Below, in pieces: positions 1 to 64,000 of a stretch of DNA of 64,000 nucleotides. Origin of the DNA: Calditrichota bacterium (lineage in GTDB: Bacteria; Zhuqueibacterota; Zhuqueibacteria; Thermofontimicrobiales; Thermofontimicrobiaceae). The notes below the pieces were generated by a model. It did no database searches and was not told where the DNA came from. It saw only the letters and a program-made list of their open reading frames with translations. Where the stretch lies: the NCBI GenBank assembly GCA_013152715.1, contig JAADFU010000190.1:1-64000 (forward strand), in the 5' to 3' direction. Position numbers and translations under genes: made by a program. The first letter of the stretch is position 1; the number at the start of each line of letters is the position of its first letter.

Positions 1-1
1 C

Positions 2-2974
2 GAAAAATCTTTGTTTCGAGATCTGTCCTTCCGTTGTGTCGGACCCGTAGTGATGAGCGGCAGAGTCGTCGACATTGAGCCGCATCCGACAGAACCGTAC
101 ACGTTTTTTGTCGCCTACGCCACTGGCGGACTCTGGCGCACCAGCAGCAATGGTCAGCGATTCGAGCCCTTGTTTGAAAACCAGAACGCTATCAGCATCG
201 GCGATATTGCTGTTGACCCGCGCAATCCGGACATCATCTGGGTTGGGACCGGCGAGAAAAATTCCAGCCGCAGCTCTTATTCAGGCACAGGGATTTACAA
301 AACGATCGATGGCGGAAAAAGCTGGGCATTCATGGGATTGGCTGATATTCACCACACAGGCAGAATTGTTATTCATCCGCAAAATTCAGACATCGTTTAC
401 GTTGCCGCGCTGGGACATCTTTACACGGAGAATGAGGAACGGGGCGTTTATCGGACAAAAGACGGCGGCAAAACATGGGAAAAAATTCTCTACGTGAGTC
501 CGCGCACCGGCTTTGTCGATTTGGTCATTTCGCCAAAAGATCCAAATATCATTTTTGCCGCAGCCTGGGAAAAAGATCGCAAGGCCTGGAATTTCGTCGA
601 GGGAGGAAATGAAAGCGGCATTTACAAATCCACTGACGGCGGCGACAACTGGACGCGGCTGAGCGGCGGCTTTCCCCAGGGCAAATTTGTGGGAAGAATT
701 GGACTGGCAGTTTACCCTGAAAACCCTGACATCGTTTATGCCATCATGGACAATCAAAAAATCCGACCCAAAAAAGATCAGAAAGAAACGGCAGCCATCA
801 GCGCGAAAAAACTGCTACACATGAAAAAAAAGGATTTGCTGGCGCTTTCGGACAATGAGTTCGAAGGTTTTTTGCGCAGATATGGTTTTCAAAAAAAATA
901 TTCTGCTGAAATTGTTCGCGAGATGATTGTCAATGACGAACTAACAAAGGACGATTTGCTGGAATTCATTCGCAAAAATAATCCTCATGCATTCGATCCG
1001 CAGATCATAGGAGCTGAAATTTACCGCAGCGACGATGGCGGCGCCTCATGGCGAAAAATGAACGAAGATTACATCAACAGTTTCTACAGCACTTACGGAT
1101 ATTATTTCGGCGAAATTCGTGTCGCTCCGCACGATCCGAATCGGATTTACATTCTGGGCATTCCTTTGCTGACTTCGGCAGACGGCGGAAAATCAATCGA
1201 ATGGGTCAGCGGAAAAGGAGTCCACGGAGATCACCATGCATTTTGGATTGACCCCAATTTTCCGAATCATTTGATCGACGGCAACGATGGCGGGCTAAAC
1301 ATTTCCTACGACGGGGGAAAAAGCTGGTGGAAATTGAACTACGTCCCTGTGGGTCAATTTTATTCCGTGAATGTGGATATGGCAGAGCCGTACAATATTT
1401 ACGGTGGTTTGCAGGATAATGGCGTTTACAAAGGATCAAGCAAATCAGTTCCTCTAAAAACTTCGCCATGGAAAGCCATTTACGGTGGCGATGGCATGCA
1501 AGTACAGATTGATCCGAAAGATTTTACTGTTTACACTGGTTTTCAATTCGGGAATTACGCCAGAATCAATCAAAAAACCAAAAAAAGAACTTCGATCACG
1601 CCAATGCCCGATATCAAAGATCCTGGACTTCGATACAACTGGCAGACACCGATCTGGCTCTCTGCGCATTGTTCCAATGTGCTCTATTTTGGGGCAAATC
1701 GCCTCTATCGTTCACTGGATCGCGGCGACACGTGGCAGGCAATTAGTCCGGATTTGACGACAAATCCGAAAGAGATTGGCGATGTTCCTTATGCCACAAT
1801 CACTTCCATAATGGAAAGCCCGATTACTTTCGGCTTAATTTACGTGGGTACCGACGACGGCAGAATTCACGTCACTCGCGACGGCGGCTACACCTGGAAA
1901 GAAATTGGTAAATCTCTACCGCAAGGTTTGTGGTGCAGCCGCGTGATCGCATCTTATTACGACGAGGGAACTGCCTACGTCACTCTCAACGGCTACCGCG
2001 ACGATGATTTCCGCGCTTACGTTTTTCGCACGCGCGATTTTGGAGAAAACTGGAAATCCATCAAATCAAATATGCCGGATGAGGCATTGAACGTCATTCG
2101 CGAAGATCCGTACAATCCGCACGTTCTGTATGTCGGCAGCGACAAGGGAGTTTTTGTCTCCATTAATGACGGAAAAAGCTGGGACGTCTTGCAAACCGGA
2201 ATTCCCATCGTTCCGGCGCATGACATGGTCATTCATCCGAGAGATCACGAACTTGTCGTCGGAACCCACGGCAGAAGCATTTACGTAATCAATGTCAAAC
2301 CGATTCAGGAGTTGACGCCGGTTGTCATGAAAAAAGTCGTGCATTTATTTGAGCCGAAAGAAATTCGGGAAGAAGCTCGCTGGAAAAGAGCGCCATCATT
2401 CTGGGCCAGACCTTCCGAGCCTACTCTTCTTGACATTCATTATTGGCTGAATCAATCCGACGATGTAAAAATTCTGGTCAAAAACAAAAAAGGCCAGGTA
2501 CTGCGAACTTTGAAAGACAAAGGTATTCGCGGAATTAATACTCTGAAGTGGGATTTGACAATCGACCGAAATATTGCTTTTGCCAATGAAGTGGCCGCTG
2601 CACAGAAAGAGCTTAAATCTTTGGCCAAAAAGTTGGCAAAAGCGAAAAAAGAAAATAAGAAAATCACTGAGATACAAACGCTTGAAGGAAAGATTACTCG
2701 CGCCAAAGAAAAAATCCGCCAAATCACAGAGAAAATTAGCAAATTAAAAAAATACGGGAAACTTGCTGAAAAGAAACTGCGGAAAAAAGTGGCTCCGGCG
2801 TACCTATCAAAGGGGAATTTCACTATTGAAGTTCATGCCGGAAAATTTTCAGACTCCAAAACTCTGAAAGTTCTTCCTCTGCGGGAGCGGAAATCGAAAA
2901 CCGATCCGGATGTCAAACGAAAATGGGAAATGGAAAAAAGACGGAAAAAAATAAAAAAAGAATATAGCAAATAG
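2..2974 (+). CDS. Sortilin/VPS10-like Asp-box beta-propeller protein, 5' end outside window
   Basis: The reading frame is open to the window edge, so the true start and any signal peptide lie upstream. The first possible start codon inside the window (TTG at 11) sits in the middle of conserved sequence (FRCVGPVVMSGRV). About 990 residues are visible. At least nine Asp-box motifs (S/T-x-D-x-G-x-x-W, such as TIDGGKSW, STDGGDNW and SYDGGKSW) run through the first ~750 residues, as in sortilin-type multi-bladed propellers often annotated as glycosyl hydrolases. No glycosidase active site is recognised, so catalysis is not claimed. Two features interrupt or follow the propeller: a charged, probably helical insertion at about residues 250-330, and a Lys/Glu-rich predicted coiled coil at about 855-920 before a short C-terminal beta region. 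The gene converges on the GWxTD gene and ends at a shared terminator. It is probably secreted or periplasmic. Confidence 0.85.
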   Translation, partial: EKSLFRDLSFRCVGPVVMSGRVVDIEPHPTEPYTFFVAYATGGLWRTSSNGQRFEPLFENQNAISIGDIAVDPRNPDIIWVGTGEKNSSRSSYSGTGIYKTIDGGKSWAFMGLADIHHTGRIVIHPQNSDIVYVAALGHLYTENEERGVYRTKDGGKTWEKILYVSPRTGFVDLVISPKDPNIIFAAAWEKDRKAWNFVEGGNESGIYKSTDGGDNWTRLSGGFPQGKFVGRIGLAVYPENPDIVYAIMDNQKIRPKKDQKETAAISAKKLLHMKKKDLLALSDNEFEGFLRRYGFQKKYSAEIVREMIVNDELTKDDLLEFIRKNNPHAFDPQIIGAEIYRSDDGGASWRKMNEDYINSFYSTYGYYFGEIRVAPHDPNRIYILGIPLLTSADGGKSIEWVSGKGVHGDHHAFWIDPNFPNHLIDGNDGGLNISYDGGKSWWKLNYVPVGQFYSVNVDMAEPYNIYGGLQDNGVYKGSSKSVPLKTSPWKAIYGGDGMQVQIDPKDFTVYTGFQFGNYARINQKTKKRTSITPMPDIKDPGLRYNWQTPIWLSAHCSNVLYFGANRLYRSLDRGDTWQAISPDLTTNPKEIGDVPYATITSIMESPITFGLIYVGTDDGRIHVTRDGGYTWKEIGKSLPQGLWCSRVIASYYDEGTAYVTLNGYRDDDFRAYVFRTRDFGENWKSIKSNMPDEALNVIREDPYNPHVLYVGSDKGVFVSINDGKSWDVLQTGIPIVPAHDMVIHPRDHELVVGTHGRSIYVINVKPIQELTPVVMKKVVHLFEPKEIREEARWKRAPSFWARPSEPTLLDIHYWLNQSDDVKILVKNKKGQVLRTLKDKGIRGINTLKWDLTIDRNIAFANEVAAAQKELKSLAKKLAKAKKENKKITEIQTLEGKITRAKEKIRQITEKISKLKKYGKLAEKKLRKKVAPAYLSKGNFTIEVHAGKFSDSKTLKVLPLRERKSKTDPDVKRKWEMEKRRKKIKKEYSK

Positions 2975-2988
2975 ATTGTTGAAAGCAA

Positions 2989-3020
2989 AAAGGGAGCGCA
3001 GCAGCGTTCCCTTTCTTTCT
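2989..3020. terminator. Bidirectional rho-independent terminator between convergent genes
   Basis: An 11-bp stem (AAAGGGAGCGC at 2989-2999 with GCGTTCCCTTT at 3004-3014, one G-T wobble, AGCA loop) lies 14 nt after the stop of the propeller gene. A pyrimidine/T-rich tail follows on the plus strand. The minus strand reads into TTTTTGC after the same stem, so it can end both convergent transcripts. Confidence 0.85.
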
Positions 3021-3028
3021 TTAAAAAA

Positions 3029-4573
3029 TCACTTCAAAATAAATCGCCGCAACTGTTTCGCGTTTTGCCCGGAATTCAAATCCGTCACTTCGATTTGCAA
3101 GCTGGTGGCGCCAGTCGCTACCTTGGAAAAATCAATGGAAAGGTAAATTTGCTGAAATTCATCCTGGCCCTCGTTCTCGAAACTGCTGCCGACCGTCTCC
3201 TTCTTTTTCTTCCCGATGAGATGACTAACAAATTGAATGGCAGACGCCAACACCGACTCAGAATATTCGGTCATTGATTTAATTTTATAATCCACTTTAA
3301 AACGGGTTCTGCCGGTCTCATCTTTTTTCAGATTGTAAATTTCAAAATAAATGTAAATTGGTTTATCCTTGTGGAACTGATTTCCGAGGTAAGGAACGAC
3401 CTGAATGTTGTTCGGCTTCAAATTACGAAAATTTTTCATTCCCTCGCGGATCAGCGAAGAAAATTGAATTTGGCTGAGCATCAGGGAATCGCCGGAAAAA
3501 TCAGGTACAGTCAGGTGCGACCGCAAAATAGCCAGTCGATTGCCCCCGATATTATCCAAACGTAAAATTACGTAATAATTGCCAGGCATCAGCTCTTCGG
3601 TGTGTTGATTGAGATAAATCCGTTTTTGAATTTGCTGCTTGCTATTCGCGACAAGTTTGAGCGTTTCTGTTTTGTCAATTATTTTTTGAAATTTATCATT
3701 AAAAATCGTTAGTTGCCTTTCAACAAGCGACTCGAAAGGCACATGACTGCCGGCTTTGAAAGACAACTGGTTCATGGCAAAGCTGTAATAAAATTCCACG
3801 CGGGAAAATCCCAATTTTGACCTGAAAACGCAAGCATCAAGGCGTGCGTCCAGCGCGACTTTATTGTAAGAAAAAGTGAATCGCGCCGGCGGAGCCGTTT
3901 CTTTGATGATCTGCTTCTCCGTCCTCAAACCATCAATGAGACGATGAAAGGCAGATTCAGACCTCAAACCTTCTTTCCCATTGAGGATGTCGCGAAAACC
4001 CAGATACTTTTGATGGAGAGATTCGCGCTCTGTGTACAGTTCAGCAGCGCGAAATACTTTTTCATTCAAAGGACCCGCTGTTACTGCGTCCAATAAATTG
4101 TTCACTTCGCGATAACCAAAACCAATCTGATGCACAAAATCGACAAATAAATTGTAATCATAATAAGCCCAGGTTTCATTATCATCGTATGGTTTTCCTA
4201 CGCCAGAGGAAAATACTCGATCATCCGGCGGGCCATATTTGATGTAATACTTCCCCCGGTCATCAACAAAAAGCGGCGCCACAAGACTGGAATAATGCTT
4301 TTGTGCATATTCCACTCGGGACAGAAATTCCTCGTAAAACTCATTTTTCTCTGCATTCGGCGTCGGATCGACAAGCTTCCAATATTTCATTTCGAATTGA
4401 TTTTTTTCCTTATTATCATAAATCTCATCATAAACTTCTCGCGCGTTGTCGGGTAAAATCAAACGAAAAATCGCTTGTCGCTGCTTGTCGTTTTTGAAAA
4501 TATCTTGGGCAAAAATATGATTTACAGCGAATAATATGACAAAAAAAATCGTAATGTGACGGAAAAATCGCAC
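3029..4573 (-). CDS. GWxTD domain-containing protein, secreted or periplasmic
   Basis: A 514-residue protein with a clear signal peptide (about residues 1-22, ending IFAQ). The GWxTD-type domain is at about 60-165 and shows the hallmark DDRGKYYIKYGPPDDR followed by ETWAYYDY. The first part of the name motif is degenerate here (DDRG where the family has TDRG). The C-terminal ~300 residues are beta-rich and not assigned. The start codon is GTG, directly followed by the signal peptide, and no better upstream start is visible. The SD is weak (TAGGTT). GWxTD proteins occur in many non-proteobacterial phyla, but their biochemical role is not established. The gene stands alone: the third surface module ends at a terminator upstream of it, and its own 3' end is the shared terminator at about 3.0 kb. 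Confidence 0.85.
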   Translation of the reverse strand: MRFFRHITIFFVILFAVNHIFAQDIFKNDKQRQAIFRLILPDNAREVYDEIYDNKEKNQFEMKYWKLVDPTPNAEKNEFYEEFLSRVEYAQKHYSSLVAPLFVDDRGKYYIKYGPPDDRVFSSGVGKPYDDNETWAYYDYNLFVDFVHQIGFGYREVNNLLDAVTAGPLNEKVFRAAELYTERESLHQKYLGFRDILNGKEGLRSESAFHRLIDGLRTEKQIIKETAPPARFTFSYNKVALDARLDACVFRSKLGFSRVEFYYSFAMNQLSFKAGSHVPFESLVERQLTIFNDKFQKIIDKTETLKLVANSKQQIQKRIYLNQHTEELMPGNYYVILRLDNIGGNRLAILRSHLTVPDFSGDSLMLSQIQFSSLIREGMKNFRNLKPNNIQVVPYLGNQFHKDKPIYIYFEIYNLKKDETGRTRFKVDYKIKSMTEYSESVLASAIQFVSHLIGKKKKETVGSSFENEGQDEFQQIYLSIDFSKVATGATSLQIEVTDLNSGQNAKQLRRFILK

Positions 4574-4723
4574 TATTTTTAACCTATAACAAAAAACAAT
4601 GTTTTAGTGATTTTTATTAAAAATTGGAGTTTCGAGCAGTAGCGGTCGAGTAGTTCCCCGCTTGAATTTCCAGATATCTCCATAGAACCAATAGCGCAAA
4701 ACTCTAATTAAAAAATATCATGC

Positions 4724-4761
4724 ACAAAAAATAGGGGCAGTGCTAAGTCAACGCTGCCCCT
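4724..4761 (-). terminator. Rho-independent terminator of the third surface module
   Basis: A 10-bp GC-rich stem (AGGGGCAGTG at 4733-4742 with CGCTGCCCCT at 4752-4761, one G-T wobble, 9-nt loop) begins 8 nt after the stop codon of the PorV-like gene. The minus strand then reads ATTTTTTG. Confidence 0.9.
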
Positions 4762-4769
4762 GATTCAAG

Positions 4770-5828
4770 TTATAACCCAAAAGTAAAAGAGAAACTATGC
4801 GTATTGGACAAGAGTCCCAAGTCGGTGTAGGAATAGTCCAACCGAACTTTAGACCCCAGTCCCGGAATTTTAAGATTAACCCCGGCGCCAAAAGCAAAAC
4901 GCAAATCATAAATGAGTTTCAAATTTTCTTTTTGGATCAATTCTTTCTCATCAAATTCTTTGGACCGATAGATGAGACCCCCGCGCAAGAAAAGCATGTC
5001 ATTCCAGGCATACTCCATACCGAATGTGCCATAAGGATTCACATCGCGCGGATCGTTGTAGTCCATATTTACTGTCACTCTGCTGTTCTCTCTGGAAATC
5101 GCATCCATTGAAACGCCAAGGCGAAAAATCAACGGCAATGTCCAGGCTTCAGTTTCCAAACGAGCTTCTTTCATCGGATTGCCTTCGATAACTTGATCAA
5201 TATCCGCTTTTGTCATCTGGTCTGTGCCGCGCATCGTCATCTTTCCGCCGAAGTTGCTAATGCTCATTCCGATTTTCATGCCGTGGAACCCGGTTGTGAA
5301 CTGAGTCCCCGCGTCAACGGCAATCGTACTGGCAGAAGAAAAGCTAATGGACTCATGCACATATTTGAATTGCACGCCTACCATAAATCTATCAGTGAGC
5401 TGACGCGCATAGCCAATGCCCAACGCCAAATCGCCGGCGGAAAAATAGGCGCCGGTTCCATAGGGCTCGGAGGGCGTCGTTCTCTCCATTTCATTCATGG
5501 ATAGCGAATTGAAGCTCACACCGATTGTCCCGAGAGACCCTAACGGATAAACAATTCCCACGAAGCTATGCTGGACATCCAAGATCCAATCAGTGTACGA
5601 AACGCCTACCTCCAATGAGTTCACTTGCGCGATTCCCGCCGGGTTCCAATACAGAGAACTAAAATCGTTGGCATTCGCCACAAAGGCGCCGCCCATTGCT
5701 AACGCGCGCGGCCCTATTCCGATCTTCAAAAAGTTCGCTGAGGATGTGCCCGTGTTATCGTTCCCGGCAAATACCAGCGTGACGCTCAGAAGGAGGCAAA
5801 GAAGAATATATGAAACTTTTTTATTCAT
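4770..5828 (-). CDS. PorV/PorQ-family outer-membrane beta-barrel protein (module C)
   Basis: 352 residues with an N-terminal signal peptide (about 1-21). The family signature follows at once: FLKIGIGPRALAMGGAFVA, then SLYWNPAGIA. The rest is alternating beta strands ending in an aromatic outer-membrane signal (SFSFTFGL). PorV-type proteins are FadL-like barrels. In the type IX system PorV escorts substrates carrying a C-terminal sorting domain. Whether this paralogue does so is inference from context: it lies 44 nt downstream of a large secreted protein with a sorting-like C-terminus and is last in its transcription unit. SD GGAGG lies 7 nt before the ATG. The other two copies here are more similar to each other than to this one (NANDFSSLYW here, VANDxSALYW in both others). 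Confidence 0.88.
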   Translation of the reverse strand: MNKKVSYILLCLLLSVTLVFAGNDNTGTSSANFLKIGIGPRALAMGGAFVANANDFSSLYWNPAGIAQVNSLEVGVSYTDWILDVQHSFVGIVYPLGSLGTIGVSFNSLSMNEMERTTPSEPYGTGAYFSAGDLALGIGYARQLTDRFMVGVQFKYVHESISFSSASTIAVDAGTQFTTGFHGMKIGMSISNFGGKMTMRGTDQMTKADIDQVIEGNPMKEARLETEAWTLPLIFRLGVSMDAISRENSRVTVNMDYNDPRDVNPYGTFGMEYAWNDMLFLRGGLIYRSKEFDEKELIQKENLKLIYDLRFAFGAGVNLKIPGLGSKVRLDYSYTDLGLLSNTHSFSFTFGL

Positions 5829-5872
5829 TGTATTTCCTCCAAACTGTTGAAATTTTTAGTCGTTGCCAAATC

Positions 5873-8662
5873 CTATTTTATGATGGCAAATTTGCCCATT
5901 TTTTCGCCGACGCCATCGGCTTTAACGTAATAGAAAAAGATGCCAAAAGCCACTTCCTGATCGTTGTAAGTCCATAAATTCCATGCCTCTACAGCGGGGC
6001 CACGATAGCCGTCGCTTCCCGGTTCATGGTGCAAAATTTGCACCAGATCACCGGACACTGTAAAAATTCTAATCTCACAACGCTCCGGCAAATTATGGAA
6101 TTGAATTTCCCTCACCCAGGGCGTTTGCGCATTTTCATAGGAAGAAGTCACGGCATAAGGATTGGGAACGACTCTGATCTGATCGAGCGATTTTTCGTCA
6201 GCTCCGGCAGTTGTCGCTGCTTTGGTTGTCAGAGTGAACAAATCCTGTGAAGTCAACGGTTTCAACGTGAAAACTTTGGCGATGTCGCCTTGCTGCGGCG
6301 GAACTTCAGTTACAGTGGTATCACTCGGCGCAGACAATATTATCTGCCAGGTCATTTTTACCTTACCGTCAATCGTTTCGCGGAGTTGCAGAACATCGCC
6401 ACTGGTCCAGGTCGATTTCATTTCCGGAGTCGTATCGGTGTCTGCGGCCTTGAAATTTCCGATATCAGCCTGGGTCCCCAGTGTAACATTCCAAATTTCA
6501 AACGGGAGCACCATCGTCGGCGGGAAAAATGCCGTATCGCCCGTGGCAGTGAAACGGACTTCATAATTGTAAGGTAAGGGGCTTCCTGATGTTGCGTAAA
6601 TTTTCCAGTTACAATTGCTGGAGTCTCCGGATTCAGTAACCCAACCACTCCGCTGATCGTCGAAAGCAACAGCATCCTCATCAACTATTTTTAACTTGAT
6701 ACCATCAAAAGTGGGTGTATCTTCTTCGCCATGAACTTTCGCCACATCTTTCAGGACATAGTCGCCCTTATTTTCATCGTAAACGCTAAACATCTTTTGT
6801 GCGGAATTTGTTGTGTCATCAAAGGTGATAGTATAGACGTTATCCTGAACAGCATCTTCGTCCATGACTTCCCAGAGGAGCTCAACCGTTGTATTTCCCT
6901 GCCTTGTGAAAGAGAGGTCAGGACCTGTATATCCAGCAGGTTTCCCTTGCGGAATCACAGAGACAGTGTTATCGCCTTCATAAATTGCCTTAGAGAGTCT
7001 GGCATTTTCCATGGGCGGCACCGGCAAAATCTCCCAAACATCGTCATGATCGTACGCACACACAGCATACCAATATTCGACCCCATTTTTTAAATTTTTA
7101 TCCACAAATTTATGACGCAAACCAGTGTCGTTGCCCAGATAAAAATAGGGGTCAATCGCGCTGTTCCCTTTCACGCCGTCTTGCAAGTCATATTGAGCTG
7201 TTGGTAAATATCCAACCAGAGCGCCGATAGAATTGTTGATTGGATCTCCCCAGGTCAAACCGCGATCCGTGGAACGGTAGATTTTATAGCCTTCAAAAGC
7301 ATTATGGCCTGTAAAATCATCTACATCGCTTTCACTCGGGTCGGCGTCCCAGTACAGAGTAACCATGCGATCCCCAGCGACAGCACGTACATTCGGCATC
7401 GCCGGCGGACTGGCTGTCTTATAATTTAGGTCGTAAATTGTCTGGCACAGCGCTGCATTCGCCAATAAATCGGCCTTATTTAACCCAAAAACATTGGCAA
7501 ACGTAAAAGTCACAGTCTGACCAGGCGCTAAATCAAAAGGTCCCGACGCATGGAGAGAAGTGATGTCCGGACCGTAAGTATTAGGTGTCTGTGTCCAATC
7601 TCCCGGGGCAGGTGTAACATTGTCAATCGGCGAGATTCCGGAAGATAGCATGTTGTACACATCCGCCTGAGTCGGAACAAAAAAGTCATCGTACGTGGCA
7701 ATGAACAGCGTCGTCAAACCCAGTTCCTTGCCATCCGGTCCTTTCGGCGTTTCCAACATTTTCAAACCCTGCCAGGCAACGCCTTTCTCAATGTAGCCGG
7801 CGGATTTATCGTCTCCGTCCCAAATATAAAGAAAATTCCCGAGGATACTATCCTCTTCCACCGGGATGAATACGCCGTAGTCATCCATCCACTCGCTGGA
7901 GCCTTCCTCGGGACAATCCATGTCAGTATGTATTCCGACGTAGCAATCTTTGATTGTGTCGGTGCCTGTATTTGTGATATAATATTTGAAAACGATCATA
8001 TCTTCCGCCAGGACGCTCGACCATTGCATACCGCGGCCAAAAGTTTTGAGATGCAGAGGCGTAAGTTGCTGACAGGTCGGATCGTCGTCAACAGCCATCC
8101 AGACACCTTCGGCGTCAGCGGCAATTTCGCCATCCTCATAAACGCCGGGGAATCCTTTTGATCCGACGGGTCCCGCATCAGCAGGCCAGGAAGCGGGCCA
8201 TGATTCGGGTTTGTTGCTCATCGCCAGGCCATTTTCGCCTACTCCGGAGTCGTATCCCGGAAGCGGCTCGTAATGGTTTTCATTGACATCTTCGTAGCAG
8301 CCGCGCGTGCCATTGGAAATGCGCTTTTCACCGTTCAGAATTCCGCCAACGATTAGGGCTTCGCACCACTGGTAAGTAATGCCAGCACCAATCGGATACT
8401 CAAAAGTGAGCATTTCGCGGCTGTAGCCCAGCCGGTTGGCATTGTTAATTTCCAGACCTATTTTTCCAACGTCAAAGCGACCGTATTTTCTGTCATTGAA
8501 GCCGCTGGGTTTAGCCAACTTATTATCCCAGCCGCGTTCCTTGCACAGTTTATCGTAATACTCCCATTTTGACATCCCGACTTTTTTTTGAGCAAAAGAA
8601 ATTTGCGACATGCCCAAAGTGACCACGGAGATCAATAACAGGAGCGATACTTTTTTCATCAT
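5873..8662 (-). CDS. Large secreted protein with FN3-like domain and sorting-like C-terminus (module C cargo)
   Basis: 929 residues; function not recognised. A signal peptide (about 1-24, ending SFAQ) is followed by a beta-rich N-terminal region of ~400 residues containing YYITNTGTDTIKDCYVG, a pattern shared with the two other large proteins here. A fibronectin type III-like unit lies at about 418-545 (VTLYWDADPS to YWYAVCAYDHDD). The last 104 residues (826-929) begin LDQIRVVPNPY and end GEKMGKFAIIK, and align without net gaps to the C-termini of the other two. This resembles a T9SS sorting domain but is not the canonical form. Unlike its relatives it lacks the central Asp-rich calcium-binding-like segment and the N-terminal GIHxGN motif. 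SD GGAGG lies 7 nt before the first of two adjacent ATG codons. It sits between a TonB-dependent receptor gene and a PorV-like gene. Confidence 0.8.
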   Translation of the reverse strand: MMKKVSLLLLISVVTLGMSQISFAQKKVGMSKWEYYDKLCKERGWDNKLAKPSGFNDRKYGRFDVGKIGLEINNANRLGYSREMLTFEYPIGAGITYQWCEALIVGGILNGEKRISNGTRGCYEDVNENHYEPLPGYDSGVGENGLAMSNKPESWPASWPADAGPVGSKGFPGVYEDGEIAADAEGVWMAVDDDPTCQQLTPLHLKTFGRGMQWSSVLAEDMIVFKYYITNTGTDTIKDCYVGIHTDMDCPEEGSSEWMDDYGVFIPVEEDSILGNFLYIWDGDDKSAGYIEKGVAWQGLKMLETPKGPDGKELGLTTLFIATYDDFFVPTQADVYNMLSSGISPIDNVTPAPGDWTQTPNTYGPDITSLHASGPFDLAPGQTVTFTFANVFGLNKADLLANAALCQTIYDLNYKTASPPAMPNVRAVAGDRMVTLYWDADPSESDVDDFTGHNAFEGYKIYRSTDRGLTWGDPINNSIGALVGYLPTAQYDLQDGVKGNSAIDPYFYLGNDTGLRHKFVDKNLKNGVEYWYAVCAYDHDDVWEILPVPPMENARLSKAIYEGDNTVSVIPQGKPAGYTGPDLSFTRQGNTTVELLWEVMDEDAVQDNVYTITFDDTTNSAQKMFSVYDENKGDYVLKDVAKVHGEEDTPTFDGIKLKIVDEDAVAFDDQRSGWVTESGDSSNCNWKIYATSGSPLPYNYEVRFTATGDTAFFPPTMVLPFEIWNVTLGTQADIGNFKAADTDTTPEMKSTWTSGDVLQLRETIDGKVKMTWQIILSAPSDTTVTEVPPQQGDIAKVFTLKPLTSQDLFTLTTKAATTAGADEKSLDQIRVVPNPYAVTSSYENAQTPWVREIQFHNLPERCEIRIFTVSGDLVQILHHEPGSDGYRGPAVEAWNLWTYNDQEVAFGIFFYYVKADGVGEKMGKFAIIK

Positions 8663-8693
8663 ATTATTTCCTCCTGATGATTTAAGAAGTTGA

Positions 8694-11480
8694 TTAAAAT
8701 CCTACACTTAAACCGAGCAACACTGAACGTGGCGCACTGAAATTGTAGGGACGCCTTATGAAATCTTGCGTATCGTCCCAATCTGTCGTGGCGTCGGGCA
8801 ACCCGGTATCGCCATAAACAGATAAAACATTTCGTTTATTAAACAGGTTGCTAATATCTGTGTAGGTGATAACCTCAAAGCCATATACCTGGAAAATTCG
8901 CTGTGCTCGCAAATCCACATTCATCGTCCAGGGCATCCTGGCGCTCATTGGTTCGTCGATACGAAGACCGCGCGAAGAAAGCGGCGTGTAAGGCAAACCA
9001 CTGCCATAATTTCCGATGACATTCACGCTCCATTTGCCAGGCTTGCCAAAATCAAGCACAAAATTTATGGTATGCGTCTGATCCCAATCCATGGTGATCA
9101 TTTTCTTTGGCGGATAAGTGCCATAAACTGAGAATGAATACCAATCATTATAATGAGCCGTCACATTAGGAGCGTTGCCTTCCGCTTTGGACAGAGAATA
9201 ATTGATCTGTCCGCCGAAAAAACCAGTAAAACGTTTTTTCAGCGTTATCTCGACGCCTTTAGCGTTTGCATAATCCAAATTGGTGAAACGATGGTATTGC
9301 ACCGGCACGCCCTGATAGCGCTGCAAAGCAACATAATCGTAAATATTTCGAAAATATATCGTGACGTCCAGAGCGACATTCTCTGAGATTTTACTCTCCA
9401 CTCCCAACTCATAAGCGATGGTTTTTTCCGGCTTCAAATTCGCATTTCCCAGCCGCGTATAAATGCCGTTGATCGACATATCCGGAAAGGGGTAATATTG
9501 ATTATCTTGATTCTCCGCATAAAACAGACGAATGTACTGGGGAATCTGATAAAAATGACCATAAGCAAAATGAAGCACCGCTCTGTCCATCACCGGGTGC
9601 GCAAATCCCAATCGCGGGCTGACATACAATTTCTTGTCCGCTTCCACTAAATTCTTGCGTAACTCGCCGGTGAGAGGATCAGTTACATATTCAGCCGTTG
9701 GCTGTCGCGGATCAAAAATATATTTGGACTTGGTATCCATGTAGTCCAGCCGCAAGCCAGCATTCACTACCATGCCCCAGCTTTCAAACTCCATTTTATC
9801 CTGAACGTAAGCCGAGCCTTCGATGGGTTTGTGATGGAATTTCCAGACATCAGGAGCAGCAGAATATGGCGCATACACGTCGTGATAAGACATGTCCACC
9901 TTTTTCACTTCCACGCCCACTTTGATTTGGTGCATTTTATTGGCCTGACTGGTCAAATCGATTTTGCCAGATGTGATGACATTCTCCCGATTTTCCCATT
10001 CAGCGCCGCCGCCTGAGGTGTACGTTGAGTCGGCAGTATCGAAAAAGATGTGGTCGAACTCGTATTCCTCATCAGGCGGAGAAATATTTGCCGCGCCGGT
10101 ATATTGGCCGTTTTCGTTTAATATTTGCCACTCGCCATTTGAATAACCGCTAAAGAAATCTTTTGCTCTGTATTTGTAGTACATGCGATGAGAATTGAAC
10201 ACCGACGCCTTAATTTCATAATAAGTACTCGGCGACAACGTATGCGTAAAAGTGGCGTTGAACATATAGTTGTCGTCGTAATTTGTACCCGTGTTTTGCG
10301 GCACATATTTATTGCCATGAAGATAATTTTTGTACCGTTCGCGCGCGCCAACAGCGCCCAAGGTAAGTTTGATCGCATTGATGGGACGCAAAACTAATTT
10401 CGCGTTTGCGCGACGTTCATGGCGATAAGGCTGCCCGGTCCAACCAAGATAAGTGTTTGTATTATAAGCGTCACCGGAAACGAAAAAAGTATTTTTCTTG
10501 CCCAGCAACGGGATCGGACCTCCCACGTACAAATCTGTGCGGAACCTCCCCCAATCGTCAACTTTCTTGTTGCGCTTTTCCCAGTATGCCGGATCAAATT
10601 TGTTTTGTCCGGGCGTCGCCGGCGCTGTCCCAACGTCAGAGACGAGCGCCGTATCGCCATCCGACACGCGAATCCATTGCCCGTTTCTATTTAACCGCTT
10701 GTAGATATAATTGTATTCGTGCCGGTTCACGTATTTGTCCGTCATCACGCGAATCCGACCATTGTAAGCGCTGCCCCCTTCTTTTGTCACAATGTTGAGC
10801 ACACCAGACATGGCCTCGCCGTATTCGGCATTGAAGGTACCGAGCAAAACAGCCATCTCAGAAATACCAACACTGGTGACGTCGCTTCCCATTCCTCCCA
10901 TTAATGGGTCTTCGACGTAAAAACCATCGATCATGTAAGAAAGTTCTCCGGTTCTCCCTCCGCGCACATTAATCGATCGATTTAAGCCAGTTCCGCGTTC
11001 GATAAATCCGGGCGAAATCGTCATCACTTCCTGATAGCTCAACACAGGAAGCTTATCAATTTGCTCGCCAGTCGTTACTACTGAGGATGAGGTCACGTCC
11101 TTTTCAATCAGCGGCCGCTCAGCAGTGACTTCAACGACCTCCCCTTCAATCACCGTCGATTCAAGTCCAAAGTTAATGCGCGTCGTACGATCGACAATAA
11201 CCTGAACCGATGTCTTGATGATTGACTTGTAGCCAATCATCATCGCTTTTAAATCGTACCGCCCGGGCGGCAGATTGATGATGTAATAATCACCATTTGC
11301 ATCGGTCGCTGCGCCAAAGTTAGTCCCGACAACGATAATATTCGCGCCAATTAATGGCTCTCCAGTCTGTTTATCTTTCACCGTTCCGGCAATCTTGCCG
11401 GTAATACCCCCATAGCACAGAGTGGAGAAAAAGATTCCTGAGACTAGCGTCAGGGCAACAATTAGAATTTTGTTGCGCAT
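8694..11480 (-). CDS. TonB-dependent receptor with carboxypeptidase-regulatory-like domain (module C)
   Basis: 928 residues. A signal peptide (about 1-24) precedes a carboxypeptidase-regulatory-like domain (about 25-115, GKIAGTVKDKQTGEPLIGAN). The plug domain (about 120-235) has the motifs INVRGGRTGELSYMIDGF and GTFNAEYGEAMSGVLNIVT. The C-terminal ~690 residues form the 22-strand-type barrel, ending in an aromatic residue (PRSVLLGLSVGF). Such receptors import or sense large ligands at the outer membrane using TonB energy; the ligand is unknown. SD GGAGG lies 7 nt before the ATG. It is the first gene of its unit, followed 31 nt later by the large secreted protein. In the plug it differs more from the other two receptors than they do from each other (KLPVLSYQ where both others have MPVExF). 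No TonB box was identified with confidence. Confidence 0.93.
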   Translation of the reverse strand: MRNKILIVALTLVSGIFFSTLCYGGITGKIAGTVKDKQTGEPLIGANIIVVGTNFGAATDANGDYYIINLPPGRYDLKAMMIGYKSIIKTSVQVIVDRTTRINFGLESTVIEGEVVEVTAERPLIEKDVTSSSVVTTGEQIDKLPVLSYQEVMTISPGFIERGTGLNRSINVRGGRTGELSYMIDGFYVEDPLMGGMGSDVTSVGISEMAVLLGTFNAEYGEAMSGVLNIVTKEGGSAYNGRIRVMTDKYVNRHEYNYIYKRLNRNGQWIRVSDGDTALVSDVGTAPATPGQNKFDPAYWEKRNKKVDDWGRFRTDLYVGGPIPLLGKKNTFFVSGDAYNTNTYLGWTGQPYRHERRANAKLVLRPINAIKLTLGAVGARERYKNYLHGNKYVPQNTGTNYDDNYMFNATFTHTLSPSTYYEIKASVFNSHRMYYKYRAKDFFSGYSNGEWQILNENGQYTGAANISPPDEEYEFDHIFFDTADSTYTSGGGAEWENRENVITSGKIDLTSQANKMHQIKVGVEVKKVDMSYHDVYAPYSAAPDVWKFHHKPIEGSAYVQDKMEFESWGMVVNAGLRLDYMDTKSKYIFDPRQPTAEYVTDPLTGELRKNLVEADKKLYVSPRLGFAHPVMDRAVLHFAYGHFYQIPQYIRLFYAENQDNQYYPFPDMSINGIYTRLGNANLKPEKTIAYELGVESKISENVALDVTIYFRNIYDYVALQRYQGVPVQYHRFTNLDYANAKGVEITLKKRFTGFFGGQINYSLSKAEGNAPNVTAHYNDWYSFSVYGTYPPKKMITMDWDQTHTINFVLDFGKPGKWSVNVIGNYGSGLPYTPLSSRGLRIDEPMSARMPWTMNVDLRAQRIFQVYGFEVITYTDISNLFNKRNVLSVYGDTGLPDATTDWDDTQDFIRRPYNFSAPRSVLLGLSVGF

Positions 11481-12100
11481 AAATTGTCCTCCTCTTGTGG
11501 TTGATTTTTGCGTGTGAAAATTAATAGTATGGTAATTATTAAGTCAGACATCACCTCCTTTCGCACGTTTGACTTTGCTGCGAGCAAAATTGAAGCAGAG
11601 AATTTCTTTAACTGAAATGTCAATAGATTATTACAAATTTCGTACCTGATATTTAAGAATACCATAAGTAATTGTTTTTATTAATCATAAAATTTGCCCA
11701 AATGCTAAATTATGCAGTGAATTTCACTAATTGTGCAAATATTGGCACAGGAATCACTGTTTATTATTCAATCAAATACTTAGGTCTTGGCCTCGTGAAA
11801 TAAATTTTGGCTAAAAATTTACTCAAATATTTCCTTATTGATTCTATTTTTCAGGGGAAAGTTGCCAATCATTCCAACCAATAAAAATGACTGCTTTGCC
11901 GACGTCCGGCTTGTGCTCAAAGCTAATAATAAGACAAATTGAACATGTCTAATTTTTTTAACTGCAACATTGGCTACTTTTTTCTGTCCCTGAATCAGAG
12001 CAGGATACAATTGAAAAATTTTTCCGCGACTAACTCAAGCGTCAACATTAAATGTAACTGAAATTTCATTTTAAAATTCTTTGGAACAATCATTTCATTC
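11481..12100 (-). other. Long 5' leader of the module C operon, no supported gene
   Basis: About 620 nt separate the likely transcription start of the module C operon from its first gene. The stretch is A/T-rich. I see no convincing protein gene: a 63-codon frame at 11819-12010 has a TTG start, no SD and no recognisable product. It holds an SD-like 13-mer at 11549-11561 (listed separately) and an imperfect 16-bp inverted repeat at 11733-11748 (GTGCAAATATTGGCAC). A structured leader RNA is possible but I could not match a known riboswitch class. Confidence 0.5.
11549..11561 (-). promoter_or_regulatory. Perfect anti-SD complement in the leader, about 70 nt upstream of the receptor start
   Basis: The minus strand reads AAAGGAGGTGATG, with 12 consecutive bases complementary to the usual bacterial 16S rRNA 3' end. 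The only nearby start codon (ATG at 11551-11549) is embedded in the motif and so badly spaced. From it a 29-codon frame runs to 11462 and overlaps the first codons of the receptor gene in another frame. The true receptor start has its own SD. The same 13-mer occurs in the leader of the divergent FG-GAP gene. Confidence 0.6.
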
Positions 12101-12129
12101 AATATAATAGCGCATAGAGAAAAAGTCAA
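12101..12129 (-). promoter_or_regulatory. Sigma-70-like promoter for the module C operon
   Basis: On the minus strand a -35 TTGACT (12129-12124) and a -10 TATATT (12106-12101) are separated by exactly 17 bp. The site lies just downstream of the terminator of the upstream operon, where a new promoter is expected. The predicted transcript has a leader of about 615 nt, so a second, nearer promoter cannot be excluded. Confidence 0.6.
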
Positions 12130-12145
12130 GTGTTTTTTTACATTT

Positions 12146-12184
12146 CAGTAACAAAAAGCCCTCCGGAGCGATCTGGAGGGCTTT
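12146..12184 (-). terminator. Rho-independent terminator of the module A-B operon
   Basis: A perfect 10-bp stem (AAAGCCCTCC at 12155-12164 with GGAGGGCTTT at 12175-12184, 10-nt loop) lies 24 nt after the stop codon of the PorV-like gene at 12209. The minus strand continues as TTTTTGTTACTG. Confidence 0.92.
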
Positions 12185-12208
12185 ATCTTCCAGCACGATT
12201 GAGCTAAC

Positions 12209-13246
12209 TTAAAATTCTAATGCCAGACTAAACCTCTGGACATTTTCCAGCACGCCAAAATCAGCATAAGCGTAGTCAAACTTCACCTTGAGCGAACCGC
12301 CAAATCCGTATTGCAAACCGACACCGGCAGTTAAGCCTTCCTCGCTGTCTTTCATAAATAAATTTTTGTATCCGGCGCGCAAAAAGACAATGTCCCGCAG
12401 CGCATATTCAGTGCCGATATTGACATATTCCGCGTTGTCATTGGGGTGCATGGCATCCACGGCAAATATCCAGCGATAATTATAATTGTCGATCACGTTT
12501 ATCGCCGCGCCAAATCGGAAAAGTAATGGCAACTCCCAGCTATCCGTGCGCATGTTTCCCACAATTTTATTGTTGTTGCCATATTTCTCCGGAGCAATAT
12601 CTACGGGAATTTGTGTATCACGCCCCGTCATTCGCATTTTTGAACCGAAATTGCAAATACTCATGCCGAGCGTCATGCCGCGAAATTGTGTTGTGAACAA
12701 TGTCCCGATATCTAACGCCAATCCGGAAGCAGCTTCGTGCCAGAGCTTTTGATTGATAAATTTCAAATTAAAACCGATGCTAAACCGATCTGTCAAATTT
12801 CGCGCGTACGAAGTCGCAATAGCAATGTCCGAAGCGCCAAACTTTTCACCAGTACCGTCGGGATAAGCCACAGTCCTCACTTCCATCTCTCCCATCGTTA
12901 AAGCAGTAAAGCTCATGCCGACTGTACCGTATCTGCCAAGGGATAACGTTGTCCCGGCATAATCAAAATTAACGCCCGCCAGCCAATTGGTATGATTGAG
13001 CGTAACTTCCACATTATTGGTCAAACGGGCGATTCCCGCCGGATTCCAATAAAGGGCAGAGGCGTCGTTTGCCACGGCGACGAAAGCGCCGCCCATACCA
13101 ATTGCCCTGGCGCCAACCTCGATGGACAAAAATGGCGCCGCCGTCGTTCCAACTTTGGAAACATCTTTGACAAATTGTTGCGCGTAACTCATCTGAAACA
13201 GAAACGGCAAAATCAAAACGATATGTAAAAATTTAATCCTTTTCAT
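12209..13246 (-). CDS. PorV/PorQ-family outer-membrane beta-barrel protein (module B)
   Basis: 345 residues: a signal peptide (about 1-22, ending SYAQ), then KVGTTAAPFLSIEVGARAIG, MGGAFVAVANDASALYWNPAG and a barrel ending RFSLALEF. It belongs to the PorV/PorQ family, close to the module A copy. The proposed role is as the outer-membrane partner or export shuttle for the large secreted protein encoded 17 nt upstream; this is inferred from family and synteny only. SD GGAGG lies 9 nt before the ATG. It is the last gene of the long operon and is followed by a strong terminator. Confidence 0.88.
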   Translation of the reverse strand: MKRIKFLHIVLILPFLFQMSYAQQFVKDVSKVGTTAAPFLSIEVGARAIGMGGAFVAVANDASALYWNPAGIARLTNNVEVTLNHTNWLAGVNFDYAGTTLSLGRYGTVGMSFTALTMGEMEVRTVAYPDGTGEKFGASDIAIATSYARNLTDRFSIGFNLKFINQKLWHEAASGLALDIGTLFTTQFRGMTLGMSICNFGSKMRMTGRDTQIPVDIAPEKYGNNNKIVGNMRTDSWELPLLFRFGAAINVIDNYNYRWIFAVDAMHPNDNAEYVNIGTEYALRDIVFLRAGYKNLFMKDSEEGLTAGVGLQYGFGGSLKVKFDYAYADFGVLENVQRFSLALEF

Positions 13247-13263
13247 CAGACGTATCCTCCTCG

Positions 13264-16200
13264 CTACTTAATCACCGCAAATTTTCCAATATAGTTTTCC
13301 CCGGAAGGTGTGCTCACATGGAAAACATAAACTCCGTACGCGATTTCCATGCCATCTTTGGTCAGCATGTCCCAAGACTGCGCCCCGTCATCTATCGGGC
13401 TGTCATGTTCAACCGTATCAACTAAGTACCCGCGCATCGTAAATATTTTAATAGTACATTTCGGCGGCAAATGAATAAAATCGATCTTGTGCTTGCCGCG
13501 GCCTGAAGAATAAAAATGCTGTGGCTCCCATGAAGCAGTGACAACGTAGGGATTTGGCACGACCGCAATGTCTCTCAATGTTTCTTTTGCGTGTGCGACT
13601 TTGTAATCAACATAAGCGCCTTTCGCCGCAAATGTAAATTTATCCTGACTGGTAAAAGGCTTATTCACAGCGAGATAGAACATATCTCCCGCTTTGGGTT
13701 TAAATTTTTCCACGACAATTGTATCAACGGGAATCTTAATAATTTCGCCTTCTTTGTCTTTGACCGCATAGCCGTATTCATTCAAGGAATCGCGCGAAAC
13801 AATGATATTCTTGGGCGCCCGAAAACGCGCTTCCCAGGTTCCGCGTTTGCGATGATTGACGTAAGTGATCGGCGTCAGATAATCCTGATCGGAAAGCGCC
13901 GAATCTTTGTCCGTATCAAAGAAAACAAATTCAGCCGTATCGCCGGTAGTCACGTTGAAGACTCTGAAATTTGCCCACTTATTATTGGCAGACTTTACCA
14001 CGATTGAATCATAGATTACAATCAGGAAATCGTAAGGTACGGCTACTCCCTGATTTGAGTACAAACCCACTTGATAATCATAATTCGTTTTTGTCTGGTA
14101 GTTTTCAGGAATCTTATCATTTTCACCGATGAACCCATATTCAGCTAAAAATCTCTGATGGTCGTCTCCGGTGAGCCAGCCGCTTCGTTCCTGGCTTGCT
14201 TCGAGCTTGTGATTTTGCACAAGAACCCGCAAGCCATCAAAATAATCATTGCGATCCTCGCCGTTCAAAAATGGACTGTCAAAAATCGGATAATACTGAT
14301 AATTAACTTCACCGTAATAAACGTCGCCGTTGCTGCTGACGGGTAAAGCCCCTCCGGGCAACACTCGGAAATTTCCGACAGTAAAACCGACCTCATAATC
14401 CACGTCAATCTGGAATTCGCGCTCGTCGCCGGGAATTTTCACCGTCAGCGAAGAAGGCACGAGATGACTTTTCTTTAGCAATACAAAATTTGTATCCAAC
14501 TTCACCGTTTCGGTATATTGCCGAGTATCTTTCACATAAAAAGTCGTGTCCGTAATGACCTTCTTGTTATTTTCCATCTCGAAATGACTCGAATCGTCGA
14601 ACAGAATTTCGTACTCGGCGCCATCGTCTATTTTTGTCGGGTCAATCGGATCGACAACAATCGAGCCGGTTCCGGATCCCGAAGCCTGCTTCACGGCGCC
14701 GTTGTCCCTATCCAACCTCGGCGGCGCAACATAACCGGCGGCGGGAGCATTGGGTACAATTTGAACGCAATTAACATCGACAAACGTGACTTCGCCGGAT
14801 GCATCAAACTGAATTCTTTTCCCGCAGACCGCGGGCGCTTTTGCTTGCAAACTATCAAATTCTGATAATCCACGGCTGTAAAAATCGTCGTAATAGCCTT
14901 TGTCAAAGGAACAAACGGCGTAAAAATAAGTCTGTCCGTTTTCCACAGGCCCAGCCCAGGTTTGCCCGGAATCGACAAATGTGTACTGCAAACCAGTATC
15001 CTTGCCCATATTGAACTGAATGCCATCTCTGCTCACCGGATGCGGGCCTTTCAGTCCGTCAATCAAGTCAAATTGGGCAATGGGCTTGTTAAATGATTTA
15101 TTGCCATAAGTGTCAGTCCCGATATAGCTCTCCAAAAATCCCGGATCCGTAGCTCGATAAATGACGTACCCTTCGAAATCGTAGCCATAAATTGGATCGC
15201 GCGATCCTTCGGCGCGTTTGTCCCAGTAAAGCGTCACTTTTCTGTCGCCGGGAACGGCTGTCACGTTTGGTTTCAGCGGCACTGCGGCAAAATTATAATC
15301 CGCATCATAAATTTGCTGCATGGTCATGGCATTTCTGACCAGATCGTCGCGGTCAGCGCCCATCACCATGCTGATGGCAAATTTTCTCCGGGAGTCCGGC
15401 TCCGGCGCCGGCGGCAGAGAAAAATAGCCGGAACCGTAGTGCATGACAATATCCACCTGGTTCATTGCCCTGGAAAAACTACCGGGGATTGTTTGCGACC
15501 AGAGCTTTTCATCCTCGCCCAATTCGATCAAGGAGGCTTTCCAGTCAGCGCTTAAAAAACTGGTCAAACCAATTTGATCGCTCTCGTCGTTATCTGTATA
15601 TTCAAAGTTCGGCTCGCCGCGGTCAGGGACGCCATTGCCTTCTGTACCGTCCCGGTCAGGGCCGGGATAATCCGGATGTTCAGGACCTATTCCATCGCTG
15701 CCGATGTCATCAATTTTCGGATCCCAATCGTGATCATTATCAATGCCGTCATCCTGACTTTCATCCCAGGGGTTGCCATCGGCGCCAATCAGACCATCGC
15801 CATCGTCGTCGACGCCGTTGCGCGGATCGCCGGGTGATTCCAAAAATTTCCAGCCAAAAAATCCCGGGCTAAAGCCGCCATCTGCCGGCGTCCACAAATC
15901 GTTGTCCCATTGATAGACAATATCTTCATCTTTATTGAATTCAGACAAATCATCGCTGTTATCCTCCTGCTCGCCGATATCCGCATCACCGTACATGCCG
16001 AAAATAGTTTTTTCATACAAATATTTGCCGGTATTGGTGATCCAAAAAGTGAAAATAATGATATCTTCTGCCTGTGGGTCTGCCCACTGGTAACCGCGCA
16101 CTTCCACTTCCAAACCAAGACCTCTTTTTGACGAATCGTTTGGATCAGGATAAAATTGAAATTCATCATTTGCGTCGTCGTTCATCCGATAATAAGATTC

Positions 16201-16833
16201 TTGAGTAGCGCGCGCATAAGCGCCATATTGTCCGTCCCAGAAAGGAATTCCCGAACGCGGATCCACCCAATCTGGTTTGTCAGGCCAAATCCAGGGCCAA
16301 CTGTCGGGTTTTCCGTCGTCGTCTTCAGAGCCCATGTGTGCCGGAATGCCATCGGGGCCGTCGTTATCTTCCGCGCCCTGAGCGTTGTACATGGCGATAT
16401 AGTCCTGATTTGGGTCAAAATAACCGGGAATTGGCTCAAAACCATACTGGTACTCGCCGCCAGGCGCCATGTCCGCTCTGCCTGTATATCCTTCGCCATC
16501 ACTAAAAATATGGCGTCGTTGGCCATAGGCGTCAAACACTTCTGCGCCGACAAAAGGACAAAATTCGGCAAAATAGCTGTGCCCCGAACCTTTGGGCCAG
16601 ATTCCGGAAACCAATCGATTCGAATCTTCAAACCAGTTACCAATATCTCCGTAATTAAAAAAGACAGTCAGAATGTTATTTCCATCATGAATTCCTCGCC
16701 GCCGGTCTTCGTGACCCATGATTTTGCCAAACTTTTTCACAGATTTCCCTTTTTCACCTGCGGCGAAAAGCTTTAAATTCAGAACCATAAATAAGCCTAA
16801 TGTGAAAATCAGGACATTAGTAAATTTTCGCAT
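13264..16833 (-). CDS. Very large secreted protein with Asp-rich segment, FN3-like domain and sorting-like C-terminus (module B cargo)
   Basis: 1189 residues from the ATG at 16833, chosen because GGAGG lies 6 nt upstream and a signal peptide (MRKFTNVLIFTLGLF...) follows; the frame extends 17 codons further without an SD. Function not recognised. Near the N-terminus is RRRGIHDGN...TVFFNYGDIG, shared with the module A protein. A segment of about 80 residues (about 338-419) is dense in Asp, Asn and Gly (GVDDDGDGLIGADGN, DGIDNDHDWDP) and resembles thrombospondin type 3 or EF-like calcium loops. An FN3-like unit follows (RKVTLYWDKRAEGSRDP to QTYFYAVCSFDKG). The final 104 residues start LRDIAVVPNPY and end YIGKFAVIK, a probable surface-sorting domain. 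It lies between a TonB-dependent receptor gene and a PorV-like gene. Confidence 0.82.
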   Translation of the reverse strand: MRKFTNVLIFTLGLFMVLNLKLFAAGEKGKSVKKFGKIMGHEDRRRGIHDGNNILTVFFNYGDIGNWFEDSNRLVSGIWPKGSGHSYFAEFCPFVGAEVFDAYGQRRHIFSDGEGYTGRADMAPGGEYQYGFEPIPGYFDPNQDYIAMYNAQGAEDNDGPDGIPAHMGSEDDDGKPDSWPWIWPDKPDWVDPRSGIPFWDGQYGAYARATQESYYRMNDDANDEFQFYPDPNDSSKRGLGLEVEVRGYQWADPQAEDIIIFTFWITNTGKYLYEKTIFGMYGDADIGEQEDNSDDLSEFNKDEDIVYQWDNDLWTPADGGFSPGFFGWKFLESPGDPRNGVDDDGDGLIGADGNPWDESQDDGIDNDHDWDPKIDDIGSDGIGPEHPDYPGPDRDGTEGNGVPDRGEPNFEYTDNDESDQIGLTSFLSADWKASLIELGEDEKLWSQTIPGSFSRAMNQVDIVMHYGSGYFSLPPAPEPDSRRKFAISMVMGADRDDLVRNAMTMQQIYDADYNFAAVPLKPNVTAVPGDRKVTLYWDKRAEGSRDPIYGYDFEGYVIYRATDPGFLESYIGTDTYGNKSFNKPIAQFDLIDGLKGPHPVSRDGIQFNMGKDTGLQYTFVDSGQTWAGPVENGQTYFYAVCSFDKGYYDDFYSRGLSEFDSLQAKAPAVCGKRIQFDASGEVTFVDVNCVQIVPNAPAAGYVAPPRLDRDNGAVKQASGSGTGSIVVDPIDPTKIDDGAEYEILFDDSSHFEMENNKKVITDTTFYVKDTRQYTETVKLDTNFVLLKKSHLVPSSLTVKIPGDEREFQIDVDYEVGFTVGNFRVLPGGALPVSSNGDVYYGEVNYQYYPIFDSPFLNGEDRNDYFDGLRVLVQNHKLEASQERSGWLTGDDHQRFLAEYGFIGENDKIPENYQTKTNYDYQVGLYSNQGVAVPYDFLIVIYDSIVVKSANNKWANFRVFNVTTGDTAEFVFFDTDKDSALSDQDYLTPITYVNHRKRGTWEARFRAPKNIIVSRDSLNEYGYAVKDKEGEIIKIPVDTIVVEKFKPKAGDMFYLAVNKPFTSQDKFTFAAKGAYVDYKVAHAKETLRDIAVVPNPYVVTASWEPQHFYSSGRGKHKIDFIHLPPKCTIKIFTMRGYLVDTVEHDSPIDDGAQSWDMLTKDGMEIAYGVYVFHVSTPSGENYIGKFAVIK

Positions 16834-16910
16834 CAATAACCTCCGCCATAATTTAAAAAGCGAGCCAATAATCGTTTTGGTCAATCAACAGAAATGACTA
16901 AAAATTGAAA

Positions 16911-19829
16911 TTAAAATGAAAATGCCACGCCTGCCCGGACGCTCCTCGGGGCAGAATAATAATAAGGTCGCAAAAAGTATTCATTCACTGAATTCGGGCC
17001 GGGAGTATCAGTCGTGCGAAATTGCATCAGCGAATAATCTGCGCTTCCGGTATCGGAATAAACGTATCGCTCATTTTGTCGATCAAGTAGATTGTAAATA
17101 TTGCAAAATAAAATAAAGCGAAATCCATCATAATTGATGTTTTTGTGCATACGGACATCCAGGCTATAAGTCGCCGGTTTTCGACCGCTGTTTTGAAATA
17201 CCGTTTGCAGATTCTGAAAACCTTGAACCCCGGAACTGGTCGGAGTATAAGGCAAACCGCTGCCGTATTGTCCTACCAAGCTAATTCCCCAATCGCTGGG
17301 TTTGGAAATGTTCAAAGAAAAATTCACCGTGTGGCGCTGATCCCAATTCAACGGAACCAGTTGTTTTTCCGGCTCTCGGCCTGCTTGATTATCGTAATAA
17401 GCCGTATTCGGGTCTGAAGCGTTGCCTTCAGCTACAGAGTAAGTGTAATCAATGGCTCCCGAAATATAGTTGGAGTATCTTTTTTTGAGGCTCAATGTGA
17501 TGCCTTTGACATTTGCATAATCTCTGTTAATGTAAAGCGCATATATGTCCTGGCTGTAAGTCTTGTAAATTTCAGTGCCCAGCCAATTTCGAATATCTTT
17601 GTAAAAACCGGTAATGTCAATCGCGATGTTCTCCGCTAATTGCTGCTGTAAACCAATTTCGTAACTGACGGTTCTTTGCGGCTTCAAATCGGCGTTTCCC
17701 ATCAAACTGCCCGCCTGACCTGTACTCAGCGCAACTTCAAACTCCGGATTGGCGTAAAGATAGCTATAATTTGGAATTTGCAGAAAATGTCCGTAAGAAA
17801 TATGGATGACCCCGCGGTTAGTGATCGGGTAAGCGATTCCGATTCTCGGACTAATTTGATACTTTGGGGTTGTGCCTTTGAACCAACGTAAATTCCCGCG
17901 AGAAATCGGATTCCCGGTCGTCGTGTCGACCAACGTCACATTAGAAAGATATTGTGCGGATTCCTGCTTCTCCGAATTTAAGACAAGCAAACGGATGGAT
18001 TTATAATTGGCGCTCATCGGCTCGCCGGTATTGGGGTCAATAATTGTCTCCTCGCCGGTAGTAGGATCGATTCGTACCGGCGCTTTCACGCGTTTTGTGC
18101 CCTGATCCGTCACGGCATCCAAAATAGCGTATTTATTGGGCTTCCACAAATTCGGATCCCGGTAGTCAGTGAGAATCTTACCATTGGGATCAAAATATTC
18201 AAAGCGAATGCCAACATTGACGATCATATCCTTCAACTCGATTTTGTCCTGCACATAGCAGGAAAAATCGTGAGGATAATTGGAATAGCGATCATGAGAA
18301 AGAAGCGTCACGTCGGGAATTTGCGGCTCCCAGTTGGTCGATTGATCGATTAAAATACTAAAACTATTCAGAAACAGCTTATTCCAGCGCGCCTGAAGGC
18401 CCGCCTTTACCTGATGAATCTTATTAATTTGACTGGTAATTTCCGCTTTGAGCAAATTCGTCAAAGTAAATCGATCGTAATGCCCAAGACTCATGCCGCC
18501 CATGTAAAAATTATAAACTCCCGCGCGATCAAATCGCTTGTTTGACACATATCTCGCGTCATAGGGATTGGGGAAAACATACGATTTGCCCTGATTATAA
18601 AAATTGGAATACTTCACCGTGTAAAACGTATTCGGGCTTAAAGTTTGCGTCCAGCTTAAAATCTGGCTGATGCCGTTTTTGTAGCTTTTAGATCTGCCAT
18701 CCGGTTCATATTTGAATTTATGAGAATAAGATTGGCCGCGATCCCGTTCATAAAATAAGCTATAGGTTAACTTCATGTTGGGTTTCAGGCTGTAAGCCAG
18801 TTTGAGTTGACTACTGAATCGTCGGCTTTTGCTCATGGGAACAAAATCCCCGTTTCCTGTTTCCTGAATAATCCAATCCGCCGGGTTATCGCCAATATAG
18901 GAATTGGAATCTGCCGCGCTGTAGCGTCGGACGCCGTACAAATAGCCATTATTCTGATAAAGCCTTCCGGACAGGAAAAAGGTGATCTTGTTATCCGAAT
19001 AAACCACAGGCCCACTCAAACTCCATTGATAATCCTGAATGGAAAAAGGATTAATTTCGTCGATATTCAAAAACGTCTCGTCGTGAGCGCTAAAATAATC
19101 GCCGATGTAAGAGCGAATTTCACCGCGATATTTAGTGCCGCCTTCCTTGGTGACGATATTCACCACGCCGGACATTGCCTGACCGTATTCGGCGTTAAAA
19201 GTGCCGCTGACAAGTTCCAGTTCCTGAATAGCGGAATTCTCAACAGTCACCGCCATGCTTGAGGAATACGGGTCTGTCACAGAAACGCCATCCACCATAT
19301 AAGCGACCTCGTTGGAGCGGCCTCCGCGAATATGCATTTCTCCGCCGCTGCCCTGAACGACGCCAGCCTGCAATTGCAGCACCTGATAAAAATTTTCCAC
19401 GGGCATTTTCTGAATCTCCTGCGCTCCGATAATTGCCCGGCTTGAGGTAATATCTTTTTGGATGAGTGGCCTTTTGGCGACGATTGTCACTTCTTTGCCC
19501 ATATCGAGGACTGTTGTCTTGAGCGAAAAATTTACGGTCGTCGTCAAATTGACGCTCACACGCACGTTGGTCACGCGCATCGCCCCATATCCGATCATCA
19601 TCGCTTTTAAACTATAAGTCCCCGGCGGAACATTGATGATAACAAAATTACCATCCATGTCCGTCGCCGCGCCCAGATTGGTCCCTTCAATGATGACATT
19701 TGCGCCCGGAAGCGGCTGATTAGTATCGCCATCTACCACTGCGCCGGTTATTTTCCCGGTCGTTCCAGCGAAAACAATAGAAACGGATAATAATAACAGC
19801 AAAATACTTAGTGCACTTTTCCGTTGCAT
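16911..19829 (-). CDS. TonB-dependent receptor with carboxypeptidase-regulatory-like domain (module B)
   Basis: 972 residues: signal peptide (about 1-22), carboxypeptidase-regulatory-like domain (about 23-112, GKITGAVVDGDTNQPLPGAN), plug (about 118-232, MHIRGGRSNEVAYMVDGVSV and GTFNAEYGQAMSGVVNIVT), then the barrel ending PRSVRAGVAFSF. It is closest to the module A receptor, sharing KRPLIQKDITS-type and NADLKPQ-type motifs and the phrase YEIGLQQQ. It has a receptor-specific loop insertion at about residues 575-650 containing repeated Thr/Asp/Gly turns (DPTTGEETIIDPNTGEP). SD AGGAG lies 7 nt before the ATG. It lies 77 nt upstream of its large secreted partner and 26 nt downstream of the small barrel gene. 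The ligand is unknown. Confidence 0.93.
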   Translation of the reverse strand: MQRKSALSILLLLLSVSIVFAGTTGKITGAVVDGDTNQPLPGANVIIEGTNLGAATDMDGNFVIINVPPGTYSLKAMMIGYGAMRVTNVRVSVNLTTTVNFSLKTTVLDMGKEVTIVAKRPLIQKDITSSRAIIGAQEIQKMPVENFYQVLQLQAGVVQGSGGEMHIRGGRSNEVAYMVDGVSVTDPYSSSMAVTVENSAIQELELVSGTFNAEYGQAMSGVVNIVTKEGGTKYRGEIRSYIGDYFSAHDETFLNIDEINPFSIQDYQWSLSGPVVYSDNKITFFLSGRLYQNNGYLYGVRRYSAADSNSYIGDNPADWIIQETGNGDFVPMSKSRRFSSQLKLAYSLKPNMKLTYSLFYERDRGQSYSHKFKYEPDGRSKSYKNGISQILSWTQTLSPNTFYTVKYSNFYNQGKSYVFPNPYDARYVSNKRFDRAGVYNFYMGGMSLGHYDRFTLTNLLKAEITSQINKIHQVKAGLQARWNKLFLNSFSILIDQSTNWEPQIPDVTLLSHDRYSNYPHDFSCYVQDKIELKDMIVNVGIRFEYFDPNGKILTDYRDPNLWKPNKYAILDAVTDQGTKRVKAPVRIDPTTGEETIIDPNTGEPMSANYKSIRLLVLNSEKQESAQYLSNVTLVDTTTGNPISRGNLRWFKGTTPKYQISPRIGIAYPITNRGVIHISYGHFLQIPNYSYLYANPEFEVALSTGQAGSLMGNADLKPQRTVSYEIGLQQQLAENIAIDITGFYKDIRNWLGTEIYKTYSQDIYALYINRDYANVKGITLSLKKRYSNYISGAIDYTYSVAEGNASDPNTAYYDNQAGREPEKQLVPLNWDQRHTVNFSLNISKPSDWGISLVGQYGSGLPYTPTSSGVQGFQNLQTVFQNSGRKPATYSLDVRMHKNINYDGFRFILFCNIYNLLDRQNERYVYSDTGSADYSLMQFRTTDTPGPNSVNEYFLRPYYYSAPRSVRAGVAFSF

Positions 19830-19855
19830 CTTCGAACTCCTGAGTTTGGTATTAT

Positions 19856-20932
19856 TTAAAATGACAATCCAATTCCGCCTTTAATCATCAGCCCGCTGTA
19901 ATCAAGTTCTTTAACTTTGAGATTATCAAATGCGGATTCCGGAATATCAAAGTAATACTTCCTGTCTTCAGAATACGTCACGTCAAAATCAGGCGGTTGC
20001 CTGCCTTCGACCTTGACGATGGGACTAAACTTTCTCGTAAAGAATGACCAATCATCTTCTTTGAGTTTTGCTTTAGCAAAATTGTAACCCACTTCAAAAT
20101 TCAGACTCACAATTCCGAATCTAATGTTTGTCCCGGCAGAGACTTGAAAACTGAAAGGATTTGCATTCGCCTGAATATTGCTGATAATATTTAATGATAA
20201 TGGATTGGGCGTAATTGACAAAGAATCCCAGACCGCATCGCCCCGGGATTGGTTCAATCCGTAATTGTCAATAATTTCAGCTTTTATTTTGGAAAAATTA
20301 AAGCCCACGCCGGCGCCGCCATACAGCTCAAAATTATCAGGCCAAGGGGAGATTGGCAAATTGAAATTCATCGCTAAAATCGTCGGATAAATTTCCAGCT
20401 TCTGCGCGACAGTGATGCGATCCTGAACCTGATATTCGTAATTAGGCCAAGAACTTTCTTTCCCCTGATTCTCAGCAGAAAACGCACTGCTGGCTTCACT
20501 TTTAAATCGAGCGACAGAAAATGACAGGTTCAGATTTTTCGTAAAGAAATAGCGCGCGCCAAAATGGTACATCATATCCGAAGAAATATACTTTTCGCCC
20601 CCGGAAGCAAGATCATACCCGCCCAGATCCAGATAACCTGACTCCAAATCAGTCAAATTCCCGTCTTTAACTATTTGGAAATGATGCAGAGAGAGAGCGC
20701 CAGTCGCCTGAAGATTTGCATTGAAAGCCTTGAAACTGTCAGACCATTTCTGCAAAGATGGTTTGAAGTAACCGACGCCAGCGAACAGCTCGAAACGTTC
20801 GCTAACTTTGACCGCCGAGCGTCTGCCAGACAATAAATTCTGTAAGCCCGTTGAAAGAGGAGGGGTTCCATAGACCAGACCCGTTGATATTAAACAACTC
20901 ACAACCAGCCAGAAAATTCCTTTTCGTATCAT
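19856..20932 (-). CDS. Outer-membrane beta-barrel protein, family not recognised
   Basis: 358 residues with a signal peptide (about 1-22, ending VYG). The body alternates polar and hydrophobic residues typical of a barrel (RFELFAGVGYFKPSL, YHFGARYFFTKNLNLSFSVARF, LNFEVGYNFAKAKL) and ends LMIKGGIGLSF with a terminal Phe, the usual outer-membrane insertion signal. It has no PorV signature, so it is not a fourth PorV copy. It may be an OmpW/OmpA-barrel-like protein but I cannot place it. It is the only gene that breaks the receptor-cargo-PorV pattern, lying between modules A and B and co-directional with both (79 nt after the module A PorV gene, 26 nt before the module B receptor). SD AAGGA lies 5 nt before the ATG. 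Confidence 0.8.
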   Translation of the reverse strand: MIRKGIFWLVVSCLISTGLVYGTPPLSTGLQNLLSGRRSAVKVSERFELFAGVGYFKPSLQKWSDSFKAFNANLQATGALSLHHFQIVKDGNLTDLESGYLDLGGYDLASGGEKYISSDMMYHFGARYFFTKNLNLSFSVARFKSEASSAFSAENQGKESSWPNYEYQVQDRITVAQKLEIYPTILAMNFNLPISPWPDNFELYGGAGVGFNFSKIKAEIIDNYGLNQSRGDAVWDSLSITPNPLSLNIISNIQANANPFSFQVSAGTNIRFGIVSLNFEVGYNFAKAKLKEDDWSFFTRKFSPIVKVEGRQPPDFDVTYSEDRKYYFDIPESAFDNLKVKELDYSGLMIKGGIGLSF

Positions 20933-21011
20933 TGTTATCCTTCCGCTTGTAATTTGCCAGTTCGACCAATGTTTAGTTTGCGCCGCCCAAGTTTTCTGCT
21001 TCCGAAATCGC

Positions 21012-22061
21012 TCAAAATTCCACGCTCAAAGAAAACCGTTGCGTATTTTGCAGGCGTCCAAAATCAGCAAATGCGTAATCCAATTTGAGCGTCAATCCGC
21101 GAGAGAACTCATACTGTACGCCGACTCCGACATTCGACGGCATGAAATTGCTGCTGCCCTCGCCGGAAAAAACGCCGCCGCGCTCACTGTCATCCAAAAA
21201 CAGCGCTTGCCAGCCCAGACGAATAAATCCCCAATCATAGAACGAATATTCCATTCCCAAATTTACGTACTCGGAATTATCGCTCGGATGAAGCGCGTCC
21301 ACCGCAACCATCAATGCATTGTTTTCAGTTCGAAACGCATCCATGGCAACGCCGACGCGAAAAGTGATGGGTAGAGACCAGGGATCCATTTGCAACTGCG
21401 ATGGGAGTTGGTCATTGCTGCCATTGGCGTTGGGGTTAATGTCAATGTATTCCTTGGCGTCGCGACCAGCCATTTTCATCTTCGGGCCAAAATTCGCAAT
21501 GCTCATGCCAATGGTCATCCCGTTAAATTGCGTTTTAAAAAGCGTACCCACGTCCACGGCGAAACCATTGGAAGACATGTGCCAAATGTTTTGTCTGATG
21601 TACTTGACGTTGAAACCGATGGAAAAACGGTCTGTGAGACTTTTAGCGTAGGCGATGCTTCCGGCAATATCGCTGGCGGAAAATAATTCGCCCGTACCTT
21701 CCGGCTGGAGCTCGGTGCGCACTTTCATCTCGCCCATAGTGACAGAAGTAACGCTCACGCCCAGGGCGCCCAAAGAACCCATATCGACCACCAAGCCGGC
21801 GTAGTCAAAACTAACACCTGCCAACCACTCGCTGTGCATGAGTATGGCTTCATTGCGCCCCAGCCGACTCAAGCCGGCCGGATTCCAGTATAAAGCAGAC
21901 ACATCGTTCGCCACGGCGACAAAAGCGCCACCCATTCCGACTGCTCGGGAACCGACACCGATTTTCAGAAACTGCGCCGCAGTGGTTCCGACCTTGGAAA
22001 CGCCGAAACTTAAAGAGACCGAGAGCAGCAACGCGATCAGTATGAAAATTATCTTTTTCAT
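21012..22061 (-). CDS. PorV/PorQ-family outer-membrane beta-barrel protein (module A)
   Basis: 349 residues: a signal peptide (about 1-20), then KVGTTAAQFLKIGVGSRAVG, MGGAFVAVANDVSALYWNPAG and a barrel ending RFSLSVEF. It is near-colinear with the module B copy, sharing the GEMxVRT, ARNLTDRFSIGFNxKxI-type and LRNxGRxQNxQRFSL-type stretches. Compared with module B it has an extra loop near residue 295 (DDSERGGVFSGEGSSN). SD AGGAG lies 7 nt before the ATG. It lies 46 nt downstream of the large secreted protein of module A. A role as a T9SS-type shuttle is inference. Confidence 0.88.
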   Translation of the reverse strand: MKKIIFILIALLLSVSLSFGVSKVGTTAAQFLKIGVGSRAVGMGGAFVAVANDVSALYWNPAGLSRLGRNEAILMHSEWLAGVSFDYAGLVVDMGSLGALGVSVTSVTMGEMKVRTELQPEGTGELFSASDIAGSIAYAKSLTDRFSIGFNVKYIRQNIWHMSSNGFAVDVGTLFKTQFNGMTIGMSIANFGPKMKMAGRDAKEYIDINPNANGSNDQLPSQLQMDPWSLPITFRVGVAMDAFRTENNALMVAVDALHPSDNSEYVNLGMEYSFYDWGFIRLGWQALFLDDSERGGVFSGEGSSNFMPSNVGVGVQYEFSRGLTLKLDYAFADFGRLQNTQRFSLSVEF

Positions 22062-22107
22062 TCAAAAGCTCCTGATATTTTTATTGTTTATGTACAATTT
22101 AAGCAAT

Positions 22108-25100
22108 TTACTTTATCACCGCAAACTTCCCGATGAATTCACCGACGCCCGGCGCATCCACATGATAAAGATAAATACCATAAGCAACATCCATTTGGTC
22201 TTTGGAAAGTAAATTCCAGGACTCAGAGCCGTCTTCAAAAGGACTGTCATGGTACAACGTCCTTACCAATTCACCGGTGAGTGTATAAATGCGAACAGTG
22301 CATTTCGCCGGCAAATGGATGAAATAGAGCAACCGATCTCCGCGTCCGGAAATCAGATTTGGCTTGATTTCAAATTCCGAAGCTGCTACGTACGGATTCG
22401 GGACAACGGCGATATTCTTAAGCATCGATCTCGCCCTTTTCGGCTCAATGTACGATCTTTTCGTAGTGAAACTGTAAACATCTTTGTTTGTGAACGGTTT
22501 CTTCGTATGAATAAGAAAGATGTCGCCGGGTTCCGGCGGAACTTTTTCCACAAAAATAGTATCGACAGGAATTCTTATTTTTTCACCTTCCTTATCATAA
22601 ACTGCGTAACCGTCTGCAGTCAGTGAATCGACCAACACAATGCTGTCCCGCGGCGCCATAAATCTCGCCTGCCAGGTACCACGCGGACGATTGTTGAGCA
22701 TTATGATCGGAAAGAGAATATCGCCGTTGGAAATTGCAGAATCCTTATCCGCATCCTGAAAAACAAATTGCGCCTCGGTGCTGTCCGTTACATTCAAAAC
22801 ATAAAATTTGCACGGTTTTTTATTGTAAGAAATCGTGGCAACCGTATCAGTGAGCACGATCCAATAATCATAAGGCACTTCAATTCCCTGATTGGGATAC
22901 TTGCCAACGGCCACATTGTAATTGCTATTCCCCTTGATGAATCCGGTTCCCTTGTAATCAATTGTTAACGGATCATTTTTCACTAAAATTCGGAATCCAT
23001 CAACGAACGGATTGTTATCTGTCCCATCGACATAAGGAGAATTTGCAATCAAATAATATTGATATTTAACATAATAAAGCTGATCGACAGGCATTTGATC
23101 CGTATCCTTGATGACAACCCACCCTTTCGCCGGATTCAATTCAAACAGACTGGTGTCACGGGGGAATTTGTAGGAACTATCAGCGTTGAAAACTTCAAAA
23201 TACGCGTTATCAATAGTATTCGGATGCGACAGCTTAAGTGTCGCCCATCTGACAGAGTCAACTGGCATCGGCGGGACAACTGTCGTATCCCATTTGGTAT
23301 ATTCATAACGAATTGTCACCGGGAGCAATTCAGCGACTTGCACACTGGCATCCCACAAATTAAATGTCGTCCCTTCCGATTCGCTGCTATCAAAAACAAC
23401 TTTGTAAATATGATTGTCTTTAACTTTGTCCGGGTCCAGAAAAGAAATGTCGATTTTGCCTGTCGCCGGGCCCACGTGATCTATTTTTTCGTTTTCCACA
23501 GTAGGAGGTACGTAACCGGCAGCAGGAGCCTGCGGGGTAACGATCGCGGTGTTTACTGTCGGTAGATAATTGCCGGAAAATGGCGGGTATTCATCAAATT
23601 CCCAGGGACATTCCGTGGGGGCAATATCAACGGAATCGCCGTGATCAAAAGAAACGACAGCGTAGTAATAAGTCTGGCCGTTGGTAACCGTCGTGTCAAC
23701 CCAGGAATGGCGCAAAGCCGAAGTATCATCTTTTCCCATGAAAAAATGAATTCCATTTTCCGTTTCCACGGGATGGGGACCGAACCAACCATCTCCGGGC
23801 ATATTGAATTGAGCAATGGGCTTGTACAATGTCGGATTTCCCTGAGCGTCTGTAATGACATAGGCATCGCTCAATCCCGGGTCTGTGCCACGATAAATAT
23901 TGTACCCCTCAAAATCGTAGCCTTGAATCGGATCGCGGGAGTGTTCGGCGAAGGAGTCCCAATAAAGCGTTACCCGACCGTCTTTGGCGACCGCTGTTAC
24001 TTTTGGTTTTTCCGGCGCTTTGGTGAAGCGATAGCCTTCGTTGTAAATTCTCTGCACCGTTGCTGCGCTGCGGAACAAGTCATCTACGTCGTAGCCAAAA
24101 AACAATGTAATGGAAAAACGTCGTTTGTCACCAGGCCCCATCTTGATCGGACCTGAGCCGTACTGGAATACATTATCCTTAGGCGTTGCCAAATCGGTAG
24201 TGTCAAACACTCCGGAAACCATTTTCGCCCATGTCGCCTCGTCCTGCGCTGGCGTCATACTTGCGTATTCATACACAGCAAAAGAAGTCAACCCAATCTG
24301 GTCGGCTTCGTCGAGATCAGTTTCATCAAAATTTGGCTCGCCATGCGTCGGGATGCCGTCTTTTTCGCCGTAATCCCATTCTTCATTCCCATCTTGGATA
24401 CCGTTTCGATTGGCATCCGCATCTATGCCGTCAGCGCCAACGTCGTCAACTTCAGGATCCCAGTCATGATCATTGTCAATATTATCTTGCATGGATTCGT
24501 CAACTAATCCGTCCTCATCATTATCAATATTATCATAAGGCTCGCCGGGACTCTCCAAATATTTGTACGCCAAATACCCGGGCCGCCAGGCATTAGGTCT
24601 ACCACGGAAATCTTTGTCCCAGGCATAAACCATGTCGTATTTCGTATCCCAGGCGCCAACATCATCATCGTAATCAGATGATCCGCCGATATGCGGATCG
24701 CCGTACATTCCTAAATATACTTTTTGCAGCGTATCAGCGCCCACATTTTTGACATTGTAGATAAAAAAGATACAATCCTGCGCCAATGTTTGGTGCCACT
24801 GATAGCCCCGAGATTCGACTTCCACTCCTACACCGCGCCGATCAGGCTCTGCTATCGGATTCGGGAAAAAAGCAAACTCAGCATTGGCAGCATCATCCAT
24901 AATAAAATAACTTTCCTGGTCAGCAGTCGAAGCATCCAATCCATATTCAGCAATCCAATGACCGTCCCAATTAGAAGGACGATTAGGCCAACTATTAGGC
25001 CATGTCGATTTATCATCGCTCATAGCAATGGATGGCTGCTCAAAGCGCGCGTAGCCGGGTAATGGTTCAAAGCCCCAGGGCAAGCCGGAAGGAGACGTGT

Positions 25101-25497
25101 CTCCGCCATAATCCAAACCTTCGGAAATGATGTGCCTTCTCATGCCGGTTGTGTCAAAAACTTCCGCAGCAATCAAAACGCCAAATTCATAGCCATAATC
25201 ATATCCGAATCCTTTGGGCCAGACGAGAGAAGCGCGATTACCGGGCTGACCAATAGTCCCGTAATTGTAAAATACCGTGGAAACCTGATTACCATTGTGG
25301 ATTCCTTCCTTGCGCCAATCGTGATCGCCCAATAGCATTTTTCTGAGTTGCGTTTGCTGTCTGCGGTATTCCTGCCAGACCTCCGGCGGATCGGATTTTT
25401 TGGGATAAGGCGGAAGCGGATTCTGCGCCAATCCCACAAAAAGAGTTGCGCTCAACAGCAGCAGCAATATTCCCGCTAAAAATCTTTTCAAAGTCAT
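22108..25497 (-). CDS. Very large secreted protein with Asp-rich segment, FN3-like domain and sorting-like C-terminus (module A cargo)
   Basis: 1129 residues, paralogous along its length to the module B cargo; function not recognised. Signal peptide about 1-24. EGIHNGNQVSTVFYNYG at about residues 64-80 matches the module B protein. The Asp-rich, calcium-loop-like segment is at about 321-399 (NIDNDEDGLVDESMQDNIDN, GIDADANRNG) and ends in EADQIGLTSF, as in module B. The FN3-like unit is at about 465-590 (GRVTLYWDSFAEHSRDP to QTYYYAVVSFDHGD). The last 104 residues start LKNIAVVPNPY and end FIGKFAVIK. An SD-like GGGAGA lies about 9 nt before the ATG. It is second in the operon, 78 nt after the module A receptor. 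Confidence 0.82.
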   Translation of the reverse strand: MTLKRFLAGILLLLLSATLFVGLAQNPLPPYPKKSDPPEVWQEYRRQQTQLRKMLLGDHDWRKEGIHNGNQVSTVFYNYGTIGQPGNRASLVWPKGFGYDYGYEFGVLIAAEVFDTTGMRRHIISEGLDYGGDTSPSGLPWGFEPLPGYARFEQPSIAMSDDKSTWPNSWPNRPSNWDGHWIAEYGLDASTADQESYFIMDDAANAEFAFFPNPIAEPDRRGVGVEVESRGYQWHQTLAQDCIFFIYNVKNVGADTLQKVYLGMYGDPHIGGSSDYDDDVGAWDTKYDMVYAWDKDFRGRPNAWRPGYLAYKYLESPGEPYDNIDNDEDGLVDESMQDNIDNDHDWDPEVDDVGADGIDADANRNGIQDGNEEWDYGEKDGIPTHGEPNFDETDLDEADQIGLTSFAVYEYASMTPAQDEATWAKMVSGVFDTTDLATPKDNVFQYGSGPIKMGPGDKRRFSITLFFGYDVDDLFRSAATVQRIYNEGYRFTKAPEKPKVTAVAKDGRVTLYWDSFAEHSRDPIQGYDFEGYNIYRGTDPGLSDAYVITDAQGNPTLYKPIAQFNMPGDGWFGPHPVETENGIHFFMGKDDTSALRHSWVDTTVTNGQTYYYAVVSFDHGDSVDIAPTECPWEFDEYPPFSGNYLPTVNTAIVTPQAPAAGYVPPTVENEKIDHVGPATGKIDISFLDPDKVKDNHIYKVVFDSSESEGTTFNLWDASVQVAELLPVTIRYEYTKWDTTVVPPMPVDSVRWATLKLSHPNTIDNAYFEVFNADSSYKFPRDTSLFELNPAKGWVVIKDTDQMPVDQLYYVKYQYYLIANSPYVDGTDNNPFVDGFRILVKNDPLTIDYKGTGFIKGNSNYNVAVGKYPNQGIEVPYDYWIVLTDTVATISYNKKPCKFYVLNVTDSTEAQFVFQDADKDSAISNGDILFPIIMLNNRPRGTWQARFMAPRDSIVLVDSLTADGYAVYDKEGEKIRIPVDTIFVEKVPPEPGDIFLIHTKKPFTNKDVYSFTTKRSYIEPKRARSMLKNIAVVPNPYVAASEFEIKPNLISGRGDRLLYFIHLPAKCTVRIYTLTGELVRTLYHDSPFEDGSESWNLLSKDQMDVAYGIYLYHVDAPGVGEFIGKFAVIK

Positions 25498-25575
25498 TTA
25501 ATTTTATCTCCCTAATAATTTTTGTTATTTTCTATTGCAAAAAACGGAAATTAATCCAAAATTATCCGTTTACTT

Positions 25576-28476
25576 TTAAAAACCAAATGACATGCCCAAT
25601 CTCACTGAACGCGGCGAAGAATAATAATTAGGACGGGTCAAATAATCTTTCAAATAATGACGTCCATATTCGTCGCCATGATCGGTACTCGGATAAAGCG
25701 CATAAGTTGCTCTTCCCGTATCAGAATAGATTAATATCTCATTCAAGCGATCAAAAAGATTGTACACTTTAATAAAAAGCGTGGCGTAGCGATTGTTGGA
25801 AAAATAAAAATCTTTGTGCGCCTGAAGATCAAAGGTCATCTGCGACGGTCTGCGCTCGCTATTCTCAGCGTCAATCCGAATCGCATCGCGCGAGGGTGTG
25901 TATGGCAAGCCCGATCCCATTCTGCCGATCAGACTGATTCCCCATTTTTTCGCCTGGCTGACCGTCACTGTGAAATTCAAAGTATGGGTTTGATCCCAGT
26001 CCAGTGGCACAACCCTTTTTTCAGTTTCCACCGGCGGAATACTTTGCAAATCATAAAATTTTGAAAGAGGATTAGAGGAATTTCCCTCGGCGACAGAATA
26101 GGTATAGTCCAGAGAACCTGATAAATACCCTGAACGACGCTTTTCAATAGAGAGAGTAAAACCTTTGACATTTCCAAAATCAAGCGTCGCGTAACGGTTG
26201 TAATAATCACCGCGAGTGTAAAGCTCGAAAACCTCGGTTCCCAGCCAATCGTTGATATCTTTGTAAAAAGCGATAGCCTCAATTCCGATATCGTCAGATA
26301 CCTGCTGCTGCAGGCCGATTTCGTAAATGACGGTTTGCTGGGGTTTTAAATCTGCATTTCCTAACACAGATTTAAAACGTCCGCTGACGACCTCAAACTC
26401 GGGATTCGCATACAAGTACGCGAACGGAGGCATCTGGAAAAAATGACCGTACGAAAAATGAATTGTTCCGCGGTCAGTAATGGGATAGGCTATTCCCAAT
26501 CGTGGACTCAATTGATTCTTTGCCGTCGCATTTTTTAATTTTAATTCAGCCAACGATTCTCTTTTGCCGGCGATCAGCAAACGATCCTTGTTATCGGCCG
26601 CAACTTTCCAATTTGAATTAAAATAGTCGTAGCGCAAGCCGATATTGATGATCATGTCTTTCAATTCAATTTTATCCTGAATGTAGGCGGCAAATTCGCG
26701 AGGATAGCGGTTGTACATATTATTGGAAGTGCTGGTTTCCGGCGTGTGAATTGTCGGAACCCAGCCATAAGTTTCGCTAATATCAATATAGTAGCTATGA
26801 TAGAAAAGCTCATGGTAGCGACCTTCAAAACCCAGTTTCACCTGGTGGTGCTTATTCACTTGGCTTGTCAGATCGAATCGAAGCACAGAAGTTTTGGAAT
26901 TCCGATACGTATGGGTTTTATTCATGCCGCCGCCATAAAATTCATTCCCCGGGGTACTGGAAATGAGAATATTTGGCAAATAGCGCGGATCCTGCCAGTC
27001 TTTGTACAGATATCGCTTATAATCATTCTCGTAGTGAGCAAATTTTACCTCATAAAACGTGCTTCGAGATATTTGATGCGTAAAATCCAGTTTATGAGTC
27101 AGTGACCACTGATAGGTCGTCGGAATGCCGTCGGGGTTGTATTTGTAAATATGGCTATAACTTCTGTTTTTTATTTTGTCATAAAGAGTTGTGTAACGAA
27201 AAATAAATTGGGGGCTGAGACGAAAAGTAATTTTCGCCTGACCGGAAAACTTCCGATACGGGTTCATTGGGACTAATTTGTTATCTCCGCTGAATCCGGT
27301 ATCCCAGAGGCCATTACCGTTCAGATCCTCGAAAGGCTCGGTTTCCGTATAGTAACCGTTTCCGTCGAGATCTTCAAAAGGCTCACCAGGTTGATACTGG
27401 CCATCACCATTGATGTCTGTGAATGGCTCCCCTAAATCAAACTGCCCATTTTTATTTCTATCTGTGAACGGTTCCAGAAAATGAATCCGGCCATCATTGT
27501 AAGGGCTTTGCGCCAGGGATCTGGCAGAAGCCGGTTCTACAAAAATTGCATCCCCTGGATTGTGCTCCCGTTTTCCGTAAAGGTATCCCTTCTCATTATA
27601 ATATCTCCCGGAAGCAAAGAAAGTAACTTTGTTCCCCAATGTCGGTACGGGGCCATTCAAACTGACGTCAAAATTTGTTTGGCTGAGCGGATTGACGTCC
27701 TCGATATTCAGAAAAATATCTTTGTGCGTACTCACGCGATCGCCAAAGTAAGTGGTAAAATTGCCGTGATAATCTTTTCCGCCTTCTTTCGTGACAATAT
27801 TGACGATGCCGGACATCGCTTTTCCGTATTCAGCATTAAACGTCCCGCTGACGACCTGTAACTCTTGAATCGCTGTATTTTCAATAACTGCGGACATACC
27901 ACCCCAGAAAGGATTGGACATGGCAATACCATCAATCAAGTAGGCGATTTCATTGGAACGACCGCCACGAATATGAATAGCGCCGTTCGAGCCCGTCGTG
28001 ATACCTGCTTTTGTTGACAATACGCCGCGGAATGTTTCCACAGGCATTTCTTTAATTTCCTCTGAGGTGATCACAGAGCGCCCGGAAGTCAAATCTTTTT
28101 GAACAATAGGCCTTTTGGCAACAATCTCGACAACCGCGCCCAAATCCAGAACAGCAGAGCTAAGTGCAAAGTTGACCTCAGTGGTCAGACCCACTTTTAC
28201 CAGCACTCCAGTTTTCAACACCGGGCCGTATCCCATCATGTTCGCCTTGACGCTATAAACGCCGGGCGGAATATTGATGATGTAATACGAACCGTCGAGG
28301 CCTGTGGACGCCCCCAGAGTCGTGCCTTCGATCATGACGTTCACCCCTGGCAAAGGATCGCCTGTTTCTGCATCTTTGACGTAACCGGCAATTTTACCGG
28401 TGATCCCGGCCCAGGATGTCGTCAGCACAAAAAGGCAGAAGATTAAAATCATTAATAGAATTTTTTTGCTCGACAA
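25576..28476 (-). CDS. TonB-dependent receptor with four tandem calcium-loop-like repeats (module A)
   Basis: 966 residues starting at TTG: SD GGAGGA lies 5 nt before it and a signal peptide (about 1-23) follows, so TTG is preferred over the in-frame ATG at 28452. Next come the carboxypeptidase-regulatory-like domain (about 24-112), the plug (about 118-232, IHIRGGRSNEIAYLIDGIAM, GTFNAEYGKAMSGIVNIVT) and the barrel, ending PRSVRLGMSFGF. In an early barrel loop, residues 335-394 hold four perfect 15-residue repeats (EPFTDRNKNGQFDLG-type) absent from the two sister receptors. This is the first gene of the long operon; its promoter lies back to back with that of the divergent FG-GAP gene. The ligand is unknown. 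Confidence 0.93.
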   Translation of the reverse strand: MSSKKILLMILIFCLFVLTTSWAGITGKIAGYVKDAETGDPLPGVNVMIEGTTLGASTGLDGSYYIINIPPGVYSVKANMMGYGPVLKTGVLVKVGLTTEVNFALSSAVLDLGAVVEIVAKRPIVQKDLTSGRSVITSEEIKEMPVETFRGVLSTKAGITTGSNGAIHIRGGRSNEIAYLIDGIAMSNPFWGGMSAVIENTAIQELQVVSGTFNAEYGKAMSGIVNIVTKEGGKDYHGNFTTYFGDRVSTHKDIFLNIEDVNPLSQTNFDVSLNGPVPTLGNKVTFFASGRYYNEKGYLYGKREHNPGDAIFVEPASARSLAQSPYNDGRIHFLEPFTDRNKNGQFDLGEPFTDINGDGQYQPGEPFEDLDGNGYYTETEPFEDLNGNGLWDTGFSGDNKLVPMNPYRKFSGQAKITFRLSPQFIFRYTTLYDKIKNRSYSHIYKYNPDGIPTTYQWSLTHKLDFTHQISRSTFYEVKFAHYENDYKRYLYKDWQDPRYLPNILISSTPGNEFYGGGMNKTHTYRNSKTSVLRFDLTSQVNKHHQVKLGFEGRYHELFYHSYYIDISETYGWVPTIHTPETSTSNNMYNRYPREFAAYIQDKIELKDMIINIGLRYDYFNSNWKVAADNKDRLLIAGKRESLAELKLKNATAKNQLSPRLGIAYPITDRGTIHFSYGHFFQMPPFAYLYANPEFEVVSGRFKSVLGNADLKPQQTVIYEIGLQQQVSDDIGIEAIAFYKDINDWLGTEVFELYTRGDYYNRYATLDFGNVKGFTLSIEKRRSGYLSGSLDYTYSVAEGNSSNPLSKFYDLQSIPPVETEKRVVPLDWDQTHTLNFTVTVSQAKKWGISLIGRMGSGLPYTPSRDAIRIDAENSERRPSQMTFDLQAHKDFYFSNNRYATLFIKVYNLFDRLNEILIYSDTGRATYALYPSTDHGDEYGRHYLKDYLTRPNYYSSPRSVRLGMSFGF
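27295..27474 (-). repeat. Four 45-bp tandem coding repeats (15-residue Asp/Asn/Gly calcium-loop units)
   Basis: Residues 335-394 of the module A receptor are four contiguous 15-residue units of the form E-P-F-(T/E)-D-x-(N/D)-x-(N/D)-G-x-(F/Y/W)-x-x-x. The D-x-N-x-D/N-G core resembles EF-hand, dockerin or thrombospondin type 3 calcium loops. Calcium binding is inferred from this pattern only. Confidence 0.85.
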
Positions 28477-28526
28477 TTTTATCCTCCAATCTTATTGATT
28501 GATAAATTGACTTTGGTTTTAGATAC

Positions 28527-28555
28527 AATTTAATAAAACAAAGTTAGTTAGTCAA
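28527..28555 (-). promoter_or_regulatory. Sigma-70-like promoter for the module A-B operon
   Basis: On the minus strand TTGACT (28555-28550) and TAAATT (28532-28527, 4 of 6 consensus bases) are separated by 17 bp. The upstream context CACTTGACT is the same as at the module C promoter. The predicted start is about 45 nt before the TTG start codon. Confidence 0.55.
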
Positions 28556-28585
28556 GTGAAAAATTAAACTATTTTAATTTTTTAT

Positions 28586-28614
28586 TTGACATTTAGATTT
28601 TTTTTTATTATAAT
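28586..28614 (+). promoter_or_regulatory. Perfect-consensus sigma-70 promoter for the FG-GAP gene
   Basis: TTGACA (28586-28591) and TATAAT (28609-28614) are separated by exactly 17 bp, a full consensus match, and preceded by an A/T-rich stretch. Transcription would start near 28621, giving a leader of about 240 nt. Confidence 0.8.
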
Positions 28615-28644
28615 CTATTACAAGGGTCAACCTGAGTCCCGATT

Positions 28645-28661
28645 TCAAGTTTCAAACTTGA
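28645..28661. repeat. 17-bp palindrome in the early leader of the FG-GAP gene
   Basis: TCAAGTTT-C-AAACTTGA has perfect 8-bp arms around a single central base. It lies about 25-40 nt after the predicted start of the plus-strand transcript. The short centre favours a protein-binding operator over an RNA hairpin. Confidence 0.5.
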
Positions 28662-28775
28662 GCTAACACTGATTGTCACGGAAAATACCACATGATACTC
28701 ATCTACAAAATGAACAATTTGAAAAACTCTCTTCTAATAAAATTTTTCCACAAATACTTTGAGTAAAAATTCCTT

Positions 28776-28788
28776 AAAGGAGGTGATG
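28776..28788 (+). promoter_or_regulatory. Perfect anti-SD complement in the leader, 75 nt upstream of the FG-GAP start
   Basis: AAAGGAGGTGATG carries 12 bases complementary to the usual 16S rRNA tail. An ATG embedded in it begins a five-codon frame (MRTIR, stop at 28801-28803), but its spacing from the SD is too short for normal initiation. The real gene has its own SD (GGAGG, 5 nt before the ATG at 28863). Confidence 0.6.
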
Positions 28789-28862
28789 CGCACAATCCGC
28801 TAAGTATTTCTTTTCTTAATACTAATTCATTTAACCCCTGAGTAATTTTATAGGAGGTTCCA

Positions 28863-31817
28863 ATGCATCGAAACAAGCTACTAATTGTTACCATGATGCT
28901 GCTGCTAGTTGTATCGTACACGCTTTTTGCAGCAGAAGAAGGTGAAAACAAATTTAATCTCACGTGGTCATCCGACAAACTCGACTTTCCTAACGGTATT
29001 CCTTACACACTGTGGGCAACGCGAACTTTGCCGGATTTTGACGGCAACGGCAGAAATGAAATTTTCTGTGCTGCTGACGACCCGGTACAGGGCGCCTGGT
29101 ATTTCGTCGTGGAAGCCGACGCCAATGACAATTACAAAGTTGTCTGGTATTCCTACATCGACGAATGTACCTACAGCTATGTCCTCTTCGCCACAAGTCC
29201 TGACGCGGATCTCGATGGCGACGGATTACCCGAATTGATTGCAGGCGTTGCCCAGCCCACAGGCCCGGCACCTCCAGGCATTTGGATTTGGGAAAAAGAT
29301 ACCACCATCACTGATGGCTTTCCTTTTCCTATGGGGCCTGAAAACGCAACAACCTATGACGTAAATGGTCTCGGCGGCAGCATTTCCTGTATTTTTGCCG
29401 CAAATGTGGACACTGATCCGAACACGGAATTGATCATCGGCGAAACACGCGAAGATATCGTTTGGGTCGTGGAAGAAACCGGCGGAGATCTCAGTTTCCC
29501 GATTTTTGAAACCGAATACACCGATACATTGAAATACAGCCCCTGGGGATTTGCTTACGGCGATATGGACAACGACGGCCTGGGCGATTTCGCGGTGGGA
29601 ACATCCGATTACAACAGCATTCGTATCTACGAATGCAGCGGAGAGGAAGACAGTTACACAAAATACCCGGAGTTGCACATGTCTCGCGATGTCGATGGCT
29701 ACTGCCTGCGCGGTATGGGCGCCCGCGACATCAACGGCGATGGTTTAGCAGAATTAATTTACGCCAGAAGAAGTAGCCCAGGGAAAATTTTCATCGTTAC
29801 CAACCCAGGCGAATTAAGCCTAATTGATTCGACAAATGTCCATGAAATCTGGGTAAATCCGGACGGCGGGAATCTGACCGGTTTGGCTTACGGCGATATT
29901 GATCACGGCTTTGGATCAGATGGTCCCGATTTAATTTTTGCCGCTTCCGGTAATTATTTGATGGACCTGGAATACACTGGACCTCGCGGTGAAACTGCTG
30001 ATCCGAATGCTCCAGGCGATCCCGCAAATTGGGATGCTTACACAATTTACACCGATACAACCCAGAGAATGCAGCACATGTGCGTGAGCGATTTCGACCG
30101 CGATGGCGAAGACGAAGTAGCGCTCATCTACAGCGGTAGCGGCGACGAGCACTATCTGCGCATTATTGAACACGAATATCTGCCCGACGCTGGCTTTAGC
30201 ATAATGTGGCACGATAGTCCGGACACAGACCTGACTGTCGATCCGGTGCATTCAAATCCGCGCGGTATTTTTGCCGGCTCCGACGTTGATCAGGACGGCA
30301 AACCCGAAATTGCTTGTACAGAATACAACGGTAAATTCCACGTTTACGAAGTTGTCGATGACAACACTGTGGAATGGGTGTACTCATACAAACCAGGCGC
30401 TCCGGCTTCCGGCTCCAGCCCCCGCGACATCAAAGTAAGCGATGTGGATGGAAATGGGTTGGATGAATTCGTCATGCTTATGGGCGGAACCGATATTTCT
30501 GCCAATCCGGACAGTATCGGCTTCTATTTCTTTGAATGGGACGGATCTACGGATAATGGTTTTGGAATCGACGGCGGGCCTACCTATATTTTGCCTGCTG
30601 GTCAAATCGATTCTCGTCTGACTGCTTGCAACAGGACTGAAGGTATCTGGGTCGAAGATGTTGATCAAGACGGGCATCAGGAAGTGCTCTGGCCTTCCGA
30701 CGCTGGCGGTACATCCGGCGATGGTCTGTACATTTTCTCCTGTATCGACGGTGAACTGACTGGTTTCCCGACCTGGTTGGTTGAATTAGCTCAGCATCGC
30801 GCTTCCGGAGAATGTACCGGATCACCGAAAATGGCGCGCGTCGCTGACATCAATGGTAATGGCCAAAAGGAAGCCATTTTCACTACCTGGAATAACGGAC
30901 AGCTTTCTATTTTCGAAGCCACTGCTCCCGACACCTACGATGAGACTGTCTTTTTGGCAGATAAAACAATGACAGACGAAGTCGTTTATAAAGGTCTCGG
31001 CGTTGCCGATGTTGATGGCAACGGCGACGATGAATTGATTTTCAATTCTTACTGGAACGCGACCATTTATCTGGTTAATTCCCCAGCGAATATTCATGAC
31101 CTTGACATTACCAATCCCGATCATTATGCCTTTTTGCGCGACGACGCAGGCGGTAGTGGACTTACTGGCGATGTTGGTGATCTCAACGGCGACGGAAATC
31201 CTGAATTCTATTTCACGCTTTACGCTCGCGGCGCAGTTCGCAGCCTGGAATACAACGGCGGCGGAGCAGACATGATGGCGCAGTCCAGTTGGACAATGAA
31301 AGAAGTATTCGCCGATCGCGATTTTGTCTATGGCGACTATTACAGCAATGGCGTTCTGACTGCAGTTCATGGATCATTCGGAATTATGGTGCCGCATGCG
31401 GATCTGGATGGTGACGGCAATCAGGAAATCGTGACCTCGATGATTGAATCGCCCTATTCAAATTCCTGGCTCTATGTTTTTGAATACACTGGCGGTACCG
31501 GCGTCACCGAACACAAATATCGCATCATCACTCCTAACGACTACAAACTGGCACAAAACTTCCCGAACCCGTTCAACCCGACGACGACGATCGACTACAC
31601 TCTCCCGTTGGACAAGAACGTGACCATTCGCATTTACAATTTGCAGGGTCAGGAAGTAAGAACTCTGGTGGATGACAAATACCAGGCTGCCGGTACGCAT
31701 CGGGCTATCTGGGATGCGACGGACAATTTCGGTCATCGCGTAGCCACTGGCAATTACATTTACAGCCTCGAAGTTGGCAACGTGAAAGTGACCAAGATGA
31801 TGACGTTATTGAAATAG
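28863..31817 (+). CDS. FG-GAP/VCBS-repeat surface protein with canonical T9SS type A sorting domain
   Basis: 984 residues. A signal peptide (about 1-23, ending LFAAEE) is followed by about twelve FG-GAP-type calcium loops of the form D-x-(D/N)-x-D/N-G-x-x-(E/D) (DFDGNGRNEI, DLDGDGLPEL, DVDQDGKPEI, DINGNGQKEA, DLNGDGNPEF and others), predicting an integrin-alpha-like propeller arrangement. The last ~90 residues are a textbook type A sorting domain: KLAQNFPNPFNPTTTI, then VTIRIYNLQGQEVRTL, ending VTKMMTLLK. The protein is therefore predicted to be exported by a type IX system and displayed or released at the surface. The binding target is unknown. It is the only plus-strand gene between 3 and 64 kb, is transcribed from a consensus promoter, and ends at its own terminator. 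Confidence 0.92.
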   Translation: MHRNKLLIVTMMLLLVVSYTLFAAEEGENKFNLTWSSDKLDFPNGIPYTLWATRTLPDFDGNGRNEIFCAADDPVQGAWYFVVEADANDNYKVVWYSYIDECTYSYVLFATSPDADLDGDGLPELIAGVAQPTGPAPPGIWIWEKDTTITDGFPFPMGPENATTYDVNGLGGSISCIFAANVDTDPNTELIIGETREDIVWVVEETGGDLSFPIFETEYTDTLKYSPWGFAYGDMDNDGLGDFAVGTSDYNSIRIYECSGEEDSYTKYPELHMSRDVDGYCLRGMGARDINGDGLAELIYARRSSPGKIFIVTNPGELSLIDSTNVHEIWVNPDGGNLTGLAYGDIDHGFGSDGPDLIFAASGNYLMDLEYTGPRGETADPNAPGDPANWDAYTIYTDTTQRMQHMCVSDFDRDGEDEVALIYSGSGDEHYLRIIEHEYLPDAGFSIMWHDSPDTDLTVDPVHSNPRGIFAGSDVDQDGKPEIACTEYNGKFHVYEVVDDNTVEWVYSYKPGAPASGSSPRDIKVSDVDGNGLDEFVMLMGGTDISANPDSIGFYFFEWDGSTDNGFGIDGGPTYILPAGQIDSRLTACNRTEGIWVEDVDQDGHQEVLWPSDAGGTSGDGLYIFSCIDGELTGFPTWLVELAQHRASGECTGSPKMARVADINGNGQKEAIFTTWNNGQLSIFEATAPDTYDETVFLADKTMTDEVVYKGLGVADVDGNGDDELIFNSYWNATIYLVNSPANIHDLDITNPDHYAFLRDDAGGSGLTGDVGDLNGDGNPEFYFTLYARGAVRSLEYNGGGADMMAQSSWTMKEVFADRDFVYGDYYSNGVLTAVHGSFGIMVPHADLDGDGNQEIVTSMIESPYSNSWLYVFEYTGGTGVTEHKYRIITPNDYKLAQNFPNPFNPTTTIDYTLPLDKNVTIRIYNLQGQEVRTLVDDKYQAAGTHRAIWDATDNFGHRVATGNYIYSLEVGNVKVTKMMTLLK

Positions 31818-31839
31818 CTTCTCATGTTGTAATTTTCCA

Positions 31840-31876
31840 AGCCCCCGCGTGAGCTAATTATGCGGGGGCTTTTTTT
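31840..31876 (+). terminator. Rho-independent terminator of the FG-GAP gene
   Basis: A perfect 9-bp stem (AGCCCCCGC at 31840-31848 with GCGGGGGCT at 31862-31870) is followed by seven T residues, 22 nt after the stop codon. Confidence 0.95.
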
Positions 31877-31990
31877 ATAATTCATAAAACTAAACCCCAC
31901 AATATTTCTGCGGAACTCGCCATTTTAAGCAATAAATTATACTGCATTTTTTGCAATGACCTTCTTTGGGAATCCATTGCCCAAAAACAA

Positions 31991-32023
31991 AAAAAGCAAC
32001 CTTATGATCAAGGTTGCTTTTTT
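31991..32023. terminator. Bidirectional terminator ending the ribosomal-protein cluster
   Basis: Stem GCAACCTT (31996-32003) with AAGGTTGC (32010-32017), loop ATGATC, flanked by A5 on the left and T6 on the right, so it works in either direction. On the minus strand it lies about 55 nt after the rplQ stop and is the natural end of the cluster. Confidence 0.92.
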
Positions 32024-32076
32024 GTCGTTTTCGGAATAGCCTGTCGAAAGAAAATCTTTTTTTTTAACTGAGATTC

Positions 32077-32514
32077 TTAATCTGATTCCTCTTCATCGGT
32101 TCGCTGTTTCTTTTTCGACTCTTTTTTCGATTTCTGCTTCTTGCTTTTTTTGACGCCTTCGAAGCCGACCAATTCGATGAACGCTATTTCAGCACCGTCG
32201 CCGGCGCGTTGACCTAATTTAATAATTCTTGTATATCCGCCCTGGCGATTTTCGAATGTGGGAGCGATTTCGTCGAACAGCGATTTGACGACTTTTTTAT
32301 CCCTCACCGTTCTCAAAACACGACGCCGAGCGGCCAACGTTCCTTTTTTGGCGAACGTAATTAACCGCTCTACAACAGGCCGAAGCGCTCTTGCTTTTGG
32401 CGCGGTTGTTTTTATCCTTTTATAAGTAAGCAGCTGCGTCGCCAGGTTGGACAACAATGCTTTCCGATGGCTCGCCGTGCGATTAAGTTTATTGAATGCT
32501 TTACGATGTCTCAT
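32077..32514 (-). CDS. rplQ: 50S ribosomal protein L17
   Basis: 145 residues. L17 sits near the exit tunnel of the large subunit. The N-terminus [20 protein letters not shown] is diagnostic. The last ~25 residues are a Lys/Ser-rich and then acidic tail ([20 protein letters not shown]) beyond the usual bacterial core of about 120 residues. It is the last gene of the cluster, 16 nt after rpoA, the usual alpha-operon ending, and is followed by a terminator. Confidence 0.97.
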
Positions 32515-32530
32515 AAGATCAATCCTTCAA

Positions 32531-33517
32531 TCAATAATTATCCGACTTTAAGTATTTTTCAACATCCATGCCAAAATGCAAACCTTTTTCTTCCAGAATC
32601 TTGGACAATTCCGTCAATGATTTCCGGCCGAAATTTCTAAACTTCAACATCTCCTGTTCATCACGACGAACCAGATCGCCGATGGTTTTAATATTCGCCG
32701 CCATCAGACAATTGTGGGATCTGACCGACAATTCCAACTCATCGACGCTCATTCTCAGCAATTTTCGGATTCGGACAACTTCTTCGTCAATATCCGGTTC
32801 CTCTTCCGGCTCCTGCTCGATATCAAAATTGATGAACAATTGAATATGATCCTTTAAAATCTTTCCGGCATAAGTAAGCGCGTCGTCCGGAGTGATGCTA
32901 CCGTCGGTGCGGACTTCCAGGATTAATCGCTCATAATCCACTTTCTGTCCCACACGAGTGTTTTCCACCACGTAGCTGACACGAGTGACCGGAGAAAATA
33001 TCGCGTCGATAGGAATAGTACCGATGGGTTGATCCGGCAATTTGTTTTCTTCCGCCGGAACGTATCCTTTGCCCCTACCAATCCGCAATTCCAACCGAAA
33101 ATCCGCATCTTCATTCAAAGTGGCAATATGCAAATCAGGATTGAGAATTTCAAAATCGGTTTTTCCGTTAGCAATATCTCCGGCGACAAACTCTCTGGCG
33201 CCTTTGAGTTCAAGAACAACCTTATCCGGTCGCTTATTAATCAGTTTAATCCTGACTTGTTTTAAATTTAAAATCATATCGGTCACATCTTCCACCATCC
33301 CTGGGATTGTGGAAAATTCATGCAGCACCTTGTCCACACGAATCGATGTAATCGCAGCCCCCGGAAGCGAAGAAAGCAAAACACGACGTAATGAATTTCC
33401 CAGTGTCGTGCCAAATCCCCGCTCTAATGGCTGCACGACGAACTTACCGTACCGATTAGTGTATGTCGATTCATCTAAGTCGATGCTTTCGGGCATTTTA
33501 AAATTTAGCCAATTCAT
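32531..33517 (-). CDS. rpoA: RNA polymerase alpha subunit
   Basis: 328 residues, the usual length. The N-terminal assembly domain (about 1-230) contains GTTLGNSLRRVLLSSLPGAA. An acidic linker (EQEPEEEPDIDEE) leads to the C-terminal domain (about 255-312), with VRSHNCLMAANIKTIGDL and the DNA-contacting region RNFGRKSLTEL. It nucleates polymerase assembly and contacts UP elements and activators. It lies between rpsD and rplQ as in most bacteria. Confidence 0.98.
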   Translation of the reverse strand: MNWLNFKMPESIDLDESTYTNRYGKFVVQPLERGFGTTLGNSLRRVLLSSLPGAAITSIRVDKVLHEFSTIPGMVEDVTDMILNLKQVRIKLINKRPDKVVLELKGAREFVAGDIANGKTDFEILNPDLHIATLNEDADFRLELRIGRGKGYVPAEENKLPDQPIGTIPIDAIFSPVTRVSYVVENTRVGQKVDYERLILEVRTDGSITPDDALTYAGKILKDHIQLFINFDIEQEPEEEPDIDEEVVRIRKLLRMSVDELELSVRSHNCLMAANIKTIGDLVRRDEQEMLKFRNFGRKSLTELSKILEEKGLHFGMDVEKYLKSDNY

Positions 33518-33576
33518 ATTACGCTAACTCCTCAAAAATTGAGGTTTCAAGTTACTCTATTTAATAGCAAAAATGA

Positions 33577-34206
33577 TTATTTCGAATACAACTCAACGAT
33601 TAGCGATTCGTTGATCTCATCCGGAATATCCTCGCGATTCGGAGCATTCAAAAAAGTGCCGGTCAAATTCGCTTTATCCAAACTTAACCATGAATACATC
33701 CGATCATCTTTCATGCGGCGGAGAGAAGTATGAATCGCTTTCATCTTTTTGCTTTTGTCACGGACTTGAACAACATCGCCGGGTCTCAGTACGAATGAAG
33801 GAATATCCACGGGGCGATTATTGACCAAGAAATGACGATGTAGAACAAACTGCCGCGCTGTTTTTCGAGAAGATGCAAAACCCAAACGGTAGACAACATT
33901 ATCCAGCCGACTTTCCAATAATTTCAACAAGTTCTCGCCGGTGATGCCTTTCATTCTGTCAGCTTTCGCAAAATAATTGCGGAACTGCGCTTCCAAAATG
34001 CCGTAGATGCGGCGCACTTTTTGTTTTTCTCGAAGCTGAATCCCATACTCTGACTGTTTGAAGCGTCTCGAACGACCATGCTGTCCGGGAGCGTAACCCT
34101 TTTTGTCGAAAGGGCACTTATTAGAATGACATTTGATTCCCTTCAAGAATAGCTTTTGTCCTTCTCTCCGGCACAATTTACAATCAGGTCCTTTATATCT
34201 TGCCAT
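33577..34206 (-). CDS. rpsD: 30S ribosomal protein S4
   Basis: 209 residues. S4 is a primary 16S binder that starts assembly of the 30S body. Near the N-terminus, [20 protein letters not shown] keeps three Cys positions, suggesting the zinc-binding form of S4. The central S4 RNA-binding fold is clear ([31 protein letters not shown]). It lies 46 nt after rpsK and 59 nt before rpoA; S4 often autoregulates this operon. Confidence 0.98.
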
Positions 34207-34252
34207 TAATAACCATCTCCAAGCTTAATTATTCAATATTGGTTGATTCCGC

Positions 34253-34645
34253 TTATACCCGTCGTCTTTTTGGTGGACGACATCCATTATGAGGTATCGG
34301 GGTAACATCCTTGATCGCCGCTATTTCCAAACCAGCCGCTTGAATGGCTCTGACGGCGGCTTCGCGTCCAGCGCCAGGCCCTTTGACTAAAACCTCGACT
34401 CTGCGCAGGCCAAGATCCATTGCCTCTTTTGCAGCAGCTTCCGCTGCTAACTGGGCGGCAAACGGCGTACTCTTGCGAGAGCCTTTAAATCCTGCACGGC
34501 CTGCCGTGGCCCAGGAAATTACATTACCGTAGTTGTCCGTTAACGTCACAATTGTATTGTTAAAAGTGGCTTTGATGTGCGCAACGCCATTCGCTTCGAC
34601 GCGCTCACGCTTTTTTGTTCTTTTTCCTTTAGGACCAGCCAACAT
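34253..34645 (-). CDS. rpsK: 30S ribosomal protein S11
   Basis: 130 residues, a platform protein of the small subunit near the mRNA exit. Diagnostic stretches are [39 protein letters not shown] and the C-terminal [16 protein letters not shown]. It is in the standard alpha-operon position between rpsM and rpsD. Confidence 0.98.
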
Positions 34646-34681
34646 TTACCTCCAACACTAATATATCATTCATAAAATTTA

Positions 34682-35053
34682 TTATCTTGTTTTCCTCTTT
34701 GCGCCGACAGCCCGGCGTTTGCCGGTACGCGTTCTGGCATTAGTATGAGTCCGCTGCCCACGAACAGGCAAACCGCGACGATGACGCAAGCCCCGATAAC
34801 ATCCAATATCCATCAAACGTTTGATATTCATAGACACTTCCGTTCGCAAAGCACCTTCTATCTTATAATCAGACAATGCGTTCCGGATTCTGCCAATATC
34901 TTCGTTAGTCAAATCTTTTACTCGCGTATCGGGATTTATATTTGCTTGGGAAATCACTTGTTTTGCCGACGTTTTCCCAATGCCATAAATGTACGTGAGC
35001 GCGATTTCGATTCGCTTATCGTTAGGTAAATCTACTCCTGAAATACGAGCCAA
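34682..35053 (-). CDS. rpsM: 30S ribosomal protein S13
   Basis: 123 residues, a head protein contacting P-site tRNA and bridging to the 50S. It shows [20 protein letters not shown] at the N-terminus and the conserved tail [20 protein letters not shown]. First gene of the alpha block, 22 nt after rpmJ. Confidence 0.98.
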
Positions 35054-35075
35054 AACAGCCTCCTAAAAATTATTC

Positions 35076-35189
35076 TCAACCTTGCACCTGTTTATGACGC
35101 GGATTTTTGCAAATCACCCGCACTTTGCCGCGCCTCTTAATCACTTTACAATTATCACAGATTTTTTTTACTGAAGATCGCACCTTCAT
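35076..35189 (-). CDS. rpmJ: 50S ribosomal protein L36, zinc-binding form
   Basis: 37 residues read directly from the sequence between infA and rpsM: begins [17 protein letters not shown] and ends [10 protein letters not shown]. The C-x2-C...C-x4-H set identifies the zinc-ribbon (C+) form. It is one of the smallest ribosomal proteins, and its infA-rpmJ-rpsM position is conserved across bacteria. Confidence 0.97.
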
Positions 35190-35227
35190 GACTTCACCAT
35201 CCGCTTTCTTTTATCAATTTTTATTTT

Positions 35228-35446
35228 CTATTTATATCGGTAAGTAATTCTTCCTCGTGTCAAATCGTACGGCGAAAGCTCGACCGTCACTTTGTCTCCT
35301 GGCAAAATTTTAATAAAATGCATCCTCATCTTGCCGGAAATGTGCGCCAACACCTGATGGCCATTCTCCAACTCCACCTTGAAAGAAGCATTGGGCAATG
35401 TTTCCACAATTGTCCCGTCAACTTTTACTGCTTCTTCTTTTGGCAT
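35228..35446 (-). CDS. infA: Translation initiation factor IF-1
   Basis: 72 residues, exactly the family length: a single S1/OB fold that occupies the A site during initiation. Diagnostic are [38 protein letters not shown] and [11 protein letters not shown]. It lies 19 nt after map and 38 nt before rpmJ. Confidence 0.98.
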
Positions 35447-35465
35447 AAGTAAACTCCCTGGTTTT

Positions 35466-36215
35466 TTATCTTCCTAACGTTAAAATTTCATTGCCATTTT
35501 CAGTGATGGCAACGGTGTGCTCAAAATGAGCGGACGCCAAACTATCGGCCGTGCGTACCGTCCAATTATCATCTTCAAAAACGACTTCGCACGCTCCCAT
35601 ATTCACCATCGGCTCAATCGCCAAAACCATCCCCGGCTTCAATCTCGGGCCTCGCCCCGCTTTTCCGTAATTTGGCACTTGCGGGTCTTCGTGCAGGTCT
35701 CTGCCAATTCCGTGCCCCACAAGTTCGCGAACAACTGAATAACCGGCGTCTTCAACGAAGGACTGAACTGCGAACGAAATATCTGACAATCTATTGCCGG
35801 CGACTGCCGCTTCTATCCCTTTTCCTAACGATTGCTCCGTAACAGCCATCAATCTCTTTTTTTCCGCGGAAATCTCGCCGACAGCATAAGTCTTCGCCGC
35901 ATCGGAAAAATATTTATTCAGCTCTACGCCAATATCCACACCAACGATCTGTCCTGACTTTAACTTGTGCTCGCCCGGAATCCCGTGCACCACCTCATCG
36001 TCAATGGAAATACAAGCGCTTGCCGGATAGCCGTGGTACCCTTTAAACGCCGGTCTCGCCCCTTTGGAGCGGATAAATTTTTCAACTTCCCGGTCAATCA
36101 CTTCAGTGCGGATGCCGGGCTCGATCAAGCTATCAACAATTTTGAATGTTGCAATCAGAATCTCGGCGCTTTTCCGCATCAGCTCAATTTCGCGGTCAGT
36201 CTTCAGAATAATCAT
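35466..36215 (-). CDS. map: Methionine aminopeptidase, type I
   Basis: 249 residues. It removes the initiator methionine from nascent proteins. The pita-bread metal ligands are visible in order: Asp in VGVDIGV, Asp in YFSDAAKTY, His in [13 protein letters not shown], Glu in VLAIEPMV, and Glu in AITENGNE. No N-terminal zinc-finger extension is present, so it is the type Ia form. It overlaps the end of adk by 4 bp (translational coupling likely). Confidence 0.97.
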
Positions 36216-36862
36216 TTAGTCTTTTCTAAAAAATCGACAAGTTTCTTCTGTATCTCTTCAATCGTACCGTCAGCATCGAATACTTTCAATTTTCCCCGGC
36301 GCCGATAGAAATCAATCAGCGGCTCGGTTTCCTCGGCGTACACGCGTAATCTGTTCCGCACTGTCTCTTCTGTGTCGTCAGATCGTTGAATAATCTCATC
36401 GCCACATTTTTCGCAACGCATGTCCGGAGGAGGCGGGTCGGTAATCAGATTGTAAACTTTCCCGCATTCTGAACAAACGCGTCGGTTGGACAATCTTTTC
36501 ACGATCACTTCTTCCGGCAGTTCAAGACCAATCACGTGATCCAGTGAAAGCGCACTTTCTTCAAACAATTTTTCCAGCGCTTCAGCCTGTCTCACCGTTC
36601 GGGGGAATCCGTCTAAAATAAACCCCTTCTTACAATCTTCAGCGCCAAGCCGCTCCCGAATAATGCCGATCATGACATCATCAGGAACCAACTCCCCTCT
36701 ATCAATGAACGATTTTGCTTTTTTCCCTAATTCAGTCTCCTGCTGGATTGCCGCACGCAAAATATCGCCGGTGGAAATATTAGGTATTTGATATCGTTCA
36801 GCTAACAATTTGCCCTGGGTCCCTTTTCCTGTGCCCGGGGCGCCCACCAAAATCAAAATCAT
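36212..36862 (-). CDS. adk: Adenylate kinase with zinc-type LID
   Basis: 216 residues. It converts ATP + AMP to 2 ADP. The P-loop GAPGTGKGTQ is at residues 7-16; the AMP-binding region has NISTGDILRAAI and GFPRTVRQAEAL. The LID domain carries two C-x2-C pairs (CSECGKVY and CEKCGDE), the structural-zinc form. Between secY and map as in many bacteria; it overlaps map by 4 bp. Confidence 0.98.
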   Translation of the reverse strand: MILILVGAPGTGKGTQGKLLAERYQIPNISTGDILRAAIQQETELGKKAKSFIDRGELVPDDVMIGIIRERLGAEDCKKGFILDGFPRTVRQAEALEKLFEESALSLDHVIGLELPEEVIVKRLSNRRVCSECGKVYNLITDPPPPDMRCEKCGDEIIQRSDDTEETVRNRLRVYAEETEPLIDFYRRRGKLKVFDADGTIEEIQKKLVDFLEKTK

Positions 36863-36896
36863 GATTGCGACCTCAGCAAACTGATTTTCAGCTCAA

Positions 36897-38228
36897 TTAG
36901 AAACGTCTGCGTCCTTTTAACTTTCCTGCTTTCAAAAATCCGTCGTAATGACGCATCAATAAATGAGATTCAATCTGTTGAATCGTATCCAGCGCCACAC
37001 CAACGACAATCAACAGCGACGTTCCACCGAAGAATGTGGCGAAAGTGAACGATACATTGGTGAACTTAATCAGAAAATACGGAAAAATAGCGACTAATGC
37101 CAGAAATACCGACCCCGGCAGAGTAATTCGCGTCAAAATATTATCAATGAACTCCGCTGTCCGTTTTCCGGGACGCACACCAGGGATAAATCCGCCCTGT
37201 TTTTTCATGTTATCTGCAACGTCCACCGGATTAAAAGCGATAGCGGTGTAAAAATAGGTAAAAAATACAATCATCACGCCGTAAACCATCCAATAGACAA
37301 CGGAAGTATATGAAAAATATCCGGAGATGACTCCCACAAAATCACTGTCCGGGAAAAAAGTCCGAATCGTATTAGGAATGAACATAATCGACTGGGCGAA
37401 AATGATCGGCATCACGCCGGCGGTGTTCACGCGCAACGGAATATGCGTGCTCTGACCGCCGTAAATTTTTCTCCCGACGACCCGTTTAGCGTATTGAACC
37501 GGAATTTTTCTCGTTCCCTGCGTCAACAACACCACCGCAGCGATAGTCAGCACCATGAGCCCAAATAAGAACACTTCCATTAGCAAAGCCCGATTACCGC
37601 CAATTAATTGAGTAACTTCAGTGCCGATCGCGTTAGGAAATCTGGCGAGAATGCCGATAAAAATGATTAACGAGATTCCGTTACCAATACCGCGTTCCGT
37701 GATTTGTTCGCCCAACCACATGATTAAAACACATCCGCTCGTCATCGTGATCACGGTAAAAATCTTAAACATCATTCCGGGATTGGGTACAACGACCTGA
37801 CCATTCACCGGTTCGATACTTTGCAAAAACACGGCTAAACCGTAAGCTTGTAACGCGCTAATAGCCACGGTTCCGTATCGTGTGTACTGTGTAATTTTTT
37901 TCCGGCCTTCTTCGCCTTCCTTTTGCAATTTCTGAAAATAAGGAACAACTGCCCCCAGTAACTGCAAAATAATCGACGCGGAAATGTAGGGCATGATCCC
38001 CAGAGCAAAAACAGTCGCCTGTTTCAGCGCTCCGCCGGCGAACATATCGTAAAGGCTAAAAATACCGCCTCCGCCCATGTTCTGGAAAAATTGAAAAAGA
38101 ACTCTTCCGTTAATGCCCGGCACCGGAATATGGCCGCCAACGCGATAAATCACCAGAATGAACAGCGTAAAAAGAATCCGTTTCTTCAAATCAGGAATGT
38201 GAAAAATACTCTGCAGACTTTTTATCAT
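36897..38228 (-). CDS. secY: Preprotein translocase subunit SecY
   Basis: 443 residues with the ten membrane segments of the protein-conducting channel. Key stretches are YRVGGHIPVPGI before and after helix 1, the plug region (FQNMGGGGIFSLYDMFAGGAL), and ERGIGNGISLIIFIGI. Its start overlaps the rplO stop by 4 bp (ATGA), the standard coupling in spc operons. With SecE it exports the many signal-peptide proteins in the left half of the window. Confidence 0.98.
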   Translation of the reverse strand: MIKSLQSIFHIPDLKKRILFTLFILVIYRVGGHIPVPGINGRVLFQFFQNMGGGGIFSLYDMFAGGALKQATVFALGIMPYISASIILQLLGAVVPYFQKLQKEGEEGRKKITQYTRYGTVAISALQAYGLAVFLQSIEPVNGQVVVPNPGMMFKIFTVITMTSGCVLIMWLGEQITERGIGNGISLIIFIGILARFPNAIGTEVTQLIGGNRALLMEVFLFGLMVLTIAAVVLLTQGTRKIPVQYAKRVVGRKIYGGQSTHIPLRVNTAGVMPIIFAQSIMFIPNTIRTFFPDSDFVGVISGYFSYTSVVYWMVYGVMIVFFTYFYTAIAFNPVDVADNMKKQGGFIPGVRPGKRTAEFIDNILTRITLPGSVFLALVAIFPYFLIKFTNVSFTFATFFGGTSLLIVVGVALDTIQQIESHLLMRHYDGFLKAGKLKGRRRF

Positions 38229-38665
38229 AAAACAGAAATCCTCCCCTGGGCTGCCTCAATCTTCTCTTTAGCGGCTTTGCTAAAAGCATGAGCCGCAATT
38301 TCAATCTGAAAATTAATCTCGCCAACACCAAGAATTTTCACCGGTTTATTTTTTTTGCGAATCAAGCGCCGCGCAAAAAGAACCTGCGGATCAATTTTTT
38401 TCACATCTTTCACCCGTTCCAGGTCCCTCAAATTGACCACCTGATATTCAACGCGAAATCGATTAAAAAATCCTCTTTTCGGCATGCGGCGCTGCAGCGG
38501 TGTTTGACCGCCCTCAAATCCTAATTTGGATTTGAATCCCGAACGAGAACGCGCCCCCTTGTGTCCTTTGCCAGCAGTACAACCCTGCCCTGAGGCTTCC
38601 CCGCGACCGATTCTTTTTCTCTTTTTTCGAGAACCCGGCGCATAAGTCAACGTACCTAAATTCAT
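38225..38665 (-). CDS. rplO: 50S ribosomal protein L15
   Basis: 146 residues. It starts MNLGTLTYAPGSRKKRKRIG and carries the Gly/Arg-rich GRGEASGQGCTAGKGHKGA segment typical of L15, which stabilises 23S rRNA folding. It lies 15 nt after rpmD and overlaps secY by 4 bp. Confidence 0.98.
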   Translation of the reverse strand: MNLGTLTYAPGSRKKRKRIGRGEASGQGCTAGKGHKGARSRSGFKSKLGFEGGQTPLQRRMPKRGFFNRFRVEYQVVNLRDLERVKDVKKIDPQVLFARRLIRKKNKPVKILGVGEINFQIEIAAHAFSKAAKEKIEAAQGRISVL

Positions 38666-38680
38666 ATATGCCTCAATCTT

Positions 38681-38875
38681 TTATTTTACTTCTTCCACAG
38701 TTACCAGATGACTAATTTTGTTTATCATTCCTCTAATCTGAGGCGTGTCTGTTTGTTCCACAGTTTGGTGTAACCTTCGCAAACCAAGAGTTCGCACAGT
38801 CGCTTTTTGCTTAAAATGATAACCGATGGGACTCTTTGTCAAAGTAATTCTAATTTTTTTCTTTTTTCCGGCCAT
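38681..38875 (-). CDS. rpmD: 50S ribosomal protein L30
   Basis: 64 residues from the ATG at 38875; the frame can be read two codons further from a TTG, but family length and an SD-like GAG favour the ATG. Shows [20 protein letters not shown] and [20 protein letters not shown]. The usual place between rpsE and rplO. Confidence 0.96.
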
Positions 38876-38914
38876 TTCCAAAACTCAATTTGTTAAGTTT
38901 TAACGTCAAATTAA

Positions 38915-39439
38915 TTAAGATAACGGCTTATCAAAAACTTCGTTGAAACGAATCCCGCGTTTTTTCGCCACAGTATTTACATCCAGCAAATCAATCAACG
39001 CCTGCATCGTCGCTTTGACGACGTTGTGGGGATTTGCCGAACCGATGGATTTAGTTAAAATATCTTGAATGCCAACCGCCTCCATGACCGCACGCACAGG
39101 TCCGCCAGCGATAACGCCGGTACCTGGAGATGCTGGTTTCAGAAATACTTTTGCTGCGCCATATTTTGCAGTAATTTGGTGCGGTATAGTTCCTCTGATC
39201 AGCGGAACATGGACCAAATTCTTTTTGGCGTTTTCCGAGCCTTTCGTGATCGCTTCGGTAACTTCGTTCGCTTTGCCCAGGCCAACGCCGACGTGCCCAC
39301 TGCCGTCGCCGACGACCACTATCGCGTTGAAGCTAAAATTTCGACCACCTTTGACAACTTTGGCGACTCGATTTATATGGACGACTTTTTCTTTCAAATC
39401 CAGTTCATTTGGATTAATACGTTCAGCATTTCGTCTCAC
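38915..39439 (-). CDS. rpsE: 30S ribosomal protein S5
   Basis: 174 residues. S5 is an accuracy and helicase-associated protein near the mRNA entry. The double-stranded-RNA-binding-like N-terminal domain includes [19 protein letters not shown] and [11 protein letters not shown]; the C-terminal domain contains [10 protein letters not shown]-like [19 protein letters not shown]. The loop associated with spectinomycin resistance in other bacteria (VAKVVKGGR) appears wild-type. Confidence 0.98.
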
Positions 39440-39460
39440 TACTTAGATCTCCAATTTTGG

Positions 39461-39835
39461 TTAAAATTTCAACCCGCCTTCTCGAGCGCCCTCGGCGACG
39501 GCTTTTATCCGGCCGTGATAGATGTAGCCGTTGCGATCAAAAACAACTTCTTCCAACTTCATCGCTTTGGCCTTTGCCGCAATACCTTTGCCAACGATGC
39601 GCGCCATTTCGACCCTGTCGCCCGATTTCTTGATTTCCGACTGCAGATCTTTTGACAAGCTCGACACGCCCGTTAAAGTTTTTTGGTTGACATCGTCAAC
39701 TAACTGAGCGTAAATATGTTTTCCGCTGCGGAATACGACCAACCGGGGTCGTTGCGGAACGCCTGCAATTGTTTTGCGGATATGTTTTTTTCGTCGCAAA
39801 CGCGCCGCTTCGTTTAGATTTTTTATCTTTTTCAT
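39461..39835 (-). CDS. rplR: 50S ribosomal protein L18
   Basis: 124 residues. It binds 5S rRNA with L5 and L25-type proteins. Conserved RPRLVVFRSGKHIYAQLVDD near the middle and AEGAREGGLKF at the C-terminus identify it. Between rplF and rpsE. Confidence 0.98.
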   Translation of the reverse strand: MKKIKNLNEAARLRRKKHIRKTIAGVPQRPRLVVFRSGKHIYAQLVDDVNQKTLTGVSSLSKDLQSEIKKSGDRVEMARIVGKGIAAKAKAMKLEEVVFDRNGYIYHGRIKAVAEGAREGGLKF

Positions 39836-39869
39836 AACTACTTCATTCCCTAAATTTTACATTCACACG

Positions 39870-40412
39870 TTACGCCGCTGATTTACCGACTTTTCTTCTC
39901 ACATATTCGCCTTCGTAACGAATTCCCTTGCCTTTATAGGGTTCCGGCGGACGGAATGACCGAATCTTCGCGGCAACCTGACCGACTAATTGCTTATCAA
40001 TGCCGCTCACAGAAAATTTTGTCGGGGTCTCTAACGCGATTTGCACCCCTTCCGGCGGCTTGAACAAAATCGGATGAGAAAAGCCCAGAGTCAATTGCAA
40101 ATTTCTGCCTTTCAACTCCGCACGATAGCCGACACCAACGATTTCCAACTTTTTGGTAAAACCATCAGTGACGCCGACGACCATGTTGCTAATCAGCGAA
40201 CGATACAATCCGTGCAAGGAGCGGAAAATCCGACTATCATTGGGACGCGCGACTGTGATTTGTTTCTTTTCTGCATCGTATTCCACAGAAATATCCGGAT
40301 GCACATCTGTCCGGAGCGCTTTATCGCCCTGAAAAACCTTCACAGTATTTTGATCGATTTCCACCATGACTCCGTTAGGGACATCAATAGGTTTTTTGCC
40401 AACTCGAGACAA
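39870..40412 (-). CDS. rplF: 50S ribosomal protein L6
   Basis: 180 residues with two tandem L6 folds. It starts MSRVGKKPIDVPNGV and ends with the diagnostic PEPYKGKGIRYEGEYVRRK. Located near the factor-binding region of the 50S. Between rpsH and rplR. Confidence 0.98.
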   Translation of the reverse strand: MSRVGKKPIDVPNGVMVEIDQNTVKVFQGDKALRTDVHPDISVEYDAEKKQITVARPNDSRIFRSLHGLYRSLISNMVVGVTDGFTKKLEIVGVGYRAELKGRNLQLTLGFSHPILFKPPEGVQIALETPTKFSVSGIDKQLVGQVAAKIRSFRPPEPYKGKGIRYEGEYVRRKVGKSAA

Positions 40413-40432
40413 TTTTATACTCCTTCATTATT

Positions 40433-40831
40433 TTACCAAATGTAGCACAACACTTCGCCGCCAACTTTGTACTGACGAGATTCACGATCAGTGACAATTC
40501 CTTTTGAAGTGGACAAAATCGCAATTCCCAAATTATTTAAAACTCTGGGAATTTCCGTTGATTTCACATAATGACGCAAACCTGGTTTGCTCACTCGCTT
40601 CAGCGAATGAATCACTGTATTGTCGCTCTCATCGTACTTCAAATAGATTCGAATTAAGCCCTGCTTACCATCATCGATAACAATATAATTTTTGATGTAT
40701 CGATATTCTAATAGAATTTTGGTAATCTCTTCTTTCACGCGCGAAAAAGGGATATCTACTTTTTTGTGTTTTGCCTTGATCGCATTACGGATCCTTGTCA
40801 GGTAATCAGCTATGGGATCTGTCATAGACAT
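40433..40831 (-). CDS. rpsH: 30S ribosomal protein S8
   Basis: 132 residues starting MSMTDPIADYLTRIRNA and ending ESRQYKVGGEVLCYIW, both diagnostic. A core 16S binder that in other bacteria represses spc-operon translation. GGAG lies 8 nt before the first ATG, so this start is preferred over the internal Met-3. Confidence 0.98.
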   Translation of the reverse strand: MSMTDPIADYLTRIRNAIKAKHKKVDIPFSRVKEEITKILLEYRYIKNYIVIDDGKQGLIRIYLKYDESDNTVIHSLKRVSKPGLRHYVKSTEIPRVLNNLGIAILSTSKGIVTDRESRQYKVGGEVLCYIW

Positions 40832-40860
40832 GAAACTTTCTCCGTTAAATTTAATTTAAG

Positions 40861-41046
40861 CTACCAACTTGCCTTGACCACGCCAGGGATTTGTCCCTCA
40901 TGCGCCAACTCACGAAAACAGATACGGCAAAGCCCGAATTTTCGATAATAGGCGCGCGGTCTACCACAACGCGTACAGCGATTATATTTTCGAACTTTAT
41001 ATTTGGGTTCTCTTTTGGCTTTTACAACGAGTGCTTTCTTTGCCAA
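40861..41046 (-). CDS. rpsN: 30S ribosomal protein S14, zinc-binding (type Z)
   Basis: 61 residues, the short type Z form. The zinc ribbon is [20 protein letters not shown], followed by [18 protein letters not shown]. No longer, zinc-free S14 is visible in the window. Between rplE and rpsH. Confidence 0.98.
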
Positions 41047-41073
41047 GGTCGCTCTCTCCTTAATTTATTCGAT

Positions 41074-41652
41074 TTATGCTTCTATTGCTTCGCTTGCTTG
41101 CTCCCGCTTTATAAAAGGCATCCCGAATCCTTTTAACAATTCGATTGCCTCTTCATCGCTCTTTGCAGATGTTACAAAAGTAATATTCATGCCGCGAATT
41201 TTGTCAATTTTGTCATAATCGATTTCGGGGAAGACAATCTGCTCCTTTAGTCCAATATTGTAATTACCGCGTCCGTCGAGAGATTTATCCGGGAGACCGC
41301 GAAAATCTCGCACTCGAGGAATTGCAATATTAATCAATCGATCCAGGAATTCGTACATCCGCCAGCCGCGCAAAGTCACAAAGCAGCCGATGGGCATACC
41401 GGCGCGCAATTTAAAATTTGAAATTGCCTTTTTCGAGCGGGTCACTTTCGGACGCTGCCCGGTAATCACCATTAAATCTTCCATGGCGGCGTCAAGAGCT
41501 TTACTATTTTCAATCGCTTCGCCAACCCCCATGTTCACGACAATCTTTTCCAATTTTGGCACTTGCATGATATTTTTATATTTAAACTTTTTCTGCAAGC
41601 CAGGAATAATCTCTGCGCGATATTTTTTTAATAATCTGGGAAAATACTCCAT
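41074..41652 (-). CDS. rplE: 50S ribosomal protein L5
   Basis: 192 residues. L5 binds 5S rRNA and contacts P-site tRNA. Shows [35 protein letters not shown] and [16 protein letters not shown]. It has a short extra C-terminal tail ([11 protein letters not shown]) after the usual end near GFGMPF. 29 nt after rplX. Confidence 0.98.
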
Positions 41653-41681
41653 TCTCTACCTGCCTCTTAAAATTAAAAAGG

Positions 41682-42020
41682 TTAAGCTGTTCTTGAAACA
41701 ATCATTTCACCACATTTTTTACAATAGCGAATACGCGATACTTTGTTTGTCGTCTCGTCTTTCACTTCTTTCATGCCTGTTTTAGTTAACTTGCCGCATT
41801 TCGGGCAGATTACCATCGCGTTCGAAGCGTGAATCGCCGCTTCCTTTTCGACGATGCCGCCCTGAGGCAGTTTCTGATTTGGTCGCGTATGTTTCTTTAT
41901 AAAATTGACACCTTCCACAATGATGCGATTGGTATCAGGGAAAACTTTCAATACTCTTCCCTGCCTATCTTTGTCATCGCCGGAAATAACTTTTACCATG
42001 TCATCTTTTTTGATATGCAT
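41682..42020 (-). CDS. rplX: 50S ribosomal protein L24
   Basis: 112 residues. It starts assembly of the large subunit. The KOW motif is near the N-terminus (VKVISGDDKDRQGRVLKVFP), then GVNFIKKHTRPNQKLPQGGI. The C-terminal part has a C-x2-C (CPKCGKLT) and a second pair (CKKCGE), so it is a zinc-ribbon type of L24. Confidence 0.97.
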   Translation of the reverse strand: MHIKKDDMVKVISGDDKDRQGRVLKVFPDTNRIIVEGVNFIKKHTRPNQKLPQGGIVEKEAAIHASNAMVICPKCGKLTKTGMKEVKDETTNKVSRIRYCKKCGEMIVSRTA

Positions 42021-42037
42021 AACCGCTCCACTCCATT

Positions 42038-42406
42038 TTATAACACTTCGGGTGCCAAAGACACGATCTTCATAAACTGTCGCTCCCGCAACTCGCGAGC
42101 GACAGGTCCAAAAATGCGCGTTCCCTTCGGCTCTTTCTGGTCAGTTATCAATACGGCGGCGTTTTCATCAAAGCGAATATAAGATCCATCTTTTCGGCCA
42201 ATCTCTTTCTTGGTGCGAACAATCACCGCTTTGCTCTTGTCGCCTTTTTTCACCGCGCCGCCTGGCAAAGCGGACTTTACAGAAACGACAACAATATCGC
42301 CCACAGTGGCGTATCTTTTCTTGGAACCGCCCAAAATGCGAATGCACATCACTTTTTTCGCACCAGTGTTATCCGCTACATTTAACCGACTATATTCCTG
42401 TATCAT
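42038..42406 (-). CDS. rplN: 50S ribosomal protein L14
   Basis: 122 residues, exactly the family length. Begins [20 protein letters not shown] and contains [20 protein letters not shown]. It sits at the subunit interface (bridge to 16S). 49 nt after rpsQ. Confidence 0.98.
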
Positions 42407-42455
42407 GGCTCGTACAGTACTCCTTAATTTCCAGTATCAGGTTTAACTTACCACT

Positions 42456-42713
42456 CTATTTAGCTTTTTCAACGATCTTCACCAGACGCCAGCGTTTTCT
42501 TCGACTCAACGGACGCGTCTCCATGATGGAAACAACATCTCCGACATGACTCTCGTTTTTCTCATCATGAGCCATGAATTTGCTGCTTTTTTTCACAAAT
42601 TTTTTATACAGCGGATGCCGGACATAATGCTCCACTTTGATGACTCTGGTTTTATCCATTTTATCGCTGACAACCTGTCCGACAATCGATCTTCGCTTTC
42701 CTCGTTCTGCCAT
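42456..42713 (-). CDS. rpsQ: 30S ribosomal protein S17
   Basis: 85 residues from the ATG at 42713 ([20 protein letters not shown]); the frame extends four codons to a GTG that lies inside the SD region, so the inner start is used. The OB fold shows [20 protein letters not shown] and [20 protein letters not shown]. Confidence 0.97.
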
Positions 42714-42740
42714 AATTTTTAACACTCCGAATTTCTAATT

Positions 42741-42950
42741 TTAAACACGAGGCTCTCTAATGCCCTTTTCGTATTCTTTCAGCACTGTCTTAATCCGCGC
42801 GATATCTTTGCGCAACATGCGCAGCCTGAGCGGATCGTCCAATTGATGAGTTGCGTGCTGAAAACGAAGATTCTGCATTTCTTCCTGCAAATCTTCAAAT
42901 CTATTTTGCAACTCCTTTTGTGTCATTTCCAGAATTTCTTCTATTTTCAT
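42741..42950 (-). CDS. rpmC: 50S ribosomal protein L29
   Basis: 69 residues, two-helix protein next to the tunnel exit and the signal-recognition-particle docking site. Shows LQEEMQNLRFQHATHQLDDP and LRMLRKDIARIKTVL. Only 2 nt separate it from the rplP stop, so coupling is likely. Confidence 0.97.
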   Translation of the reverse strand: MKIEEILEMTQKELQNRFEDLQEEMQNLRFQHATHQLDDPLRLRMLRKDIARIKTVLKEYEKGIREPRV

Positions 42951-42952
42951 GC

Positions 42953-43372
42953 CTACGCTCCAACATCTGTTCGCGTCACAAACTTCGTCTTGATTGGTAA
43001 TTTATGAGAAGCCAACCGAATCGCCTCCCGTGCCGTTTCTTCAGGAACACCTTCAATTTCAAATAAAATCCGTCCGGGTTTTACAACGGCAACCCAATAT
43101 TCCGGCGCGCCTTTGCCTTTACCCATACGAGTTTCAGCAGGCTTTTTTGTGACCGGTTTATCGGGGAAAATGCGAATCCATACACGGCCGCCGCGCTTGA
43201 TATAACGATTTATCGCCACACGAGCCGCTTCAATCTGTCTGCTGGTAATCCACGCCGGTTCCAGGGCTTTCAAACCAAATTCGCCAAAAGCAACCGTGGC
43301 ACCACGCTGGGCTTTGCCCTTCATTCTTCCACGTTGTTGTTTTCTGTATTTTGTCCGTTTCGGCATTAACAT
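42953..43372 (-). CDS. rplP: 50S ribosomal protein L16
   Basis: 139 residues. The N-terminus [19 protein letters not shown] matches the family pattern ML.PKRTK, so the first ATG is kept (AAGGA lies 9 nt upstream). It shapes the A-site elbow contact. Further motifs are [20 protein letters not shown] and [18 protein letters not shown]. Confidence 0.98.
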
Positions 43373-43404
43373 GATCGTTTTTCCTTAGCCTCTATTCATT
43401 CACT

Positions 43405-44034
43405 CTAGTTTTCAAACTTCTCGCCCAGACACAGCCAAACTTTCACGCCGATGATTCCGTAAGTCGTCTTGGCAACTGTATAGGCGTAATCAATATCCGC
43501 ACGCAATGTGTGAAGAGGAATTCTGCCGTCCTTGTATTGTTCGGTGCGCGCCATTTCAGCGCCGCCCAATCGACCGGCACAGGAAATTTTAATTCCTTCC
43601 GCTCCCATGCGCATCGACGACATGATCGATTTTTTCATCGCGCGACGAAAACTGATTTTTGACTCTAACTGTTTGGCAATATTGCGCGCCACCAGATAAG
43701 CATCCAGCTCAGGACGTTTGATCTCTTCGATATTTATTTGAACTTCCTGATTAGTAATTCGCTGTAATTCTACTTTCAATTTATCCACCTCAACGCCTTT
43801 TCTGCCGATGACGATTCCCGGTCTGGCGGTGTGAATTGTCAAAGTAATTTTCTTTGCCGTACGCTCAATCACTATTTTTGAAATCGCCGCATGGTCGAGA
43901 CGGGCATGGATATATTTGCGAAGTTTCAGATCCTCAGCAAGTTTCTCGGCAAAATTGCGCTCATCAAACCAATTTGAATCCCAGGTTCGATTTATGCCTA
44001 ATCTCAAACCAATTGGATTTACTTTTTGTCCCAA
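43405..44034 (-). CDS. rpsC: 30S ribosomal protein S3
   Basis: 209 residues. KH-type domain with [15 protein letters not shown], then the C-terminal domain with [20 protein letters not shown] and [20 protein letters not shown]3 lines the mRNA entry. It ends close to the minimum family length, without the C-terminal tail seen in many bacteria. Confidence 0.98.
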
Positions 44035-44053
44035 AAGACCCTCCTAAAATTTC

Positions 44054-44401
44054 TTACTCGCCAATCTGTGCAACTTTTATGAACACATGACTCGTTGGTT
44101 TCCGAATTTTCACCGCGCGCCCCATAGCTGCCGAGCGAAATCTTTTCAGCGCCATGCCCTGATCCACGCGAATTTCTTTGACATAAAGCTCGTCAGGGTC
44201 CACTTTTGAACTTCTCTCGTCGTTCAGCATGTTAGCGACTGCAGAACGCAGCGTTTTTTCAATCGGCTCTGCCGCTGCTTTGGGGGTAAAATGCAAAATG
44301 TTTAGCGCTTCGCTGACATTCTTCCCCCGAATCAACTCTGCAACGCGACGCAGCTTTTGCGGCGACATTCTGATATATTTTGCTAATGCTCTCGATTCCA
44401 T
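44054..44401 (-). CDS. rplV: 50S ribosomal protein L22
   Basis: 115 residues. L22 lines the exit tunnel with a long hairpin. Shows YIRMSPQKLRRVAELIRGKN and the hairpin MALKRFRSAAMGRAVKIRK. No macrolide-resistance-type insertion in the hairpin tip is obvious. Confidence 0.98.
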   Translation of the reverse strand: MESRALAKYIRMSPQKLRRVAELIRGKNVSEALNILHFTPKAAAEPIEKTLRSAVANMLNDERSSKVDPDELYVKEIRVDQGMALKRFRSAAMGRAVKIRKPTSHVFIKVAQIGE

Positions 44402-44451
44402 TGATATTTCTCCGTTAGGGTCGTCCTAATTTTGCTCTCGCTCAAAATTTG

Positions 44452-44736
44452 TTATCGCACACGACTCTTTTTATCACCTTTGCCCGCATGACCTCTGAAA
44501 GTACGGGTGATGGAAAATTCACCCAATTTATGACCAACCATATTTTCATTGATGAAAACCGGAATAAACTTATTGCCGTTATGCACCGCTAGCGTGTGTC
44601 CGACAAAATCCGGCGTGATGGTCGATCGTCGCGACCAGGTTTTGATTACCTTTTTCTGATTTTTATCGTTGAGTTCCTGAATCCTCTTCAGTAACTTAGC
44701 GTCAACGTAAGGACCTTTTTTAATCGATCGTGCCAT
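44452..44736 (-). CDS. rpsS: 30S ribosomal protein S19
   Basis: 94 residues, head protein paired with S13. Begins [19 protein letters not shown] and contains [20 protein letters not shown] and [18 protein letters not shown]. 10 nt after rplB. Confidence 0.98.
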
Positions 44737-44746
44737 ATTTAATTAC

Positions 44747-45574
44747 CTACTTTTTTTTCCTTCGTTTCACAATTAGTGCATCTGAACTTTTTTTCTTCCT
44801 CGTTTTTAGCCCTTTGGACATTTGGCCCCAAGGTGAACAGGGATGTCGGCCGCCGGAAGATTTTCCTTCGCCGCCGCCCATGGGATGGTCGATGGGGTTC
44901 ATCGCCACGCCGCGTACTTTGGGACGACGTCCTAACCAGCGCGTTTTGCCGGCTTTGCCGATGGTAATATTTTCATGTTCCAAATTCCCGACCTGTCCCA
45001 GTGTGGCTTTGCATTCCAAAAGCGCCATGCGCACTTCGCCGGACGGCATGCGCAATTGTGCGTATTTTCCTTCCTTGGCTACCAACTGAGCATAAGCGCC
45101 AGCGCTGCGAGCGATTTGACCGCCCTTCCCAATTTTTAGTTCAATATTATGCACTGCTGAACCCAAAGGGATGTTAGCCAACTTCATTGAATTGCCGACT
45201 CGAATATCGGCCTTATCAGCAGATACAATCATATCGCCTACTTTCAAGCCATCGGGCGCTAAAATGTATCTTTTCTCACCATCCACGTAGTACAACAATG
45301 CGATTCTCGCCGATCGATTCGGATCGTATTCAATAGCGGCTACCCGCGCCGGAATGTCGATTTTGTCTCTTTTAAAATCAATGATGCGATAGGCGCGCTT
45401 GTGACCGCCGCCGCGATGCCGACTTGTCACTCGACCTCGATTATTGCGTCCGCCGGTTTTATTCAATTTCGTTACCAGCGAACGTTCAGGCTTCGCTTTG
45501 GTAATCTCTTCGAACGCAGAAACCGTCTTAAATCGCAATGATGGTGTAATAGGTTTAAAATGTTTTACAGGCAT
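44747..45574 (-). CDS. rplB: 50S ribosomal protein L2
   Basis: 275 residues from the ATG at 45574 ([18 protein letters not shown]); a GTG five codons upstream lies inside the SD (GTGGAG) and is rejected. L2 is essential for subunit joining and the peptidyl-transferase region. Shows [20 protein letters not shown], and at the C-terminus [20 protein letters not shown] with the conserved functional His. Confidence 0.98.
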
Positions 45575-45614
45575 TGTTTTTCTCCACAACCAATATCAAG
45601 CATTATATCCAAAA

Positions 45615-45920
45615 TCATGCAGCCCCTTCAAAGAAATCAATCGAGTCCCCCTCTTTGAGCGTAACGATGGCCTTTTTCCAATCAGACCGCCTGCCGCGAG
45701 TGATGCCGCGCCGAGTATTCATCTGCTTGGTTTTACCTTTTACATTGATGATGTGCACTTTTTCCACATCAACATCAAATCGGCGTTGGACTGCATTTTT
45801 TATCTCGATTTTATTCGCATCAGAGCTCACCTTGAACGCATATTTACTTTGTGACTCTTGCAATTTGAGCATTTTCTCCGTTAGAATCGGATACATCAAT
45901 ATTTCGTAATCTCTTTTCAT
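45615..45920 (-). CDS. rplW: 50S ribosomal protein L23
   Basis: 101 residues from the ATG at 45920, which overlaps the rplD stop (ATGA, 4 bp); a TTG three codons upstream is rejected. L23 is at the tunnel exit and docks trigger factor. Shows YPILTEKMLKLQESQSKYAF and a basic RGITRGRRSDWKKAIVTL. Confidence 0.97.
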   Translation of the reverse strand: MKRDYEILMYPILTEKMLKLQESQSKYAFKVSSDANKIEIKNAVQRRFDVDVEKVHIINVKGKTKQMNTRRGITRGRRSDWKKAIVTLKEGDSIDFFEGAA

Positions 45921-46546
45921 AGAGAGCAAACCTCTTTGATTTTCTTAATTGCATTATCTTCAATCAAAAGAACCTGGCAATTTAAAATGTCGTACGTGGA
46001 CGCATTTTCTGCCTGACGAATAATCAAATTCGGAATATTGCGCCCGGCTAAAAGCACGGCTGAATCGTGTTCTTCGGTCAGTAACAGTACTTTCTTATCG
46101 TTTAGATTCAGATTTTTAAGTACGCCGAACATTTCCCGCGTTTTTGGTTTCTCAAGCTTTACGGGTTCGACGAGGACAATCCCTTCCTCTTTAGCTTTGT
46201 GAGAATAAGCCGAAATTCTCGCTAACCTTTTCATCTTCTTGGTAATTTTCAAATGAAAATCATGAGGATGCGGTCCAAAAACGCGACCGCCACCAGCCCA
46301 CAACGGTGAACGCGTCGTGCCCGCGCGCGCCGTGCCGCGTCCTTTTTGACGCCAGGGCTTCTTGCCGCCGCCTCTGACCAGAGATCTGTTTTTCGTCGCC
46401 GCGTTTCCTTGTCGACTATTCGTCATCTGCGCCCGTACTGCCATATAAATTAAATGGTCGTTTGGCTCCGCTGCAAAAATGGCTTTGGGCAGTCTGACCT
46501 TTTTGCCGCTCAATTCACCAGTTTTTTTGTAAACATCCAATTCCAT
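45917..46546 (-). CDS. rplD: 50S ribosomal protein L4
   Basis: 209 residues. L4 lines the tunnel constriction and, in some bacteria, represses the S10 operon. Conserved tip loop: RGGGKKPWRQKGRGTARAGT and SPLWAGGGRVFGPHP. The loop has no obvious macrolide-resistance change. 34 nt after rplC. Confidence 0.98.
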   Translation of the reverse strand: MELDVYKKTGELSGKKVRLPKAIFAAEPNDHLIYMAVRAQMTNSRQGNAATKNRSLVRGGGKKPWRQKGRGTARAGTTRSPLWAGGGRVFGPHPHDFHLKITKKMKRLARISAYSHKAKEEGIVLVEPVKLEKPKTREMFGVLKNLNLNDKKVLLLTEEHDSAVLLAGRNIPNLIIRQAENASTYDILNCQVLLIEDNAIKKIKEVCSL

Positions 46547-46580
46547 GTTCTATTTTCCATTTATGCTTAATTTTATCTTC

Positions 46581-47204
46581 TTATCTTTTCTTGATAAAAA
46601 CGTAATTTTTGATATGCCCAGGAACAGCCCCCTTCACCATCAAGTAATTGTTCTCTTTGTCAACCTTTACAATCTCTAAATTTTTGATGGTAACTTTTTT
46701 TCCGCCCATTCTGCCTGCCATTTTCACGCCTTTTAGCACACGGGAAGGATATGAAGACTGACCAATTGAGCCAGGAGCACGATGCCGATCGCTTTGACCG
46801 TGAGTTTTGGGGCCGCCGCTAAAACCATACCTTTTGACAGGTCCTGCAAAACCGCGTCCTTTGGAAATTCCGGTCACATTTACCTTATCGCCTTCAGAAA
46901 AAATATCCACGGTTACTTGATCGCCAAGTTTCAATGGTTCATCAGTAACAAAAGGGCGAAATTCTTTCACAACGCGTAACGCCTTCACGCCGGCGCGCTT
47001 AAAATGACCCAGCAAAGGGTTCGTAGTAACTTTTTCGCGTTTTTCATCGAAACCCAACTGTACGGCATCATAGCCGTGCGCTTCCTTGCTCTTTATATCT
47101 GTAACGTAGCAGGGGCCCGCTTCGATGATCGTCACAACGACTCGTTGACCACTATCATCAAAAAGGCGGGTCATGCCTAATTTTTTTCCAATTATACCGC
47201 TCAT
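46581..47204 (-). CDS. rplC: 50S ribosomal protein L3
   Basis: 207 residues. Starts MSGIIGKKLGMTRLFDDSG; the loop reaching the peptidyl-transferase centre is GFAGPVKRYGFSGGPKTHG, then HRAPGSIGQSSYPSRVLKG. First of the L3-L4-L23-L2 block, 94 nt after rpsJ. Confidence 0.98.
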   Translation of the reverse strand: MSGIIGKKLGMTRLFDDSGQRVVVTIIEAGPCYVTDIKSKEAHGYDAVQLGFDEKREKVTTNPLLGHFKRAGVKALRVVKEFRPFVTDEPLKLGDQVTVDIFSEGDKVNVTGISKGRGFAGPVKRYGFSGGPKTHGQSDRHRAPGSIGQSSYPSRVLKGVKMAGRMGGKKVTIKNLEIVKVDKENNYLMVKGAVPGHIKNYVFIKKR

Positions 47205-47298
47205 TGTCTTCGCTCATTTTTATAAATACGATTCTTACTGATCTGATCGACACTCAAAAAAAATCGGGTGGCGCTGGACAAAAAATTAATTGTTTCAA

Positions 47299-47607
47299 TC
47301 ACACTTTAATTTCGACATCTACGCCTGCCGGCAAATCCAACTTCATGAGAGCGTCAACGGTTTTCGGGTTTGAATTCAGAATATCAATTAACCGTTTGTG
47401 AATTCTCGTCTCAAATTGCTCACGCGACTTTTTGTCCACGTGAGGCGAACGCAATACAGTATAAACGCTCCGTCTTGTCGGTAACGGAATGGGCCCGGAA
47501 ATATGGGCGCCGGTCGCCTTGGCGGTTTTTATGATTTTATCGGTCGATTTGTCCACCAACCGATGATCGTATGCCTTTAAGCGGATTCTAATTTTTTGTC
47601 CAGCCAT
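47299..47607 (-). CDS. rpsJ: 30S ribosomal protein S10
   Basis: 102 residues from the ATG at 47607 ([20 protein letters not shown]) with GGAG 6 nt upstream; the frame extends seven codons further but without family similarity. S10 also works as NusE in antitermination. The loop [20 protein letters not shown] is diagnostic. Confidence 0.98.
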
Positions 47608-47655
47608 ACCAAACTCCAAAATTTTCAAATAACCTGCGCAATTTTACAGGGTAAA

Positions 47656-48858
47656 CTATTCAATGATTTTCGTGACAACACCTGCTCCGACTGTTCTGCC
47701 ACCTTCACGGATGGCGAAACGCAAACCTTCTTCCATAGCGATCGGGATAATCAGCTCGACATCCATATTTACGTTATCGCCAGGCATGACCATTTCCACG
47801 CCTTCAGGCAACTGAATAGAACCGGTGACGTCGGTTGTACGGAAATAAAACTGCGGACGGTAGCCATTGAAAAACGGCGTGTGACGCCCACCTTCTTCTT
47901 TTTTCAATACGTAAACTTCGCCTTTAAATTTGGTGTGCGGCGTGATGGAACCAGGAGCAGCAACGACCATTCCGCGAACCAATTCATCTTTGTCAACACC
48001 GCGCAACAACAAACCAACATTGTCGCCAGCCTCGCCCTGATCCAGCAATTTGCGGAACATCTCGACACCGGTACAGACCGTTTTTCTTTTTGCGCCCATA
48101 CCAACAATTTCCACCTCATCGCCAACTTTAATGATGCCGCGTTCAACTCGACCAGTTCCCACGGTACCACGACCAGTAATCGAAAAAACATCTTCCACCG
48201 GCATCAAGAAGGGTTTATCTTTGTCACGCTGCGGAGTCGGAATATAATCGTCGACAGCATCCAACAAAGCTTGAATGGATTCCCACTCTTCGCCGGTAAA
48301 ATCGCCAGCAATCCCTTTTTCCATCGCTTTCAAAGCGCTGCCTTTGATAATGGGAATTTCGTCTCCGGGAAATTCGTAAGAGCTGAGCAGCTCGCGAAGT
48401 TCCAGCTCGACCAATTCCAAAAGTTCGGGATCATCCACCTGGTCTGTCTTGTTCATGTAAACGACAATAGAAGGTACGTTTACCTGACGAGCCAACAAAA
48501 TATGCTCGCGCGTCTGCGGCATAGGACCGTCGGCGGCAGATACGACCAGAATAGCGCCATCCATTTGCGCCGCGCCGGTGATCATGTTTTTAATGTAATC
48601 GGCATGCCCCGGACAATCCACGTGAGCATAGTGACGTTTTTCAGTCTCATATTCCACATGAGCGGTATTAATGGTTATCCCGCGGGCTTTTTCTTCAGGC
48701 GCATTATCGATCTCTTCATACTTCTTAATAGAAGCCTGACCTCTTTGCGCCAGATACATAGTAATAGCAGCCGTTAATGTTGTTTTTCCATGGTCAACAT
48801 GCCCGATCGTACCGATGTTCACATGCGGCTTAGTTCGTTCAAATTTTGCTTTAGCCAT
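47656..48858 (-). CDS. tuf: Translation elongation factor Tu
   Basis: 400 residues. GTP-dependent carrier of aminoacyl-tRNA. G motifs: [10 protein letters not shown] (G1), [12 protein letters not shown] (G2), DCPGHADY (G3), NKTDQVDD (G4), GSALKAM (G5). Domains 2 and 3 follow, ending [21 protein letters not shown] lies 9 nt before the ATG. In the str-operon position after fusA. A 393-codon frame on the opposite strand is only a shadow of this highly biased gene. Confidence 0.99.
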
Positions 48859-48902
48859 GATAGAAAACCTCCGTGATTAATATCTCTTTTGGATCTATTT
48901 TC

Positions 48903-50987
48903 CTAATTGAATTGATAATTTCCCGCAAACATCTGTTCCATTCTCTCTGCTGGTAAAGGCTCGTAATGTAAAAATTGCATTGAATGGGTTGCGCGTCCTT
49001 GAGTGAGGGAGCGGAGTGTGGTGGTGTATCCAAACATCTCACTCAGAGGGACAGTGGCTGTAACGACCTGTAAATGCTGTCGCGCTTCGATGTGGCTTAT
49101 TTTTGCTCTTTTTGCATTGAGAAAATTAACCACCTCGCCTAAAAATTCTTCAGGTACTGTAACTTCGACTTCCATAATTGGTTCCATTAAAATTGGATTC
49201 GCCTTTTGTGCCGCATCCCGAAATGCCAGTGACGCCGCAATTTTAAAAGCTAACTCAGTCGAAGTCTGTTCGTCAAAAGAACCTCCCACGAGACGCACGA
49301 TAACGTCCGTCACCGGGTATCCCATTAAAACACCGCCGTACATTGCCTCTTTGACGCCTTGCTCCACAGGATAAACAAACTGTTGCGGAATTTTATCCGA
49401 CAACGTTAAATTTTCAAACCTTAAACCTTTCCCCGCTTCATTCGGCGCAATCTCTAACTTGACTTCCGCATATTGGTTCTTTCCGGCAATTTGCTTCAGA
49501 AATTTGCCCCGGCCTGTGCCCGTCGCGGTGACAGATTCTTTGTACGCGACCTGCGGTTTTCCGACATTAGCGCGCACCTTGAACTCTCGCGTCAAACGAT
49601 CGATGAGTATATCCAGATGAAGCTCGCCCATACCTGAAATAATCGTTTGCCCGGTCTCTTCATCTATTTTCACCGTAAATGTTGGATCTTCATCCGCTAA
49701 TTTTTGTAACGAACCGGACAGTCGGTCTTGATCCGCTTTGGTTTTTGGCTCAATCGCTATTGATACCACTGGTTCGGGAAATTCCATCGATTCCAGTACT
49801 ATCTGATGCTTGAAATCGCATAAAGTATCACCAGTAAAAGTATTTCTCAAACCGGCTAACGCCACGATCTCGCCGCTGCGCGCTTCTTTCAAATCCTCCC
49901 GTTTATTGGAAGACATCTTTAAAATCCGACCGATCCGTTCATGCTTTTGAGTGTTAGCGTTATAAACGCCTTGCCCCGCTTTCAATGTGCCGGAATAAAT
50001 CCGCGTGTAAATTAATCTGTCAACATAAGGATCAGCCGCAACTTTAAAGGCAAGAGCGCATGCGAATTCATCATCATCTGTCTTTCTCATCTCCTCTCGA
50101 TTTGTCTTCGGATTAATGCCTGTTACTGGCGGAATATCCAAAGGAGAGGGTAAAAAATTCACGATCGCGTCCAACAGAGGCTGAATGCCTTTATTTTTTA
50201 GCGCAGAACCACAAAGAACAGGTGTTACCTTTACATTTATTGTCGCTTCTCTGACCGCCTGCATAATCTGATCAGGTGCGATTTCATTACCTTCCAGGTA
50301 ATTTTCTAAAATTGTGTCATCAAATTCCGAAAGTGTCTCTAATAACTGTTCCCGATACTTTTCAGCTTGTTCCCGATACTCGTCGGGAATAGGCAATAAT
50401 TCAAATTCTGCTCCCAGGGCCTCGTCTTTGAAGTAAAGGAAATTCATCTCAATCAAATCAATCACGCCCCGGAAACGATCCTCGCGCCCCACCGGAATTT
50501 GAACAATCAAAGGCCGCGCTGCAAGCCTGCTTTTTATCATATCCACGGCGTTGAAAAAATCAGCACCAAGTCGATCTAATTTATTCACAAACGAAATTCT
50601 TGGAATATTGTAATGATCGGCCTGCCGCCACACGGTCTCTGATTGAGGTTCGACACCGCCAACCGCGCAAAAAACTGCAACCGCGCCGTCCAACACTCGC
50701 AGAGATCTTTCCACCTCTACTGTAAAATCGACATGTCCGGGAGTATCAATAATGTTAATTTGATGATTTTTCCACTGACATGTGATCGCGGCGGACGTGA
50801 TTGTGATGCCGCGCTCTTTTTCCTGTTGCATCCAGTCCATTGTCGCGGTGCCCTCGTCAACCTCACCCAGACGGTGAACTTTTCCGGTATAGTAAAGAAC
50901 ACGCTCGGTGGTGGTTGTTTTTCCCGCGTCAATATGAGCCATGATGCCGATATTTCTGATTCGCTTCAATCGCCTGTCATCTGACAT
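48903..50987 (-). CDS. fusA: Translation elongation factor G
   Basis: 694 residues from the ATG at 50987 ([20 protein letters not shown]); GGTGGAG lies 6 nt upstream and the GTG four codons further is part of that SD. EF-G drives translocation. G motifs are [26 protein letters not shown] and [10 protein letters not shown], then domains II-V ([35 protein letters not shown]). Between rpsG and tuf. Confidence 0.98.
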
Positions 50988-51103
50988 AAAAAACTCCACC
51001 GAACAGATCGGAGATATTTAAGCTATCTCTTACCTCCTTAAAGTTGTGGAGAAGATTGAACCTCAAAATAGTTTTGCCAAATCGCTCGCAAGACCGACGA
51101 AAA

Positions 51104-51583
<480 letters not shown>

Positions 51584-51605
51584 CTATTTTTTAAAAATTC
51601 ATGAA

Positions 51606-51977
51606 TTATTTTTTCTTTTTGGCGCCATATTTAGACCGTCCCTGCGCACGATCCTGAACACCCGCAGTATCAAGCACGCCGCGGATAATATGATAACGAA
51701 CTCCCGGCAAATCTTTTACACGACCGCCGCGAATCAACACAATAGAGTGCTCTTGCAAATTGTGCCCCTCGCCGGGGATATATGCCGTCACCTCAAATCC
51801 ATTTGTCAAACGCACCCTTGCTACTTTTCTCAAAGCCGAATTTGGCTTCTTCGGAGTCGTCGTGTAAACGCGCGTACACACTCCTCGTCTCTGAGGAGAG
51901 CCGGTTAACGCCGGCGCATGCGTCTTTTTCGTAACTCGTTTCCTACCAAATCTGACAAGTTGATTAATCGTTGGCAA
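51606..51977 (-). CDS. rpsL: 30S ribosomal protein S12
   Basis: 123 residues, decoding-centre protein. The streptomycin-sensitive residues appear wild-type: [18 protein letters not shown] and [17 protein letters not shown]. First gene of the str block, 94 nt after rpoC. Confidence 0.98.
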
Positions 51978-52071
51978 TTTGTCTCTCCATTTTTTAAAAG
52001 CCCAAATATAGTTAAAATTTATGAAAATAGCAATATTTTTTTTTCATTTTTTCACATTTTTTTCAAAATTA

Positions 52072-55000
52072 TTACTTTGACGGTTTGTCTCCTACTGATT
52101 CCGGATCAACAGGATCAGCGTCAGATTTTTGTTCATCAAATTCCTCTTCCTCGCGATCAAGGATAATAATATTCTGGTATTTTCTCAAACCAGTTCCTGC
52201 CGGAATCAGATTTCCCATCACGACATTTTCTTTCATGCCGTGCAACCGATCAACCTTTCCTTCAATAGAAGCATCCGCCAATACTCGTGTCGTCTCCTGG
52301 AATGACGCCGCTGAAATAAAGCTCTCCGTCGTCAACGAAGCTTTGGTGATTCCTAACAATAACGGCTGAAACGTCGCCGGTTTTGCCGGCCTTGATTTCG
52401 CAGGCGTCTTTTTCGCTTTGGTCAGTTTTTGATTGATGCGTTCCAATTCCTTTCGGTCGACAACCTGATTGACGTACAAATCAGAATCTCCCGTATCCAC
52501 AATAACAACTCTGGTGCGAATTTTGTTATTTTCCAGTTGGAAAAAAATTTTATCAACTTGATCCCCCGGTAAATACATGGTATCGCCTGGGTCGTCAATT
52601 TTAACTTTTTGCAGCATCTGACGTACAATTACTTCAATATGTTTGTCATTGATGCGCACGCCCTGAAGTCGATACACTTCCTGAATCTCATTCACCAGGT
52701 ACTCCTGAACCTTGTTCGCGCCCATGATATTCAAAATATCGTGCGGAGCGACAGAGCCTTCGCACAGCTTTTCGCCCGCGGATACGAGATCGCCGTCATG
52801 AACCAAAATATGTTTACCATAGGGTATCTGGTAAATTTTTTCTTCATGCCCGTCTCTCGAAGTCACCGTCAATTTCCGGACACCGCGACGAATCTCCCCA
52901 AAATTCACAATGCCATCGATTTCGCTGACAACGGCGGGTTCTTTGGGGCGACGAGCTTCAAATAATTCTGCGACTCTCGGTAAACCGCCCGTAATATCTC
53001 TGGTCTTGGCAAGTTCCCGCGGAATTTTTACCAGAAAATCTCCGGCTTTCACCACGTCGCCTTCCTTCACCTGGATGGACGAGCGAACAGGCAAAATGTA
53101 AGAGCTCAGTTCATTGCCCTCGTCATCCACTATCTTAATTTGCGGACTGAGCGCCCTATTGCGTGACTCGATAATCACTAACTGACGCAGTCCGGTGGCG
53201 TCGTCCGTCTCTTCTCGGAAAGTGATATTTTCAATAATATCCTCAAATTTCACATGACCAGAATGGAACGATAGTATCCCAGTCACGTACGGATCCCAGC
53301 GGAAAAGCACGTCACCTTTTTTCACTTCTTGTTTTTCTTTGACGACGATTTCCGATCCGTATGGCACAATATATATTGATAAAACACGATTCTCCTCATC
53401 TTTTAACTTAATTGTGCCATTTCTGGCAATCGTCACAAGATTTCCATCGTCCCGCTCAACAAATTTTATATTTTCAAAATAGACAAATCCCTCATTCTTC
53501 GCCTGAGCCTGTGATTGCGCTGCAATACGCGCGGCTGTGCCGCCAATGTGGAAAGTTCTCAACGTTAACTGAGTTCCTGGCTCCCCAATGGACTGAGCGG
53601 CGACGACTCCGACGGCTTCTCCGATTTTTACCAGCTTACCAGTCGCCAAATTTCTGCCGTAACACAGAGCACAAACGCCTTGCCGCGACTCACATGTTAG
53701 CACGGAACGAATGGAGACAGTTTCAAGTCCCGCATGGTAAATGCGATCAGCTTTATCTTCATCAATTAATTCCCCCGCTTCAACAAGCACATCACCATCA
53801 TCATTAAACACGTCTTCGGCGGCCACGCGTCCCAAAATTCTGTCGCGCAAAGGCTCGATCACTTCTTCGCCTTCTTTCAGATCGCCAATGCGCAATCCAA
53901 GGATTGTCCCACAATCATCTTCAGTAACAATCACATCGTGAGCCACATCGACAAGTCGTCTTGTCAAATATCCGGCATCAGCAGTTTTCAACGCTGTGTC
54001 TGCCAAACCTTTTCGCGCGCCATGCGTGGAAATAAAATACTCTAAAACGGATAAACCTTCTTTAAAATTTGCAGTAATAGGATTTTCGATAATTTCGCCC
54101 ATTTCGCCGGTCATTTTCTTTTGCGGTTTAGCCATCAGCCCGCGCATGGCAGCTAACTGACGAATCTGCTCACGAGAACCTCGAGCGCCTGAATCAGCCA
54201 TCATGTAAATCGGATTAAAACCATTGTCCGCTTTTCTCAGTCGATCCCACATCAAATCAGCGACCTGACTCGTTGTATGCGTCCAAATGTCGATAATTTT
54301 ATTGTAGCGCTCGCCGTCAGTAATAATTTTATCGGAGTATTGCTTCATAATTTTATGAACGCTAGCATCGGCTTCGTCAAGCGCCGCCTGTTTTTCGTCC
54401 GGCGTGATCACATCATCCATGCCAATCGTCAGGCCGCCTTTCATGGCGTAGTAAAATCCCAGCGTTTTGATCTGATCCAGAAATTGAGCGGTTCGCAAAT
54501 TGCCCAATCTCGCATAAACTTCAGCGATAATCTCTTCCACGCGTTTCTTTGTCAGCAATTCATTTACATAAGGAATTCCTTTTGGAACAATCTGATTGAA
54601 GATAACGCGTCCAGGAATCGTTTCAATTAACTCCCCCTGCATACGCACTTTAATGCGCGCATGCAAGCCAGTAATTCCATTTTCATAAGCCAAAATCACT
54701 TCGTCCGGAGACGAAAAAACTTTGCCCTCGCCTGGCTCACCTGAACGGCTCTTGGTCATATAGTAACAGCCGAGAACCATATCCTGGCTCGGCACCGCCA
54801 GCGGACGCCCGTTCGCCGGAGACAAAATATTGTGCGTCGACAGCATCAGCACCCTGGTTTCCACCTGAGCGTAAAACGAGAGCGGAATATGTACCGCCAT
54901 CTGGTCGCCGTCAAAATCAGCGTTAAACGCCGCACAAACCAGCGGATGAATCTGAATTGCTTTTCCTTCAATTAAAATCGGCTGAAACGCTTGAATACCC

Positions 55001-56325
55001 AATCTGTGCAATGTAGGAGCGCGGTTTAACATAATGGGATGATCCTCAATGATCTCCTCTAAAATTTGCCACACTTCATTGCCGCGCTTTTCGACCATTT
55101 TTTTGGCGCTTTTCACCGTCTTCACCAGTCCGCGTTCCACCAATTTGCGGATGACAAAGGGCTTAAACAATTCCAACGCCATTTCTTTGGGCAAACCGCA
55201 CTCATGCATCTTCAACTCAGGACCGACCACAATGACCGAACGTCCGGAGTAATCGATACGTTTTCCCAATAAATTCTGGCGGAAGCGCCCCTGTTTTCCG
55301 CGCAACATATCGGACAGCGATTTCAGCGCTCGATTCCCATCAGAACGCACGGCCGCCGTCTTTCGTCCATTGTCAAATAACGAATCAACCGCTTCCTGAA
55401 GCATTCGCTTTTCGTTTCGCAAAATGACTTCCGGAGCTTTTATCTCTAATAATTTTTTCAATCGATTATTACGAATAATAACGCGACGATACAAATCATT
55501 CAAATCCGAAGTGGCAAAGCGCCCGCCTTCCAATGGAACCAGCGGCCGCAATTCGGGAGGTATGACCGGGATAATCGTCATGACCATCCACTCCGGCTTA
55601 TTTTCTTTGAAAAGTTTGCTGCGTTTGAACGCTTCAATGACTTTGAGCCTCTTCAGCGCATCCTTTCTCCGCTGAATAGAGGTGTCAACCTGAATTTGGT
55701 GGCGAAGTTCGCCGGATAAACGCTCAATATCCACTCGCTTCAGCAACTCGAGGACAGCTTCACCGCCAATTTTAGCCACAAATCGCTCATTTTCATCTTC
55801 AGCAGCTTCAACATCAGGAAACTCGCTCAAAATGCGAAAATAATCTTCTTCGCTGATCAGCTCTTTTTCCTTCAATCCGCTTTTGCCGGGCTGAATAACG
55901 ACATACGACTCATAATAAATAATCCGTTCCAACTCCGACATACTCAATCCAAGGACGTAACCGATTTTTGAAGGCAAAGATTTCCAATACCAAATATGTA
56001 CGACCGGAACTGCGAGAGAGATATGCCCCATTCGTTCACGGCGGACACTTTTCATGGTAACTTCTACGCCGCATCGATCACAGATGATGCCTTTATATCG
56101 AATCCGTTTGTATTTACCGCAATGACATTCCCAATCCCGAACCGGTCCAAAAATCTTTTCGCAGAAAAGACCGTCTTTTTCGGGCTTAAAGGAACGATAG
56201 TTGATTGTTTCCGGCTTTGTAACTTCCCCATAAGACCTTTCCAAAATCTTATCAGGAGAAGACAAGTTAATGGCTATTGCATTAAACTTGGGCTTGGTGA
56301 TCATTTCCGGTTTCATTGACAGCAT
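52072..56325 (-). CDS. rpoC: RNA polymerase beta' subunit
   Basis: 1417 residues from the ATG at 56325; a GGGAGGT lies about 10 nt upstream, and the 36 further in-frame codons upstream show no similarity (a TTG at 56328 is an alternative). N-terminal zinc ribbon ([19 protein letters not shown]), catalytic NADFDGDQM, second zinc site ([14 protein letters not shown]). The trigger loop ([16 protein letters not shown]...[17 protein letters not shown]) is interrupted by a long sandwich-barrel insertion of nearly 200 residues, the arrangement known from Proteobacteria and FCB phyla. The last ~60 residues are acidic ([15 protein letters not shown]). Confidence 0.97.
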
Positions 56326-56603
56326 CAAGGGAATGACCTCCCTTCGTTTTATAATAAAATAATTAAATCTTAGTGACTGACATTCTTTAAATAAAATTAA
56401 TCGTAGCGATGCAACTGACCAAAACATTATCACCGCGTTCGCGGAGAACGCAGAGTTTGTTTAGATTTCTATTGAAACCCGCCCAAACAATTGGTTGTTT
56501 GTCGTTTTCAATAAAAAAACTCCATAAAACTTTATTTTTTTCTCTGCCTTTTTCTCAATGACCTGGTATATCTGAATAGATACAATTAATCCTCTTCAAA
56601 AGA
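56326..56603 (-). other. Unusually long rpoB-rpoC spacer with two inverted repeats
   Basis: 278 nt without a supported gene. Contains stem GCGTTC/GAACGC (56435-56451, 5-nt loop) and CAAACAA/TTGTTTG (56484-56501, TTGG loop). Neither is followed by a T-run on the minus strand convincing enough to call a terminator. Role unknown. Confidence 0.5.
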
Positions 56604-59600
56604 TTAATTTTCTTCCTCTTTTTTCAGATTAAGCAACTCGACATCAAGGCCGAGACCCATCAATTCTCTGATTAAAACATTGAACGATTCCGGCACCCCA
56701 GGTTCCGGCAAAGACTCGCCCTTTACGATTGCTTCGTATGCTTTGGACCGTCCGCGTACATCATCGGACTTCACAGTTAATATTTCTTGCAATGTATGCG
56801 CAGCGCCGTAGGCTTCGAGCGCCCAGACCTCCATCTCTCCGAATCGTTGCCCGCCAAATTGAGCCTTGCCACCCAACGGCTGCTGCGTAATCAACGAATA
56901 AGGTCCGATAGAACGCGCATGGATTTTGTCTTCCACAAGATGAGACAATTTCATGATGTAAATATATCCAACAGTCACCGAGTTGTCAAATGGTTCCCCG
57001 GTTCTTCCGTCGAACAAAACAGACTTACCATCTCCGGGCAGACCTGCTTTCTTCATCTCTGCCTGTACCTCTTCCAATGAAGCGCCGTCGAAAACCGGCG
57101 TCGCATAGATGACATCCAGTATTTTTCCGGCCCAACCCAGGCTGGTTTCCAAAATTTGGCCCAAATTCATTCGGGACGGAACACCAAGCGGATTGAGAAC
57201 AATATCGACCGGGGTGCCGTCGGGTAAAAATGGCATGTCTTCAATCGGCACGATTGTCGCCACAACACCTTTGTTCCCGTGGCGTCCCGCCATTTTATCG
57301 CCAATCATTAATTTGCGCTTTTTGGCAACGTAAACTTTTGCCATTTGCACAATACCCGGAGGCAACTCATCTCCCACCGTCACTTTGAACCTGTGGTTTT
57401 CATAATCCTCATTCAGAGAATCCAATTTTACATAATACTGTTCCAAAATTTGCGCGACCAATTGATTCCGATCTTCATCTTCAACCAACGGCTGTGTCAA
57501 ATCCAATTTATCAAAATCCAGCGTTTCCAGATAATCTCTTTTCAGAACCATTTTCGCGCGCACGACAACTTTTCCGCTCTCTAACTCACGAATACCAACA
57601 GACTTTTGTCCCTGCAAAACTCTGATTAATTTACTATCTCTCAGACGTTTCGTCCGCTGCTTTTCAGCAACAAGCCATTTATCGATTTTTTCAAGCGCTT
57701 TCTTTTCTTGACGCTTATTTTTGGAATCTCGTTTTTTTCGGGAAAAAAGCTTGGTCGAAATCACAGTGCCGTGCAAACCCGTTGTTGCTTTGAGCGACGC
57801 ATCCTTGACGTCTCCGGCTTTCTCACCAAAGATCGCTTTCAGCAACTTTTCTTCGGGAGTAGGATCGGTCTCGCCTTTTGGCGTCACTTTTCCGACAAGA
57901 ATATCGCCCTCGCGAACTTCGGCACCAACGCGAATAATACCGTTCTCATCCAAATCCTTTGTCGCTTCTTCGCTCACATTCGGTATTTCTCTGGTCAACT
58001 CTTCCTCGCCGCGTTTGGTATCGCGCACCTGAAGTTCAAATTGCTCAATATGGATGGAAGTGTAAACATCTTCCTGTACTACTCGCTCCGAGATGACGAT
58101 CGCATCTTCAAAATTATAGCCGCGCCACGGCATAAAAGCCACTAACACATTTCTTCCCAACGCTAATTCGCCGCCCTGAGTCGCGCAGCCATCTGCAAGC
58201 ACATCACCTTTGCGAACAAAATCGCCTTTTCTTACCAGTGGCACCTGATTAACGCAGGTATCCTGATTTGTGCGTCTAAATTTTATTAACGGATAAACAT
58301 CCGTTTCATCATTATCAAAATCAAGCAAATTTTCAATATCCAGTTCCTGGCTATCCTCCGGCTCTTCAATGCGCACAACAATTCGACCCGCATCAACGCT
58401 TTCCACGATGCCATCGCGTTTGCAGACGACCATCGCGCGAGAGTCGCTGGCAACTTCTTGCTCAAGGCCGGTGCCCACGATTGGCGCTTCCGGCTTCAAA
58501 AGCGGCACTGACTGGCGCTGCATGTTCGAGCCCATCAAAGCGCGGTTTGCGTCATCGTGTTCCAAAAACGGAATCAACGAAGCTGCAGCAGACACCATCT
58601 GAGTCGGAGATACATCCATATAGTCCACTTCATTAGGAGAAACCAGCGGAAAGTCACCGCGGAACCGCACTTGAACACGATCATTAATAAAATAGCCCTT
58701 TTCGTCAATCGGCGCGTTCGCCTGAGCCACACGCAAATTCTCTTCATCGTCGGCAGAAAGATAGTGAATTTCATTGGTTACGCGGCCATCAACTACCTTG
58801 CGATACGGCGTTTCAATAAACCCCAAATGGTTGATCCGCCCGAACGTCGTCAACGAAGAAATAAGTCCGATATTCGGACCTTCCGGCGTCTCAATTGGAC
58901 ACAATCGTCCGTAATGAGTATAATGAACATCGCGCACCTCGAATCCGGCACGTTCGCGCGTCAAACCGCCAGGTCCTAACGCCGACAAACGACGTTTGTG
59001 CGTCATCTCCGCCAACGGGTTCGTTTGATCCATGAACTGCGAGAGCTGGCTGGTGCCAAAAAATGTATTGATCACCGACAAAATAGTCCGCGCATTTACC
59101 AGATCCTGCGGGGTCAACTCTTCATTGTCCCGCAAATTCATTCGTTCTTTGACAGTTCGCGCTAATCGCGACAATCCGACGCTCATTTGAGCCGCTAACT
59201 GCTCGCCAACGGTTTTAATGCGCCGATTGCCGAGGTGATCGATATCATCAGCCGAGCGCTTGCCATTTCGCAAATCCAGCAAATAATTGATGATCGAAAT
59301 GATATCTTCTTTAGTCAAAACAGTAAGTTCGACATCGATTTCAAGGCCTAATTTGTTATTCAAACGATAACGGCCGACCTCACCCAGATCATATCTTTTC
59401 GGATTAAAGAAAAAGCGGAACACCAGATTCCTCGCTGTTTCCAGATCAGGCGCATCGCCAGAGCGAAGATGGCGGTAAATCATTTCCAGCGCTTCTTTTT
59501 CAGACTTTGTCGGATCTTTGCGAATCGTGTTATTGATGATTTCCGGGCTGTAAGGAGACTCCGCCTTCACAAATTTGACTTTTTCGATTTGGTGCTCGCG

Positions 59601-60413
59601 CAAATTCGTCAATGCTTCACGATCTAAAGTCGAATCTTTTTCTATTAGAATTTCGCCGGTTTCATAATCAATCACATCCATCAACACGGTCTTGCCAAAA
59701 TAGGATTCGATCTTTTCATCCGCGACTGCGCACTCCTCGACCATGTCGAACAACTCGTAAATTTCCCGGTCCGTCGAATATCCAATCGCACGCAACAACG
59801 TCGTCACCGGAAATTTCTTTCGCCGATCAATGTAAAAATACATGACGTCGTTAATGTCGGTCACAAATTCCAACCATGATCCCCGAAGCGGGATGATACG
59901 AGCCGAATAAATTTTCGTGCCATTAGGATGTTTCATCTCAGCGAAAAAAGCGCCCGGGGAACGATGCAATTGACTGACAACGATTCGCTCGGCGCCGTTG
60001 ATGATGAACGTCCCCTTTTCGGTCATTATTGGAATATTGCCCAAATAGACGGTCTGTTCCATCGAATCAATAATCTCGCCGGAATCACTCTCCGGATCAC
60101 GAATCGATAAACGCAGCTTTGCCTTCAATGGCGCGGCGAAAGTATTGCCCCGCTCCTGGCATTCTTCAACTGAGTATTTCGGCTTTTCCAGATAATATGA
60201 AATAAAATCCAGAATGAAATTTTCTCGACTATCCTCAATCGGAAAAATGCTATTGAAAACCGCCTGCAATCCTTTGTTCTCGCGCTTGTCGGCGGGAACA
60301 TCCGGTTGGATAAACTCCTTGAACGAGTCCAACTGAATATTTAATAAATCAGGCAGATCAACAATAGTCTGAATTTTGGAAAATGATTTTCTTTTGCGTT
60401 TTGTATTTTGCAT
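56604..60413 (-). CDS. rpoB: RNA polymerase beta subunit
   Basis: 1269 residues. The rifampicin region reads [20 protein letters not shown] and [20 protein letters not shown], matching the sensitive consensus apart from conservative changes. The C-terminal active-site part has [12 protein letters not shown] and the closing [17 protein letters not shown] charged segment of roughly 100 residues before [20 protein letters not shown] corresponds in position to lineage-specific insertion SI2. The SD is GAGGT, about 10 nt before the ATG. 137 nt after rplL. Confidence 0.98.
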
Positions 60414-60431
60414 TAAGAAATCAACCTCTCT

Positions 60432-60445
60432 TCAACGTACGTTGA
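60432..60445. repeat. 14-bp perfect palindrome just upstream of the rpoB SD
   Basis: TCAACGTACGTTGA is a perfect palindrome, with the rpoB SD (GAGGT) starting a few nt downstream on the minus strand. It could be a protein-binding site or a small hairpin affecting rpoB translation. Confidence 0.45.
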
Positions 60446-60550
60446 TATTCGATAATATAAAATAATCTTCGAAACAATTCAATGGACCTACGGCCCACCT
60501 GCCAAACCATGTTCCGAAGAATATTTTGATGGGAATCGATATCTGACGGT

Positions 60551-60991
60551 CTACTTAATTTCAACAGTGGCGCCAACTTCTTCAAATTTCTTTTTGATCT
60601 CTTCGGCTTCGTCTTTGGAGACGCCTTCTTTGACCGCATTGGGCGCGGAATCAACCAAATCTTTTGCTTCTTTCAGACCCAGAGAAGTCAGCTCGCGCAC
60701 GACTTTGATGACCTGAATTTTCTTGTCGCCGACCGAAGACAGCACAACGTCAAACTCGGTTTTTTCTTCTTCAGGTTCAGCAGCTCCGCCTGCGGCGCCG
60801 CCGGCTGCAGCAATAGGCGCGACCATGGCCGCTTGTGCTGAAACGCCAAATTTATCTTCCAGAACTTTGATCAACTCTACCAGATCCAACACTGATAATT
60901 TCTCAATAGACTCAACAATTTTCGCTACATTCTTGCTGATCGTCGTTGCTTCAGCGGTTTTCTCTTCAGCTTTTGTTTTCGCTTCAGGCAT
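60551..60991 (-). CDS. rplL: 50S ribosomal protein L7/L12
   Basis: 146 residues, longer than the usual ~120-130. Start supported by GGAGGA 7 nt before the ATG, so the extra Lys/Glu/Ala-rich N-terminus ([19 protein letters not shown]) is probably real. Then the dimerisation part ([20 protein letters not shown]), an Ala/Gly hinge, and the factor-binding C-terminal domain ([20 protein letters not shown]). Forms the stalk with L10. Confidence 0.97.
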
Positions 60992-61024
60992 TTCTTGTCC
61001 TCCGTAAAAAATGTTTACTAAAAA

Positions 61025-61543
61025 TCAATTTTCTTTTTGTTCTTTAATTTGATCCAAAACATTCACTATTGACGCTAGCATTCCGTTCAAAACAGTTACC
61101 AGACTGCGCAGAGGAGCGCTTATCATGCCGACGGTCTGAGCGTGAATTTGTTCTTTCGACGGCAGTTGAGCAATCTCTTTTACGCGATCTTCACCATAAA
61201 TTGTGCCGTCAAATATGCACGCTTTCAATTGCAGCTTTTCGTTTTTCTTGGCAAAATCAGCCAGGACTTTCGCTGCCGCCAACGGATCTGCCAACGCAAA
61301 CGCCATAGCGGTGGGCCCGTTCAAATAGGGGAGTAATCCTTCGTACCCAATCTTGTTTACTGAAAGTCGAGCCAATGTATTTTTGACTACTTTGAACTCA
61401 ACCTCTGCTTCTCGAAGCTTATTGCGCAAATCGCTGATTTCCTCAACGTCCAACCCTTTGTAGTCCGCCAGATAAACGCCGTTTGCCTGGGTTATTTTTT
61501 CCGCAATTTCTTCAACTACTTTTTCCTTTTCCGGGCGTGCCAT
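61025..61543 (-). CDS. rplJ: 50S ribosomal protein L10
   Basis: 172 residues. Base of the L7/L12 stalk. Shows GVYLADYKGLDVEEISDLRN, EFKVVKNTLARLSV and a C-terminal helix that binds L12 dimers (LRSLVTVLNGMLASIVNVLD). 38 nt after rplA and 33 nt before rplL. Confidence 0.98.
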   Translation of the reverse strand: MARPEKEKVVEEIAEKITQANGVYLADYKGLDVEEISDLRNKLREAEVEFKVVKNTLARLSVNKIGYEGLLPYLNGPTAMAFALADPLAAAKVLADFAKKNEKLQLKACIFDGTIYGEDRVKEIAQLPSKEQIHAQTVGMISAPLRSLVTVLNGMLASIVNVLDQIKEQKEN

Positions 61544-61581
61544 TACTCTATCATCCTTAAGCTATAATTTAGATTAGCTGT

Positions 61582-62283
61582 TTATTTTAATTCATCAATT
61601 AATGCCGAGCGATCAAGGGGAATGCCAGGACTCATCGTCGTCGTGATGGTGGCAGCGCGCAGATACTGTCCTTTTGCCGATGCTGGTTTCAACCGAACAA
61701 CCGTATCCACAAACGCCAACACATTCTCTTTTATCTTCCCTTCATCAAAAGAAACCTTGCCCACGGCGGCATGCAAATTTCCGTTGCGATCTACGCGAAA
61801 CTCGATCTTACCGGCTTTCACTTCTTTTACAGCCCGACCCACCTCCATCGTCACCGTCCCGCTTTTGGGATTGGGCATGAGACCTTTGGGCCCTAAAACG
61901 CGACCCAGCTTTCCCACTGCGCCCATCGCATCGGGAGTGGCAATAATGACGTCGCAATCCAGCCAACCCTGCTGAATTTTTTCCACATATTCATCCAGTC
62001 CAACGTAGTCGGCGCCGGCTTCTTCCGCTTCTTTTTGTTTGCCGCCCTTGGTCAGAACCAGTACTTTTACAGTTTTGCCTGTCCCATGAGGAAGCGTTAC
62101 CGTTCCGCGAACCATCTGATCTGCGTGACGCGGATTGACGCCAAGACGAAGCGCAACTTCAATCGACTCGTCAAACTTCGCTTTTGGCAATTCCTTCATC
62201 ATTTTAATCGCGTCATCCAGGGAATATGTTTTTCCTTTTTCGAGCTTCGCGAAAGCTTCTTTATAACGTTTACTTCTTTTCAT
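61582..62283 (-). CDS. rplA: 50S ribosomal protein L1
   Basis: 233 residues. Mobile L1 stalk and usual repressor of its own operon. Shows [55 protein letters not shown] and a C-terminus with [18 protein letters not shown]. Confidence 0.98.
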
Positions 62284-62316
62284 TTTCTCTCCACCAAATC
62301 AGATAAAATACACCGA

Positions 62317-62742
62317 TTAATCTTGCACTATAATGCCCATGCTGCGCGCGGTGCCTTCGATTATTCGCATCGCATTTTCAACCGAAAATGCATTTAAATC
62401 CGGCATTTTCAACTCAGCGATTTCACGAACCTGGTCTCGCGTCACTTTCCCCACCTTCTCCCGGTTGGGCTCGCCGGATCCTTTGTCCAAACCTGCCGCC
62501 CGCTTCAACAAAACCGCCGCCGGCGGTGTTTTTGTAATAAAAGTGAACGAACGATCCGCATAAACGGTAATCACTACCGGAATGATTAATCCCTGCTTAT
62601 CCTGAGTTTTTGCATTGAACGCCTTGCAAAATTCCATAATATTGACGCCATGCTGGCCTAGAGCCGGCCCCACCGGCGGCGAAGGATTCGCATTACCCGC
62701 CGGAATTTGCAACTTGATTGTTCCAATAATTTTCTTTGCCAT
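62317..62742 (-). CDS. rplK: 50S ribosomal protein L11
   Basis: 141 residues, exactly the family length. GTPase-associated centre. Shows [20 protein letters not shown] and [18 protein letters not shown], the thiopeptide-binding loop. 6 nt after nusG. Confidence 0.99.
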
Positions 62743-62748
62743 GAAACT

Positions 62749-63291
62749 TTACTTCTCCAATTCTACTTGTAAAAAGTCCAATTCGACTGGTGTGGAACGG
62801 CCAAAAATACTCACCATCACTTTGAGCTTGTTTTTTTCTTCATTTACTTCTTTGACGATCCCGCTGAAATCCGTAAAAGGACCGTCGATGACCTTAATCG
62901 GATCGCCAATATTGAACGGTACTTCCACTAATTCACGATTTTTCGCCTCGTCCACGCGCCCTAAAATTCGTTTCACTTCATCAGGACGCAACGGCTGGGG
63001 TTTATTTTTTGAACCCACAAAATGAGTGACGCCGGGAGCGTTGGCAATCAAATGAGAAGTTTCTGTGTCCAGAATCATTTCAATCAGAATATAGCCCGGG
63101 AAAAATACTTTGTTTTTATGCTTCTTCTTCCCGTTTCTCATCTCAGTTACTTCTTCCGAGGGAACAAGAACAGTCGGGATTTTTTCCTGTAATCCCAGCC
63201 GGGCAATTTCGCTATCAAGATACAACTTGACTTTATTCTCATGTCCGGATAATGTGTGAATCACGTACCATTTTTTTTGTTGCTCTTCCAA
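62749..63291 (-). CDS. nusG: Transcription termination/antitermination protein NusG
   Basis: 180 residues. NGN domain (WYVIHTLSGHENKVKLYL, KVFFPGYILIEMILD) and KOW domain (IGDPIKVIDGPFTDFSGIVK). The start codon is TTG at 63291: no ATG exists before the conserved WYVIHT and a GAGG lies just upstream. Couples transcription and translation and interacts with rho. In the standard secE-nusG-rplK order, 20 nt after secE. Confidence 0.97.
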   Translation of the reverse strand: MEEQQKKWYVIHTLSGHENKVKLYLDSEIARLGLQEKIPTVLVPSEEVTEMRNGKKKHKNKVFFPGYILIEMILDTETSHLIANAPGVTHFVGSKNKPQPLRPDEVKRILGRVDEAKNRELVEVPFNIGDPIKVIDGPFTDFSGIVKEVNEEKNKLKVMVSIFGRSTPVELDFLQVELEK

Positions 63292-63311
63292 TTTCCCTCG
63301 CCTGAAATAAT

Positions 63312-63494
63312 CTAAAATATGAAATTTAATATGGCTTCTAAAATTTTATCAACGGCAAAAATGAACAGAGTCAGCACCAACGTCACCATAATCACCACTC
63401 TCGTCGTACCCTTTAGTTCTTCTTTGCCAGGCCAACTTACCTTAGACATTTCCTGTTTTACTTCCTGAATGAACTTATTTAGTTTTCGAAACAT
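63312..63494 (-). CDS. secE: Preprotein translocase subunit SecE
   Basis: 60 residues from the ATG at 63494; a longer frame would run into tRNA-Trp and is rejected. Single-membrane form: amphipathic QEVKQEMSKVSWPGKEEL then one membrane span (VVIMVTLVLTLFIFAVDKIL). Partner of SecY. Confidence 0.96.
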   Translation of the reverse strand: MFRKLNKFIQEVKQEMSKVSWPGKEELKGTTRVVIMVTLVLTLFIFAVDKILEAILNFIF

Positions 63495-63539
63495 AGCGAT
63501 CTTCCAACTCCAGAATGAACGATTATTCGAGAAAAATAG

Positions 63540-63613
63540 CAGGCCAGGAGGGATTCGAACCCCCAACACCCGGTTTTGGAGACCGGTGCTCTAGCCGTTA
63601 GAGCTACTGGCCT
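63540..63613 (-). tRNA. trnW: tRNA-Trp (anticodon CCA)
   Basis: A full cloverleaf can be drawn on the minus strand: acceptor AGGCCAG paired with CTGGCCT, anticodon stem CCGGT/ACCGG with loop CTCCAAA, and T-loop GTTCGAATC. The genomic end does not encode CCA. Located 7 nt after rpmG and 45 nt before secE, the common tRNA-Trp-secE arrangement. Confidence 0.96.
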
Positions 63614-63620
63614 ACAACTA

Positions 63621-63770
63621 CTACCTCGTCTCTTTGTGAATTGTATGTTTGTCGCAAAAACGACAGTATTTCTTGAATTCTACGCGTGCCGTATGTTTCC
63701 GCTTATTCTTGGTAGTCGTGTAATTTCGATTTTTGCACTTAGTGCATTCTAAAATGACCAGATCTCTCAT
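63621..63770 (-). CDS. rpmG: 50S ribosomal protein L33, zinc-binding form
   Basis: 49 residues translated by hand: [20 protein letters not shown] at the start and [14 protein letters not shown] at the end. Both C-x2-C pairs are present, so it is the zinc-binding (C+) type. It lies between tRNA-Thr (159 nt upstream) and tRNA-Trp (7 nt downstream), a place where many bacteria have tuf. Confidence 0.96.
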
Positions 63771-63929
63771 CGCTTATTCCTAACTGAATCAATTTCCTTA
63801 AATGCCTATTTTCCAGCCATTGGATCGTCTCACCGCAGCGACAAAATTCCTTCAATGCAAAATAGCTATGTCACTTTTCACAACCGTTGATTTGCAACAG
63901 TTCCAACGACCAATTTTACAATTATTTAG

Positions 63930-64000
63930 AGCCCACGACCGGGGTTGAACCGGTGACCTCATCCTTACCAAGGATGTGCTCTGCCTACTGAGCTACGTGG
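63930..64000 (-). tRNA. trnT: tRNA-Thr (anticodon GGT), 5' end cut by the window edge
   Basis: On the minus strand the sequence starts inside the acceptor stem (about 2 nt missing). D-arm, anticodon stem CATCC/GGATG with loop TTGGTAA (anticodon GGT), T-arm GTTCAACCC and 3' acceptor CGTGGGC are all present. Confidence 0.93.

Follow-up and report, generated by a model that had tools for sequence, protein, structure and literature searches.

Tandem EF-type loops in a predicted extracellular loop of a TonB-dependent receptor from a Calditrichota bacterium

The stretch of DNA analyzed here (64,000 nucleotides of contig JAADFU010000190.1 from a Calditrichota bacterium, hereafter the window) encodes a TonB-dependent receptor in which four calcium-loop-like units directly follow one another, and the question raised by this locus is where in the receptor these units lie and what they might do there. 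The receptor, termed recA, belongs to module A and is encoded on the minus strand at positions 25576..28476 (966 amino acids; TTG start as listed, stop codon included). Profile matches gave the domain order CarboxypepD_reg domain, plug and TonB barrel, and the presence of both a plug (PF07715, 43.6 bits versus a cut-off of 23.9) and a barrel (PF00593, 108.8 bits versus a cut-off of 27) identified recA as a TonB-dependent receptor. It does not belong to the SusC/RagA subfamily, as TIGR04056 scored 51.1 bits versus a curated cut-off of 368.25. The closest named relative among the matches listed was a receptor of the candidate division KSB1 MAG 4484_87, 89% identical to recA.

The array spans residues 335-394 (27295..27474, minus strand), which agrees with the coordinates and the period given in an earlier sequence-only reading. 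That reading had also called the repeats perfect; the period is indeed exactly 15 residues, but in sequence the units are identical at only 6-9 of 15 residues when compared in pairs. Counted from the core aspartate, their register is D1-x-N/D3-x-N/D5-G6-x-aromatic8-x9-x-x-E12-P-F-x-D1', each unit being composed of an EF-type loop and a P-F-x linker. Unit 1 (EPFTDRNKNGQFDLG, from residue 335; 27430..27474, minus strand) contains the full EF ligand set, that is D339, N341, N343, G344 and D347 together with E350 from the next unit. Unit 2 (EPFTDINGDGQYQPG, from residue 350; 27385..27429, minus strand) has D354, N356, D358, G359 and E365, with Q362 at position 9, and unit 3 (EPFEDLDGNGYYTET, from residue 365; 27340..27384, minus strand) has D369, D371, N373, G374 and E380, with T377 at position 9. 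In unit 4 (EPFEDLNGNGLWDTG, from residue 380; 27295..27339, minus strand), D384, N386, N388, G389 and D392 are present, and position 12 is occupied by F395 and offers no Glu ligand. Judged by the usual loop requirements (ligands at positions 1, 3, 5 and 12, with position 9 often Asp), three of the four units thus present the side-chain ligands of an EF-hand loop, and Asp is found at position 9 in two of the four. The array is directly followed by a cap, F395-S-G-D398 (27283..27294, minus strand), seen as GF[ST]GD in 9 of 9 complete clade members examined; D398 was invariant in eight aligned sequences, and it is possible that it replaces the missing E12 ligand of unit 4.

The 60-residue segment is acidic (15 Asp/Glu versus 2 Lys/Arg). 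Not one of 20,000 shuffles of recA contained two Dx[DN]x[DN]G cores 15 residues apart, and 1,334 contained at least one core. Plus-strand frame 1 over the array gives a different reading and contains a stop. Among 82 units collected from 23 arrays, an aromatic residue stood two positions before D1 in 77 and at position 8 in 62, while D9 and E12 were present in 57 and 50, respectively; D1, N/D3 and N/D/S5 were imposed by the search pattern, and their frequencies therefore carry no evidence.

We then asked on which side of the membrane the array would lie. An AlphaFold2 model of recA, for which 18 receptors had been aligned (mean pLDDT 75.2, pTM 0.71, with pLDDT below 50 in several later loops), contained a barrel of 22 strands by manual count, in which connections of 2-5 residues alternated with long loops, the long ones all being on the same side. 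A Foldseek search with this model retrieved TonB receptors, including calcium-bound BtuB (1nqg, 1nqh). The array is placed between strands b3 (residues 281-295) and b4 (residues 407-421), namely in extracellular loop L2, which comprises 111 residues by the predicted secondary structure (residues 296-406; 27259..27591, minus strand). The model therefore bears out the proposal that the array is extracellular, and does not locate it in the periplasm or in the barrel wall. The pLDDT of the array was 72-82 per ten residues in the whole-receptor model; when the segment was modeled by itself from the 23 arrays (pTM 0.47), it was 81-86 for residues 336-385 and 72 for residues 386-395. Residues 335-394 were free of helix in both models, and the helix-loop-helix of a classical EF-hand is thus absent from them. 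Both models also contained single-residue bridges at F337, F352, F367 and F382, i.e., with a 15-residue period, as well as at residue 393. A Foldseek search with the isolated array model found no similar solved structure. The array had been described as an arm, a term that is uncertain, since the short strands flanking it (residues 332-334 and 401-403) may, according to the model, pair and close it at its base. The first of these strands, I332-H-F334 (27475..27483, minus strand), carries an R[IL]xF motif, whose place relative to the units shifts among orthologs.

Sister receptors in the window, recB (16911..19829, minus strand) and recC (8694..11480, minus strand), carry no array, as had been stated earlier; the stretch aligned to L2 amounts to 41 residues in recB and 10 in recC versus 111 in recA. 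The insert is nevertheless not a one-off, and the search for such repeats in other TonB receptors that the sequence-only reading had recommended did find them. In 33 of 99 genomes (its own included), a search with the array gave a hit at E ≤0.001, and in 31 of 33 short loci the unit lay in an open frame matching a receptor profile. No unit in such a frame was found at the other two, L004 and L011. The protein at L011 nevertheless resembles the receptor across 67 residues, a likeness seen in the same gene at L052. The array's own genome has 33 places with a plug domain, and array searches found units in three of these receptors, i.e., recA and two on contig C18. A fourth array match in this genome comes from C100, where it sits in a protein of the cargo type. 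Of the best 80 of 574 confirmed named relatives, 8 contained at least two exact cores. A query with an idealized consensus gave matches in 46 of 82 genomes, but these included other proteins with a different linker, and the figure was for this reason excluded from our conclusions.

In a tree of 96 receptors, obtained by a quick method without bootstrap and with L102 and L103 omitted as repeats of L034 and L036, the nine complete members of the recA clade (recA included) formed one group with an SH-aLRT of 100, and every one of them contained at least two exact cores. Four changes were required to account for the 16 rows with at least two cores. A probable tenth member (G023, 67% identical), whose contig ends just past the array, was kept outside the tree and the counts.

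The position of the cores was followed in a joint alignment of 59 rows with at least two cores, of which 29 were left after rows with a shared core context had been dropped; as these receptors were chosen for having cores, and as alignment is poor for the more distant of them, the comparison addresses the position of cores and not their frequency. Out of 127 cores in the 29 non-redundant receptors, aligned to the recA model, 111 fell in extracellular loops (8 in L1, 36 in L2, 10 in L3, 42 in L4, 5 in L5 and 10 in L6) and 16 in strands b5-b7, the latter in rows 30-39% identical to recA, where the alignment is unsure. None of the 127 was placed in the plug, the N-terminal domain or the periplasmic turns. 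In the same rows, loops account for about 40% of residues, and the plug and N-terminal domain together for 23%. The main core sites were L2 in the recA clade, L5 in the receptors at loci L041 and L044, L6 at loci L168 and L173, L1 in the C18 type and L4 at loci L008, L010, L021 and L026, the placements in L1 and L4 depending on alignments with 30-37% identity. These sites point to several origins of arrays in TonB receptors. The EPF linker does not accompany every core, and L017, L022, L023, L029 and L032 have another Asp-rich kind as well. Judged from sequence comparison, the array of recA is one instance of a feature that recurs in some TonB receptors of these taxa.

Within the clade, four units were counted by register in recA, G001, G008, G056, G049 and L104, two in G013 and G018, and six in G007. 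The R[IL]xF motif precedes the first unit in recA, G001, G008, G013 and G018 and follows the second unit in G007, G056 and G049, so that the blocks of units about it can be written as 0+4, 0+2, 2+4 and 2+2; in L104 the motif is altered. The L2-aligned length was 80, 110-111 and 142 residues for two, four and six units, respectively, in the eight of nine members measured, and 10-56 residues in ten other receptors of the alignment. The even counts are consistent with paired EF loops, which we regard as a lead, for they come from about six lineages only.

A metal-free acidic spacer that changes by repeat slippage, with an EF-like register inherited without function, would readily account for a number of units ranging from 2 to 6, for the lack of E12 in unit 4 and for the ordinary conservation of the array. 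Indeed, when recA was compared with its counterpart in G001 (same genus, 89% identical), pN was 0.067 for the array and 0.055 for the rest of the protein, and pS was 1.06 and 0.70, respectively; as synonymous sites were saturated, no dN/dS is given for the array. The DNA of the array has turned over and its protein has been kept, and the conservation of the array is no better than that of the rest of recA. Against a spacer stands the low protein change in the face of saturated synonymous sites. The units of recA, moreover, have 44-62% of their bases in common in pairwise comparison and differ at 38-56%, a divergence indicating that slippage is not recent. Furthermore, E335, D339, N341, N343, G344, D347 and E350, i.e., the ligands of unit 1, were invariant in eight aligned sequences, where unit 1 means the first unit as aligned, because repeat alignments can slip by one unit. 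We therefore judge the spacer unlikely. The idea that the DNA was recently duplicated in tandem was also considered and is ruled out by the divergence of the bases and by Tandem Repeats Finder, which at its default score listed no tandem repeat anywhere in the window. Alternatively, the array might be a shield or decoy, exposed to ward off phages, bacteriocins or proteases, in which case an arms race would determine the number of units. Its surface exposure in the model, together with a length that varies over a conserved barrel, would suit this reading; yet the unit sequences are conserved and not diversified, and we consider such a role very unlikely.

The array had been likened to the calcium loops of dockerins and thrombospondin type 3 repeats. 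Its EF ligand register upholds the likeness to calcium loops as such, but the profiles of these two families gave no significant match. Pfam searches with the array returned sub-threshold matches only: the EF-hand profile PF00036 matched one of the 23 arrays (E 0.037) and the dockerin type I profile PF00404 likewise one (E 0.07), neither being that of recA, and thrombospondin type 3 was absent from the six Pfam families that the 23 arrays hit with E ≤0.1. When the array of recA by itself served as a sequence query, the best of five hits had an E of 0.39, and four of the five were calmodulin or derived from it. When the array profile was compared with sequences of solved structures, the best matches were 3vdz (E 0.009) and 2ojr (E 0.034), both ubiquitin entries. 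The matched segment contains two EF loops with a 15-residue pitch, and we take it to be an engineered double lanthanide-binding tag. The array has the defining traits of such a double tag, i.e., two EF loops at a 15-residue pitch with an aromatic residue two positions before D1, and shares with it an acidic position 12, whereas the tag was designed, is fused to ubiquitin and has a linker without proline. We regard this as a likeness of design, the match being too weak to show kinship. The published single lanthanide tag, YIDTNNDGWYEGDELLA, was itself derived from calcium-binding proteins (PMC12548334).

The tag-like matches, with the same pitch and aromatic position, raise the idea of metal capture, in which the array would enrich metal for import through the barrel, either as an ion of calcium or a lanthanide or in the form of a complex. 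An ordinary EF-hand calcium-binding protein, 1jfj, however, scored the same E value of 0.034 as the second tag entry. The EF loops of lanmodulin are marked by Pro at position 2, and this residue was found in none of the four units (R340, I355, L370, L385). No PQQ alcohol dehydrogenase was present above the cut-off in the genome (best score 34.4 bits versus 480), and none of 14 control genomes passed it either; this family does not separate calcium from lanthanide enzymes. The companion genes, moreover, encode a cargo and a PorV-like protein and not a metal system. On the other side, a TonB-dependent receptor is named together with lanthanide-linked gene sets of methylotrophs in the abstract of PMC9260416. 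Taken together, these observations make metal capture highly improbable. A broader proposal is that the arrays are natural counterparts of the double lanthanide-binding tag, in other words a reusable 15-residue EF-loop cassette, added in pairs and placed independently by KSB1 and neighboring phyla in at least four extracellular loops of TonB receptors, where it would serve as a calcium staple or as a multi-site antenna for a hard metal ion, rare earths included; we see this as a rather speculative possibility, and doubt it.

The neighborhood of recA bears on the suggestion that the array docks the cargo of the module. Downstream lie cargoA (1129 amino acids, without a Pfam match; 22108..25497, minus strand) and porA, a PorV/PorQ family protein (NF033709, 220.5 bits versus a cut-off of 90; 21012..22061, minus strand). 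Residues 1023-1113 of cargoA gave a weak match to the NCBIfam PorU profile (14 bits, E 0.0069, cut-off 420), and the C-terminus weakly resembles type IX sorting tails; the genome also contains a SprA_N protein above the family cut-off, as would be expected if a type IX system is present. The order of receptor, cargo and PorV-like gene is kept in L035-L040, and in L034 the cargo follows the receptor, after which the sequence ends. Docking of this secreted cargo through shared calcium and Asp-rich segments would fit the cargo gene following the receptor in L034-L040, as well as the Asp-rich segment of cargoA, which the earlier reading had noted and which is real, with two cores. To compare the two features, the cargo was taken to be whichever non-receptor frame was longest among those that have at least 450 residues and begin -250 to +600 bases from the receptor end, with L102 and L103 omitted from the count of pairs. 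Among the 94 pairs, Asp-rich cores were found in 68 of 73 cargos beside arrayless receptors versus 15 of 21 beside receptors with at least two cores (Fisher p 0.014), a direction opposite to that expected from docking. As cargo cores are commoner beside arrayless receptors, docking via shared Asp-rich segments is left without support, and we think it quite improbable.

These findings led us to favor, as probable, the explanation that the array is a chain of EF loops without helices, which folds upon binding of Ca2+, stiffens L2 and shapes the mouth of the barrel. Each unit would offer D1, N/D3, N/D5 and a backbone carbonyl at position 7, joined in three of the four units by E12, with which the next unit begins, and the aromatic residues two positions before D1 and at position 8 could pack between neighboring units. 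Calcium would thereby make an acidic segment of 60 residues compact and stiff, and the folded element would give the barrel mouth its shape and so affect ligand binding or the choice of the surface partner that fits. Lineages would tune the size of the array by gaining or losing units, the unit counts being even in the clade members examined. We infer metal binding, the metal being calcium, the packing of the units, the stiffening and the effect on ligand binding; that the array also affects transport is a matter of speculation. Calcium in many natural waters is often millimolar, and at such levels the sites would stay filled, so that calcium would act as a structural staple. Several observations weigh against a staple: (i) unit 4 is without E12 and position 9 is Q and T in units 2 and 3, (ii) two or more exact cores occur in only 8 of the best 80 relatives, and conservation of the array does not exceed that of the rest of recA, and (iii) the isolated array model, with its low pTM, resembles no solved structure, and the best match among solved sequences is weak.

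The calcium staple is proposed by analogy with the ordering of L2 by calcium in BtuB, the cobalamin transporter of E. coli, which like recA is a TonB receptor and in which calcium is linked to this same loop. Calcium is suggested to limit L2 of BtuB, and the affinity for the ligand drops 1000-fold at sub-saturating calcium (PMC7360065); unlike the putative sites of recA, those of BtuB are not tandem EF loops but hold two calcium ions in a five-aspartate cage (PMC7360065). Another likeness is offered by BamM of Flavobacterium johnsoniae, a surface protein belonging to an outer-membrane complex of Bacteroidota, whose C-terminal domain is without well-defined secondary structure and is partly structured by seven metal ions assigned as calcium (PMC12611786); BamM differs in being a subunit of the BAM complex and not a receptor loop, and the ten solved sequences matched by the array profile include no chain named BamM. 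The linear motif of the array is also shared by Dx[DN]xDG calcium loops outside EF-hands, which are known from a wide range of unrelated settings, in some of which no secondary structure flanks the loop (PMC3123361); the main text of that paper contains neither "TonB" nor "outer membrane". No description of EF-loop arrays in the loops of TonB receptors was found among the titles and abstract openings listed in the literature searched, which covered few subscription journals and is thus weak evidence of novelty.

Our analysis suggests that these bacteria shape the mouths of their transporters with metal-binding repeats. If the arrays bind calcium, the extracellular mouths of a set of TonB receptors in poorly studied phyla would depend on this ion, which would bear on how such receptors are expressed, assayed and modeled. 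The unit itself may serve as a natural model for the design of short metal-binding tags with several sites and no helix, and pairwise growth, if true, would make these arrays a clean example of how receptor loops evolve in modules.

The gene that flanks the module A receptor recA, a TonB-dependent receptor of 966 aa (window 25576-28476, minus strand), is transcribed divergently from it and encodes an FG-GAP protein of 984 residues with 13 Asp-rich cores (window 28863-31817, plus strand). Proteins resembling it are likewise divergent in L034 and L035, loci from other contigs or genomes, whereas in L037 and L040 they lie upstream of the receptor and share its orientation. Between modules A and B lies a 358-residue protein (window 19856-20932) that gave nothing above a cut-off when compared with NCBIfam; its counterparts occupy the equivalent position in L035 and L036, with 31-33% identity.

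The probable recA ortholog of genome G023 (L060) is truncated by the contig end right behind its array region (in recA itself, four 15-residue EF-type units), which is possibly a repeat-related assembly break. Longer and less regular clusters of cores were observed in receptors of two genomes labelled "same domain" only, one with nine cores (L047:7430-8005, G088) and one with seven (L053:3238-3696, G082), and most of these cores mapped to the modelled extracellular barrel loop L4. EF-type loops joined by a different linker were also seen in five open frames of 735-778 residues (L182, L183, L184, L189, and L190), among them L182:1589-3922 with DVDGDGKLDPNEDVNGNGILDPGED, and their C-terminal ends, judged by eye, resemble those of sorting-tail proteins.

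Alignment of recA with its sister receptor recB (window 16911-19829, minus strand) revealed a mosaic identity pattern along the length, with 56% for residues 22-310, 52% for residues 647-966, and 36% in the middle. It looks as if the ends had been exchanged or the middle had diversified.
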